DNA of 43,609 bases from NCBI GenBank assembly GCA_018066125.1, contig JAGHSA010000035.1, forward strand, positions 1-43,609, written 5' to 3'. The DNA comes from Candidatus Cryptobacteroides onthequi. GTDB lineage: Bacteria; Bacteroidota; Bacteroidia; Bacteroidales; UBA932. Positions 1 through 43,609 of this stretch are shown here, in pieces; the first letter of the stretch is position 1, and the number at the start of each line of letters is the position of its first letter. Under the pieces are notes generated by a model. It was not told the origin of the DNA and did no database searches. It saw nothing but the letters and a program-made list of their open reading frames with translations. The position numbers and the translations under genes are program-made.

Positions 1-22
1 CACGAGAAATCAGAAAAGCACC

Positions 23-1837
23 ATGAGACACAGGTTCTTCATCTCCATGATGGCTGGTCTGGCCCTCGCCGCATGTTCCAGCCATGACGTACTGATCGAG
101 ACTGAAAGGTTTGACGACCTCGGAGGCTGGACTCTCGACGAGCAGTTCCGCGACCAGGTGGGCTCGGCCTACCTCCTCGCTCACGGCATGGGAATCCCCG
201 TAGCCGATGCGAAGACCATCGTGACGCTCCCTTCTGCCGGAAGCTACCATGTTTGGGTGCGTACATACAACTGGAACGCCCCTTGGGACCCATCTCTGGC
301 ACCGGGACTGTTCCAGATAGCCGTGGACGGAAAGGCAGTCGGCGACAAGCTCGGCGACGAGCCACAGACATGGGGATGGCAGTATGCCGGAGATTTCAAG
401 GCAGAGAAGAAAACCGTGAGTCTGTCACTCCACGACCTGACAGGATTTGAGGGTCGCTGCGACGCAGTCCTCATCACCCGCAGCGACAGGCCTTCATTCC
501 CGGAGAAACGCAGCCTCACCCCTATCACAAAGGAAAAGGAGACATATGACCTCATCGTGGCAGGAGGCGGCACAGCGGGCATTTCGGCGGCAGCCGGTGC
601 GGCGCGTCAGGGCCTCAAGGTTCTCCTGCTGGACGACAAGCCATGGCTCGGAGGCGTGGGCTCCCCCGCTGTCAAGATAAGTGTCTCAGGACGCTGTCTG
701 GAGGGCAGGTATCCCAAGATGGGACGCATCATCAGCGAATACGGCAGGCCGTACAGGGACCCGGACGCCTTCCTCGACAAGTTCATGGGCGAAGGAGTGG
801 ATCTCAGGCTCAATTGCAGGGTCATTGAGGTCAAGAAAAAGGGCGACCGCATCACCTCCGTCATCGCCGAAGACTTCGGAGGCAAGAGATATGTAGAGTT
901 CAAGGGCAGATATTTCGCCGACTGCACCGGAGACGCCAATCTCGGATTCCTTGCCGGGGCGGAATACATGATGGGTCCGGAGACACGCGATGTCTATGGC
1001 GAGGACCTCGCACCGAAGACAGACGACCGGAGAACCTACGGATCCAGCATGGTCTGGAACGCTGACAGGACGGGCGAAGTGACATCATTCCCAGTGCTGC
1101 CATGGGCTGTGCAGATGTCGGACTCCACCAGGATCAAGGCATGGCGCAGTGCCTGGAGCTGGGAAGTGGGATGGTACAGAGACCAGATCGAGGACGGAGA
1201 ATGGATGAGAGACTATATGCTCAAGGTCATCTACGGCAACTGGTCTTATCTCAAGAACTCCCCGGAAACGGCAGAAGAATTCGCCGATGTGGCACTCAAG
1301 AGCGTCTCACATTTCCTCGGAAAGAGGGAGAGCCGCAGGCTCAAGGGCGACTATGTCATCACACAGCATGACGTGGAGGGAGAGTGGACCAGGCATCCTG
1401 ACGCAGCGGTGTGGGCGACCTACCCTATCGACCAGCACTTCCCTGCGCCGGAGTCCGTGCAGAACTTCCCTGACGGCCCGTTCATCGCCACCATGAAGCA
1501 CAACCACAACCCTCTCGGCATCGGACGTGCGAAACTCGTACAGGGACGTGACTACAACGATCCGTATATGATTCCATACCGCTGCCTCTACAGCGTCAAT
1601 GTCAGCAACATGTTCATGGCAGGACGCGACATCAGCGGATCGCGCATCGCGCTCTGCTCATATCGCGTGATGGGCACATGCGCCCAGATGGGAGAGGTCG
1701 TGGCCCTCGCGGCAAAGATATGCAGCGACCACGGATGTACCCCGAGAGAAGTCTACAGCGACCACCTTCAGGAGCTCATCGCCGCTCTGGAACAGGGGCT
1801 CCCTGAAAAGTACGAGAAGATCTATTCTCCGGACTAG
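23..1837 (+). CDS. Secreted lipoprotein FAD-dependent oxidoreductase
   Basis: Predicted 604-residue exported flavoprotein. Residues 1-18 form a lipoprotein signal ending LAAC, so the protein is probably anchored by Cys18. Residues about 20-150 look like a beta-rich accessory domain. From about 177 a Rossmann FAD-binding segment begins (DLIVAGGGTAGISAAA, then LLLDD about 25 residues on), and an FAD_oxidored-type domain (PF12831-like) runs to the end, with ADCTGD near 300 and a late MFMAGRDISGS segment. The family is known for uncharacterised Bacteroidetes oxidoreductases; the substrate cannot be read from sequence. The start is the first ATG before the signal peptide. Only 22 bp lie upstream, so promoter and operon partners are outside the window. 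Confidence 0.85.
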   Translation: MRHRFFISMMAGLALAACSSHDVLIETERFDDLGGWTLDEQFRDQVGSAYLLAHGMGIPVADAKTIVTLPSAGSYHVWVRTYNWNAPWDPSLAPGLFQIAVDGKAVGDKLGDEPQTWGWQYAGDFKAEKKTVSLSLHDLTGFEGRCDAVLITRSDRPSFPEKRSLTPITKEKETYDLIVAGGGTAGISAAAGAARQGLKVLLLDDKPWLGGVGSPAVKISVSGRCLEGRYPKMGRIISEYGRPYRDPDAFLDKFMGEGVDLRLNCRVIEVKKKGDRITSVIAEDFGGKRYVEFKGRYFADCTGDANLGFLAGAEYMMGPETRDVYGEDLAPKTDDRRTYGSSMVWNADRTGEVTSFPVLPWAVQMSDSTRIKAWRSAWSWEVGWYRDQIEDGEWMRDYMLKVIYGNWSYLKNSPETAEEFADVALKSVSHFLGKRESRRLKGDYVITQHDVEGEWTRHPDAAVWATYPIDQHFPAPESVQNFPDGPFIATMKHNHNPLGIGRAKLVQGRDYNDPYMIPYRCLYSVNVSNMFMAGRDISGSRIALCSYRVMGTCAQMGEVVALAAKICSDHGCTPREVYSDHLQELIAALEQGLPEKYEKIYSPD

Positions 1838-1946
1838 CGATCTGGAACATCGTCATGAGGAAGCCGGCGGGGCGGCAGGCATTTTTCTCAACAGGCATTT
1901 AACAAAACGTCACGCACGGCGTCTAATTACAAACCGATAAATCCAG

Positions 1947-2462
1947 ATGATTATGAGAACCGACAGCAGACTTTCAATCGCATTGGCAGCACTCATCGCT
2001 GCGGCAGGCATCTTCATGTCATGTGATTCTGACATCGCATACACACTTGAGGGCACTTGGGAGGGAGACATGTTCCAGGAATATATCTGGGAAGGAACCA
2101 CATACTGCCCATCATACACCCAGGTCACATTCCTCAAAGACCCATATACCTATTCAAGTGGCGACGGATACTGGGTGGACTACTTCGACTCCTGGATTCC
2201 TTGGAAGAACACGGTGGTGACCAACCATATAGACTGGACAGTCAGGGACGGCAACATCTTCATACACCTCTTCGAGGACAACATCGACTTCATCATCAGC
2301 GACTACCATCTGGATGAAGAGATCTTCAGGGGTGAGCTCTCAGGATCTGACGGATCATACGGAAGATTCCGTCTCCACTATGCAGGGCGTCCGTTCGCCA
2401 CACGCAGTACAGAAGGCACTGAGACCGGAGAGAGGCCTCAGAGAGTCACTGTCAGAAAATAA
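1947..2462 (+). CDS. Small orphan lipoprotein of unknown function
   Basis: 171 residues starting MIM; the second ATG (1953) is an equally good start. The N terminus is basic, then hydrophobic, and ends in a lipobox-like FMSC followed by DSD, acidic residues that could act as a surface-export signal in Bacteroidetes (inference). The mature part is rich in Trp, Tyr and acidic residues (TWEGDMFQEYIWEG, GYWVDYFDSWIPW), consistent with a small beta-barrel or lipocalin-like fold, with a basic tail. I recognise no family. No clear TAnnTTTG box lies in the 109 bp upstream. The last 11 bp overlap the end of the convergent PLP-enzyme gene. Confidence 0.65.
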   Translation: MIMRTDSRLSIALAALIAAAGIFMSCDSDIAYTLEGTWEGDMFQEYIWEGTTYCPSYTQVTFLKDPYTYSSGDGYWVDYFDSWIPWKNTVVTNHIDWTVRDGNIFIHLFEDNIDFIISDYHLDEEIFRGELSGSDGSYGRFRLHYAGRPFATRSTEGTETGERPQRVTVRK

Positions 2463-3471
2463 ATGACTTTGACACAGGGAAAAGGCCGTAAAGGCCACCC
2501 GTATGAATAAACAGTATATTTCCTGCTCCGCGAAGGCTTCCGCCTTCGCGGAGTTCGTTCCACAGGCCGTAGCTGGCCTTGCCTGTATAGACAGGATCCA
2601 GCACCACGCCTTCCAGACGGGCAATATGCTTTATGTGATCCAGCTCTTCAGGCCTGCTCTGTGCATAGCCTATACCGACGTATCCGTCATTGATTTCAAA
2701 GTCCTCAGGCTTCAGAGCCGCGGCACAGCGGTCAGCCTCCGACTGACTGATCTCCCCCTGCTCCACCAGGTACGGGAGCGCCTCGATGGATATACGGTGA
2801 CAGTGATCCTGGAAATATTTCACATCATCACACACGGCCATGGCCACGATTCTGCGCCCGTGCCCGCCGAGGATGTTGGCAAGATTCAATCCGGCCGCTG
2901 TGCCGCCGGATCCAGTCGCAAGCACTATCGTGTCGAATCTGATCCCGAGCTCGCGCTCCTGGTCGAGTATCTCATGGAAAGCATTGTAGTAACCGAGAGT
3001 GCCGACACCATTTGAAGCTCCCTCCGGGATGATGTAAGGATGGTATCCCCGGCTGCGGTATTCCTCCGCCATTGCGGCCATGATCTCGTTGCGGCTTGTG
3101 CTGTACTCCTCCCTGGTGCAGAATTTCACATCGGCACCCATCAGCAGGTCGAGAAAATAGTTCCCCTCAACCGGAGGCTGCTCACTGATGCGGAGCAGGA
3201 CTGCCGATTTCATGCCGTAATGAGCAGCGACGGCGACCGTGGCGCGGCAGTGGTTGCTCTGTATGCCGCCGGTGGTGATGAGCAGGTCGGCACCCTGCTG
3301 CAGGGCCTCCTGCACAGAGAACTCAAGCTTTCTTATCTTGTTGCCGGACCATTCGCTGCCGGTCTGGTCATCACGCTTGATATATATGCTGCATCCAAGC
3401 TCCTGTGAGAGCCGTTCCAACTTCCCTATCCTGGTGGGAAGATTGGCCAGAGAAAGTTTTTTCATCTGCAT
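2452..3471 (-). CDS. D-cysteine desulfhydrase / ACC deaminase family PLP enzyme
   Basis: 339-residue pyridoxal-phosphate enzyme of fold type II. The N terminus carries YIKRDDQTGSEWSGNKIRKLE; Lys45 in GNKIRKLE is the expected aldimine lysine. TTGGIQSNHCRA near 66-77 is the family loop binding the substrate carboxylate, and ATGSGGTAAGL near 185 the phosphate-binding glycine loop. The family includes 1-aminocyclopropane-1-carboxylate deaminase and D-cysteine desulfhydrase; sequence alone does not separate them, though D-cysteine breakdown is the commoner bacterial role. The next ATG (3465) has AGGAG six bases upstream and may be the true start. It lies 3 bp after the GDPD gene, so the two are probably co-transcribed. 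A 28-nt perfect hairpin (2526-2553) sits near its 3' end. Confidence 0.85.
   Translation of the reverse strand: MQMKKLSLANLPTRIGKLERLSQELGCSIYIKRDDQTGSEWSGNKIRKLEFSVQEALQQGADLLITTGGIQSNHCRATVAVAAHYGMKSAVLLRISEQPPVEGNYFLDLLMGADVKFCTREEYSTSRNEIMAAMAEEYRSRGYHPYIIPEGASNGVGTLGYYNAFHEILDQERELGIRFDTIVLATGSGGTAAGLNLANILGGHGRRIVAMAVCDDVKYFQDHCHRISIEALPYLVEQGEISQSEADRCAAALKPEDFEINDGYVGIGYAQSRPEELDHIKHIARLEGVVLDPVYTGKASYGLWNELREGGSLRGAGNILFIHTGGLYGLFPVSKSFIF
2526..2553 (-). repeat. Perfect 12-bp inverted repeat inside the PLP-enzyme gene
   Basis: The arms 2526-2537 and 2542-2553 are exact reverse complements separated by four bases. On the coding (minus) strand the loop reads GGAA, a GNRA-type tetraloop, so the mRNA should form a very stable hairpin about 70 nt before the stop codon. 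It encodes part of ELREGGSLRGAG. Confidence 0.85.
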
Positions 3472-3474
3472 CTC

Positions 3475-4302
3475 CTAATAAACGACGTTGAGCCAAGGGA
3501 AGTTTTCGGTGACATACTTCTTGACAGCGGCCGGTACATCAGTACACATCCTGTCACATCCGAGATATGCTCCGAGGATGAAATCCTCCACAGACTGGCC
3601 GGGCCAGAGGCTGACGGTGATACCCTCTTCATGGGCCTTCTTCACATCTTTGCGGGATGTGCCGTTCATGGTACATCCGAGGGTATAGATACCTGTGGTC
3701 TTGGCTATGGCGATGGTCTCGTCACTCAGCGGCCTGCCTATGATGAGAAGAAGATCAGCATCCGGATGGTGCGTCTGGAGATATCTCAGACCGCGGTAGT
3801 CACCTGACGTGAACACCATCATGGAGTTCTTTGTCTTTATAGACTTCACACCCTGGTAGACCTTCTCGACCATCTCTTCAAGCCTGTCCTGAGGATAAAG
3901 CTCTGCCGGGCTGGTCTTGAGCTCCCACTCCACGTAGAGGTTGTCCTTGCCGTCGAAAAAGCGGCACAGCTCCTCGAAAGACAGCACCTTGTTGCCCTTT
4001 TTCGTATGGAGACCGCGGACCTGGTCCGCAGTCATCTTCTCGATGATTCCCTTTCCGTCAGTGGTACGCTCCAGTGTATGGTCGTGGAGGATGAAGAGCA
4101 CACCGTCAGCCGTCATGCGGACATCGGTCTCAAATCCTGTATAGCCGAGATCCCAGCTTTCCTGGAAAGCCACCATGGTGTTCTCGTCACGTTCCATGCG
4201 TCCCCCGCGATGAGAGAATGCGCGTATAGTCTGTGTCTGTGCGAAAGATGCCACTGCAACAGAAAGTGCGATGACAGTGGTCAAAAGTCTCTTGTCTATC
4301 AT
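3475..4302 (-). CDS. Secreted glycerophosphodiester phosphodiesterase
   Basis: 275 residues with a cleavable signal peptide (about residues 1-21, ending SFAQT), so it acts in the periplasm or outside. The GDPD TIM-barrel signature is intact: SHRGG with His31 and Arg32, DENT at 39-42, FETDVRMTADG with Glu58 and Asp60, and ILHDHTLERTT with His73, which together supply metal ligands and the acid/base pair. Such enzymes split glycerophosphodiesters into glycerol-3-phosphate and an alcohol. It is first in a two-gene operon with the PLP enzyme (3 bp gap) and diverges from the symporter gene at 4373. A degenerate -7 box (TATATTAG on the minus strand, 4321-4328) lies upstream. Confidence 0.9.
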   Translation of the reverse strand: MIDKRLLTTVIALSVAVASFAQTQTIRAFSHRGGRMERDENTMVAFQESWDLGYTGFETDVRMTADGVLFILHDHTLERTTDGKGIIEKMTADQVRGLHTKKGNKVLSFEELCRFFDGKDNLYVEWELKTSPAELYPQDRLEEMVEKVYQGVKSIKTKNSMMVFTSGDYRGLRYLQTHHPDADLLLIIGRPLSDETIAIAKTTGIYTLGCTMNGTSRKDVKKAHEEGITVSLWPGQSVEDFILGAYLGCDRMCTDVPAAVKKYVTENFPWLNVVY

Positions 4303-4339
4303 ATGGTCCTGTTTTGAACTCTAATATAGGCACTTTTTG

Positions 4340-4347
4340 TATATTTG
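4340..4347 (+). promoter_or_regulatory. Bacteroidetes -7 box for the symporter gene
   Basis: TATATTTG matches TAnnTTTG. A TTTG at 4313-4316 is a possible -33 element, with a 23-bp spacer that is longer than usual. The box lies downstream of the earliest in-frame start (4337), so transcription would begin near 4351 and the real start must be the ATG at 4373. Confidence 0.6.
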
Positions 4348-4372
4348 TATGACGTCATATCCAATATCATAC

Positions 4373-5533
4373 ATGAAAAAGATCAAGATCAGCCTTTTCC
4401 TCAAGGTCATCATTGCCATAGCGTGCGGTGCCCTTCTGGGCCTGGTTGCACCCGACTGGGTGGTGCGCATACTCAAGACATTCAATGTCCTCTTCGCCCA
4501 GCTGCTCAAGTTCGTGGTGCCTCTGCTCATCCTCGGGCTGGTGACACCGGCCATAGCCAATGTCGGGCGCGGCGCCGGTAAGATGCTCCTCGCAGTGATG
4601 GCCATCGCATACCTCTCCACGATCTGCGCAGGATTCTTCACCCACATCAGCGTGTCGGGGCTTTTCCCTCACTACCTGACTCCGGGAGAGATGTCGGCAG
4701 ACGCCATGAGCGCCAAGGAGTTCAAGCCTTTCTTCGACATCAAGATTCCCCCGGTATGCGACATCCTCACCGCCCTGGTGCTGTCGTTCATGACAGGAGT
4801 CGGCATCATATTCACGGGATCCGCGGCTCTCAAGAAAGGATTTGACGAGTTCGGCAACATCGTGAAGCTGACCATTGAGAAAGCCATCATCCCCCTCCTC
4901 CCGTGGTACATCATGTCCATGATATGCGAGATGGGAGCGAAAGGAGTCATCAGCATGATTCTGGGATCCGGATTCAAGATCATACTCACAGGAATTGTCC
5001 TGTCCATCATCTACCTCATACTGCAGTACGGCCTCGCCTGTGCGATAGCTCGCAAAAATCCTTTCACGTGTCTCTGGAACATGCTGCCTGCATACCTCAC
5101 CGCCTTTTCGGTATGCTCAAGCTCCGCAGTGATCCCTGTCACCTCCAACTGCACCCGCAAGAACGGCGTGAGCGATGACATCGTGGACTTCACCATCCCG
5201 CTCTGCTCCGCAGTGCACATGTGCGGATCGACCATCAAGCTGGCAGCCAGCGCCATCGCTGTGGCCTACCTCAGCGGCAGCCCGCTGCCTTTCGGAGTAT
5301 ATGCAAGTTTCGTGATGATGCAGGGTATAGCCGCAGTCGCAGCGCCCGGAGTCATGGGCGGTGTCCTCATGGCATCAGTCGGACTGCTTGAATCCATCAT
5401 GGGATTCAGCCCCGACCAGACTGCCCTTGTCATGACCCTCTACCTCGCACTTGACGGTTACGGCCCGGCCTGCAATGTGACCGGCGACGGAGCCATAGCC
5501 ATCGTGATACAGAAGTTGTTCGGAAAAGAATAG
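4373..5533 (+). CDS. Dicarboxylate/amino acid:cation symporter family (SDF) protein
   Basis: 386-residue polytopic inner-membrane protein, normal length for the family (PF00375), with eight or so membrane segments and two hairpins. VCSSSAVIPVTSNC aligns with the serine-rich HP1 loop, and the late CNVTGDGAIAIVI segment with NVTGD of HP2/TM8. Signature residues differ: the NMDGT motif reads HMCGST, and the position of the substrate-carboxylate arginine just before NVTGD appears to be glycine or proline (DGYGPACNV). The transported solute is therefore unlikely to be an ordinary C4-dicarboxylate, an inference from the changed motifs. The start ATG 4373 follows the -7 box. The lipoprotein gene at 5543 follows after 9 bp. 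Confidence 0.85.
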   Translation: MKKIKISLFLKVIIAIACGALLGLVAPDWVVRILKTFNVLFAQLLKFVVPLLILGLVTPAIANVGRGAGKMLLAVMAIAYLSTICAGFFTHISVSGLFPHYLTPGEMSADAMSAKEFKPFFDIKIPPVCDILTALVLSFMTGVGIIFTGSAALKKGFDEFGNIVKLTIEKAIIPLLPWYIMSMICEMGAKGVISMILGSGFKIILTGIVLSIIYLILQYGLACAIARKNPFTCLWNMLPAYLTAFSVCSSSAVIPVTSNCTRKNGVSDDIVDFTIPLCSAVHMCGSTIKLAASAIAVAYLSGSPLPFGVYASFVMMQGIAAVAAPGVMGGVLMASVGLLESIMGFSPDQTALVMTLYLALDGYGPACNVTGDGAIAIVIQKLFGKE

Positions 5534-5542
5534 AATACAGAC

Positions 5543-7402
5543 ATGAGACACTGGATAGCCATCCTGGCGGTCCTGACGGCATGCGCCTGCAGCAGGACCG
5601 AAAATACAGACATAGTACTTGAGTCATCCACCTTCCGCCTGACCATAGGGCAGGACGCCACAGCCAGGTCGCTCGTACTGAAAGAAAACGGACAGGAGAT
5701 GCTGTCCAAGGGAGATGCCATCCCCCTGTTCACCGTCACCCAGGAGCGCCCGTTCAACAATGAGGTCAAGCTCGAGAACCCCAATACGCGCACCACATAC
5801 AGGGCCAACCGTGTGAGGCGGGAAGGAGACAGACTCATAGCAGGATTTGAGACTGCAGCATATGAGGCGGTCATCAGGATAGACGAGGCTGACGGTTATA
5901 TCACGTTTGAGCTCGAGGACTTCATCTGCGACCATGACAGGGACTATGAAGGCCTCAGGATGGACGTGCCGCCAGTGTCTGAGATGCGCCTGCTTCAGCT
6001 CCCGGTCAGGGAGAGGGAGAACTTCGGCGACTGGCTCAACGCCATGTGGGACGGCAAGGCCGCAGTATGCGTGGCCGGATGCGACCCTTACACGGAGATC
6101 TGGCATACTGATGCCCGGGACGGAAGGATCATGACCGCAGACCTCTACAGCGGCATCAGGCTGCGCGGCGGAAGGGCCGCCATCATTGCGGCGCCGGGAA
6201 AGGAAGCCTTCCTGGATGCGATGGACCGATTCGAGCAGGATCTCAACCTCCCGAGAGGCGTACAGAGCAGACGCTCGCCCCTGCTGAACAGATCCATCTA
6301 CTGGGTGTCCGATGCCACCCCGGAAAATATCGACAGACACATCGGGTATGCGAAGAAGGCCGGAATGGAGATGATGCTCTTCTACTACACCTGCTTCACC
6401 AAAGGGCACGGATACACCAGACTCGGCGATTATGAGCTCCGGGATGAATACACACGCGGGCTTGATGATATCAGGGAAATGATGGATAAGCTCAAGGCGG
6501 CAGGCATCACTCCCGGATTCCACACGCTCCAGACCCATATCGGCATCTCAAGTGCATATGTCACCCCGGTTCTCGATCACCGTCTGGGCAAAAAGAGGGT
6601 ATTCACGCTGAAGAGTGCCCTCCCAGCATCAGGAGAGGTGAGCGAGATCGTCGTGGAGGAGAATCCTGTGGATGCACCGATGCATGACGGATGCAGAGTG
6701 CTTGGATTCGGAGGCGAAGCCTTCTCATACGAGTCCTTCACCACTGAAAGGCCTTACACATTCAAGGGCGTCAGCCGCGGCCATTTCGGCACAGTGGCGT
6801 CAGGCCATCCGGCCGGAGAAGTGGGAGGTGTGCTGGACATCAGCGAGTTCGGAGCAAAGACAATCTATCTGGACCAGAATTCTGACCTCCAGGATGAGAT
6901 CGCCGACAAGATCGCGGCTATCTATGACTGCGGATTCGAGTTCATGTACCTCGACGGCTCGGAGGGAGTCGCACCGCCTTGCGGAATCAACGTTTCACTC
7001 TCACAGTACCGTGTGATTAAGAAACTGGCCACACCTCCGCTTTTCACCGAAGGTGCCGCCAAATCCCATTTCGGGTGGCACATGCAGGCAGGAGCCAATG
7101 CTTTTGACGTATTCAAGCCTGACGTATTTGAGGAAATGATATTGAAATTCCCTTACGCCGAGGCCCCACGCATGCAGAAAAACATGACCCGGGTGGACTT
7201 CGGATGGTGGAGGATATTCCCTGAGACCACCCCTGAGATGTGGGACTTCGCAGAGGAGAAGGCGATGGAGTACAACTGCCCTGTCACCATCCAGATGAAT
7301 CTCGGCAGCATCGAGTCAAATCCGAGGATGGACGAGCTTTTCGAAGTCCTCCACAGATGGGAGGATATCAGGAGGCAGCAAGGATCCTGTCCACAGCCTT
7401 GA
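5543..7402 (+). CDS. Glycoside-hydrolase-like lipoprotein (unassigned family)
   Basis: 619 residues. The signal peptide ends in a lipobox-like stretch (LTACAC), so it is probably a lipoprotein. Residues about 25-250 appear beta-sandwich-like. From about 253 (SIYWVSDATPENIDRHIGYA, then GMEMMLFYYTCF) an alternating beta/alpha pattern suggests a TIM barrel, as in retaining glycoside hydrolases. EFMYLDGSEG near 470 ends a strand with an acidic residue and is a candidate catalytic site. A segment resembling RGxxGTxxxxHxxG (SRGHFGTVASGHPAGEV) lies near 412-428. I cannot assign a CAZy family. It lies 9 bp after the symporter, suggesting an operon of transporter and extracellular hydrolase. Its last 35 bp overlap the convergent peptidase gene. 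Confidence 0.6.
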   Translation: MRHWIAILAVLTACACSRTENTDIVLESSTFRLTIGQDATARSLVLKENGQEMLSKGDAIPLFTVTQERPFNNEVKLENPNTRTTYRANRVRREGDRLIAGFETAAYEAVIRIDEADGYITFELEDFICDHDRDYEGLRMDVPPVSEMRLLQLPVRERENFGDWLNAMWDGKAAVCVAGCDPYTEIWHTDARDGRIMTADLYSGIRLRGGRAAIIAAPGKEAFLDAMDRFEQDLNLPRGVQSRRSPLLNRSIYWVSDATPENIDRHIGYAKKAGMEMMLFYYTCFTKGHGYTRLGDYELRDEYTRGLDDIREMMDKLKAAGITPGFHTLQTHIGISSAYVTPVLDHRLGKKRVFTLKSALPASGEVSEIVVEENPVDAPMHDGCRVLGFGGEAFSYESFTTERPYTFKGVSRGHFGTVASGHPAGEVGGVLDISEFGAKTIYLDQNSDLQDEIADKIAAIYDCGFEFMYLDGSEGVAPPCGINVSLSQYRVIKKLATPPLFTEGAAKSHFGWHMQAGANAFDVFKPDVFEEMILKFPYAEAPRMQKNMTRVDFGWWRIFPETTPEMWDFAEEKAMEYNCPVTIQMNLGSIESNPRMDELFEVLHRWEDIRRQQGSCPQP

Positions 7403-9395
7403 GTATCGGATCGATCGACACATCCGAGCCCACAGCCTCGTTCATCCAGGCCTGAGGTGTCAGACGGCCTATCTTCCATATCCTCTCGATCTCCGGTCCG
7501 AGAACGTCCGGATCCGGCAGTCTGGAGAAATGCTCTTCCAGCTGATATTCCACTATGTGCCCGAACGGATAGTTAGGCAGGTACATCGGGGAGTTGACCA
7601 TGTGAGAGTAGATGGCCAGTATCGGAGAGTCATGTGTGCCGAGGACAGGCTCGAAATACATGTTCCACACCTCGCGCGCTATCCTCAGACAATTGTCTCT
7701 GAGGTCTTCCGGAGTGGCATCCCTGTGGGCATAGAGCCAGCGCCATGTGTACATGTCCACCAGTGACACTCCCATGATCTCATACATGCCCCAGAATATG
7801 TCCAATGTCACGTTGTCATCGATCTTCGTATCATATCCCAGAAGTTTGAGGTCACGCTTCTGGAAGATGAATGCCAGAGCTTCGGTGAAAGCCGTATTTG
7901 GAACTCCGTTCAGGGTGTAGTAGTCGATATCGTACATGTCGATGGTCTGCTCTACATTGTGGCCGAACTCATGCACGGCGATGTTGTAGCCCTTGTAGTC
8001 CATGCCGCTGTCTGCAACCCTGGTCCTGAGATATGACTTGTACCCCTTGCCGGGAGTACCCAGGGCATGTCCCGAACCTCTTGCAGCCTCCACGCCGATC
8101 TTGTCTGCCAGATATTCTGCATAAGACTTTGAGAAGCCCAGGTTCTGAAGCATCTTCGGCATCCCCTTCTCAAAAGCTTCCGGGTCGGGATACAGAGCCC
8201 TGGTCTGCTCGGAGAGGCGGTCCTCCGGCATGGCAGAGCGGCTCTTGAAGCCGTCATACCAGATGTCGTAAGGACGGAGATCCCTGCCGAGACGTTTCCT
8301 GATGAGATCACCGGTCCTCTTGACCTGATCCGATGACAGCAGTTTCACGAAGAGAGACTCGATCTCATCGGCAGACACTTCCATACCGCCCTCGAAATTG
8401 CGTATGATGGCGTCAGGCTGCTGAGGACAGTAAGGGTCGGCCTGGAGCATGGTGTGGAATATGTCGAGGATGCGGGCATAGCGCTCAGCCCCTTCAGGAG
8501 CGAGAGTCAGTTCCTGCCCGTCCTTCCATGTCCTGTTTGAGTATGGGGCCCAGTCGTACGCAGCATTGTTCACAACCTCTCCGGGGATATCCTGGAGGAC
8601 GATATGTTCCATGACCTTGTATATCATTTCCTGCTTTTCACGCGCATGAGGAACGTCGGCATAGTTGGACTTGATCTCGTCGCGGAGATTCCAGTGGCTC
8701 AGGAGGACCATGTCCTCAGGGAAGAGTCTCTCACCGCTCTCGGTGAGGAGATGCCCCATCATGATGTTGTAGTCCGCGATATAGCTCTCGGCCCTGCTGC
8801 CGGCCTCACCGGAATCCTGGCCTATACGTGCGGGGACTCTGGTCGTGAACTGGTCTCCCATACGGGCATATGCCCATTCCAGACGGGACCAGTTCTTTCC
8901 CAGTTCATTCTTTTCCGCAAGGGTATAGTTCGGGAAATTGAGCACAGTGATGAAGGCCAGCCTGTTGGCAAACATATCGTCTGACAGGTGCGAATACGGG
9001 CTGTACATGCTGAGTATGAAATCGACATCGTCAGGTGCCGGCCCCTTGAGGATGACCGGCCTCTGAAGCACGGTACCGAGCTCGCCATACATCCCGTTGA
9101 TGGCTGCATAGGCTGAGGAGAGTTTGTCGAAGAGCTCTTTCTTCCCTTCCGGAGTCCCCTTGAAACTGCTCCTGACCAGATCACAGAACTCCTCTTCCGT
9201 GCCATCGGCAGCTCTCCACAGGAAAGCTGCCTGTCTGACACCTCTCTCAAGCAGGGCTCTGTCCTGGGCCTCTGTGCCCGATATGGCAGCCTGGATGGCT
9301 GATTCTGAAACAGGTGAACTTTCGTTTGAGTCCGCCGCGCCGCCACATGCCCAGAGGCACAGCGCGCAGACGATGTATGCCGCTATCTTTTTCAT
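7368..9395 (-). CDS. M3-like zinc metallopeptidase lipoprotein
   Basis: 675 residues beginning with a lipoprotein signal (LWACGG). The zinc site is visible: HEFGH at 475-479 (the HExxH of gluzincins) and Glu505 in AFTEALAF as the likely third ligand. The largely alpha-helical layout and long helical N-terminal part fit oligopeptidase-type (M3/M2-like) enzymes, and the length is normal for them. It would act on peptides in the periplasm or at the outer membrane. It diverges from the tRNA-editing gene through a well-formed shared promoter region (9424-9485). Its 3' end overlaps the glycoside-hydrolase-like gene by 35 bp. Confidence 0.8.
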   Translation of the reverse strand: MKKIAAYIVCALCLWACGGAADSNESSPVSESAIQAAISGTEAQDRALLERGVRQAAFLWRAADGTEEEFCDLVRSSFKGTPEGKKELFDKLSSAYAAINGMYGELGTVLQRPVILKGPAPDDVDFILSMYSPYSHLSDDMFANRLAFITVLNFPNYTLAEKNELGKNWSRLEWAYARMGDQFTTRVPARIGQDSGEAGSRAESYIADYNIMMGHLLTESGERLFPEDMVLLSHWNLRDEIKSNYADVPHAREKQEMIYKVMEHIVLQDIPGEVVNNAAYDWAPYSNRTWKDGQELTLAPEGAERYARILDIFHTMLQADPYCPQQPDAIIRNFEGGMEVSADEIESLFVKLLSSDQVKRTGDLIRKRLGRDLRPYDIWYDGFKSRSAMPEDRLSEQTRALYPDPEAFEKGMPKMLQNLGFSKSYAEYLADKIGVEAARGSGHALGTPGKGYKSYLRTRVADSGMDYKGYNIAVHEFGHNVEQTIDMYDIDYYTLNGVPNTAFTEALAFIFQKRDLKLLGYDTKIDDNVTLDIFWGMYEIMGVSLVDMYTWRWLYAHRDATPEDLRDNCLRIAREVWNMYFEPVLGTHDSPILAIYSHMVNSPMYLPNYPFGHIVEYQLEEHFSRLPDPDVLGPEIERIWKIGRLTPQAWMNEAVGSDVSIDPILKAVDRILAAS

Positions 9396-9423
9396 AACCT
9401 TGCAAATAAAACACTGTCAGACG

Positions 9424-9454
9424 CAAAGATATATATTTTCGGTGTCTAAGACAA
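9424..9454 (-). promoter_or_regulatory. Promoter of the metallopeptidase gene
   Basis: On the minus strand TTG (9454-9452), 20 bp, then TATCTTTG (9431-9424), an exact match to the Bacteroidetes -33/-7 arrangement. The predicted start of transcription is near 9420, about 25 nt before the ATG at 9395. Confidence 0.75.
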
Positions 9455-9485
9455 TTGCATTTGCGAAGTGGGAGAAGTACCTTTG
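9455..9485 (+). promoter_or_regulatory. Promoter of the tRNA-editing gene
   Basis: TTG (9455-9457), 20 bp, then TACCTTTG (9478-9485). With the opposite promoter it shares the palindrome CAATTG (9452-9457), each half giving one -33 box. It shows that the TTG at 9455 is a promoter element and not a start codon. Confidence 0.75.
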
Positions 9486-9508
9486 CGGCTCGAAACAGAC
9501 ATGACAGA

Positions 9509-10066
9509 ATGGAGATTGTGACAGAAAACGGCCGCCCTGCAGACTGCAGCGGCAGGCTCGCCAAAGAGATTGCGGCATACGACTTCCTCGACTCCATAGG
9601 AGTCAGTTATACCAGAGCGGACCATGCCGAGGCCTTCGACATGGATACCTGCGATGCCGTGGCTGAGGTCCTGGAGACGGAGATATGCAAGAACCTGTTT
9701 CTCTGCAACAGGCAGCAGACGGTATTCCACCTGCTGCTGATGCCGGGTGACAAGAAGTTCAAGACCAAGGACATTTCAGCTCAGATCGGATCTTCCAGGC
9801 TCTCATTCGCCGACGAGGCGCACATGGAATCCATGCTGAACCTCACCCCCGGTTCGGTCACCGTCCTGGGACTCCTTTTCGACCCGGAAAAAAAGGTCAA
9901 TCTCGTCATCGACGAGGATCTCCTCAACGGCCACGACAGCATTGGTCTGCACCCGTGCATCAACACCTCCACGGTCAGGATATCCATGGATGATTTCCGC
10001 GGCAGGCTCATTCCTGCTCTCGGCCATGAGCCCTCCATCGTCAGTCTCCCGAGATACGAAGAATAG
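9509..10066 (+). CDS. YbaK/ProX-type prolyl-tRNA editing protein
   Basis: 185 residues from the ATG at 9509. The sequence follows the YbaK/aminoacyl-tRNA editing fold: LDSIGVSYTRADHAEAF at the N terminus, CKNLFLCNRQQTVFHLLLMPGDKKFKTKDISAQIG in the middle, and SVTVLGLLFDPEKKVNLVIDEDL followed by IGLHPCINTSTVRIS near the end. These match ProX/PrdX proteins, which hydrolyse alanine mischarged onto tRNA-Pro in trans in the cytoplasm. The start is fixed by the promoter 9455-9485. It is followed after 3 bp by the SGNH hydrolase gene, so the pair is an operon, although no functional link is obvious. Confidence 0.85.
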   Translation: MEIVTENGRPADCSGRLAKEIAAYDFLDSIGVSYTRADHAEAFDMDTCDAVAEVLETEICKNLFLCNRQQTVFHLLLMPGDKKFKTKDISAQIGSSRLSFADEAHMESMLNLTPGSVTVLGLLFDPEKKVNLVIDEDLLNGHDSIGLHPCINTSTVRISMDDFRGRLIPALGHEPSIVSLPRYEE

Positions 10067-10069
10067 ATC

Positions 10070-11209
10070 ATGACAGGACAGAAATACAGCAAGTGGGTGG
10101 CCTGCTGGGGCAACGCCACCTCCATCACCGACCGCAAGGAGGCCACATGGGCCAAGGACCTCACGCTCAGATATCCCATACGCATGTGCTTCAGCGGCAG
10201 CGCACTCAGATTCAGGTTCTCCAATCTCACCGGCACTGAGGATGTGACACTCACCAAGGCATGCGTACGATGCGGGGACACTCTGGCCGCCATCACATTT
10301 GCAGGGGAAAGGAGCGTCGCCATCGCTCCGGGCACCGAGACGGAAAGCGATGCAGTCAGTTTCGACGTGACGGCGGGGCAGACTGTCGAGGTGAGCATGT
10401 ACTTTGCCGGATTCACACAGATGAACGCCGGAACCCTGATCACAGGACCCCTCTCGAAAGGAAAATACAGCTATGGCGACTATGCCGAGGCCCAGACGCT
10501 TCCGCTCGGTCTGACAAGGAACACCAGCTGGTTCTACTTCCTCAACACCATCGACATACTCACCGAAGAGAAGAATCACGCACTCGTATGCTTCGGCGAC
10601 TCCATCACGGCACAGAGTTGGCCCGACCACCTCGCCATCCGGGCATGGGATGAAGGCCACCGCAATGTCTCCATCATCCGCCGCGCTGTCAGCGGCACGC
10701 GCATCCTCCGCCAGTACGACTGCATAACTTATCAGGCATATGGTCTCAAGGGAGCCACACGCTTCCCGATCGAGCTCAATGTGGCAGGCGCCAGGGACGT
10801 GATCATCCAGCATGGCATCAATGACATCATCCACCCTGTCGGGGCAGAGAACAACCCGTTCCGCCCATGGAGCGACATGCCGACAGCTGATGACCTGGCT
10901 TATGGCGTGGAGCACTTCTATGTGCAGCATGCCCGCAGCCTCGGACTCGGGGTATGGAGCGGCACCCTGCTCCCGATCTATGGGTGGAGGACCTACAATG
11001 AGGACCGCGAAGCCGTGAGAGAAGAGTTCAACTCCTGGCTGAGGAACTCTGACGCATTCGATGGATGCATAGATTTCGACAAGGCTGTGCGTGACAGCGC
11101 CGACCCGCACGCGTTTGCGGAGCTCAATGATTCAGGGGACCACCTGCACCCGAGCGAAGCCGGATACATGGCCATGGCGGCGTGTGTGCCGGAAGAGCTG
11201 CTCAGATAG
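10070..11209 (+). CDS. SGNH/GDSL hydrolase with N-terminal beta domain
   Basis: 379 residues with no signal peptide, so probably cytoplasmic. Residues about 1-165 look like a beta-rich domain. The SGNH blocks then follow in order: FGDSI with nucleophile Ser178, a conserved-glycine SGTRI segment, QHGINDI with the oxyanion Asn, and DHLHP with Asp357 and His360 completing the triad. Such enzymes remove acetyl or acyl groups, often from sugars. Its place next to an MFS transporter and near GH10 and CE7 enzymes would suit deacetylation of imported oligosaccharides (inference). The start ATG is 3 bp after the tRNA-editing gene. Confidence 0.85.
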   Translation: MTGQKYSKWVACWGNATSITDRKEATWAKDLTLRYPIRMCFSGSALRFRFSNLTGTEDVTLTKACVRCGDTLAAITFAGERSVAIAPGTETESDAVSFDVTAGQTVEVSMYFAGFTQMNAGTLITGPLSKGKYSYGDYAEAQTLPLGLTRNTSWFYFLNTIDILTEEKNHALVCFGDSITAQSWPDHLAIRAWDEGHRNVSIIRRAVSGTRILRQYDCITYQAYGLKGATRFPIELNVAGARDVIIQHGINDIIHPVGAENNPFRPWSDMPTADDLAYGVEHFYVQHARSLGLGVWSGTLLPIYGWRTYNEDREAVREEFNSWLRNSDAFDGCIDFDKAVRDSADPHAFAELNDSGDHLHPSEAGYMAMAACVPEELLR

Positions 11210-11215
11210 CCGTAT

Positions 11216-12439
11216 TCAGGCCTTCTTTCCCGAAACCTTGATGGTGGCGGCGTAGGCACTGTTGCAGAGGCCGAGGACCGCCGAGAGCACGAAGAGCGTC
11301 TCGATGCCGAGGACCTTCCATATCCATCCACCCAGAAGGGCTATGAATATGGTGATGAGGTGGTTGACCGAAATGCCGGTCGAGATGGTTGCGCGCATCT
11401 CTTCCCTGCTGTCTGAGATATCCTGGACATAGACATTCGATGCCATGGACGCCAGGGAGATGACAGAGTCAAGGACATAATTGACGCAGCACACCACGAA
11501 CGCGACATGCGGCGGGAAGATATGATGGGCGAATCCGTAGAAGAAGCATACGATCACCAGAATGAGCGTGTCCGCGATCATCACAGCCTTGTACCCGACC
11601 CTGTCGATGAGCTTGCCCACGAGTGGAGCGAGGAGGAAGCAGGCCACTGCCGAAATGGAGAACAGCAGACTGATCACAGCGGCATCCGCCTTGTAGAAGA
11701 GTATGAGCACATACGGGCCGAATGTGAAGAACACCTGCTTTCTGGCACCGTAGAACACCTCCAGCATATAGTACTTGCGGAACTTGCTCCTGAAATAGAA
11801 GCGGCTCTTGGACTTGTCAGTGTCACTCTGACCCCTGAGCATGAAAGCCGCAGCCATGGCCATGGCCATGAATATGGCCGCCGCCACAAACACGGGTCTG
11901 TATAGCGGAGCGGCCTGAGAGGCGTCTGCCGTCCCTGATCCGAATGAAGCCCCGGCAGCCAGGGCGAAGAGGATGATGACCGCTGCATACCCGAGAAGAT
12001 TGCCTATCTGATAGATGGCGTTCTGATAGCCCAGAGCCTGCCCGCCACGGCCATCCCTGCTGTATTCGAGCGAAAGGGTGTTTTTCATGCCCAGCTGGAT
12101 GTGCTCTCCGAGCGAGTAGAAGAAGATGGCGGCTATCACCAGTGCCTTCACCGGAGACACCAGAGCCTGAGCGGTCATGCCGGCGAACATGATCACAAGA
12201 CCCATCTTGTACATCTTTTCAGCCGAGAAGCGGTAGAATACCGCCAGCAGCACGACCAGAAGAAGTCCAGGCAGTTCCCGGAAGAACTCGGTCACTCCCC
12301 TGTCGACTTCATTTACACGGACGATTTCCGCCAGATAGTTGTCGACAACCCCCTTGTACAGTCCGAAGCCGATGGCGGAAAGCAGGAGTGAGAGAAACAG
12401 GGCCTTGTAGCTTGTGCCCTCTTTGAAAACCGGATTCAT
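11216..12439 (-). CDS. Major facilitator superfamily transporter
   Basis: 407 residues with about twelve hydrophobic segments in two halves joined by a charged central loop (RGQSDTDKSKSRFYFRS), the usual MFS size and layout. The N terminus (YKALFLSLLLSAIGFGLYKG) is the first membrane helix. No substrate signature is recognisable. It ends 6 bp from the convergent SGNH gene and diverges from the histidine-kinase operon; position suggests uptake of oligosaccharides or release of a metabolite, as inference only. A near-consensus -7 box (TATATTCG on the minus strand, 12462-12469) lies about 22 bp upstream of the ATG. Confidence 0.8.
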   Translation of the reverse strand: MNPVFKEGTSYKALFLSLLLSAIGFGLYKGVVDNYLAEIVRVNEVDRGVTEFFRELPGLLLVVLLAVFYRFSAEKMYKMGLVIMFAGMTAQALVSPVKALVIAAIFFYSLGEHIQLGMKNTLSLEYSRDGRGGQALGYQNAIYQIGNLLGYAAVIILFALAAGASFGSGTADASQAAPLYRPVFVAAAIFMAMAMAAAFMLRGQSDTDKSKSRFYFRSKFRKYYMLEVFYGARKQVFFTFGPYVLILFYKADAAVISLLFSISAVACFLLAPLVGKLIDRVGYKAVMIADTLILVIVCFFYGFAHHIFPPHVAFVVCCVNYVLDSVISLASMASNVYVQDISDSREEMRATISTGISVNHLITIFIALLGGWIWKVLGIETLFVLSAVLGLCNSAYAATIKVSGKKA

Positions 12440-12490
12440 ATCTGAGTCTTAAATTCGGGCGCGAATATAGTGCAATTAGTCAATATTTAC

Positions 12491-12498
12491 TATATTTG
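12491..12498 (+). promoter_or_regulatory. -7 box of the histidine-kinase/xylanase operon
   Basis: TATATTTG matches TAnnTTTG. No TTG stands 19-21 bp upstream, so the -33 part is poor. Transcription would start near 12502, 20 nt before the TTG start of the first kinase. Confidence 0.5.
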
Positions 12499-12521
12499 AA
12501 GATACTGACCATACTGAAGCC

Positions 12522-14822
12522 TTGCTTAAACACTTAGAAAAGATATTCGCCGCCACGTCCTGCGCTGTCCTTCTGGGCTTCGCCGCCGTGTCATGCATGC
12601 CGGGACGCGAAAGCACCAATGTTCTCGCGATCTGGGACATGGAGTCAGATGATCCGTCAGCCCCTGTCTGGGGCAAAGAGCTCAGGAAAGAACTCCAGGC
12701 GAACGGAGTCAGAGCCAGGATAGAGCAGGTCTACGTTCCTCACAGCCACGCAGAAGAGTTCGACATCTCGCAGAAACTCGACATGATGGAGGCCGAGGGC
12801 AACAAGGTGGGTCTGATCATAGCGGGAGGAGACATGAATCTCCACATGCTGTATGACTCTCCCGACGAAAGGCTCAAGACCCTGCCTGCGGTATCCTTCG
12901 GAGCCATGTTCCCTACCGCCAGGGACCGCAGCGAGCACATCAATATCGGCATCATCAAGGACACGATAGATATCGGGCACAACCTGGAACTCATGCACAT
13001 ACTATGGCCCGAGACCAGAAAGGTCGTGACCGAAATCGACTGGACCCAATGCAGGTATGAGAGCGACCTCCGCGACATGGTCAACAATGCTGTCTCACGT
13101 TTCGGAGAGGACAGGATCATCGATAATGTCAAGCTGCGTTTCAACGAGAGTCTGCTGGACAGGAATCTGGAACTCCACCCTGAAGCATGGAGCATGACCG
13201 CCCTGTCACTATGGGACCCATGGGTCAACATAAGCACGGAGAAAAGGTCCAGAATCTATCCCCAGTACGCATTCAATCCGTCCATAAGCGGCAACAGGGT
13301 CCTCTTCTTCAAGAACGACAAGACCACCAGGCAGATGACAGAAGACAAGTCATTCATGGCATTCTGCACGGCGGTGCCTCAGCAATTCGAAGTTTGTGAC
13401 AGCTGCGCCGGCGGTTTCCTCGCGCCAATCGACGTCACCATGCGGCAGGTCGCAAGGATGGCGGGAATCATGCTTGCCGGCAACGGTGAGGCCATATACA
13501 CCAACCTCTATCTCACAAAGGACTACTATCTGGACTGGAATGTACTGAGAGGAAAGTACCGGCTCGAAGACATCCCGGGATACGTACAGATAAGAAACAC
13601 CAATATCAAGGACCGGGATCCGGGGACATGGTGGATCATCCTCGCGATATTCACGGCTGCGACCGTAGCCATGGCCGCGACACTGCTGTACCTTATCTCC
13701 AGACAGTCGCGCAAGAGCCGCAGCATCAAGCGCGCCATGCTCAGCAGCGCACGCGAATCCATACGAATCAAAGAGGAATTCGATTTCATCAGGACGGAGT
13801 CGCAGATCCATATCTGGACGATAGAGAATGACACGATGATCTGCGAGGACCCCTACTCAGAGATATGCCTGACCGATCTCGAGAAAGACCTGTTTGACGA
13901 TTTCTACTGGGACAAGATTGTGGAATTCCTCAGCATAGACACCCCTGGAAAGCATCAGATCCAGGTTTACGGCACTTCCCCAATCACCCACGAAAAGGGG
14001 TGGATCGAGCTCAGGATGCTCATCAAGGAGACCGAACACGGTCTCGAGAAGAGCGGAGTCAGCGTAAGCATCAACGATGTCAAGACGGCGGAGGCCCAGC
14101 TCATAGAGACCCACAGAAGACTCGTGAACGCTCAGGAGAGAGACAACTTCATCTCCTCGATCAGCCATGAGATGCGCACGCCGCTGAACTCCATTCTCGG
14201 ATTCTCCCAGGTGATCACCGACCCGACTCTGGAAACGGATGCGGATGAAAGGATGGTCATGCGCAACGCCGTGGTGAACTATGGTGACGAGCTGACCAAC
14301 ATCATCAACAACATCCTTGCCCTCACCAGGATCGAGAACGGCGCGGTCCAGATGACCCAGGAGATCTGCATGGTCAGGAATCTGATCGCAGACATCTGCT
14401 GTGAGATGGAGCTCAAGGCGGCATCCAGCTCTATAATACTGGAGCAGAACGGCGGCCCTGAGGACAGTGCCATCAAGGCGGACAGGCTCATTTTCAAGAT
14501 CATAGTCCAGAATGTGATAGGCAACGCCATAAAGTTCTCTGAGCCCGGCGGACATGTCTCTGTATCATGGGAAGATCATCATGACAGCGTGACAGTGAGC
14601 GTCAGGGACCAGGGTATCGGTATCGACAGGAACAACCAGGGTCTCATCTTCTCAAGGTTCTTCAAGGTCGACCCTTTCTCTCAAGGAGTAGGACTGGGGC
14701 TGTCGATCGCATGGGAGTATATCACCAGGATGGGCGGAAGCATCACTGTGGAAAGCGAGCCGGGCAAGGGCTCCGTCTTCCATCTCATTTTCACAAAATC
14801 AGGAAAGGAGGTCAAGCTATGA
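12522..14822 (+). CDS. Sensor histidine kinase with periplasmic-binding-protein-like sensor (first of a tandem pair)
   Basis: 766 residues. The start is a TTG; no in-frame ATG occurs before the export signal, which ends AAVSC and looks lipoprotein-like. Residues about 35-360 resemble an ABC-type substrate-binding domain (PF04392-like). One membrane helix lies near 368-388, then a PAS-like region, HisKA with phospho-acceptor His in SSISHEMRTPLNSILGFSQ (about 545), and HATPase_c with NAIKFSE, RDQGIGID and GVGLGLS. There is no receiver or DNA-binding domain, so it is not a hybrid system, and no response regulator lies nearby. The last 4 bp overlap the second kinase, with which it shares length and architecture. 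Operon position with a xylanase suggests sensing of a xylan-related ligand (inference). Confidence 0.85.
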   Translation: MLKHLEKIFAATSCAVLLGFAAVSCMPGRESTNVLAIWDMESDDPSAPVWGKELRKELQANGVRARIEQVYVPHSHAEEFDISQKLDMMEAEGNKVGLIIAGGDMNLHMLYDSPDERLKTLPAVSFGAMFPTARDRSEHINIGIIKDTIDIGHNLELMHILWPETRKVVTEIDWTQCRYESDLRDMVNNAVSRFGEDRIIDNVKLRFNESLLDRNLELHPEAWSMTALSLWDPWVNISTEKRSRIYPQYAFNPSISGNRVLFFKNDKTTRQMTEDKSFMAFCTAVPQQFEVCDSCAGGFLAPIDVTMRQVARMAGIMLAGNGEAIYTNLYLTKDYYLDWNVLRGKYRLEDIPGYVQIRNTNIKDRDPGTWWIILAIFTAATVAMAATLLYLISRQSRKSRSIKRAMLSSARESIRIKEEFDFIRTESQIHIWTIENDTMICEDPYSEICLTDLEKDLFDDFYWDKIVEFLSIDTPGKHQIQVYGTSPITHEKGWIELRMLIKETEHGLEKSGVSVSINDVKTAEAQLIETHRRLVNAQERDNFISSISHEMRTPLNSILGFSQVITDPTLETDADERMVMRNAVVNYGDELTNIINNILALTRIENGAVQMTQEICMVRNLIADICCEMELKAASSSIILEQNGGPEDSAIKADRLIFKIIVQNVIGNAIKFSEPGGHVSVSWEDHHDSVTVSVRDQGIGIDRNNQGLIFSRFFKVDPFSQGVGLGLSIAWEYITRMGGSITVESEPGKGSVFHLIFTKSGKEVKL

Positions 14823-17116
14823 GAAAATTGTTTCAATACGCAGCCCTGGCGCTGACCTTCGCACTGTCTGCATCCTGCGCACACAAACCCGAGGCGCCGA
14901 AAGAAAGGAAGAGTATCATAGTCATCCACAACCTCAGCCACCAGCATGTCTCCTTCTACCAGTTCATGGCTGCGATCGAAGACGCCTTCCCTGACACCTC
15001 GGCCTACAAGATAGACTACGCCGCCGTCACAGAGGCATATCACCCATGGCCGGACGAAGATTTCAGCGGACTGCTGATGCAGAAGCTCGATATCATCCAG
15101 AAGAAATGGGATATCGACATGCTGGTACTCTACAGTGATCAGGTCCTCCATGCCGCTGCCAGATGCCACCATCCCCTTCTGGACAGTCTGCCCGTCGTCT
15201 TCATGGGAGCGACATGGCCGGAACACGAGGGCCTGCTTGAAAACAGAAAGAACTTCACCGGATACAGGACTCCCCTGGGCATCAAGCCCGCACTTGATCT
15301 TATGAGAGACATGGGGTGCAATCCATGGACCATCGTCAATCTGGACAGCACTTATCTGGACAGATACCTGCGAGAGGAGATTGCCAGTCAGCTTGGCGAC
15401 ACCTCTCTCTATGTCACAAATCTTGACTACTCCGCCGCCGACCACTTCATACCGGATGAAGAGCGTGATCACAGCAAGAGCACCATCATCCCTGTCCAGC
15501 TGAGATGCAGTTCCGCATCCGGTTTCGACGCCACGAAGATGCTCAACTGCAGCGAAAGCGGGTGCTCCTACCTCAAGATCAAGGATGACAGGGCTGGCAT
15601 CACTTCCGTCTCGAACCCCGTCGGAATCTTCTATTCCGTGACACCGGAACGTTTCAATCTCAGCCACCACTCCGCATTCAATGCATGCGCCGGAGGATGT
15701 TTCGTGCCGTTCGGAGTGATGATTCCTGAAGTCAGGACCATGATCGACGAGATCCTCGTCGAGGGAAAGAGGCCCGAAGACATCCCTTGGAGGACCATGG
15801 AGCCGGACATCTGGCTGGACTGGAAGATACTCAAGAATGACTTCAGCTTCGGCAGCAAGCTGCCGCGCTATGCCCACGTGGTCAATCTTCCGTGGAAAGA
15901 GAGGAATCTGGTCAACAGCATCATATCAGACTACTGGATAGGAATACTCACATTGATGGTATTCATATGCCTGATGTCTGTGGCGCTGTATCTTTTCCTG
16001 GCAAACCAGGCCAGGAGCAGGGACCTGATAGGTGAAGGCCAGGCGGCTGAGAAGATGACAGTGCACATGGAAGAGGCTCTGGCTGCCGCCAACTGCCACT
16101 TCTTCAGGATACGCAGGACGGGCAGCATACTCTTCGATGAATCCTTCAGGGAACTTTGCGGCACCACACCGGTCCCGGCCAACGCCGAACAGTTTGCCGA
16201 GATGCTCTCACCTGAGAAGAGAATGGAGTTCCTGGACATCATTACAGACAACGAACTGATGGGAACTGTCAGGAGTCTCCATTTCGATTTTCTCGGGCAC
16301 CACTTCAATGCCAAGATTGTGAGCAACCATGGAAGCGGACAGGCCGACAAGGCGTACGGAATCCTCTTCAACATGGATACCTACCATCAGATCGAGCGCC
16401 AGAAGAACGAGGCTTTCAAGATCGAGGAGCAGTCCACCATGAAGAGAGCTTTCCTGGCATCGATGGGACACGAGATACGCACCCCTCTCAATGCCATCCT
16501 CGGGTATTCCCGCCTCCTTTTCGACATGTACGACGACCTGGAGAACGAGGAGAAGAGCACATACTCTGAAGTCATCAGGCAGAATTCCGAACAGCTGCTA
16601 TCTCTTATCGACAATGTCCTCACCTTCTCATCAAAAGAGGGACGCGAGCCGGATATCGTCCTGTCCAGGAAGAAGGTCAGCGACCTCCTGGATGAAATTT
16701 ACATGACATATCGCGTCATAGTCCCGGCCCATCTGCAGTTCATTCTTGAGAAAGGCAATGAGGATGAGTATGTCATGGTCAACAGAGGCAGCATGCTTCA
16801 GGTGCTCTCAAACATCATGAACAATGCCGTGAAGTTCACGGCCGAGGGAAGCATCACCCTGGGATGGAGAAACGAGGGTGACGACGTGGTCATCTACGTC
16901 AAGGACACCGGATGCGGCATCCCTGAGGAAAGCCTGGGCTCCATTTTCGAAAAATACTCAAAGGTCCGCGCATCAACCGAAGGCGCCGGCATAGGCCTGG
17001 CTCTCTGCAAGAGACTGGTAGATAAGATGAAAGGGCGCATAAGGGTCTCAAGCACCCTCGGCTCAGGCTCCTGCTTCCAGGTAATATTCAAGAGAGTCGC
17101 ACCTGAAATCAATTAA
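14819..17116 (+). CDS. Sensor histidine kinase with periplasmic-binding-protein-like sensor (second of a tandem pair)
   Basis: 765 residues from the ATG at 14819, which overlaps the previous stop as ATGA and has AAGGAGG seven bases upstream, a rare strong Shine-Dalgarno here. The signal ends SASC, possibly lipidated. The sensor region runs about 30-360, a membrane helix about 370-395, a variable PAS-like segment follows, then HisKA (SMGHEIRTPLNAILGYS, His about 547) and HATPase_c (NNAVKFT, KDTGCGIPEE, GAGIGLAL). Shared marks with the first kinase, including CAGG before the end of the sensor and LDWxxL before the membrane helix, show that they are paralogues from a tandem duplication. The GH10 gene starts 16 bp downstream. 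Confidence 0.87.
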   Translation: MRKLFQYAALALTFALSASCAHKPEAPKERKSIIVIHNLSHQHVSFYQFMAAIEDAFPDTSAYKIDYAAVTEAYHPWPDEDFSGLLMQKLDIIQKKWDIDMLVLYSDQVLHAAARCHHPLLDSLPVVFMGATWPEHEGLLENRKNFTGYRTPLGIKPALDLMRDMGCNPWTIVNLDSTYLDRYLREEIASQLGDTSLYVTNLDYSAADHFIPDEERDHSKSTIIPVQLRCSSASGFDATKMLNCSESGCSYLKIKDDRAGITSVSNPVGIFYSVTPERFNLSHHSAFNACAGGCFVPFGVMIPEVRTMIDEILVEGKRPEDIPWRTMEPDIWLDWKILKNDFSFGSKLPRYAHVVNLPWKERNLVNSIISDYWIGILTLMVFICLMSVALYLFLANQARSRDLIGEGQAAEKMTVHMEEALAAANCHFFRIRRTGSILFDESFRELCGTTPVPANAEQFAEMLSPEKRMEFLDIITDNELMGTVRSLHFDFLGHHFNAKIVSNHGSGQADKAYGILFNMDTYHQIERQKNEAFKIEEQSTMKRAFLASMGHEIRTPLNAILGYSRLLFDMYDDLENEEKSTYSEVIRQNSEQLLSLIDNVLTFSSKEGREPDIVLSRKKVSDLLDEIYMTYRVIVPAHLQFILEKGNEDEYVMVNRGSMLQVLSNIMNNAVKFTAEGSITLGWRNEGDDVVIYVKDTGCGIPEESLGSIFEKYSKVRASTEGAGIGLALCKRLVDKMKGRIRVSSTLGSGSCFQVIFKRVAPEIN

Positions 17117-17132
17117 TCCCTGTATACGCTTC

Positions 17133-18695
17133 ATGAACAAGAGCATTTTCACCATCGCATTCTGCCTTTCAGCCGCAGCTTCCTTCGTCGCCGGTGCACA
17201 GACGACATTCCCTCATTCAGCATCCGAAGACAAGGCCGGAGTCATGAGCAAAGCCTACTGGGACATCTGGAACAGTGATGTCCAGGCACGCATAGATGCT
17301 GATATCGAGGCGAACCGCAAGGCAGACGCCTGCATAGTGCTGGATGGCATCAGACCCGGCACAGAAGTGAAGGTCGAGCAGATATCCAGCGACTTCTATT
17401 TCGGAGCGCATCTGTTCAACTACAACCAGCTCGGCAAAAAGGAGTACAATGACCGCTACAAGGAGCTGTACGGCACCCTGTTCAACTCTGCCACGGTCGC
17501 TTTCTACTGGAAGGTCTTCGAGACTGAGCCAGGACGACTCCGCTTTGTGGAGGAATATTGGGACACGGAAGACTACTGGAACAGCTGCGAAGATCCGATG
17601 CTCCAGCCTCACTGGAGAAGGCCTGCGACAGACCCTGTCGTGGAGTTCTGCATCAGCAAGGGTCTGCGCATCCACGGCCACACCCTGGTATGGGGAAACC
17701 GCAAGTGGCAGCATCCGATGTGGCTGACCACAGGCATCAAGGATCCGGAAGAGAAGGCCGCAATGGAGAGGATGATCGTAGAATACGGCAATCTCCAGAA
17801 TTACAAGGACTCAGAGACATACTCAGACGAATACAAGGCTCTCACTCCGGCAGAGCTCAGTGCGAAGTTCCCGCATTTCAGCGAGCAGTTTGTAAATGCC
17901 TTCGACAGCCGCATCCGCACCATAGCTGAACGCTACAAGGGCGTCATCAGCAGCTGGGACGTCGTGAACGAGAGTTCGACCGACTACGAGCGCGGCCTCC
18001 TCGGAGACGGGAGCATACTCACCAAGAGCCATTATGGCATCATGCCTGGAGACTACCCATACAGGGCATTCAAGGTGGCAGCAGAGTCTTTCCCGGAGTA
18101 TGTAAAGCTCAACATCAACGACTACAACCTCGGCCAGTGCTATGTGGATGAGGTGAATGACATCCGCAGCCGCGGCGGCAAGATCGACGTCATGGGCAGC
18201 CAGATGCATCTTTTCAACCCTAAGCAGTGCCTCGACATTGCAGATGGAGCTGCGATACAGACCCCGGAGCACGTATATGGATGGTACGAGCGCCTCAGCA
18301 AGGCCGGCCTCCCTATCCACCTCAGCGAGATCACCATCACCGCCCCAGGCAATGATGAGCGCGGGCGTCAGATCCAGGCCGTCATCACACGCAACCTCTA
18401 CCGCCTGTGGTTCAGCCTTCCTCAGATGAACGGCATCACCTGGTGGAATGTCGTCGACAACTGCGGTGCACCGGGAGAGCCGTCCGTCTCCGGACTCTTC
18501 ACACGCGACATGCAGCCAAAGACCTCGTACTATGCCCTCGATGAGCTCATCAACCACGAATGGAAGACAAGCCTCACAGTCAGGGCAGACGATGAGGGAA
18601 AGGTCACATTCAGGGGCTTCAAGGGAAAGTACATCCTCACATGGACCGACCGCAAGGGCAGGGTACACACTGAGGAGTGTCACGTCGGGGACTAG
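17133..18695 (+). CDS. Secreted endo-1,4-beta-xylanase, family GH10
   Basis: 520 residues with a Sec signal peptide (to about residue 22, VAGAQ). The GH10 barrel is clear: HGHTLVWG at 181-188, acid/base Glu280 in SWDVVNE, and nucleophile Glu399 in IHLSEIT, followed by GITWWNVVDN. About 90 residues precede the barrel core, and a short beta-rich tail follows it; no carbohydrate-binding module is obvious. It would cut internal xylan linkages outside the cytoplasm. It lies 16 bp after the second histidine kinase and so probably shares its transcript. Its TAG stop and the TAG stop of the convergent GNAT gene are the same CTAG. Confidence 0.93.
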   Translation: MNKSIFTIAFCLSAAASFVAGAQTTFPHSASEDKAGVMSKAYWDIWNSDVQARIDADIEANRKADACIVLDGIRPGTEVKVEQISSDFYFGAHLFNYNQLGKKEYNDRYKELYGTLFNSATVAFYWKVFETEPGRLRFVEEYWDTEDYWNSCEDPMLQPHWRRPATDPVVEFCISKGLRIHGHTLVWGNRKWQHPMWLTTGIKDPEEKAAMERMIVEYGNLQNYKDSETYSDEYKALTPAELSAKFPHFSEQFVNAFDSRIRTIAERYKGVISSWDVVNESSTDYERGLLGDGSILTKSHYGIMPGDYPYRAFKVAAESFPEYVKLNINDYNLGQCYVDEVNDIRSRGGKIDVMGSQMHLFNPKQCLDIADGAAIQTPEHVYGWYERLSKAGLPIHLSEITITAPGNDERGRQIQAVITRNLYRLWFSLPQMNGITWWNVVDNCGAPGEPSVSGLFTRDMQPKTSYYALDELINHEWKTSLTVRADDEGKVTFRGFKGKYILTWTDRKGRVHTEECHVGD

Positions 18696-19822
18696 ATCTT
18701 CTTGCCGTAGATGCGCCTGCGGCGGTGCTGACGGCTTTCAAAGTCTGACCAGAGATTCTGGACGGCGTTGTTGGTCTCCAGCTCCGGATTTGTCTCCGCA
18801 TACTTGAATCCGAACTTCTTCACACGAGGGAGCAGATCGCTGATGATCATCGCAGGCACGCCCTTGGACTGGTAGTCCTTGCGCACCGCGATGAGAAGCA
18901 TGTCCACTGTATCGGTCTTCTTGAGATAGAGAGCCTTTGCGAGGTGATACCAGCCGAACGGGAACATCTTGCCGTCACATTTCTGGAGCGCCCTGGACAT
19001 GGACGGTATCATGACTCCGAATGCGATGATATTGCCTTCACTGTCATTGATGAAAGTGACAAGGTTCAGGTCGAGCATGGAAAGGTAGAGATCCACGTAC
19101 TGATCCACCTGGCGGTCAGACAGGGCTGAGTAGCCGTACAGGACATTGTAGGTATTGTTGATCAGATCGAACAGCTTGTGACCTATGTCCAGCTTCTTGA
19201 TCTCACGCCTGCTGTACTGGACTGCCTTCATCCCGTATTTCTGAGACACTATCGCAGATATCCTTGAAATCTTTTCTGGAACGGCGTCCGGCAGCGTTAT
19301 GCGTCTCTCAACCCAGTCTGTATTCTTGACGAAGCCCAGAGCTTCGAGATGCTCCATGTAGTATGGGTGGTTGTAGAAGGTGATGGATGTGCCGAGTTCG
19401 TCGAAACCATCCACGAGCATGCCCTCGGCATCGAAATCCGTAAATCCGAGGGGGCCTTCGAGATGCTCCATTCCCCGCTCGGCGCCCCAGTCCGTCACCG
19501 CCTTCACGAGTGCAGCCGACACCTCCCGGTCATCGATGAAATCGATCCATCCGAAACGTGCATTCCTGGTACCCCAGGCCTTGTTGGCACGCGGATTTAT
19601 GATGGCTGCTATCCTTCCGACAAGCTTTCCGTCCTTGTAGGCAAGGAAGAAATCTGCGTCGCAGAACTCAAATGCGGCGTTGTGATTGCGGTCGAAGATC
19701 TTGACATCCTCCGATGCTATGGTCGGGACGTAATACGGATTGCCCTTGTACAGGACATTGGGGAATTCTGCAAAGAGTGCCAGTTCCTTTCTTGTGCCGG
19801 CTTTGATGATTTCTACAGACAT
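18692..19822 (-). CDS. GNAT-superfamily N-acetyltransferase-like protein
   Basis: 376 residues, cytoplasmic. An N-terminal GNAT-like half includes FFLAYKDGKLVGRIAAIINPRANK, and a second half has the beta-strand pattern TFINDSEGNIIAFGVMIPS and VRKDYQSKGVPAMIISDLL, resembling the acetyl-CoA-binding motif in degenerate form. Proteins of this type and length are widespread in Bacteroidetes, and the acceptor is unknown. The gene lies 35 bp after the CE7 esterase and may be the last gene of the leftward unit that starts at 22166. The last 4 bp overlap the xylanase stop. Confidence 0.75.
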   Translation of the reverse strand: MSVEIIKAGTRKELALFAEFPNVLYKGNPYYVPTIASEDVKIFDRNHNAAFEFCDADFFLAYKDGKLVGRIAAIINPRANKAWGTRNARFGWIDFIDDREVSAALVKAVTDWGAERGMEHLEGPLGFTDFDAEGMLVDGFDELGTSITFYNHPYYMEHLEALGFVKNTDWVERRITLPDAVPEKISRISAIVSQKYGMKAVQYSRREIKKLDIGHKLFDLINNTYNVLYGYSALSDRQVDQYVDLYLSMLDLNLVTFINDSEGNIIAFGVMIPSMSRALQKCDGKMFPFGWYHLAKALYLKKTDTVDMLLIAVRKDYQSKGVPAMIISDLLPRVKKFGFKYAETNPELETNNAVQNLWSDFESRQHRRRRIYGKKI

Positions 19823-19857
19823 ATGTGGTTTTTATCGTTTCAGTACCTGATGATCAT

Positions 19858-21126
19858 CTATTCGAAGGCCTTGAACCATTCCGCCCTGGCGGCATGCCAG
19901 TCCTTTTCGGCCCACTGTCCGTGGCCTGCCTTTGGAGAACAGTACCACTGCTTCGGAGCAGTGATCATATTGTAACCCGCGAAATTGGTGTGAGGCGGGC
20001 ATGTGGCATCCTGAAGACCGAATGACATGAACACGGGACACTGGATGCGGTCGGTGAAATTCTTGACATCGAAGTATCTGAGCATGCGGAAGAGATCCTC
20101 CCTGTCGATGCCCTCCTTCCTGCACTGGTCAAACACCTCCCACATCGGCCATCTCACGATACGGCTGTAGTCCCTGTAATCATTGAGGAACGGCACGGCC
20201 GGAGCACAGGCCTTGATGCGGTGATCGAGGCTCACGCTTATAAGTGCGAAAGCTCCTCCCTGGCTTTCGCCTCTCGCGAAGAGTCGCTCAGGGTCTGTCT
20301 GCTCCAGACTGCAGACATAGTCGATCGCCCTTACCACATCGGCGAATGCACCCCTGTAGTAAAAGGTCTCCTTCGACGAGAGCCCGCGGTCTATCCAGCG
20401 ATAGTGGTCCTTCCTCTTCAGGATGCCCTGATCGCGTACGCTCACGAGGAACTCCACCCTCTCCGGCGCTGCAGACGGTTCGTACCATATAGGGTTGGCC
20501 CCGTAACCGAGATAATCGATGTATGTCGGGTACTTCCCGGGCTTGACCGGCACACAGAGGATGCCGCCCATGATCTCACCGCCCCATGACTTCATCTTCA
20601 CGGTGTAAGTGGTGCGCAGGGAATCCGAACGCTCCGGGATCTTTGTGAGCACCGGATCCATAGGCACCTGAGCCATTTCTGCGAGAGTCGACTGCCAGAA
20701 CGAGTCGAAGTCCTCAGGCTTATCCTGCGGAGAAACTATCTCCTCTGGACGGACACCTATATTGAACACCCTGAAAGGAGCATACCGGGCGGGAGCACCC
20801 TCGACAGAAAGATTGACCTGATAGAATCCGGGATCCAGCCTGCCAAGGTTGAACTTCACAGACGGTCTGCCGCGACGCAGGTTTCGGGTCAGGGTGAGCA
20901 CGGTGTCTCTGCTTTCGCTCATGAGACTCAGATCAGTCACGAGATCGAGTCTGACTCTGATATCAGGCGCGTTCTCTCCTGCCTCCACGTTCACACCGAG
21001 ACGGCATGATTTCCTGTCAAGATAAAGCCACTGATGCTCCACCGGCACATCCACGGTGACGGTGTCGGCAGCCGGGGCCGCGGATGCTCCCATCGCAAAG
21101 AGAGCGACAATCAAAGATGTTATCAT
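19858..21126 (-). CDS. Secreted acetylxylan esterase, CE7 (AXE1) family
   Basis: 422 residues from the ATG at 21126; a GTG codon precedes it directly. A signal peptide ends near residue 18-20 (GASAAPAA). About 90 residues of beta-rich N-terminal domain precede an alpha/beta-hydrolase of the AXE1 type: RGESQGGAF holds the nucleophile Ser, MSFGLQDATCPP the Asp, and KAGHGQWAE the His. CE7 enzymes remove acetyl groups from xylo-oligosaccharides and other small esters; an export signal is less usual for the family but common in Bacteroidetes. It faces the GH10 xylanase across one gene, supporting a xylan role. It follows the LD-carboxypeptidase gene after about 26 bp. Confidence 0.88.
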   Translation of the reverse strand: MITSLIVALFAMGASAAPAADTVTVDVPVEHQWLYLDRKSCRLGVNVEAGENAPDIRVRLDLVTDLSLMSESRDTVLTLTRNLRRGRPSVKFNLGRLDPGFYQVNLSVEGAPARYAPFRVFNIGVRPEEIVSPQDKPEDFDSFWQSTLAEMAQVPMDPVLTKIPERSDSLRTTYTVKMKSWGGEIMGGILCVPVKPGKYPTYIDYLGYGANPIWYEPSAAPERVEFLVSVRDQGILKRKDHYRWIDRGLSSKETFYYRGAFADVVRAIDYVCSLEQTDPERLFARGESQGGAFALISVSLDHRIKACAPAVPFLNDYRDYSRIVRWPMWEVFDQCRKEGIDREDLFRMLRYFDVKNFTDRIQCPVFMSFGLQDATCPPHTNFAGYNMITAPKQWYCSPKAGHGQWAEKDWHAARAEWFKAFE

Positions 21127-21152
21127 CACTATCGATTAATGAACTGTATCGA

Positions 21153-22166
21153 TTATTCCGTTTCCGGCAGGATGTAGCGGATGCGGGATCCGTCAGGAGA
21201 CACATCAAGAGACACCTTCGCTCCCATGATGATCGGCTGGTTGACCTTCCCGTGTCCTGACGGGAAGCCGTTGCAGACCGGGATCCCCAGGCCGGCCGTA
21301 TACTGCATGAGCATATGCTCCACATCCTCATATGGAAGATCCTTTCCGCACTTGGTGAATTCACCGAGTATGATTCCATTGAAATGCGGGATCCTGCCAC
21401 GGACCTTGAGCATCTGATACAGGCGGTCGATGGCGTGCATGGTCTCCTCGACCTCTTCGATGAACAGTATGGTGCCGTCAAGGGAAGTTACATCATACTC
21501 CGTATCCATCAGTGCCTCGAATGTGATCATGTTGCCGCCCACGAGCATGCCTTCCCCATGGCCGTAGCGGTCGCACTCATGTGCCGGAAGGTCATACTCC
21601 GGAATGACTCCGAGGAGGAGATTGCGCATGGCGACACTCGCGCTGTCTGCACCCTTTTTCCCTCCGAATGACGAGCACATGTTGCCGTGGATGCCCATGA
21701 GACCGCCCATATTCTCTCCTGCGAGAATGGTGGTGATGTCACTGTATCCCACAAGCCACTTCGGGTGCTCGGAATAATAAGCCGCAGGTATGAGGTCAAG
21801 AAGCTGTATGGTGCCGTATCCTCCCCTCGTGCAGATGATTGCCTTCACTTCCGGAGCCTCGAATGCCCATCGGAGCTCGGAGGCACGCTCGTAAGGAGTG
21901 CCTGCATAATGGTCGAACTTCATGTCCTTGTACTCAGGATGCACCTGAGCGGCATTGGGACCGAGTACCGGAACAAATCCCCACTCGCGGATGATGCTGC
22001 ATGCGCGCGGTATGACAGAAGTATCCCTGATGGCAAATGAAGGAGCCACGACCGCCACGGTATCGCCAGTATGGATAAACGGCGGCATCACACATGTATT
22101 CTGAGCGTGAGCAGTCAGCGCCTGAAGAAAAACGGCAACTGCCGATAAAAGTGAAATCTTTCTCAT
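21153..22166 (-). CDS. Exported LD-carboxypeptidase, peptidase family S66
   Basis: 337 residues from the ATG at 22166. The longer reading to 22232 would run through a -7 box and a terminator, so it is rejected. A signal peptide (to about TAHAQ, residue 22) sends it to the periplasm. The S66 Ser-Glu-His triad is visible: Ser142 in VGYSDIT, Glu237 or Glu238 in LFIEEVEET, and His305 in PSGHGK. AICTRGGYG near 110 is also characteristic. The enzyme removes the terminal D-alanine from murein tetrapeptides, or related substrates. It is first of a leftward run with the CE7 esterase and GNAT genes. Its -7 box is at 22185-22192. Confidence 0.9.
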   Translation of the reverse strand: MRKISLLSAVAVFLQALTAHAQNTCVMPPFIHTGDTVAVVAPSFAIRDTSVIPRACSIIREWGFVPVLGPNAAQVHPEYKDMKFDHYAGTPYERASELRWAFEAPEVKAIICTRGGYGTIQLLDLIPAAYYSEHPKWLVGYSDITTILAGENMGGLMGIHGNMCSSFGGKKGADSASVAMRNLLLGVIPEYDLPAHECDRYGHGEGMLVGGNMITFEALMDTEYDVTSLDGTILFIEEVEETMHAIDRLYQMLKVRGRIPHFNGIILGEFTKCGKDLPYEDVEHMLMQYTAGLGIPVCNGFPSGHGKVNQPIIMGAKVSLDVSPDGSRIRYILPETE

Positions 22167-22184
22167 ATCTACAATTCTCAGAAA

Positions 22185-22192
22185 CAAAAGTA
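22185..22192 (-). promoter_or_regulatory. -7 box of the LD-carboxypeptidase gene
   Basis: Minus strand TACTTTTG. It follows directly after the terminator of the candidate small RNA. No TTG is found 19-21 bp upstream. Transcription would start near 22181, about 15 nt before the ATG. Confidence 0.5.
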
Positions 22193-22193
22193 C

Positions 22194-22226
22194 AAAAAAA
22201 ACCAGAATCATTTTACTGACTCTGGT
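22194..22226 (-). terminator. Strong intrinsic terminator
   Basis: The arms 22201-22210 and 22217-22226 pair over ten positions, with one G-U when read on the minus strand, around a six-base loop. Eight T residues follow on the minus strand (22201-22194). It ends transcription coming from the left-moving candidate small RNA or the AraC-like gene. Confidence 0.8.
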
Positions 22227-22285
22227 TCCCATTAGGTTATTTGTAGCGGACCATAGGATCCGGGGCAGGAAATCCCCTCGTCCCG
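22194..22285 (-). ncRNA. Candidate small RNA of about 90 nt
   Basis: A free-standing transcription unit can be read on the minus strand: TACTTTTG (22296-22289), a likely start near 22284, and the terminator 22226-22194. Between them, possible hairpins are 22274-22277 with 22262-22265 (GGGG/CCCC) and 22259-22262 with 22247-22250 extended by GG/CC; these share one base and may be alternatives. No start codon with an open frame of useful length lies inside. I know no Rfam family that fits with confidence. It might instead be the 3' UTR of the AraC-like gene, which ends 45 bp upstream. Confidence 0.5.
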
Positions 22286-22288
22286 AAG

Positions 22289-22296
22289 CAAAAGTA
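22289..22296 (-). promoter_or_regulatory. -7 box of the candidate small RNA
   Basis: Minus strand TACTTTTG, identical to the box at 22185-22192. The upstream -33 position is T-rich but lacks TTG. Confidence 0.45.
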
Positions 22297-22329
22297 TGAA
22301 AGAATGCTCCGCTTTTAGTAAAAATCCTT

Positions 22330-23391
22330 TCAATTTTGGATGTTTTGTTTCAATTTCTTGCTCGCAGATGCCAATGTCTGCCTCGAAGAAAAGCCAGAAC
22401 TGTCTGCTATCTCGTCCTTGGTTGCGAACGGATGCGTCTTGGCATAATCATCCGCATACACCACTCGGAGCCCGTTTACATAGTTGTAGAAGCCGCCGAA
22501 CTCATGCGTCATGACTTTCGACGCCATCGTCTTTCCGCAGTCCAGCTGCTCTACGATCTTGTCAAGGGAAAGGTGGGGATCCAGGAACCCGCGTTTCCTT
22601 TCAACTATCTCCACTATCTGCTCCTTCACGTGCTCCATACGGGCGCTCGATTCTGAAGAGACCGGAGCAGCATCGGCTTCGGGCTTATAACTGGACACGA
22701 TCTGTCCGGTAGGACTGCCGGCCCTGAGGATGTGCCCCGGAGGAAATGTACTGAGAGTGAGGAATATGCAGTTCAGGATGACAAGCAGCACATCTCTGGC
22801 TGCCATCGCAGTTCTTGAGGAGAACAGAAAGAGCGCGTAGATGGCGACTACGAGCGTCAGGATGGCATACAGATAGATCACGACCGTCCTGAACCGGAAA
22901 TCATCAGGTGACGAATACTCTGATGAATGGACGTTGTTGAGGATGCATGTGACCCTTGTAAGATGACGCGCGAGATAGCATATCTCTATCATGCCGAAGA
23001 CGACAGCGAGATAATACCCTGCCTCAGGATGGTCCGTAAACAGGCAGAATATGATGTATGCCGCCATCAAAGGTCCCCTGACGAGGGCCATCTTCCAGGA
23101 AAAGACCCAGATGTCCTCATAATAGCACTTGATGAACTTTGTGATGTACGGAGGCACGATCAGCACCATGGCTCCGCGGGAGAACACATAGAAATTCTCT
23201 GATGCGGGATTGATGGCATAAGGCAGCAGGACCAGACAGGTCAGCCACCACGTGATGACTATGGTACGGGATTTCTTTCCCCTGAAATCCGTCAGGTCCC
23301 TTTCAGGACGAAAAAACCTGACCGGGATGGAGAACAACCCGGTCAGGACTACACTGTATGCAGCCAGGCTATATAAGAGGTCTGGACTCAA
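22330..23391 (-). CDS. Membrane-anchored AraC-type helix-turn-helix regulator
   Basis: 353 residues. The N-terminal 240 residues hold six or seven hydrophobic segments (the first LLYSLAAYSVVLTGLFSI, others near 45, 75, 110, 130, 190 and 220). The cytoplasmic C terminus (about 275-353) has an AraC-like HTH pattern: LSLDKIVEQLDCGKTMASKVM, then NYVNGLRVVYADDYA and KDEIADSSGFSSRQTLASASKKL. Such proteins are common in Bacteroides, and the signal sensed is unknown. The start codon is TTG; an overlapping ATG is out of frame and stops at once, and the next in-frame ATG would delete the first two membrane helices. It lies 9 bp after the sugar-isomerase-like gene, so the two are likely co-transcribed. 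Confidence 0.82.
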   Translation of the reverse strand: MSPDLLYSLAAYSVVLTGLFSIPVRFFRPERDLTDFRGKKSRTIVITWWLTCLVLLPYAINPASENFYVFSRGAMVLIVPPYITKFIKCYYEDIWVFSWKMALVRGPLMAAYIIFCLFTDHPEAGYYLAVVFGMIEICYLARHLTRVTCILNNVHSSEYSSPDDFRFRTVVIYLYAILTLVVAIYALFLFSSRTAMAARDVLLVILNCIFLTLSTFPPGHILRAGSPTGQIVSSYKPEADAAPVSSESSARMEHVKEQIVEIVERKRGFLDPHLSLDKIVEQLDCGKTMASKVMTHEFGGFYNYVNGLRVVYADDYAKTHPFATKDEIADSSGFSSRQTLASASKKLKQNIQN

Positions 23392-23400
23392 GCATCGATA

Positions 23401-24225
23401 TTACTTTGTGGCATCGAGGACACCACGGAGGTAGCCGATAGACTCTGCGACTCCCGGATGAGGGTTGTCACCGTTCTTCTCGAACTCGAGAGATACCACG
23501 CCCTTGTAACCGATCTTGCGGAGAGACTTGACGATAGGCTTGAAATCCATGATTCCGCGGCCCATCTCCCATGTCTGTCCTGCCTTTGAAGCAGCAGTCT
23601 CATCCTTGATATGGATGTCATAGATCCACTTGCCGTACTTCTTGATATCCTGTGCGACATCATATCCTGAACGGAAGGTATGTCCGAGATCCATGCAGCA
23701 GCCGACTCCGAGACTTGGGTCCTTGACGAGATCCACGACTGTACGGATGTCAGGGAATGCAGCTCCGTCAGGTCCGTGGGTGTGGATAGCCACCTTGATG
23801 CCAGTCTCCCTGACCTTCTCGATCACGTAGTCGAGGAGTTCGTAGTTCGGCACACCGATGAACATGTCGGCACCGTAGCGCTGTGCATATGCGAAAGTCT
23901 CATCGACAGACTCCTTGGTTCTCATATAGATAGGACCGAGGGTGTAGCCCTGGATGCCGTACTCGGCACATTTTGCCTTGAAAGCGTCCATCTGCTCCTT
24001 TGTGGAGTTGAGAGGAAGCCACCAGTCCTTGACAGAGAAGTACTTCACACCCATGCTCTGGAGATACTGGAGTGTCTGGTCAAGCGTGAACTTGCGGTAA
24101 GAGAAACCTGCCACACCGATCTTGAAGTCGTCTGATCCGCGTGTCTCTCCGATAGTCTGTGCATTCACCGGCATGGCTGAGAGCATTGCCAATCCGAGAA
24201 TGAGTGATGTGAAAATTCTTTTCAT
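23401..24225 (-). CDS. Exported sugar phosphate isomerase/epimerase-like TIM-barrel protein
   Basis: 274 residues with a signal peptide (ending PVNAQT, about residue 24). The rest is a xylose-isomerase-like / AP-endonuclease-2 barrel: IGVAGFSYRKFTLDQTLQYL, KVAIHTHGPDG, GVGCCMDLGHTFRSG, YDIHIKDET and KGVVSLEFEKNG, which carry the His, Asp, His and Glu metal ligands in order. The family contains epimerases, isomerases and many unassigned secreted Bacteroidetes members, possibly acting on oxidised or phosphorylated sugars; the true substrate is unknown. The -7 box TAGATTTG is at 24261-24254. The AraC-like gene follows after 9 bp. Confidence 0.85.
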   Translation of the reverse strand: MKRIFTSLILGLAMLSAMPVNAQTIGETRGSDDFKIGVAGFSYRKFTLDQTLQYLQSMGVKYFSVKDWWLPLNSTKEQMDAFKAKCAEYGIQGYTLGPIYMRTKESVDETFAYAQRYGADMFIGVPNYELLDYVIEKVRETGIKVAIHTHGPDGAAFPDIRTVVDLVKDPSLGVGCCMDLGHTFRSGYDVAQDIKKYGKWIYDIHIKDETAASKAGQTWEMGRGIMDFKPIVKSLRKIGYKGVVSLEFEKNGDNPHPGVAESIGYLRGVLDATK

Positions 24226-24253
24226 TTTACGGTCGTTAAATTAATGTTATATG

Positions 24254-24261
24254 CAAATCTA
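24254..24261 (-). promoter_or_regulatory. -7 box of the isomerase-like/AraC-like operon
   Basis: Minus strand TAGATTTG, matching TAnnTTTG, in an AT-rich gap. Transcription would start near 24250, about 25 nt before the ATG at 24225. No TTG stands at the right distance upstream. Confidence 0.5.
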
Positions 24262-24288
24262 ATAAATAATCCATTAAGATGTACACCA

Positions 24289-25071
24289 TCAATCAAGCCC
24301 ATGCAGCATACGGTACAGCCTTACGGTACGGAATGCCTCTTCCGGATCGTGGACTCTCAGGATATCCGCTCCCCTTTCCAAAGCGGCCATGTGCAGGGCC
24401 TGAGTCTGAGGCAGAGCCTCTTCAGGTGTGATGCAGAGAGGACGGTATATCATGCTCTTGCGCGAAACACCGACCAGGATCTTCCGGCCGAAACGGCCGA
24501 AGCGCTCGAGATCCAGCATGAGACGGTAATTCTGCTCTGCCGTCTTGGCGAAGCCGAATCCCGGATCCAGTATCCAGTCCTTCAGCCCGGCGCGGGATGC
24601 TCTGGCCGCAAAGCTGTCAAAGTAGGCCAGCACGGCCTCGGTGACTCCTTCTTCATATCTGCACAGCGTCTGCATGGTGCGGGGGTCGCCTTTCTTGTGC
24701 ATGGCGGCATAGTCCAGACCGAGCTCCGCCACTGTATCCAGCATGGCGGCATCATCATCTCCCGCAGATATGTCATTGACGATGAAACGGCGTCCAAGCA
24801 CGGCATAAGCCTTCCTCACGATGCCGGAACGGAAGGTGTCTATGGATATCTCCAGCCCCTCCGGCAGGGTGGAGAGGACAGGGGCGAGCCTCGCCCACTC
24901 CTCCTCTTCGGACACGTCTGCCGCCCCCGAACGGGTGGACATGGCTCCGATATCGATTATGTCCGCTCCCGACGAGAGTTGAGCCATGTTGTGCCTGCTC
25001 GGAGCGAAGTATGAGTCTGGGGTGAGGTTCAGGATGGCCATCACCGATATCTTGCGTGCCGGATCTGTCAT
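24289..25071 (-). CDS. folP: Dihydropteroate synthase
   Basis: 260 residues from the ATG at 25071; the in-frame TTG at 25095 is part of the -7 box. The enzyme joins 4-aminobenzoate to the pterin pyrophosphate in folate synthesis, in the cytoplasm. Family marks: MAILNLTPDSY, DIIDIGAMSTRSG, EISIDTFR, FIVNDISAG, LDPGFGFAKTAEQNY, VGVSRKSMIYR, and a final HDPEEA. The first two loops are unusual: the common S-D-G-G after TPDSF is replaced by FAPSR, and DIGGESTRPG by DIGAMSTRSG. It diverges from tmk across 58 bp. It is single and not next to other folate genes. Confidence 0.92.
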   Translation of the reverse strand: MTDPARKISVMAILNLTPDSYFAPSRHNMAQLSSGADIIDIGAMSTRSGAADVSEEEEWARLAPVLSTLPEGLEISIDTFRSGIVRKAYAVLGRRFIVNDISAGDDDAAMLDTVAELGLDYAAMHKKGDPRTMQTLCRYEEGVTEAVLAYFDSFAARASRAGLKDWILDPGFGFAKTAEQNYRLMLDLERFGRFGRKILVGVSRKSMIYRPLCITPEEALPQTQALHMAALERGADILRVHDPEEAFRTVRLYRMLHGLD

Positions 25072-25092
25072 TGCGGTCGATTGTTTGTGGTA

Positions 25093-25100
25093 CAAAAATA
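25093..25100 (-). promoter_or_regulatory. -7 box of folP
   Basis: Minus strand TATTTTTG. It lies one base from the tmk -7 box on the other strand, so the two promoters cannot be occupied together. It places the folP start downstream of 25093. Confidence 0.55.
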
Positions 25101-25101
25101 G

Positions 25102-25109
25102 TATATTTG
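25102..25109 (+). promoter_or_regulatory. -7 box of tmk
   Basis: TATATTTG, with TTG at 25081-25083 (18-bp spacer) as a possible -33 element. Transcription would start near 25113, 17 nt before the ATG at 25130. Confidence 0.6.
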
Positions 25110-25129
25110 CCGTTCAAATACACTACACG

Positions 25130-25816
25130 ATGCTGACAGTTTTGGAAGGTCTTGACGGAGCGGGGAAATCCACCCAGGTCAAGAAACTCAGAGAATATCT
25201 CGAGAGCAGGTTCGGGAAGTTGGAATACATTCATTTCCCACGCTATGACGCCGGAGTCTATGGAGAGCTCATCGGCAAGTTCCTGCGCGGAGGGTTCGGC
25301 GCCAACGAGGCGGTCCATCCTCAGCTCGTGGCTCTGCTGTTCGCAGAAGACAGGCACGGCGCCGCTCCGGAAATGAAGCGCGTGCTTGACAACGGCGGCC
25401 ATATGCTGCTGGACAGGTACGTCTATTCCAACATCGCATACCAGTGCGCCAAGATGCCGGATGAAGCCGGTGCGGAAGAGCTGCGCAAATGGATATTCGA
25501 CACCGAATACGGCAGTTTCGGCCTGCCGGTGCCGGACCTCAACATATTCCTGGACGTGCCGATAGGCTTTGTCGAAGCCAGCCTGACACAGCAGCGCGAG
25601 GGAGATGACAGAAACTACCTCGGAGGCCAGAAAGACATCCATGAAGCCGACATCGCGTTTCAGAAGAAAGTAAGGGACATGTACCGCCGGCAGGCAGAGC
25701 TGGACCCTGCGTTCATCACCGTGGACTGCTCCGACGAAAACGGCGCCATGCTGCCTCCGGATGCCATTTTCAGCCGTATCAGGGCCGTAGTTGACAGATA
25801 CCTTGACCATGAATGA
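25130..25816 (+). CDS. tmk: Thymidylate kinase
   Basis: 228 residues from the ATG at 25130, just after the promoter. It phosphorylates dTMP to dTDP with ATP in the cytoplasm. The P-loop is EGLDGAGKST at residues 5-14; HFPRYDAGVYG follows, then LLFAEDRH, the DRY motif in LLDRYVYSNIAYQ, and DLNIFLDVP as the core strand. After these an LTQQREGD lid segment closes over ATP. The length is slightly above the usual 205-215, from a longer C terminus. The last 8 bp overlap the DoxX/MauE-type gene, indicating coupled translation. Confidence 0.93.
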   Translation: MLTVLEGLDGAGKSTQVKKLREYLESRFGKLEYIHFPRYDAGVYGELIGKFLRGGFGANEAVHPQLVALLFAEDRHGAAPEMKRVLDNGGHMLLDRYVYSNIAYQCAKMPDEAGAEELRKWIFDTEYGSFGLPVPDLNIFLDVPIGFVEASLTQQREGDDRNYLGGQKDIHEADIAFQKKVRDMYRRQAELDPAFITVDCSDENGAMLPPDAIFSRIRAVVDRYLDHE

Positions 25817-26888
25817 TCTTATAGAAGGAATACGCCGCACCTGTGCGGTGACCGTCGGTGCCGTGTTCTTTATCGCCGGCATGCTCAAGCTGATGGACCC
25901 GGTCGGAGCCGGGCTTGTCGCATCCGAATATCTGAAATTCTTCCACATGGGAGCGCTCACCGCCGTTTCAAAACCTGCGGCGATACTGCTCGCCCTGACC
26001 GAGACACTGACAGGCGCCGCACTCATCTCCGGAGTATGGAGGCGGATCGCAGCCTGGGTCACTCTGGCTTTACTCGGCATCTTCACCGTCATCACTGCCA
26101 TACTCTGGGCACTCAACCCCGCAATGGACTGCGGATGTTTCGGTGAGGCCGTGCATCTGACCCATTTCCAGTCTTTCGCAAAGAACATAGTACTGCTCAT
26201 ACTGTCCGCCATCGCGTTCATTCAGAAGGACTCCATCTTCGGACCACGCCCCGGCAAGTATGCAGCCTTCGGCATGACAGCCGCTGCCGTACTCGCATTC
26301 AGCATATTCTCGCTCAGGGACATCCCCCTGGTGGACTTCACCGCCTTTTCCCCGGGATGTCAGATCATGGACACCTGGAGCAGCATGGAGGCTGACGCAG
26401 ACTTCGATGCCGGAGAGCCGGACACCAGCCTTCCCATCCTCAGCATACGCGACGGCTTCGGGGAGTATGTGGACCAGACCGCAGCTGACGGAGACGTGCT
26501 CGTGGTAAGTGCATATGCTCCGGAAAAGATAAGCCAGACAGGATGGTCAGGCATAGCTGAAGCGCTGGAAGGCGCCGCTGCCGCAGGCATGAGGCCTATA
26601 CTCATCACGCCGGACATCGACAATGTCCCTATGACCCTGGGAGAGTATCTCTGCTTCTCCGACATCAAGACACTCATGACGCTGAACCGCTCAAACGGTG
26701 GCGCGACATGGATTTCCGACGGCATCATAAGCGCCAAGTGGTCATCAGGGAAAGTGCCTGGACAGTCCGAACTTGCAGAGATGGCCGACGCCGGAGCTGC
26801 CGACACCATCACATCACGCACATCCCACAGACGTATCGCCTGCGAGGGCATCATGCTCGGGTGTTTTGCGCTTCTTCTGCTGCTCTAG
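25809..26888 (+). CDS. DoxX/MauE-type membrane protein with C-terminal extension
   Basis: 359 residues from the ATG at 25809, which overlaps tmk by 8 bp. The first 145 residues hold four membrane helices of the DoxX/MauE type (FFIAGMLKLMDP, TETLTGAALISG, then the motif MDCGCFGE between helices). The Cys pair in CGC suggests a thiol-redox role, as in MauE-like and VKOR-related proteins. A fifth helix lies near 154-170, followed by about 170 soluble residues (TSLPILSIRDGFGEY, VLVVSAYAPEKIS, MRPILITPDID) with an alternating beta/alpha pattern, and a last hydrophobic stretch at the C terminus. The role is unassigned. Its stop abuts the stop of the convergent FtsB-like gene. Confidence 0.72.
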   Translation: MNDLIEGIRRTCAVTVGAVFFIAGMLKLMDPVGAGLVASEYLKFFHMGALTAVSKPAAILLALTETLTGAALISGVWRRIAAWVTLALLGIFTVITAILWALNPAMDCGCFGEAVHLTHFQSFAKNIVLLILSAIAFIQKDSIFGPRPGKYAAFGMTAAAVLAFSIFSLRDIPLVDFTAFSPGCQIMDTWSSMEADADFDAGEPDTSLPILSIRDGFGEYVDQTAADGDVLVVSAYAPEKISQTGWSGIAEALEGAAAAGMRPILITPDIDNVPMTLGEYLCFSDIKTLMTLNRSNGGATWISDGIISAKWSSGKVPGQSELAEMADAGAADTITSRTSHRRIACEGIMLGCFALLLLL

Positions 26889-27167
26889 CTACCGGCCTGT
26901 GACATAGACATCGTCACCCGGTTCAGCGAAGAGGAATCTCTCTCTTGCGAACTTCTCCAGGGTGTCGCGGTCGGTCGACATGGACTCGATCTGACGGTCA
27001 AGATCCTTTATCTGGGCCTCATACCTCTCTATCTGACGATGCTGGCGGTGTATGACCACGCCGGCATGTATCCAGTCGAAGATGTTGTCATGAAGCAAGA
27101 AGCAGACGACCAGCAGGAAAACTGCCGACGACCATGCGATATATTTGAAGAGCGGGCTCTTTTTCAT
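26889..27167 (-). CDS. FtsB/DivIC-family septum formation initiator protein
   Basis: 92 residues from the ATG at 27167. A short cytoplasmic N terminus is followed by one membrane helix (about 8-28, YIAWSSAVFLLVVCFLLHD), then a heptad-like coiled coil (RQIERYEAQIKDLDRQIESM, about 45-68), and the family's end motif near ARERFLFAEPGDDVYV. Such bitopic proteins form the FtsQ-FtsL-FtsB divisome complex; in Bacteroidetes they are annotated as DivIC/FtsB. The size and layout are typical. The -7 box lies at 27173-27180, giving a leader of only a few bases. Confidence 0.85.
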   Translation of the reverse strand: MKKSPLFKYIAWSSAVFLLVVCFLLHDNIFDWIHAGVVIHRQHRQIERYEAQIKDLDRQIESMSTDRDTLEKFARERFLFAEPGDDVYVTGR

Positions 27168-27172
27168 ATCTG

Positions 27173-27180
27173 CAAAATTA
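27173..27180 (-). promoter_or_regulatory. -7 box of the FtsB-like gene
   Basis: Minus strand TAATTTTG. It stands two bases from the -7 box of the opposite gene. The predicted transcription start (about 27169) is 2 nt from the ATG, so the message may be almost leaderless. Confidence 0.5.
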
Positions 27181-27182
27181 AT

Positions 27183-27190
27183 TATTTTTG
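27183..27190 (+). promoter_or_regulatory. -7 box of the cell-wall sugar operon
   Basis: TATTTTTG. The -33 region is T-rich without TTG. Transcription would start near 27194, 20 nt before the ATG at 27214. Confidence 0.5.
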
Positions 27191-27213
27191 CATTTCCTAA
27201 AAACATACAACAG

Positions 27214-28149
27214 ATGAAACCAACACTTCTCGTTCTCGCTGCCGGAATGGGCAGCCGTTATGGCGGTCTCAAACAGATGGACGGTCTCGGACCTAACGGT
27301 GAGACCATCATTGACTATTCTATCTACGACGCAGTCAACGCCGGATTCGGCAAGGTTGTATATATTGTCCGCGAATACTTCCGCGAGCAGTTCGAACAGG
27401 TCGTAAAAGAGAAATACAGCGGCGTGAAATGCATCGACGGCGAGCCTCTCGAGTTCCAGTTCGTAGTCCAGGAGCTCAACAAGATCCCTGCGCGCTTCAA
27501 CCTCAACCCAGAAAGGCAGAAGCCTTGGGGAACAGCTCACGCTGTCCTCATGGCAAAGGATGTGATCAAGGAGCCTTTCGCTGTCATCAACGGTGACGAC
27601 TACTATGGAAAGGAATCCTTCAGTATCCTCGGAGACTGGCTCCGCGCCCATGAAGGATCAAAGGGAGTCTACAGCATCGTGGGATTCGAGCTCGAGAACA
27701 CACTTTCCGAGTCAGGCGGCGTATCCAGAGGCATCTGCGAGTATGACGCCGAGCAGCATCTCACAGACGTGGCCGAGCACCTCAACATCATGAAGGAGGC
27801 AGACGGTGTGGTAAGAGGCGACAACTCCATCAGCGGAGAGAGAGTCGAGCTCAAGGGCAAGGACCTCTGCTCTATGAACATGTGGGGGTTCACTCCTGAT
27901 TACTTCGAGTACAGCGAGGATCTCTTCAATGACTTCCTCGAGGAGAACATGGATCAGCTCAAGAAGGAATTCTACATCCCGTTCGCAGTAGACCGCATGG
28001 TCAAGGCCGGACAGGCCAAGTGCGATGTGCTCTCCACCCCTTCACACTGGTTCGGTGTGACATTCAAGGAGGACCGTCCAGGCGTTGTAGCCAAGTTCCA
28101 GGAACTTGTTGACAAGGGAGTATATCCATCACCTCTCTACAAGAAATAA
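27214..28149 (+). CDS. Nucleotidyltransferase (sugar-phosphate NTP transferase type)
   Basis: 311 residues from the ATG at 27214; the earlier in-frame codon at 27145 lies upstream of the promoter. The GT-A-type fold shows LLVLAAGMGSRYGGLKQMDG at the N terminus (nucleotide and metal loop), KPWGTAHAVLMAKD near 110, and VINGDDYYG near 130, the metal-binding acidic site. Such enzymes make NDP-sugars from sugar-1-phosphates; the sugar is unknown. It is the first of six closely spaced genes that include a sugar kinase and a second, MurU-like transferase, so a role with amino-sugar phosphates is likely but unproven. A 2-bp gap separates it from the CPBP gene. Confidence 0.85.
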   Translation: MKPTLLVLAAGMGSRYGGLKQMDGLGPNGETIIDYSIYDAVNAGFGKVVYIVREYFREQFEQVVKEKYSGVKCIDGEPLEFQFVVQELNKIPARFNLNPERQKPWGTAHAVLMAKDVIKEPFAVINGDDYYGKESFSILGDWLRAHEGSKGVYSIVGFELENTLSESGGVSRGICEYDAEQHLTDVAEHLNIMKEADGVVRGDNSISGERVELKGKDLCSMNMWGFTPDYFEYSEDLFNDFLEENMDQLKKEFYIPFAVDRMVKAGQAKCDVLSTPSHWFGVTFKEDRPGVVAKFQELVDKGVYPSPLYKK

Positions 28150-28151
28150 AT

Positions 28152-29066
28152 ATGGGTAAAGTCAAAAGAACAGTCAGGAACTACGACTTGTTCTCCGGCT
28201 TCCAGTACTATACTCCGGGCGTCAGCGGCATGCTGGCGCTCTTGTTGTGGCTGTTGGCAGGAGCCTGTATAGGATCTCTCATCACGATGCTGTTCGGCGT
28301 CGGACTCGGAGCTGACGCCGCCATGGAATACGGCACCTTGATATCCTACCCGGTAATGTTCATTCCTGCGATGATGTATGCGAGCCTCAAGAGCAAGTCC
28401 AACGCCCTCTGGGACAAGGGATACGCTCTCGACAGCAGTCATTTCGGCAGGGCCGGGGCCCTGGCCTGCGCCCTCATGGCTGCCGCAGCGGTATTCGTTT
28501 CGGGATTCATGAGCGACCTGGTCAACTCGCTCCTTCCTCCTATGCCGGAATGGCTTGAGGACGCCCTTTCGTCCATGACCGAAGGACGCCTCTGGGTAAA
28601 CCTCCTGTGCGTATCGGTGTTCGCTCCCCTCTTTGAGGAGTGGCTCTGCAGGGGCATGATCCTCCGCGGTCTGCTCAATGCCAGAAAGAGCACCGGGGAA
28701 AGAACTGTCTCACCTGCCTGGGCCATAGTCATCTCTGCCCTCTTCTTCGCTCTCATCCATGCCAATCCATGGCAGGCCGTGCCGGCATTCATCATAGGAT
28801 GCCTTTTCGGATACATCTATTTCAAGACAGGATCACTCAAGCTCACCATGCTGATGCACTGCGTCAACAACACCGTCGCCGTCATCTGCAGCAGGTTGGA
28901 ATGCTTCGAGGGCAAGGATTACTGGTCTGATGTACTCGGACCGAAGCTTTACGGAGTACTTTTCGCGGCAGCCGCAGTCATTCTTTTCCTGATCCTCCGA
29001 GAATTCAGCCGAATACCGCTCCAGTCTCCGTCAGGCAACTGTGACGAAACAGGGTCAGAAGAATAA
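28152..29066 (+). CDS. CPBP-family intramembrane metalloprotease
   Basis: 304 residues with about seven membrane segments. The CPBP/Abi motifs are present: EEWLCRG (Glu162, Glu163, Arg167), FALIHANPWQ with its His near 200, and MLMHCVNNT with His near 235, matching the four conserved motifs of CAAX-protease-like proteins. Prokaryotic members are thought to cleave membrane peptides; the substrate here is unknown. The start is 2 bp after the nucleotidyltransferase stop, and its TAA shares a base with the ATG of the kinase gene, so translation is probably coupled. The hydrophilic C-terminal tail has no evident motif. Confidence 0.85.
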   Translation: MGKVKRTVRNYDLFSGFQYYTPGVSGMLALLLWLLAGACIGSLITMLFGVGLGADAAMEYGTLISYPVMFIPAMMYASLKSKSNALWDKGYALDSSHFGRAGALACALMAAAAVFVSGFMSDLVNSLLPPMPEWLEDALSSMTEGRLWVNLLCVSVFAPLFEEWLCRGMILRGLLNARKSTGERTVSPAWAIVISALFFALIHANPWQAVPAFIIGCLFGYIYFKTGSLKLTMLMHCVNNTVAVICSRLECFEGKDYWSDVLGPKLYGVLFAAAAVILFLILREFSRIPLQSPSGNCDETGSEE

Positions 29067-30478
29067 TGGACAAACTCCTCAGACTCTTTGCCGCATACAC
29101 CGGTCACGATGCACAGACAGTCGATTCCATCAAATCTTCCGGAAGCCACAGGCACTATTACAGACTGTCTGCGGACGGATCGTCCCTGATAGGAGTGGTG
29201 GGTACGGATACCGACGAAGACAAGGCCTTCATCGTGGAGTCCCGCCTGTTCAGAGCCAGCGGCATCAACGTGCCGGAGGTTCTCGCTGTCAGTGAAGATG
29301 GGCTGGCATACCTCCAGGAGGATCTCGGAGACGACCTTCTGTTTGACAGAGTCGCCCCGGGCCGCAACTCCGGACACTACTCCCAGGAAGAGTGCGAACT
29401 CCTGTGCAAGGCCATGGCCGGTCTGCCGAAAATCCAGTATGAAGGGGTCAGAGGCCTGGATCTGAACATATGCTATCCTGACCGCGAGTTCAACGGCAGG
29501 ATGGTTGACTTCGATCTCAGCTATTTCAAATACTGCTACCTCAAGGTCTCATCCGTCGAATTCAACGAGCTCCGTCTCCAGGATGATTTCGACAGGCTCA
29601 AGGCCGACCTCCTCAGGGAGAAAAGCGAGACTTTCATGTACAGGGACTTCCAGGCCCGCAACGTGATGATCAAAGACGGTGAGATGTGGTACATCGACTT
29701 CCAGGGCGGAAGGAAGGGGCCCATCTACTATGACGTGGCCTCATTTGTATGGCAGGCCAAATCGCGCTTCCCTCAGGAACTCAAGGACAGGATGATCGAT
29801 GCCTACCTCGCGGCCCTGAAACCGTACAATGACATCTGCCGTGGGGAATTCATGCGCCGGCTCCGCATCTTCGTGCTCTTCCGCACCCTCCAGGTACTGG
29901 GTGCCTACGGGTTCCGCGGCAGGATAGAGAAACGTCCGCACTTCCTCAGCAGCATACCATACGCCCTGGAGAATGTCAGGGAACTGGTCGCAGAGCCTTT
30001 CGAGGAGTACCCATATCTCACTGAAGTGCTCAGGAAGATATCCGGCACAGAGGACAAAGTCCGTCTGCACAGCGACACTCTCAGAGTGGACGTGATGAGC
30101 TTCTCCTACCGCAAGGGACTGCCGCATGACGCATCGGGCAACGGCGGCGGCTACATATTCGACTGCCGGGGCATGCACAACCCCGGACGATATGAGGAAT
30201 ACAAGTCCCTCACCGGCATGGACAGGGAAGTGATACGGTTCCTGGAGTCCAGAGGAGAAGTGTCCGCATTCCTGGAAAACATCTACGGCATCGTGGACCC
30301 GCATGTCGAGAGGTACATCCAGCGCGGCTTTGACCATCTCCAGATATGCTTCGGATGCACAGGAGGCCAGCACCGCTCGGTCTACTGCGCTGAGGCGATG
30401 GCAAGACATCTCCATGAGAAATACGATATCAAGGTGGTCCTCACCCACAGGGAAAGGGAGATAGAAAAGGAATTCTGA
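29066..30478 (+). CDS. AmgK-like sugar kinase fused to a RapZ C-terminal domain
   Basis: 470 residues in two parts. Residues 1-320 are an aminoglycoside-phosphotransferase-type kinase like AmgK: SGSHRHYYRL near 25-34, YLQEDLGDD near 82-90, catalytic YRDFQARN (Asp194, Asn199) and the metal-binding IDFQGG (Asp211). Residues about 335-470 match the RapZ C-terminal domain: SFSYRKGLPHDA, FDCRGMHNP, TGMD, GCTGGQHRSV (430-439) and a final HRE. In E. coli that domain binds glucosamine-6-phosphate; the usual RapZ P-loop half is absent here. AmgK phosphorylates the anomeric position of MurNAc or GlcNAc for MurU. The one-base overlap with the MurU-like gene supports this pathway. The sensing role of the fused domain is inference. 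Confidence 0.85.
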   Translation: MDKLLRLFAAYTGHDAQTVDSIKSSGSHRHYYRLSADGSSLIGVVGTDTDEDKAFIVESRLFRASGINVPEVLAVSEDGLAYLQEDLGDDLLFDRVAPGRNSGHYSQEECELLCKAMAGLPKIQYEGVRGLDLNICYPDREFNGRMVDFDLSYFKYCYLKVSSVEFNELRLQDDFDRLKADLLREKSETFMYRDFQARNVMIKDGEMWYIDFQGGRKGPIYYDVASFVWQAKSRFPQELKDRMIDAYLAALKPYNDICRGEFMRRLRIFVLFRTLQVLGAYGFRGRIEKRPHFLSSIPYALENVRELVAEPFEEYPYLTEVLRKISGTEDKVRLHSDTLRVDVMSFSYRKGLPHDASGNGGGYIFDCRGMHNPGRYEEYKSLTGMDREVIRFLESRGEVSAFLENIYGIVDPHVERYIQRGFDHLQICFGCTGGQHRSVYCAEAMARHLHEKYDIKVVLTHREREIEKEF

Positions 30479-31212
30479 TGAAAGCGATGATATTTGCAGC
30501 AGGGCTCGGTACCAGACTGAAGCCCATGACCGACACCATGCCCAAGGCTCTGGTCCCGGTCGCAGGCAGGCCGCTGCTGTATCACGTCGCGCACAAGATA
30601 ATCGATGCCGGATTCGGGGAGCTTGTCATCAACACCCACCATTTCGCCGGAATGATCGAGGAATACGTCCATGACCAGAATGGATTCGGTGCCGATGTGG
30701 TCATATCGCACGAGCCGGTCCAGCCGCTTGAGACCGGCGGCGGCATCCTGAACGCAAGACCCCTGCTGGAAGGCTGCGGCAGATTTCTGGTACACAATGT
30801 GGACATCATTTCCGACCTGGACCTCAGGTGGTTCATGGATCAGGCCAGGCCTGATGCCGTCTCGACTCTCCTTGTCAGCCAGAGGGAAAGCAGCCGCTAT
30901 CTGCTGTTCGATGACGGCATGCGTCTGGTGGGGTGGAAAAATGTCAAGACGGGAGAAGTAAAGTCACCATACCCCGGCCTGGACGCGGACAGATGCCGAC
31001 GCATGGCTTTTGCCGGCATCCATTGCATGTCCGACACGATTTTTGCAAAAATGGAAGAGCTGGGGATGCCTGAGCGCTTCTCCATCATAGATTTCTACCT
31101 CGCGGCAGCTGACACCTGCCCCATATACGGAGTGGTGGCACCAAGCCTCCGCATCCTGGATGTCGGCAAGGCCGGTGCCATTGCAGAAGCGGAGAAATTG
31201 TTATCTTTGTAG
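30478..31212 (+). CDS. murU: MurU-like sugar-1-phosphate uridylyltransferase
   Basis: 244 residues. The N terminus has the full nucleotidyltransferase signature AAGLGTRLKPMT, then MPKALVPVAGRPLL; NTHHFAG near 57, ETGGGILNA near 83 and VHNVDII near 103 follow. This is the pattern and length of MurNAc-1-phosphate uridylyltransferase (MurU), which forms UDP-MurNAc and bypasses de novo peptidoglycan precursor synthesis. The ATG shares one base with the stop of the AmgK-RapZ fusion, so kinase and transferase are made together. A related sugar-1-phosphate cannot be excluded. The porin gene starts 18 bp downstream. Confidence 0.82.
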   Translation: MKAMIFAAGLGTRLKPMTDTMPKALVPVAGRPLLYHVAHKIIDAGFGELVINTHHFAGMIEEYVHDQNGFGADVVISHEPVQPLETGGGILNARPLLEGCGRFLVHNVDIISDLDLRWFMDQARPDAVSTLLVSQRESSRYLLFDDGMRLVGWKNVKTGEVKSPYPGLDADRCRRMAFAGIHCMSDTIFAKMEELGMPERFSIIDFYLAAADTCPIYGVVAPSLRILDVGKAGAIAEAEKLLSL

Positions 31213-31230
31213 GTTAAGTATAAGTCGCTC

Positions 31231-33975
31231 ATGAAGAGTCTGTGGTCAAAAGTCTGGTTCCCAGTGGTCGTGGTCAGCACGGTCACGGCACAGATGATGG
31301 CATTCCACGAGGATGTCGTCACCAACGACGGGCTCATCGCCACAGGCATCGAGGCGCCTGTTCCTGACACTGTCCGATACAGACATGACGGCTACAGGAA
31401 GGGCTGGACCGAGGAAGAGAAGAAGATGACCGCAGTCATCGACGACAGCCTCCTCAACCAGGGATTCGAAGACTTCGGTCCGGAAGAGGACATAGACTCC
31501 ATGACTCTCAGATTCGGTCCGAGACCCGCGGGGCTCGACACCCTGATCGCTCCCGACTCCCTCAGACTTACAGACACATTCAGGTTCAAATACTATCCGG
31601 CCGTGGTGGATTCGCTCTGCCACGCCTATGTCAAGGACACCCTGGTGGCATACGGCGACAGCCTCGACTGGCCGAGAATCGACTCCCTCTATGATGCCCA
31701 CGCCGCAGCCGTGCAGCAGGCGGCCTATGATGCCTGGTATGCGACCCTCGACAGGAAGGGTAAGAAGAAGGCCGACATAGAGAGGATGATCCCGATACGG
31801 CAGGCGAAGATGGACAGCCTCAAGGCCAGGAAGGACAGCATACAGGCATACAGGGACAGTGTCCTCGAAAGCACTCCGCGTATCCTGGAGACTTATGTGA
31901 TACCTGACAGCCTCACCTATCAGAGAATCATCAGATGGACACAGGACAGGGATTTCCACAACATCACCCTGCTCGGTGAAGACACCTCATACAACTACAG
32001 GTTCCATGACTATCCTGCCCTGCGCAACGATGTCAACGCAGCATGGCTTGGCGTGGCAGGATCGCCTCTGCTGCATTACGATTTCACACAGAGAAAGTCA
32101 AGAGAGGGAGTCATGTTCTACGATGCCCAGGAGTCATGGTCATATGATCCGGGAAATCTCGAGATGTACAACACCAAGACTCCATACACCGAACTCGCCT
32201 ACTGGGGCACCCTGCTGTCAGGTACGAGCAAGGAGTCTGACAACCTGCACCTCCTGACCACGCAGAACATTTCCCCGAGCCTCAACTTCTGTCTCAGGTA
32301 TGACCGATTCGGCGGCGAGGGAATGCTAAACCAGGAGGCCACCATCAACAAGAACACTGCGGCCTATGTGAATTACATGGGCAAGAAATACCTCATGCAC
32401 GCCGGATACATATACAACATGGTATCCCGTGAAGAGAACGGCGGTATCCAGGACAACTTCTGGATCAGGGACACCACTGTCGATGCGAGAGAGATCGACA
32501 TAAGGCTCGCTGCTGCGTCCAGCAAGATCAAGAAGAACACCCTGTTCCTGGACCAGCAGTACAGGATTCCTTTCACTTTCATCGAGAAATGGCAGGACAG
32601 GAAAGCAGCAAGGGCTGCAGGAGTGACCGAAGAAGGCGAAGCTGCCGGCGATCCTGAAAACCCGGAAGATGCAGAACAGGACACTCCTCAGAAGGAGATG
32701 GATATGGAGCCTGAGGAGGATGAGCATATCGAAAGACCAGACTCTATAGCCAGGGACATCACAACAGCGTTCATAGGCCACAGCAGCGAGTTCTCCATCT
32801 ACAAGAGAGTGTACAGCGATGACATCACAGATCAGACGGGACGTGATTTCTTCAACAATGTATTCAACTACAACCCTGTAAGCTCCCACGATTCCCTCCG
32901 TGTCACGAAATTCGACAACAGGCTCTACATCAGGCTTCAGCCATGGGCCGAGGACGGCATAGTATCCAGACTTGATGTGGGCGTGGGAGAGAAGGTGATG
33001 AATTATGCCACTTTCGATCCCAAATATCTTTCCATGCCTTCTTCAAGGCTGTGGACATCTACCTACGCATACGCCGGGGCACAGGGCATGTTCAGGAAAT
33101 TCGACTGGAACGCCAAAGCCCACTTCAGCCTTATCGGCGACGAGGCCGGAGACCTGGACATCAGCGCCGACGCCAGGATGAAACTCTACCCTTTCAGGAG
33201 GGAAAAGAGCAGCCCTGTCATCATCGGAGCTCACTTCGAGACCAATCTGGACGAGCCTGAATACTATGTCCAGCATATATACACCAACCACTTCGCCTGG
33301 GACAACGATTTCGGAAAGATATCACAGACCATGGTCAAGGGATACCTGTCCATCCCAAGATGGAAACTCAACGGAGAAGTGGGATACACGCTCCTTGCAG
33401 ACAACATCTACTATGACGAGAACGGGATTGTGCGTCAGAACGGCACTCCTATGAGCATCCTGACAGCGTCGCTTGGCAAGAACTTCACTCTGTCCAAGTT
33501 CCATTTCGATCACAGGCTGCTTGCCCAGCTGTCCTCGAATGAGGAGGTCATACCGCTGCCGCTGCTTGCCGCAAACCTCAGGTACTACATCCAGTTCGGA
33601 CTTGGTGATGCCAAGGGAGGAACCATCAAGCCGCTCCACGTCCAGATCGGACTCGACGGATGGTACAACACCTCATGGTATCTTCCTTCATGGAATCCGG
33701 TACTCGGAGTCTTCCACAACCAGACTGAGCAGAAATACGGCAATTCTCCATACTTCGATGCATTCGTCAACATGCAGTGGAAGCGTGCATGCATCTTCAT
33801 CAAGGCGGAGAATGTCGGCATGGGCACAGTGCCTAAGAAATCAGACTATTTCACAGCAAACCACTATATCAGGACACAGAGAACAGTCAAATTCGGTATC
33901 TACTGGCCATTCTACACCCAGCCTGGCAAGGCGAAAGGTACTGTCTCAGAGCCTGAGCATACACACTCGCACTGA
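31231..33975 (+). CDS. Large outer-membrane putative porin (beta-barrel)
   Basis: 914 residues, resembling the Bacteroidetes putative-porin family (PF14121-like). A hydrophobic N-terminal export signal comes first. Residues about 173-212 are a highly charged helical stretch (KGKKKADIERM, KARKDSIQAYRDS). From about 240 to the end, alternating short beta strands with aromatic ends predominate, as expected for a barrel, and the last strand ends near YWPFYTQP, followed by a His-rich tail. Residues about 464-503 form an acidic, low-complexity insert between strands. The start ATG is 18 bp after the MurU-like gene, and the lytic transglycosylase follows after 2 bp. Cargo is unknown; operon context suggests cell-wall fragments, as inference. 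Confidence 0.75.
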   Translation: MKSLWSKVWFPVVVVSTVTAQMMAFHEDVVTNDGLIATGIEAPVPDTVRYRHDGYRKGWTEEEKKMTAVIDDSLLNQGFEDFGPEEDIDSMTLRFGPRPAGLDTLIAPDSLRLTDTFRFKYYPAVVDSLCHAYVKDTLVAYGDSLDWPRIDSLYDAHAAAVQQAAYDAWYATLDRKGKKKADIERMIPIRQAKMDSLKARKDSIQAYRDSVLESTPRILETYVIPDSLTYQRIIRWTQDRDFHNITLLGEDTSYNYRFHDYPALRNDVNAAWLGVAGSPLLHYDFTQRKSREGVMFYDAQESWSYDPGNLEMYNTKTPYTELAYWGTLLSGTSKESDNLHLLTTQNISPSLNFCLRYDRFGGEGMLNQEATINKNTAAYVNYMGKKYLMHAGYIYNMVSREENGGIQDNFWIRDTTVDAREIDIRLAAASSKIKKNTLFLDQQYRIPFTFIEKWQDRKAARAAGVTEEGEAAGDPENPEDAEQDTPQKEMDMEPEEDEHIERPDSIARDITTAFIGHSSEFSIYKRVYSDDITDQTGRDFFNNVFNYNPVSSHDSLRVTKFDNRLYIRLQPWAEDGIVSRLDVGVGEKVMNYATFDPKYLSMPSSRLWTSTYAYAGAQGMFRKFDWNAKAHFSLIGDEAGDLDISADARMKLYPFRREKSSPVIIGAHFETNLDEPEYYVQHIYTNHFAWDNDFGKISQTMVKGYLSIPRWKLNGEVGYTLLADNIYYDENGIVRQNGTPMSILTASLGKNFTLSKFHFDHRLLAQLSSNEEVIPLPLLAANLRYYIQFGLGDAKGGTIKPLHVQIGLDGWYNTSWYLPSWNPVLGVFHNQTEQKYGNSPYFDAFVNMQWKRACIFIKAENVGMGTVPKKSDYFTANHYIRTQRTVKFGIYWPFYTQPGKAKGTVSEPEHTHSH

Positions 33976-33977
33976 TA

Positions 33978-35039
33978 ATGAAAAGAAAGGCATTGCTGCT
34001 CAACCTGCTTGCAATTGTCCTTGGACTGCTTCTCGCTGCAGGATACAGTTATCTTGAAAGCAGAAGACACATCGAGCAGGGCTGCTCTCTTCGCGAAAGG
34101 GAGTTGAGATGCGCCATGGAACTTGGAAGATACAGTGACTCGACCAAGAACCTCACGGCAGGATACAACTACGCCATCCTCAAGAAATTCGCTGCAGACA
34201 TGAACTCCGAGATAGAGATCAGTCTGTCGCTCGAAGGGGAAAATTATCTGGACTCTCTGGCAGACGGAGCGGTGGACATAGTGGTGAGACCCATCTCAGA
34301 CACAACCACCAGGACAGACATACTTCCATCAGACCACGTGGGAGACCTGGCCAGATGGGTTGTGGACGGGAACAACGAGATAGCTCTCAGAGAGATCAAT
34401 GAGTGGCTTGAGGAATACCACGAATCAGATGAGTTCAAACCCGTGCATGATCTGTACGTAAAAGCCATCAAGAATCCTTTCCTGATGGCAGAGAACGGAG
34501 GGAAGGTCAACCAGCTCAGTCCATACGACAGCCTCTTCAGAGTGTATTCGGCGAAACTCGGATGGCAGTGGAAAGAGTTCGCTGCCCTGGTCTATCAGGA
34601 ATCCCGTTTCCACATCGAGGCACTGTCATGGAGAGGTGCCACCGGACTCCTGCAGATGATGCCCCACACGGCAAGCCGCTTTGACAGGGACAATCTCCTG
34701 GATCCGGAAGAGAATATCAGGGCCGGTGTGCAGTATCTTCTGAGACTCAGAGACATATTCTCAAAAAGAGTTGCCGGCGACCAGCTCGACCTATTCACCA
34801 TGGCGGCCTACAATGCAGGCGAAGGACGCATCATAGACTGTATCAATTACGCCCAGTACAAGAATGTCTACGACAGCACCTGGGCGAGCATCTGCTCCAT
34901 ACTCCCCGACATGGCGGATGACGCGATCCTCGAGATCGACACGGTGAAAGTCGGAAAATTCTCCGGAAAGGAGACAATGTATTTCCTGGACAACATCCTG
35001 GCTCTCCAGGAAGCGTTCAACACCATCTGCCCGGAATAG
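33978..35039 (+). CDS. MltF-like membrane-bound lytic transglycosylase
   Basis: 353 residues. An N-terminal membrane anchor (about 6-24, LLLNLLAIVLGLLLAAG) precedes a region of about 140 residues resembling a truncated solute-binding domain (MNSEIEISLSLEGENY, GAVDIVVRP). The SLT domain then shows its catalytic Glu in ALVYQESRFHIEA (about 211), GATGLLQMMPHTASRF, and FTMAAYNAGEGRI. The domain order is that of MltF, which cleaves the MurNAc-GlcNAc bond of peptidoglycan in the periplasm with release of anhydro-muropeptides. Last gene of the operon that also encodes the AmgK/MurU-like recycling pair, which fits its role as a source of recyclable sugar. Stop is 3 bp from the convergent permease gene. 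Confidence 0.87.
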   Translation: MKRKALLLNLLAIVLGLLLAAGYSYLESRRHIEQGCSLRERELRCAMELGRYSDSTKNLTAGYNYAILKKFAADMNSEIEISLSLEGENYLDSLADGAVDIVVRPISDTTTRTDILPSDHVGDLARWVVDGNNEIALREINEWLEEYHESDEFKPVHDLYVKAIKNPFLMAENGGKVNQLSPYDSLFRVYSAKLGWQWKEFAALVYQESRFHIEALSWRGATGLLQMMPHTASRFDRDNLLDPEENIRAGVQYLLRLRDIFSKRVAGDQLDLFTMAAYNAGEGRIIDCINYAQYKNVYDSTWASICSILPDMADDAILEIDTVKVGKFSGKETMYFLDNILALQEAFNTICPE

Positions 35040-35061
35040 CGGTCACTGGGCTCTGACCGTT
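35038..35061. terminator. Hairpin across the two facing stop codons
   Basis: The arms 35040-35045 (CGGTCA) and 35054-35059 (TGACCG) are exact complements around an eight-base loop; one wobble and one A-T pair extend the stem. It covers the stop codons of the transglycosylase and the permease genes. No long T-run follows on either strand, so an intrinsic terminator is uncertain. Confidence 0.35.
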
Positions 35062-36215
35062 CTGGCCGGATCCACCTTCGAAATGAAGAGAGAAGGGATC
35101 AGCAGAAGCAGCATTATCACCACATATGAAATGACATCGGCGATGATGATCATCGGAATGTTGACTGCCACGGGCACGAACGACACAAAATAATTGGCCG
35201 GATCGAGTTTCAGCACATGGGTAGTCCCCTGTATCAGGCAGAACAGGAGAGCCAGCGCGTTGCCTATGGCCATGCCCTTGAGAACCAGCTGGGACGAAAC
35301 CCTCAGGAACACCGCCGCAATATTCCTGTCCGTCATACCCATGGACTTGAGAATGCCTATGGTGGAGATATTGCGGAAAAGGAGTATCAAGAGACCGGAA
35401 ATCATATTGAATCCTGCCACGATGGTCATCAGCACCAGGATGAAAAGTACATTGAAGTCTATGAGACTGAGCCAGCTGAACAGCTGCGGATAGCGCTGGA
35501 TCACAGAGGTGGCCACAAGGGAATCCTCATCATCTCCAGCCAGCATGAGTGCCATGGAACCGAGTTCCTCATTCTTCATGGATATGAGAGCCGGGGACTT
35601 GAACGCATCATCGAGGGTGACCTCGATGGCAGACACCTCGTCATCCTCCCATCCGTTCAGCCTGCGGAGATCGTCCACCGAAGCATATACCAGCAGGGCA
35701 TCGTCAGAGTCGAGCAGACTCCGGTATATGCCTGCCACATTGAATTTCCTGACTTTCACCCTCTCACCCACGAAATAGGTAAGCATCTTGTCCCCCACAG
35801 AGAGACCGAGCACGTCGGCAAGTCTCGAAGGAATGGTCACGCCCAGATCGACTGTATCGCCGGCCGGCTTCTGCACACCCTTGAACAGGACGCCGTGTAT
35901 ATTGTCCCCGCTCTTGACGATACCAGCCCTGTAGATCACGGGATCGATGGCCTTTACACCCTTTACGGCGGCAAGTCTGTCATAATAGGACGGATGACCG
36001 CAGACAGGGTCGTCCTCATTGACGTAATTCATAGTGGAAGGAGTCAGCTGGATGTCTCCGGAGATGGAAGACACACCGGAGCGTATCTCCTTGCGGAAAC
36101 CGGAAGAGACCGACACGGCTATGATCATGACAAGGAAAGACACCGCAATGGAAACCATCGCGAGCCTGCCCTTGAAACGAAGCCTTCCCGCTATGAATCT
36201 TGATGCATCCATCAC
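35043..36215 (-). CDS. LolC/FtsX-type ABC transporter permease
   Basis: 390 residues. A first membrane helix lies near 18-40 (MVSIAVSFLVMIIAVSVSSG), then a large periplasmic domain of about 210 residues with MacB-like features (SSISGDIQLT, VGERVKVRKFNVAGIY), then three helices (about 260-285, 315-335, 360-383). This is the LolC/LolE layout. Such permeases extract outer-membrane lipoproteins from the inner membrane with the ATPase LolD, which is not next to this gene, so it may be encoded elsewhere. The gene is last in a four-gene leftward operon, starting 3 bp after the TPR gene. Confidence 0.87.
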   Translation of the reverse strand: MMDASRFIAGRLRFKGRLAMVSIAVSFLVMIIAVSVSSGFRKEIRSGVSSISGDIQLTPSTMNYVNEDDPVCGHPSYYDRLAAVKGVKAIDPVIYRAGIVKSGDNIHGVLFKGVQKPAGDTVDLGVTIPSRLADVLGLSVGDKMLTYFVGERVKVRKFNVAGIYRSLLDSDDALLVYASVDDLRRLNGWEDDEVSAIEVTLDDAFKSPALISMKNEELGSMALMLAGDDEDSLVATSVIQRYPQLFSWLSLIDFNVLFILVLMTIVAGFNMISGLLILLFRNISTIGILKSMGMTDRNIAAVFLRVSSQLVLKGMAIGNALALLFCLIQGTTHVLKLDPANYFVSFVPVAVNIPMIIIADVISYVVIMLLLLIPSLFISKVDPARTVRAQ

Positions 36216-36218
36216 GCC

Positions 36219-37151
36219 CTACTTGGTATTGAGTGCTTCAAGTCTCGCCTTGGCGGCAAGCTGTTCCCCTTCGTTTTCAGCCGCCTTGATCAGGAGAGGA
36301 AGATATTTCTTCTCCAGTTTGACGTTCTTGTCACGTCTGGCGATAAGAACGGTGTTCTTGATGGCGGTGTAGTCTCCCGGATCGAGTTTGAGTGCCTTTG
36401 AATAATACTTGAGAGCACTCTTGTTGTCACTTCTGGCTATCAGGTGATAGGTGCCCAGGTTGTCCAGGAACTGGCTGTTCTTCGGATTGTATGAGGACAT
36501 CCTCTCGGAAATCTTGCGGAACGACTCCATCGAAGTGTCCGAACCTATGGTGTAGAAAGTCAGGCAATAATCCTGTACAAGCTGGACAAAAGTCGCAGGA
36601 TCGACCTCTGCTCCCGCATAGACCCATGACGGTTTCGATGTATAGTTGTAGTCGATGAGGCTCAGAAGGGTCTGGGTGGCCATGTCAGGTGATTCCTTCT
36701 CATACGAGACAAGGGATGTCACCTTCGTGAGTCGGAGTTCGAGATCATCGGGATATTCGCGGATGGCCTTGTCGAGGGCCTGGCTGGCCATGGCATAGAG
36801 GGAGTCTTCGAAGAAAATCTCTTCGAAATAGTTGGTCTTCACGCCGAGACTGTCATCCAGGGAGAGAAGAGGAGCCTTGCCCATGAATTTCTTCTGGTCC
36901 TTCTTGACGACCTGGGAAGACATGCACTTTGAGAAATAGTACGAGAACTTGGCACAGAGCATGTCCTCGTTATCCGGAAAATCCGCCTCCCATTTGTTGA
37001 TGAGAGTCTCTATTCCGACTCCGGTCGGGCCCAGTCTGCTGACAAGAAGGTTGTACCTGGTCAAATATTCCTCAGTTGTCTTCTGAGCACTCAGCGGCAG
37101 GCAGAGAGCGGCCGCAAGCACGATCATCAAATATCTTTTCATCTTATTCAT
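36219..37151 (-). CDS. Exported tetratricopeptide-repeat protein
   Basis: 310 residues from the ATG at 37151, which overlaps the methyltransferase stop as ATGA; the ATG at 37142 is a second possibility. A signal peptide ends about LPLSAQ. Helix-pair repeats follow, clearest near 225-270 (NSQFLDNLGTYHLIARSDNKSALKYYSKALKLDPGDYTAIKNT), where the W/L-G-Y-A-P pattern of TPR units can be followed. It should be a periplasmic or outer-membrane-associated scaffold; no enzyme motif is visible. The gap to the permease gene is 3 bp. Confidence 0.8.
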   Translation of the reverse strand: MNKMKRYLMIVLAAALCLPLSAQKTTEEYLTRYNLLVSRLGPTGVGIETLINKWEADFPDNEDMLCAKFSYYFSKCMSSQVVKKDQKKFMGKAPLLSLDDSLGVKTNYFEEIFFEDSLYAMASQALDKAIREYPDDLELRLTKVTSLVSYEKESPDMATQTLLSLIDYNYTSKPSWVYAGAEVDPATFVQLVQDYCLTFYTIGSDTSMESFRKISERMSSYNPKNSQFLDNLGTYHLIARSDNKSALKYYSKALKLDPGDYTAIKNTVLIARRDKNVKLEKKYLPLLIKAAENEGEQLAAKARLEALNTK

Positions 37152-38515
37152 TGAATATCCATTAATATCCTCCTCCCCTGCGGATGGAGATTGTTGCAAC
37201 GGTTGCCGAGATTCTTTACAAATCCGATACCTGTCCGGCCGCAGACCAGGCGCACGAACCCTTTCGGCGCATCCGGAAGCACAAGTGCGTCCCTGTGCAG
37301 GTATCTGAGAGCTGTCTTTGTGTCCACTTCCGCCTGCGGGAATGCATCAGTGCTGCAGCAGGTACACAAGGCAAGGTCCTCATCAGGAACGAGATCGCGT
37401 CCCTTCACCTGGCCGACTGCGCATCCGGATGCCAGCAGAGGCATGACGGAGCCGAGGACAGCCGCCTCGAGAGCGATCACATCAGGCAAAGCAACCATCA
37501 GATCGCCTTTCATCCTCGCGGTGACCGGTATATCGAAGTAGCGTGACGCCATCTTTCCGGCGGCATCAGGCTTCGGAAGCTTCACGTGCGGAACCGAGGT
37601 TCCGGCAGACGAGGTCTTTACCATTGCGGCGCAATACTGCCCCTCACCGGGCACCAGCCCCGGCACCATGAGGTATCCGCAGCGGGTTTCCATCACGCCC
37701 TCCGGCGCGGAATGAGGACGGACGCCCTCCGCTCCCAGTTCAGCACATATCCATGAGGCGTTGCCGTCATTCTCGGTATCATTGAAGGTGCATGTAGAAT
37801 AAACCATCACTCCACCTTCAGCCAGTGACGGCCACACATCGGCCACGATGCGCCTCTGCCTCGAAGCGCAGAGTGCGACATTGTCCGGGGACCACTGGGC
37901 GACTGCCTCTTCATCCTTGCGGAACATGCCTTCTCCGGAACACGGAACATCCGCCACGATGCAGTCGAACCACCCCTCCAGACGTGCGAACACCTTCGGG
38001 TCGACGCTGGTCACCACTACATTGGGGTCGCCCCATCTCGCGACATTGTCCGCCAGCACAGAAGCTCTGGCACGCATGACCTCATTGGAGACCAGAATGA
38101 AATTCTCTCCGAATTCAGACCTGAGCGATGCTGCCATATCGGTGGTCTTGCCTCCCGGGGCAGCACAGAGATCCAGCACCCTCACAGGCCGTCCCTGAAC
38201 ATCCAGTCTGCCGAGCATATCGCGGAAAACCTGGCCGACGAACATTGCGGATGAATCCTGGACATAGTACGCACCGCTGTGGAAGAGAGGGTCGAGTGTG
38301 AACACGGGCCTCTGACCGAGGATGCGCCCGCATGGAGACCACGGCACCGCGGCGGCGCCATCCATCAGGTATGAAAGATCCGCATCCTTGAACGGGTTGA
38401 ACCTGACCGACACGGATGCAGGTTCCAGCAAAGCCGCCCTGAGGCGCTCTGCAGTCTCCCGGCCGAGGCTGGCTGTGACGGAGTCGAAAAAAGCCTGTGA
38501 TACGGCTGATGACAT
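37148..38515 (-). CDS. RsmF-like rRNA cytosine-C5 methyltransferase
   Basis: 455 residues. The SAM-binding core has VLDLCAAPGGKTTDMA (113-127), and the catalytic cysteines of the NOL1/NOP2/Sun family stand at Cys192 (DVPCSGEGMFRK) and Cys242 (VYSTCTF). A C-terminal domain of about 150 residues with a PUA-like end (FVRLVCGRTGIGFVKN) matches RsmF, which modifies 16S rRNA. The exact target base cannot be read from sequence. Its start shares one base with the SRPBCC stop, and its stop overlaps the TPR start by four, so the operon is tightly coupled. Confidence 0.9.
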   Translation of the reverse strand: MSSAVSQAFFDSVTASLGRETAERLRAALLEPASVSVRFNPFKDADLSYLMDGAAAVPWSPCGRILGQRPVFTLDPLFHSGAYYVQDSSAMFVGQVFRDMLGRLDVQGRPVRVLDLCAAPGGKTTDMAASLRSEFGENFILVSNEVMRARASVLADNVARWGDPNVVVTSVDPKVFARLEGWFDCIVADVPCSGEGMFRKDEEAVAQWSPDNVALCASRQRRIVADVWPSLAEGGVMVYSTCTFNDTENDGNASWICAELGAEGVRPHSAPEGVMETRCGYLMVPGLVPGEGQYCAAMVKTSSAGTSVPHVKLPKPDAAGKMASRYFDIPVTARMKGDLMVALPDVIALEAAVLGSVMPLLASGCAVGQVKGRDLVPDEDLALCTCCSTDAFPQAEVDTKTALRYLHRDALVLPDAPKGFVRLVCGRTGIGFVKNLGNRCNNLHPQGRRILMDIQ

Positions 38516-38973
38516 CAGTTGTTCTTTGAACCCGGGAACATGGACGGGTCGATGCCCTCTGGCATCCGTCCTTCAGAGATATCGACAAGCGAGTCCACAA
38601 GCTTGTCGAGAGCCTCCTGGATCTTGGAGCCCAGCATCATCTTCATCATGAAGTTGAGATCGGCAGAGAGCTCGATCCAGAAATCTGTTCTGGAAGGATC
38701 AGATGTGGAATCGAAATGGACAGAAAGGTCAAAACTGAATGGAGCACCGTCATCTGAGACATCTATCCTCGAATAAGGAGTCCTCTGCTTCACTCTTACA
38801 CCTATGGTGAAGCCCTGAATGGTGACACTTATGGAGTCATAGTCCGCCTTGACATCATTCTTCCTGTCCTCTGGAAGCATGCTCACGAAATTCCTCATGT
38901 CCACGAATGACATATAGAGTTCGTATGGAGGACGGGCTACCATCCCATGCCTGCTCTTGTATTCAACTGCCAT
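38515..38973 (-). CDS. SRPBCC (START-like) family protein
   Basis: 152 residues without a signal peptide. The pattern of an N-terminal strand-helix pair (RPPYELYMSFVDMRNFVSMLP), a run of antiparallel strands (SISVTIQGFTIGVRVKQ, SRIDVSDDGA, FSFDLSVHFDS, TDFWIELSADLN) and a long C-terminal helix (MMLGSKIQEALDKLVDSLVDI) is that of the SRPBCC/polyketide-cyclase fold, which binds hydrophobic ligands. It is first of the leftward operon and diverges from the NUDIX gene by 62 bp. The function is unknown. Degenerate -7 boxes (TAGTTTTT, TACATTTT) occur upstream. Confidence 0.72.
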   Translation of the reverse strand: MAVEYKSRHGMVARPPYELYMSFVDMRNFVSMLPEDRKNDVKADYDSISVTIQGFTIGVRVKQRTPYSRIDVSDDGAPFSFDLSVHFDSTSDPSRTDFWIELSADLNFMMKMMLGSKIQEALDKLVDSLVDISEGRMPEGIDPSMFPGSKNN

Positions 38974-38998
38974 AATTCCGAAAATGTAAAAACTATGT

Positions 38999-39006
38999 TA
39001 TTTTTG
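38999..39006 (+). promoter_or_regulatory. -7 box of the NUDIX gene
   Basis: TATTTTTG, matching TAnnTTTG. Transcription would start near 39010, just before an inverted repeat (39011-39035). No -33 TTG at the right distance. Confidence 0.5.
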
Positions 39007-39010
39007 CATC

Positions 39011-39035
39011 AATATCCTACAAATATAGGAATATT
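39011..39035. repeat. Inverted repeat in the NUDIX leader
   Basis: AATATCCTA at 39011-39019 pairs with the sequence TAGGAATATT ending at 39035, with one bulged base. It lies between the -7 box and the ATG at 39036, where it could be an operator or an mRNA hairpin reaching the start codon. Confidence 0.4.
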
Positions 39036-39647
39036 ATGCAGAAAATTTACTTCGAGAACCGTTGCATCATCATATGCACTCCAGACGACCAGGCGCTGAC
39101 AGATCCCAACGCGATCGTGTTCCATCCTGGCGAAGGCCCAAGTATCCACAGGCTCGTCGGAATGTTTGAAAAGTCAGATTCGCTCTGCAGGATATTCATC
39201 CCGTCCGACCGCCCGGAAGAGACATACAAGAGTCTCTGCGCCGAATTCCGCGAAGTGAATGCTGCCGGCGGTCTTGTATCCAACAGGAGAGGAGACTACC
39301 TGCTCATCAGCAGAAGCGGGCTCTGGGATCTCCCCAAGGGACATCAGGAGGCGGGAGAGGACATAGCTGTGACTGCTGTCAGAGAAGTTCAGGAGGAGAC
39401 AGGCGTGGACCGGCTCGAACTCGGAGACCTGATATGCATCACGGACCACATATATTTCAGAAACGGGATGTGGCACCTGAAACACACGTGGTGGTATGAC
39501 ATGCTCTACACCGACCCTGTGAATCTCACCCCGCAGTCGGAAGAGGACATCTCAAAGGCCGCATGGGTGGCAAAGTCAAGTCTGCCGCCTTTCCTCAAAA
39601 ACACCTACCCTTCCATACTCGAAGTTTTCCGCGAGGCCGCCGTCTGA
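39036..39647 (+). CDS. NUDIX hydrolase
   Basis: 203 residues. The Nudix box is complete: Gly102, Glu108, Arg116-Glu117, Glu120-Glu121 and Gly123 in GHQEAGEDIAVTAVREVQEE and the next residues. About 75 residues before it have no evident signature, and the C-terminal part (LKHTWWYDMLY, AAWVAKSSLP) completes the fold. Such enzymes split nucleoside diphosphates linked to other groups; the substrate is unknown. It diverges from the SRPBCC gene. The queA gene starts 54 bp downstream. Confidence 0.9.
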   Translation: MQKIYFENRCIIICTPDDQALTDPNAIVFHPGEGPSIHRLVGMFEKSDSLCRIFIPSDRPEETYKSLCAEFREVNAAGGLVSNRRGDYLLISRSGLWDLPKGHQEAGEDIAVTAVREVQEETGVDRLELGDLICITDHIYFRNGMWHLKHTWWYDMLYTDPVNLTPQSEEDISKAAWVAKSSLPPFLKNTYPSILEVFREAAV

Positions 39648-39650
39648 AAC

Positions 39651-39681
39651 TTTTTCCATCGAAACTCCGTATATATCTTTA
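39651..39681 (+). promoter_or_regulatory. Possible promoter of queA
   Basis: TTT (39651-39653), 20 bp, then TATCTTTA (39674-39681), one base off TAnnTTTG. Transcription would start near 39686, 16 nt before the ATG at 39702. Co-transcription with the NUDIX gene is also possible. Confidence 0.35.
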
Positions 39682-39701
39682 GTGTACACAATAATACAGA
39701 T

Positions 39702-40748
39702 ATGAAACTCTCTCAATTCCAGTTCAGCCTGCCTAAGGACCGCATTGCACAGGAACCTACAAGATGGCGCGACGAATGCCGTCTGATGGTCCTTCACAAG
39801 AAGACAGGCGAGATCGAGCACAGGATATTCAAAGACATCATCGACTATTTCGGAAAGGGCGATACCTTTGTGTTCAATGACACCAAGGTCTTCCCTGCAC
39901 GCCTCTATGGCAAGAAGGAAAAGACAGGAGCAGACATCATCGTATTCCTGCTCAGGGAGCTCAACAGAGAGCAGAAGCTCTGGGACGTGATCGTCGATCC
40001 TGCCCGCAAGATCCGTATCGGCAACAAGCTCTATTTCGGTGACGACAATCTCGTGGCCGAGGTGATCGACAACACCACATCGCGAGGCAGAACCCTGAGA
40101 TTCCTTTTCGACGGCACATACGAGGAGTTCAAGGAGACTCTCTTCGGACTGGGAGAGACTCCGGTCCCTGTATTCGTCAAGCCGAAGGTCACCCCTGAGG
40201 ACAAGGAGAACTACCAGACCATCTTCGCGAAGAACGAAGGTGCTGTATGTGTGCCAGCAGCCGGCATACACTTCAGCCGCGAGCTCTTCAACCGCATGAT
40301 ACTCAAGGACATCGAGAAAGCATTCATCACCGTTCACATGGGTATCGGCCAGTTCAGGAAGGTGGATGTCGAAGACCTCTCCAAGCACAGGATGGATGCA
40401 GAGAGGATGATCATCACTCCGGAAGCCGCCGAGGCCATCAACAAGACCAAGAAGAGGGGAAACAAGATCCTCGCGGTGGGCACCACAACCATCAGGGCAC
40501 TCGAAACCTATGTCACCACAGACAAGGAAGTGAAGGCGAACGACATCTGGACAAACAAGTTCATCTTCCCTCCATACGAATTCTCCATCCCTGACGCCAT
40601 CGTGACAGGATTCCACATGCCGGAATCCACCATGCTCATGTCAGTGGCCGCATTCGGAGGATTCGAGAACGTCATGCACGCCTACGAAGTGGCACTTGAG
40701 GAAGGCTACCGCTTCGGGCCATACGGAGATGCAATGCTCATCGTTTAA
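39702..40748 (+). CDS. queA: S-adenosylmethionine:tRNA ribosyltransferase-isomerase
   Basis: 348 residues, the usual length. The family sequence is followed throughout: LSQFQFSLPKDRIAQEP at the start, DTFVFNDTKVFPARL, the central FKETLFGLGETPVPVFVKP, a AAGIHFSRELF segment, FITVHMGIGQFRKVDVEDL, and HRMDAERMIITPEAA, ending GYRFGPYGDAMLIV. QueA transfers the ribosyl part of SAM to preQ1-tRNA in queuosine synthesis, in the cytoplasm. No other queuosine gene lies in the window. A strong terminator (40774-40809) follows 26 bp after the stop. Confidence 0.95.
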   Translation: MKLSQFQFSLPKDRIAQEPTRWRDECRLMVLHKKTGEIEHRIFKDIIDYFGKGDTFVFNDTKVFPARLYGKKEKTGADIIVFLLRELNREQKLWDVIVDPARKIRIGNKLYFGDDNLVAEVIDNTTSRGRTLRFLFDGTYEEFKETLFGLGETPVPVFVKPKVTPEDKENYQTIFAKNEGAVCVPAAGIHFSRELFNRMILKDIEKAFITVHMGIGQFRKVDVEDLSKHRMDAERMIITPEAAEAINKTKKRGNKILAVGTTTIRALETYVTTDKEVKANDIWTNKFIFPPYEFSIPDAIVTGFHMPESTMLMSVAAFGGFENVMHAYEVALEEGYRFGPYGDAMLIV

Positions 40749-40773
40749 AGACAAGAATCTTCAAATTTGATAA

Positions 40774-40815
40774 AAAAGACCTCCAGAGCGATGTTTCTGA
40801 AGGTCTTTTACATTT
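40774..40815 (+). terminator. Intrinsic terminator after queA
   Basis: AAAAGACCT (40774-40782) pairs with AGGTCTTTT (40801-40809), and inside the stem CAGA (40084 read as 40784-40787) pairs with TCTG (40796-40799). The T-rich tail (TTTTACATTTTT) fits a rightward terminator; the A-run on the left side would let it work leftward as well. It separates queA from dprA. Confidence 0.75.
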
Positions 40816-40837
40816 TTATTCACGAGTTTTGCCGGAA

Positions 40838-42013
40838 ATGGTACAGACAGACGATTTCAGCGAGAAGGTGGCGTCCTGCACCCTCAACCGCATTTTCGGA
40901 TTCAATCCAGGGGCCGGTCACCGCATCATCGCGGAGGCCGGGTCGGCATCAGGAGTGTTCGATCTCGATGAAGAAGGCATCGCACGGGTCATGGGACCCT
41001 TCTCCAGATTCAGGGGTCAGATCTGTCATGCGGAGCTGGAACGGAGTGCGAGGGAGCTCAGCCGGCTGGAGTCGCTCGGATACAGGTTCATCCCTTACGG
41101 CGATGCAGCCTATCCCGAGCTGCTCAGGGACTGCCCGGACGCCCCCATCGGGATATATCTCCGCTCGGGATCCGAACCCGCGGACATATTCGGCGACAGG
41201 CCGGCCATCGCGATCGTCGGCACCAGAGACATGTCGGCATACGGCAGGGAATGGTGCCTGAGGATAGTGGATGCCCTGTCCAGATGCCGGCAGAAGCCGG
41301 TCATTGTCAGCGGACTCGCGCTAGGCGTGGACATCACGGCCCACATGGCGGCATTGGAGGCGGGACTGACGACAGTGGCGGTACTCCCCACCTACATCAC
41401 GGAGGTGTACCCCACCCAGCACAGAAGCGCCGCGGCAAGGATAGCCTCGACAGAAGGATGCGGACTGATCTCGGACTACCCGCCGGGCACGTCCCCTCAG
41501 CCTGTCAGCTTCCTCAGGCGCAACCGCATCATAGCCGGATTGAGCCGCGCCACCATCCTCATCGAGTCGAAGGCCAGAGGCGGCGGTCTGATCACCGCAA
41601 ACCTCGCGTTCGACTATTGCCGGGAAGTGTATGCGCTTCCCGGAAGAGCCGACGACCTGAGGAGCCAGGGATGCAACAGGCTCATACGCGCCAGAGTGGC
41701 AGAGTCCATAGACGATCTGGACTCGTTCATCAAAAGCCTCGGCCTGGGAACGTTCAGCCGCAGGAGCAAGAAGGTCCTCAGAGAGGAGATAGTGTCCGTA
41801 TACGGCACACGGCTCGAGGATCCGGAGCTCCGGCTCATCACGGAGATTGCGGAACTGATCAAATGCAACAGGGGCATCGCGACGGAGGAGCTGTGCAGCC
41901 GGACAGGGTGCAGCTGGGCGGAGGCGTCGCGCATCACGGGACTGCTGGAGAATGACGGTTTCATAGAGAGGGACATGTTTCAGAACTGCAGCATCAAGTT
42001 CCGGTTCGGATAG
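40838..42013 (+). CDS. dprA: DNA-processing protein DprA
   Basis: 391 residues from the ATG at 40838; the in-frame TTG at 40829 is less likely. DprA loads RecA on incoming single-stranded DNA during transformation. The Rossmann-like core shows AIVGTRDMSAYG, IVSGLALGVDITAHMAA, VLPTYITEVYPTQH, SFLRRNRIIAGLSRATILIE and ARGGGLITANLAF, with an N-terminal helix-hairpin-helix-like region (FGFNPGAGHRIIAEAG) and a C-terminal winged-helix-like end (ELCSRTGCSWAEASRITGLL). It starts about 20 nt after the queA terminator tail and no consensus -7 box is seen in between. The tatD gene follows after 34 bp. Confidence 0.92.
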   Translation: MVQTDDFSEKVASCTLNRIFGFNPGAGHRIIAEAGSASGVFDLDEEGIARVMGPFSRFRGQICHAELERSARELSRLESLGYRFIPYGDAAYPELLRDCPDAPIGIYLRSGSEPADIFGDRPAIAIVGTRDMSAYGREWCLRIVDALSRCRQKPVIVSGLALGVDITAHMAALEAGLTTVAVLPTYITEVYPTQHRSAAARIASTEGCGLISDYPPGTSPQPVSFLRRNRIIAGLSRATILIESKARGGGLITANLAFDYCREVYALPGRADDLRSQGCNRLIRARVAESIDDLDSFIKSLGLGTFSRRSKKVLREEIVSVYGTRLEDPELRLITEIAELIKCNRGIATEELCSRTGCSWAEASRITGLLENDGFIERDMFQNCSIKFRFG

Positions 42014-42035
42014 GGACACATGCCGCGAAAATGCG

Positions 42036-42043
42036 TATTTTTG
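42036..42043 (+). promoter_or_regulatory. -7 box of tatD, possibly leaderless
   Basis: TATTTTTG ends four bases before the ATG at 42048. With the usual distance from this box, transcription would begin at or next to the start codon. Confidence 0.45.
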
Positions 42044-42047
42044 CAGT

Positions 42048-42818
42048 ATGCTGGAATTCATCGACACTCACACACACATAAGCGACTCCGCATTTGACGG
42101 AGAAGAAAACGAAATCATAGCCCGCGCCCATGAGGCAGGGGTCGGCATCATGCTCCAGCCGGACGTGGACTCGCGGGAGCGAGAAGCCATGTTCGGGCTT
42201 GTATCCAGGCATCCGGGAGAGCTTTACGCCATGCTCGGCCTCTACCCCGGTTCCGTGGACAGTGACTGGAAGAAGGAAATCGACCTCATGCTCCAGTACC
42301 GCGACAGGGACATCGTGGCCATAGGGGAAATCGGTCTGGACTACCATTACGGAGCCGATACCGCCAGCGAGCAGAAAGAGGCGCTGAGGGTACAGCTGGA
42401 GCTCGCAGCGGAGATGGACCTGCCCGTGAACATACACCTGCGCGAAGCCACGGAAGACTTTCTGGGCATCATCAGAGAATATGCACATCTGGGTCTGAGA
42501 GGAAACATGCATGCATACAGCGGGAGTTACGAGACCTTCCTCCAGCTGCAGAGGTACGGGGACTGGAGCGTCGGGATAGGCGGAGTGGTGACTTTCAAGA
42601 AAGCCTCTCTGGCGGAAGTCGTGCGCAAGATTCCACTGGACCGCATACTTCTGGAAACTGATGCCCCGTATCTCACACCGACACCTCACAGAGGCACCAG
42701 AAATGAAAGCATGTACATACCGCTGATAGCCGCGAAGATAGCGGAACTTCAGGGCAGGGACATAGCTGAAGTCGCGGAAGTGACAACGGCAAACGCAAGG
42801 CGGCTTTTCGGGTTGTGA
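42048..42818 (+). CDS. tatD: TatD-family metal-dependent deoxyribonuclease
   Basis: 256 residues, standard length. The metal-site motifs are in order: FIDTHTHI at the start, GEIGLDYH near 95, the NIHLREA segment near 130, MHAYSG near 155, and LLETDAPYLTP near 205. TatD enzymes are 3'-5' exonucleases involved in DNA repair and turnover, in the cytoplasm. It lies 34 bp after dprA, with a -7 box in the gap. The 157 bp that follow carry the exbB promoter and leader. Confidence 0.92.
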   Translation: MLEFIDTHTHISDSAFDGEENEIIARAHEAGVGIMLQPDVDSREREAMFGLVSRHPGELYAMLGLYPGSVDSDWKKEIDLMLQYRDRDIVAIGEIGLDYHYGADTASEQKEALRVQLELAAEMDLPVNIHLREATEDFLGIIREYAHLGLRGNMHAYSGSYETFLQLQRYGDWSVGIGGVVTFKKASLAEVVRKIPLDRILLETDAPYLTPTPHRGTRNESMYIPLIAAKIAELQGRDIAEVAEVTTANARRLFGL

Positions 42819-42853
42819 AGGGAATCCGGAGAGGATAATTAAGCCTGCAAGTA

Positions 42854-42882
42854 TTGTTATTTGGAAAAGTTTTGCTAACTTG
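42854..42882 (+). promoter_or_regulatory. Promoter of exbB and long AT-rich leader
   Basis: TTG (42854-42856), 19 bp, then TAACTTG (42876-42882), one T short of TAnnTTTG. The remaining leader of about 90 nt holds a small hairpin (42904-42908 with 42926-42930, inner CTTG/CAAG) and then an A/T-rich stretch up to the ATG. Confidence 0.45.
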
Positions 42883-42975
42883 CACAGGTTTTATAGGCGC
42901 GCGAATTGCGTCCTTGACGACAAGACAATTTTAAAACTATTTAATACATTATTAATCAATCACACAAAAACGATT

Positions 42976-43609
42976 ATGAAAAAGTTTTTCATGTTTTTGG
43001 CAGCAATCGCTGTAATGGCTTTTACTGCAACAACCGTATCTGCTCAGGAAGAGCAGGCAGCAGCGCAGGCAGCAACTGAGGTTGCAGCAGCTCCTGCTAG
43101 TGACCTCGCAGCTATGACAGCTGGCGCAGAAGAGATTCCTCTCCACCAGGCTCTCAAGACCAAGTTCATCGAGGGTGGCGCAGGCTTCATGTCTCTCGTC
43201 ATCATCTGCTTGATCATCGGTCTAGCTCTCGCTATCGAAAGAATTCTCTATCTCACATTCTCAAAGACCAACGCCAAGACTCTCGTAGCCAAGGTTGAGG
43301 ACGCTCTCGCAAAGGGTGGCATCGAGGCTGCAAAGGACGTATGCCGCAACACACGCGGTCCAGTAGCCAGCATCTTCTATCAGGGTCTCCTCCGTTACGA
43401 CCAGGGTCTCGACGTTGTTGAGAAGACTATCGTTTCTTACGGTTCAGTACAGGTAAGCAACATGGAGAACGGTCTTTCATGGATCTCCCTCTTCATCGCC
43501 ATCGCACCTTCTCTCGGAATCCTCGGTACCGTCATCGGTATGATCCAGGCATTCGACGCTATCCAGGCTGCAGGTGATATCTCTCCTAACGTTGTCGCTG
43601 GAGGTATGA
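42976..43609 (+). CDS. exbB: ExbB/TolQ-type proton channel protein (partial)
   Basis: The reading frame from ATG 42976 is open to the window end (211 residues visible). A signal peptide (to TTVSAQ, about residue 24) is followed by an Ala/Glu-rich periplasmic linker (about 25-50), a membrane helix at about 70-95 (GFMSLVIICLIIGLALAIE), a cytoplasmic loop, and the MotA/TolQ/ExbB core ISLFIAIAPSLGILGTVIGM with a third membrane helix and its conserved Gly and Thr. ExbB with ExbD and TonB uses the proton gradient to power outer-membrane uptake. The codon choice looks different from neighbours (more GCT, CTC, GTA), as expected for high expression. The 3' part and any exbD gene lie beyond the window. 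Confidence 0.9.
   Translation, partial: MKKFFMFLAAIAVMAFTATTVSAQEEQAAAQAATEVAAAPASDLAAMTAGAEEIPLHQALKTKFIEGGAGFMSLVIICLIIGLALAIERILYLTFSKTNAKTLVAKVEDALAKGGIEAAKDVCRNTRGPVASIFYQGLLRYDQGLDVVEKTIVSYGSVQVSNMENGLSWISLFIAIAPSLGILGTVIGMIQAFDAIQAAGDISPNVVAGGM

What the first reader, a model, noticed from the sequence alone, without database searches (positions are those of the whole stretch)
29066..31212. AmgK-like kinase fused to a RapZ C-terminal domain, coupled to a MurU-like transferase
Seen: one frame of 470 residues joins an aminoglycoside-phosphotransferase-type kinase (Asp194, Asn199, Asp211 in place) to a complete RapZ C-terminal domain (GCTGGQHRSV). A MurU-like gene starts on the stop codon. 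Established: AmgK and MurU recycle MurNAc to UDP-MurNAc, and in E. coli the RapZ C-terminal domain binds glucosamine-6-phosphate. Inference: the fused domain senses amino-sugar phosphate and controls the kinase, or binds an RNA as RapZ does. RapZ's own P-loop half is replaced by the sugar kinase. I do not know of a characterised example.
Basis: partly seen in the sequence, partly recalled or inferred. Interest (0 to 1): 0.75.

Follow-up and report, generated by a model that had tools for sequence, protein, structure and literature searches.

The report
Cell-wall sugar kinase fused to RapZ domain
In many Bacteroidota a kinase that probably salvages a cell-wall sugar is fused to, or sits beside, the C-terminal domain of the bacterial regulator RapZ, and gene content suggests that this domain may be the missing phosphatase of that salvage pathway rather than a sensor.

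Summary
One intact 470-residue frame (29066-30478) joins an AmgK-like (APH-fold) kinase to a RapZ C-terminal domain (PF22740), and a MurU-like gene starts on its stop codon. It is not an assembly error: 84 relatives carry the same fusion, and 73 of 83 loci have MurU next. Other Bacteroidota carry the halves as adjacent or unlinked genes; no RapZ_C match in 296 genomes lies in a frame of ordinary RapZ size. RefSeq calls a Parabacteroides distasonis copy 'RNase adapter RapZ'.

The motif CTGGxHRS fits the cysteine-phosphatase signature CxxGxxR(S/T), invariant in 85 of 85 fusions, while most RapZ RNA contacts and the basic tail are lost. Gene content fits anabolic MurNAc salvage: outside one family, 20 of 37 kinase+ but 0 of 195 kinase- genomes lack MurQ. 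In near-complete genomes of one class, 30 of 30 with AnmK but no MurQ have kinase and RapZ domain, against 3 of 59 with both enzymes. MupP is over cut-off in 0 of 61 genomes. Proposal: MurNAc-6P to MurNAc (RapZ domain), MurNAc-1P (kinase), UDP-MurNAc (MurU). No activity was tested, no structure model obtained; RapZ_C tracks the kinase more than AnmK, and the window's genome has MurQ but no detected AnmK.

The parts
29066..30478 (+). fused gene: AmgK-like kinase + RapZ C-terminal domain, 470 aa
29066..30019 (+). kinase part (about residues 1-318); APH fold, nearest solved chain 3csv
29645..29698 (+). catalytic stretch D194 ... N199 ... D211 (all three invariant in 85 of 85)
30083..30454 (+). 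RapZ C-terminal domain PF22740 (residues 340-463)
30185..30187 (+). Gly374, at the place of E. coli RapZ His190 (Gly in 85 of 85)
30356..30379 (+). C431-T-G-G-Q-H-R437-S438: CxxGxxR(S/T) loop, candidate active site
   Evidence: loop likeness for E. coli RapZ stated in PMC7199280 (passage)
30478..31212 (+). MurU-like nucleotidyltransferase, starts on the stop codon of the fused gene
28152..29066 (+). CAAX (Rce1-like) intramembrane protease gene, last base of its stop codon shared with the start of the fused gene; same transcript likely (inference), role unclear

Best explanation
The protein is a two-step enzyme of anabolic MurNAc salvage. The RapZ C-terminal domain is a cysteine-dependent phosphatase that takes the phosphate off MurNAc-6-phosphate (nucleophile Cys431, phosphate held by the 431-438 loop and Arg437). 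The APH-type kinase half then phosphorylates the freed MurNAc at C1, and the MurU-like enzyme makes UDP-MurNAc. Fusion lets one protein move the phosphate from position 6 to position 1. The domain would be the Bacteroidota counterpart, from an unrelated protein family, of the HAD phosphatase MupP of Pseudomonas. Shown here: architecture, conservation, gene order and co-occurrence. Inferred: both enzyme activities, the substrate, and the use of Cys431.
For: (1) Motif: CTGGxHRS = CxxGxxR(S/T); Cys431, Gly434, Arg437 and Ser438 invariant in 85 of 85 fusions, and the motif is in 17 of 17 stand-alone copies checked. Literature on E. [quoted passage not shown] (2) Pathway: MurQ is missing in 83 of 100 kinase+ and 1 of 196 kinase- genomes; outside family f18 in 20 of 37 and 0 of 195. 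(3) Dead-end test: AnmK makes MurNAc-6P, which without MurQ needs a phosphatase. AnmK+ MurQ- genomes carry RapZ_C in 12 of 12 (phylum sample) and, in a second sample (one class, at least 95% complete), in 30 of 30, against 3 of 59 AnmK+ MurQ+; in genomes new to that sample 27 of 27 against 2 of 24. The state is spread over nine families. (4) MupP model NF009696: 0 of 61 genomes over its cut-off, 39 of them AnmK+ MurQ-; best score 101 of 359 bits. (5) Arrangement: fused; or kinase / RapZ_C / MurU as three neighbouring genes; or RapZ_C alone and far from the kinase, which suits a separate enzyme better than an attached regulatory domain.
Against: No activity measured and no structure model: structure prediction accepted no job. 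RapZ_C follows the kinase more than it follows AnmK: kinase+ genomes carry it in 25 of 25 with AnmK and 11 of 75 without, but 63 of the 64 lacking it are one family, f18; outside f18 it is in 11 of 12 kinase+ genomes without AnmK. So the dead-end figures mostly restate 'kinase plus RapZ_C instead of MurQ'. Over all genomes of the phylum sample AnmK and RapZ_C are not associated (25 of 207 against 11 of 89, P=1). RapZ_C, fused or adjacent, occurs in 7 genomes with neither AnmK nor MurQ, and fused copies in 17 with MurQ (13 with AnmK, 4 without). The window's own genome (85% complete) has a MurQ match (7.8e-92), no AnmK match and no BadF-type kinase over cut-off, so its source of MurNAc-6P is unknown. 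8 of 43 AnmK+ MurQ- genomes of the class sample lack RapZ_C, all 68-94% complete, two with the kinase. Kinase and MurU-like protein score far under the AmgK and MurU equivalog cut-offs (44 of 550; 125 of 250 bits). E. coli murQ mutants accumulate MurNAc-6P (PMC5371407 passage), so canonical RapZ does not do this job there. All 61 genomes have weaker HAD-family matches, and one of those proteins could be the phosphatase; none of the 14 control genomes is over the MupP cut-off either, so it may be narrow. The counts are not corrected for shared descent.
Confidence: 0.45

Rival explanations
1. The C-terminal domain is a ligand sensor: it binds an amino-sugar 6-phosphate (GlcN6P or MurNAc-6P) and turns the kinase on or off.
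For: E. coli RapZ-CTD binds GlcN6P (KD 10 nM by SPR; PMC7073468 passage); four of five pocket residues are kept. RapZ_C is found only in genomes with the kinase (36 of 36, 43 of 43) and, outside f18, in nearly all of them, with or without AnmK, as expected of a regulator of the kinase.
Against: Pocket residue His190 is Gly in 85 of 85. The domain is more conserved than the kinase it would regulate (59% against 42% mean identity to the window). Stand-alone copies far from the kinase exist. A sensor leaves MurNAc-6P a dead end in AnmK+ MurQ- genomes unless another phosphatase is there.
Confidence: 0.33
2. The kinase and transferase act on another sugar (for example a GlcNAc or heptose-type pathway), and RapZ_C acts there.
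For: AmgK and MurU equivalog cut-offs are not met. The transferase also matches HddC and mannose-1-phosphate guanylyltransferase models. A conserved MFS transporter of unknown substrate follows 7 of 9 unlinked stand-alone RapZ_C genes looked at; E. coli AmpG gives no significant match to it.
Against: AmgK models are the best NCBIfam matches of the kinase part and MurU of the transferase. The exclusion with MurQ points at MurNAc; a like exclusion is reported for Beta- and Gammaproteobacteria (PMC5371407 passage).
Confidence: 0.15
3. The domain binds an RNA, as in RapZ, and ties expression control to the kinase.
For: It is a true RapZ_C homologue; K170 is mostly Lys or Arg, R184 is Arg and R196 mostly Lys.
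Against: H190, K194, R238, K251 and the basic tail are lost; the RapZ N-terminal domain is not matched; no Rfam family over its gathering score in the window.
Confidence: 0.04
4. Inactive leftover domain that only holds the kinase in a dimer.
For: The RapZ-CTD forms a dimer on its own (PMC5737377, PMC9841335 passages).
Against: 22 residues of the domain are invariant in 85 fusions, many of them in the loop 430-438 and around 372-374; the domain also exists as a free gene.
Confidence: 0.03

Closest known systems
Anabolic MurNAc recycling of Pseudomonas: AnmK - MupP - AmgK - MurU (PMC5371407)
   Same: AmgK-like kinase coupled to MurU-like transferase; tends to exclude MurQ; AnmK in many of the genomes
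   Different: MupP is a HAD phosphatase and is not over its model's cut-off here (0 of 61 genomes); a RapZ_C domain, fused or separate, takes its place in the profile
RapZ of E. coli (RNase adapter; PDB 5o5o, 5o5s)
   Same: C-terminal domain PF22740 with C247/T248/G249/H252/R253 kept
   Different: no match to the N-terminal half; His190 to Gly; basic tail lost; extra Gly-rich stretch (SGNGGG before Y/F363); fused to a sugar kinase
Cysteine-dependent CX5R phosphatases
   Same: signature CxxGxxR(S/T) (signature recalled); likeness of the RapZ loop stated in PMC7199280 (passage)
Aminoglycoside-phosphotransferase-fold protein 3csv
   Same: nearest solved relative of the kinase half (3.1e-27 with the family profile), shared I-D-F-Q and G-x-x-x-Y-D motifs
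   Different: no RapZ_C domain matched; its function is not given in the record seen

Membership tests
AmgK (N-acetylmuramate/N-acetylglucosamine anomeric kinase) | score over the NCBIfam equivalog cut-off | tested here: not met
   44 bits against 550 (NF045759), 32.1 against 500 (NF045698)
AmgK (N-acetylmuramate/N-acetylglucosamine anomeric kinase) | kinase catalytic residues D194, N199, D211 | tested here: met
   invariant in 85 of 85
AmgK (N-acetylmuramate/N-acetylglucosamine anomeric kinase) | makes MurNAc alpha-1-phosphate | not testable with these tools
   needs an assay
MurU | score over the NCBIfam equivalog cut-off | tested here: not met
   125.1 bits against 250 (NF045761)
MurU | coupled to an AmgK-like kinase gene | tested here: met
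   73 of 83 loci, median gap 2 bp
RapZ (whole protein) | P-loop N-terminal domain / RapZ equivalog score | tested here: not met
   105.5 bits against 244, only profile positions 156-277 of 278 matched
RapZ C-terminal domain (PF22740) | Pfam gathering score | tested here: met
   121.3 bits against 27
RapZ C-terminal domain (PF22740) | pocket residues H190, T248, G249, H252, R253 | tested here: not met
   four of five kept, H190 is Gly374
RapZ as RNA binder | basic tail and contact residues | tested here: not met
   0 of 85 fusions have 8 Lys/Arg in the last 19 residues; K194, R238, K251 replaced in the window protein
CX5R cysteine phosphatases | signature CxxGxxR(S/T) | tested here: met
   85 of 85 fusions, 17 of 17 stand-alone copies
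CX5R cysteine phosphatases | phosphatase fold, thiol-dependent hydrolysis | not tested
   no structure job accepted; needs an assay
MupP role (MurNAc-6P phosphatase) | present where kinase and AnmK are present and MurQ absent | tested here: met
   12 of 12, and 30 of 30 at 95% completeness or more; but it follows the kinase also without AnmK (11 of 12 outside f18), so the test is not specific
MupP (HAD family) | sequence family NF009696 | tested here: not met
   0 of 61 genomes over cut-off; the fused domain is PF22740, not HAD

The most novel reading that the evidence does not exclude
The RapZ C-terminal domain is by origin an amino-sugar 6-phosphate phosphatase of the cysteine type. In Bacteroidota it dephosphorylates MurNAc-6P and, fused to an AmgK-like kinase, forms a one-protein 'pseudo-mutase' (6-phosphate to 1-phosphate) that replaces MupP. 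E. coli RapZ would be a relative in which this enzyme pocket became a GlcN6P sensor and RNA-binding site.
Probability: 0.35. Interest if true: 0.85.

Novelty: new variant of a known kind. Interest (0 to 1): 0.67.

Why it matters
If true, it names the missing phosphatase of peptidoglycan salvage in a major bacterial phylum, gives RapZ's conserved cysteine a chemical meaning, and suggests how a metabolic enzyme domain became an RNA-binding regulator. It would also correct a database name: the Parabacteroides distasonis and Bacteroides finegoldii copies are annotated 'RNase adapter RapZ'. The anabolic salvage route bypasses the step blocked by fosfomycin in Pseudomonas (PMC5371407, abstract passage), so the enzymes of this route are of general interest.

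Tried and rejected
Assembly error or frameshift: rejected, 84 intact fused relatives. AnmK as a simple partner of RapZ_C: rejected over all genomes (P=1); the link inside kinase+ genomes rests on family f18. Canonical RapZ in Bacteroidota: none seen. In one search the 36 matches lie in 27 fused-size frames (477-524 aa) and 9 of 134-155 aa. In the class sample some frames have other sizes; six stretches (G347, G305, G332, G362, G359, G031) were read: RapZ_C starts at a Met of its own, and no frame there matches the E. coli RapZ N-terminal half at E 0.001. The other odd-size frames were not all read. AmpG identity of the MFS neighbour: no significant match. NCBIfam accession NF045760, a guess for MupP: it is YtpR, no use; the MupP model was found through E. 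coli Gph. BadF-type kinase in the own genome: nothing over cut-off. Structure prediction and fold search: never possible. A profile of the domain against PDB sequences found only RapZ at significant E-values. Rfam: no match in the window. Literature: the listings show no paper on this fusion or on a Bacteroidota MurNAc-6P phosphatase of this family; several listings were capped at 8-40 rows, and only open-licence papers are held. PMC7670621 (passages) names AmgK and MurU for Tannerella forsythia without a domain description in what I saw; PMC5790795 gave only reference-list hits.

Limits of the counts: genome handles were typed by hand from the tables into scripts 55, 83 and 95; genomes not listed as matching were taken as negative. 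'MurQ absent' means a best TIGR00274 match weaker than about 1e-40 (in one search such matches lie mostly in frames of about 610-670 aa, the size of GlmS; that they are GlmS is recalled, not tested). This gives 212 of 296 present, against 205 over the curated cut-off. The table covers 16 families with a kinase+ genome; f18 was left out there and counted.
Full report
WHAT IS THERE. The window holds a 470-residue gene at 29066-30478 (+). Pfam places an APH kinase at residues 58-251 and the RapZ C-terminal domain PF22740 at 340-463. NCBIfam sees only positions 156-277 of the 278-position RapZ model and a weak AmgK match. The gene starts on the stop codon of a CAAX-protease gene, and its own stop codon overlaps the start of a MurU-like gene, 30478-31212. 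It is the only RapZ_C match in the own genome, which is 85% complete.

IT IS REAL AND WIDESPREAD. A protein search hit 100 of 296 Bacteroidota genomes, and a pattern scan of one genome for each of 84,980 species brought 68 loci. Of the 98 loci L002-L099, 85 (the window included, 85 distinct sequences) give a fused protein over 440 residues with CTGGxHRS and no unresolved residue. MurU follows on the same strand in 73 of 83 with at least 650 bp downstream, median gap 2 bp; in one of the ten others (L043) it is on the opposite strand. Copies exist in named records: Parabacteroides distasonis, Bacteroides finegoldii, Phocaeicola massiliensis and Prevotella sp. oral taxon 299, all in the plasmid collection. 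The P. distasonis copy is annotated 'RNase adapter RapZ' and is followed at once by a 'nucleotidyltransferase family protein', 49% identical to the window's MurU-like protein.

FUSED, SPLIT, FREE. Of 36 RapZ_C matches in the phylum sample, 27 lie in fused-size frames and 9 in frames of 134-155 aa. In family f5 (six genomes) the kinase, a 135-139 aa RapZ_C gene and MurU are three neighbours. The same order is seen in G312, G319, G031, G305, G332, G347 and G362. In families f41 and f47 RapZ_C and kinase lie on different contigs or hundreds of kilobases apart. In the kinase tree the f5 split genes sit inside a fused clade (support 0.98), so this looks like a fission. Every genome with RapZ_C has the kinase: 36 of 36 and 43 of 43. 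The reverse does not hold: 64 kinase+ genomes of the first sample lack RapZ_C, 63 of them from family f18 with distant kinases (22-30% identity for the main match), the other is G009. Four f18 loci looked at also carry a coupled MurU-like gene.

RESIDUES. Compared with E. coli RapZ, C247, T248, G249, H252 and R253 are kept; in the window protein H190 becomes Gly374, K194 Glu, R238 Phe, K251 Gln, and the tail loses its charge: 8 Lys/Arg in the last 19 residues of RapZ, median 3 and maximum 7 in 85 fusions. Residues invariant in all 85 fall into the kinase active site (D194, N199, D211 among them) and, in the C-terminal domain, around N372-P-G374 and G430-C-T-G-G-x-H-R-S438, with others elsewhere. 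The C-terminal domain is more conserved than the kinase (59% against 42% mean identity to the window).

WHAT THE LITERATURE SAYS OF RAPZ. Passages only. The RapZ-CTD pocket takes sulphate or malonate (PMC5737377); the domain binds GlcN6P (PMC7073468); C247A and C247S abolish function, and crystals with GlcN6P show what is likely a transformed product (PMC9841335); the pocket resembles the loop of cysteine-dependent tyrosine phosphatases, and hydrolysis of GlcN6P was raised as a hypothesis (PMC7199280). So the phosphatase idea for RapZ is not mine; its use for the Bacteroidota fusion and for MurNAc-6P is, as far as the listings show.

THE GENE-CONTENT TEST. In Proteobacteria MupP was found by asking for a gene present with AmgK and absent with MurQ (PMC5371407 passage). 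I asked the same here. Phylum sample, 296 genomes: MurQ is missing in 83 of 100 kinase+ and 1 of 196 kinase- genomes. Family f18 gives 63 of these 83 and the one exception; outside f18 the figures are 20 of 37 and 0 of 195. Within family f17 kinase+ genomes lack MurQ 6 of 6 and kinase- 0 of 10. RapZ_C by class of genome: AnmK+ MurQ- 12 of 12; AnmK+ MurQ+ 13 of 195; AnmK- MurQ+ 4 of 17; AnmK- MurQ- 7 of 72. Second sample, the class of G271, 129 genomes: AnmK+ MurQ- 35 of 43; AnmK+ MurQ+ 3 of 69; AnmK- MurQ+ 0 of 11; AnmK- MurQ- 5 of 6. Restricted to at least 95% complete, n=105: 30 of 30, 3 of 59, 0 of 10 and 5 of 6. The samples overlap; in the 52 new near-complete genomes AnmK+ MurQ- gives 27 of 27 and AnmK+ MurQ+ 2 of 24. 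The AnmK+ MurQ- RapZ_C+ state occurs in nine families (f4, f5, f16, f34, f41, f47, f52, f57, f58). MupP itself is not over its model's cut-off in any of 61 genomes, 39 of them AnmK+ MurQ-. All 61 have weaker HAD-family matches, the best 101 bits against 359, and no control genome is over the cut-off, which may be narrow.

WHAT THE TEST DOES NOT SHOW. RapZ_C tracks the kinase: outside f18 it is in 25 of 25 kinase+ genomes with AnmK and in 11 of 12 without. So the figures show that kinase plus RapZ_C stand in for MurQ, but they do not show that RapZ_C answers to AnmK as such. A regulator of the kinase would give much the same picture. The counts are not corrected for descent.

READING. AnmK makes MurNAc-6P. 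Without MurQ it must be dephosphorylated before AmgK and MurU can use it. In the near-complete Bacteroidota genomes sampled, RapZ_C is there each time in that case, and its invariant loop has the cysteine-phosphatase signature. I therefore read the fused protein as phosphatase plus anomeric kinase. Cases that do not fit simply are copies in genomes without AnmK (f17, some of f35, G267, the window's own genome and G230) and in genomes with MurQ; there MurNAc-6P would have to come from another kinase, or the domain may work on another sugar phosphate or as a sensor. In the window's genome the domain would compete with MurQ.

STATUS. Fusion, conservation, coupling and profile are shown. Enzyme activity, substrate and role of Cys431 are inferred. 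By the curated cut-offs the kinase is not an AmgK equivalog and the transferase not a MurU equivalog, so I say 'AmgK-like' and 'MurU-like'. The system is a variant of a known pathway, not a new kind of system.

Noticed in passing
L137, L146, L147, L153, L155, L157, L158: A stand-alone RapZ_C gene is followed within -17 to +36 bp by a related MFS transporter gene (51-90% identity among them), substrate unknown, no significant match to E. coli AmpG; 7 of the 9 unlinked stand-alone loci looked at (not seen at L135 and L148).
   Followed up: partly
L165, L166, L167: 26 Streptomyces plasmid records match RapZ. Three looked at carry a stand-alone gene of 128-132 residues with CVGGRHRS or CSGGRHRA, annotated RNase adapter RapZ, mostly among hypothetical plasmid genes.
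   Followed up: partly
L145-L148 (G271, G303, G315, G364); L152 (G005): AnmK lies 8 to 16 kb from RapZ_C in four genomes of family f47, and about 11 kb from the fusion in G005.
   Followed up: partly
window 27208-28149 and 33978-35039: A second sugar-nucleotidyltransferase-like gene and an SLT lytic-transglycosylase gene flank the locus; the former, CAAX protease, fusion, MurU, porin and SLT gene keep this order in L032-L034.
   Followed up: partly
L163, L164: The fusion lies on circular records labelled plasmids of Parabacteroides distasonis (278 kb) and Bacteroides finegoldii (95 kb) that carry housekeeping genes such as glutamate dehydrogenase or aldolase; these may be mislabelled chromosome pieces.
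   Followed up: no
L141-L144: Family f18 genomes have an AmgK-like kinase with an overlapping longer MurU-like gene in the four loci read; the 64 f18 genomes sampled have no RapZ_C and no MurQ by my criterion, and none is listed with AnmK.
   Followed up: partly
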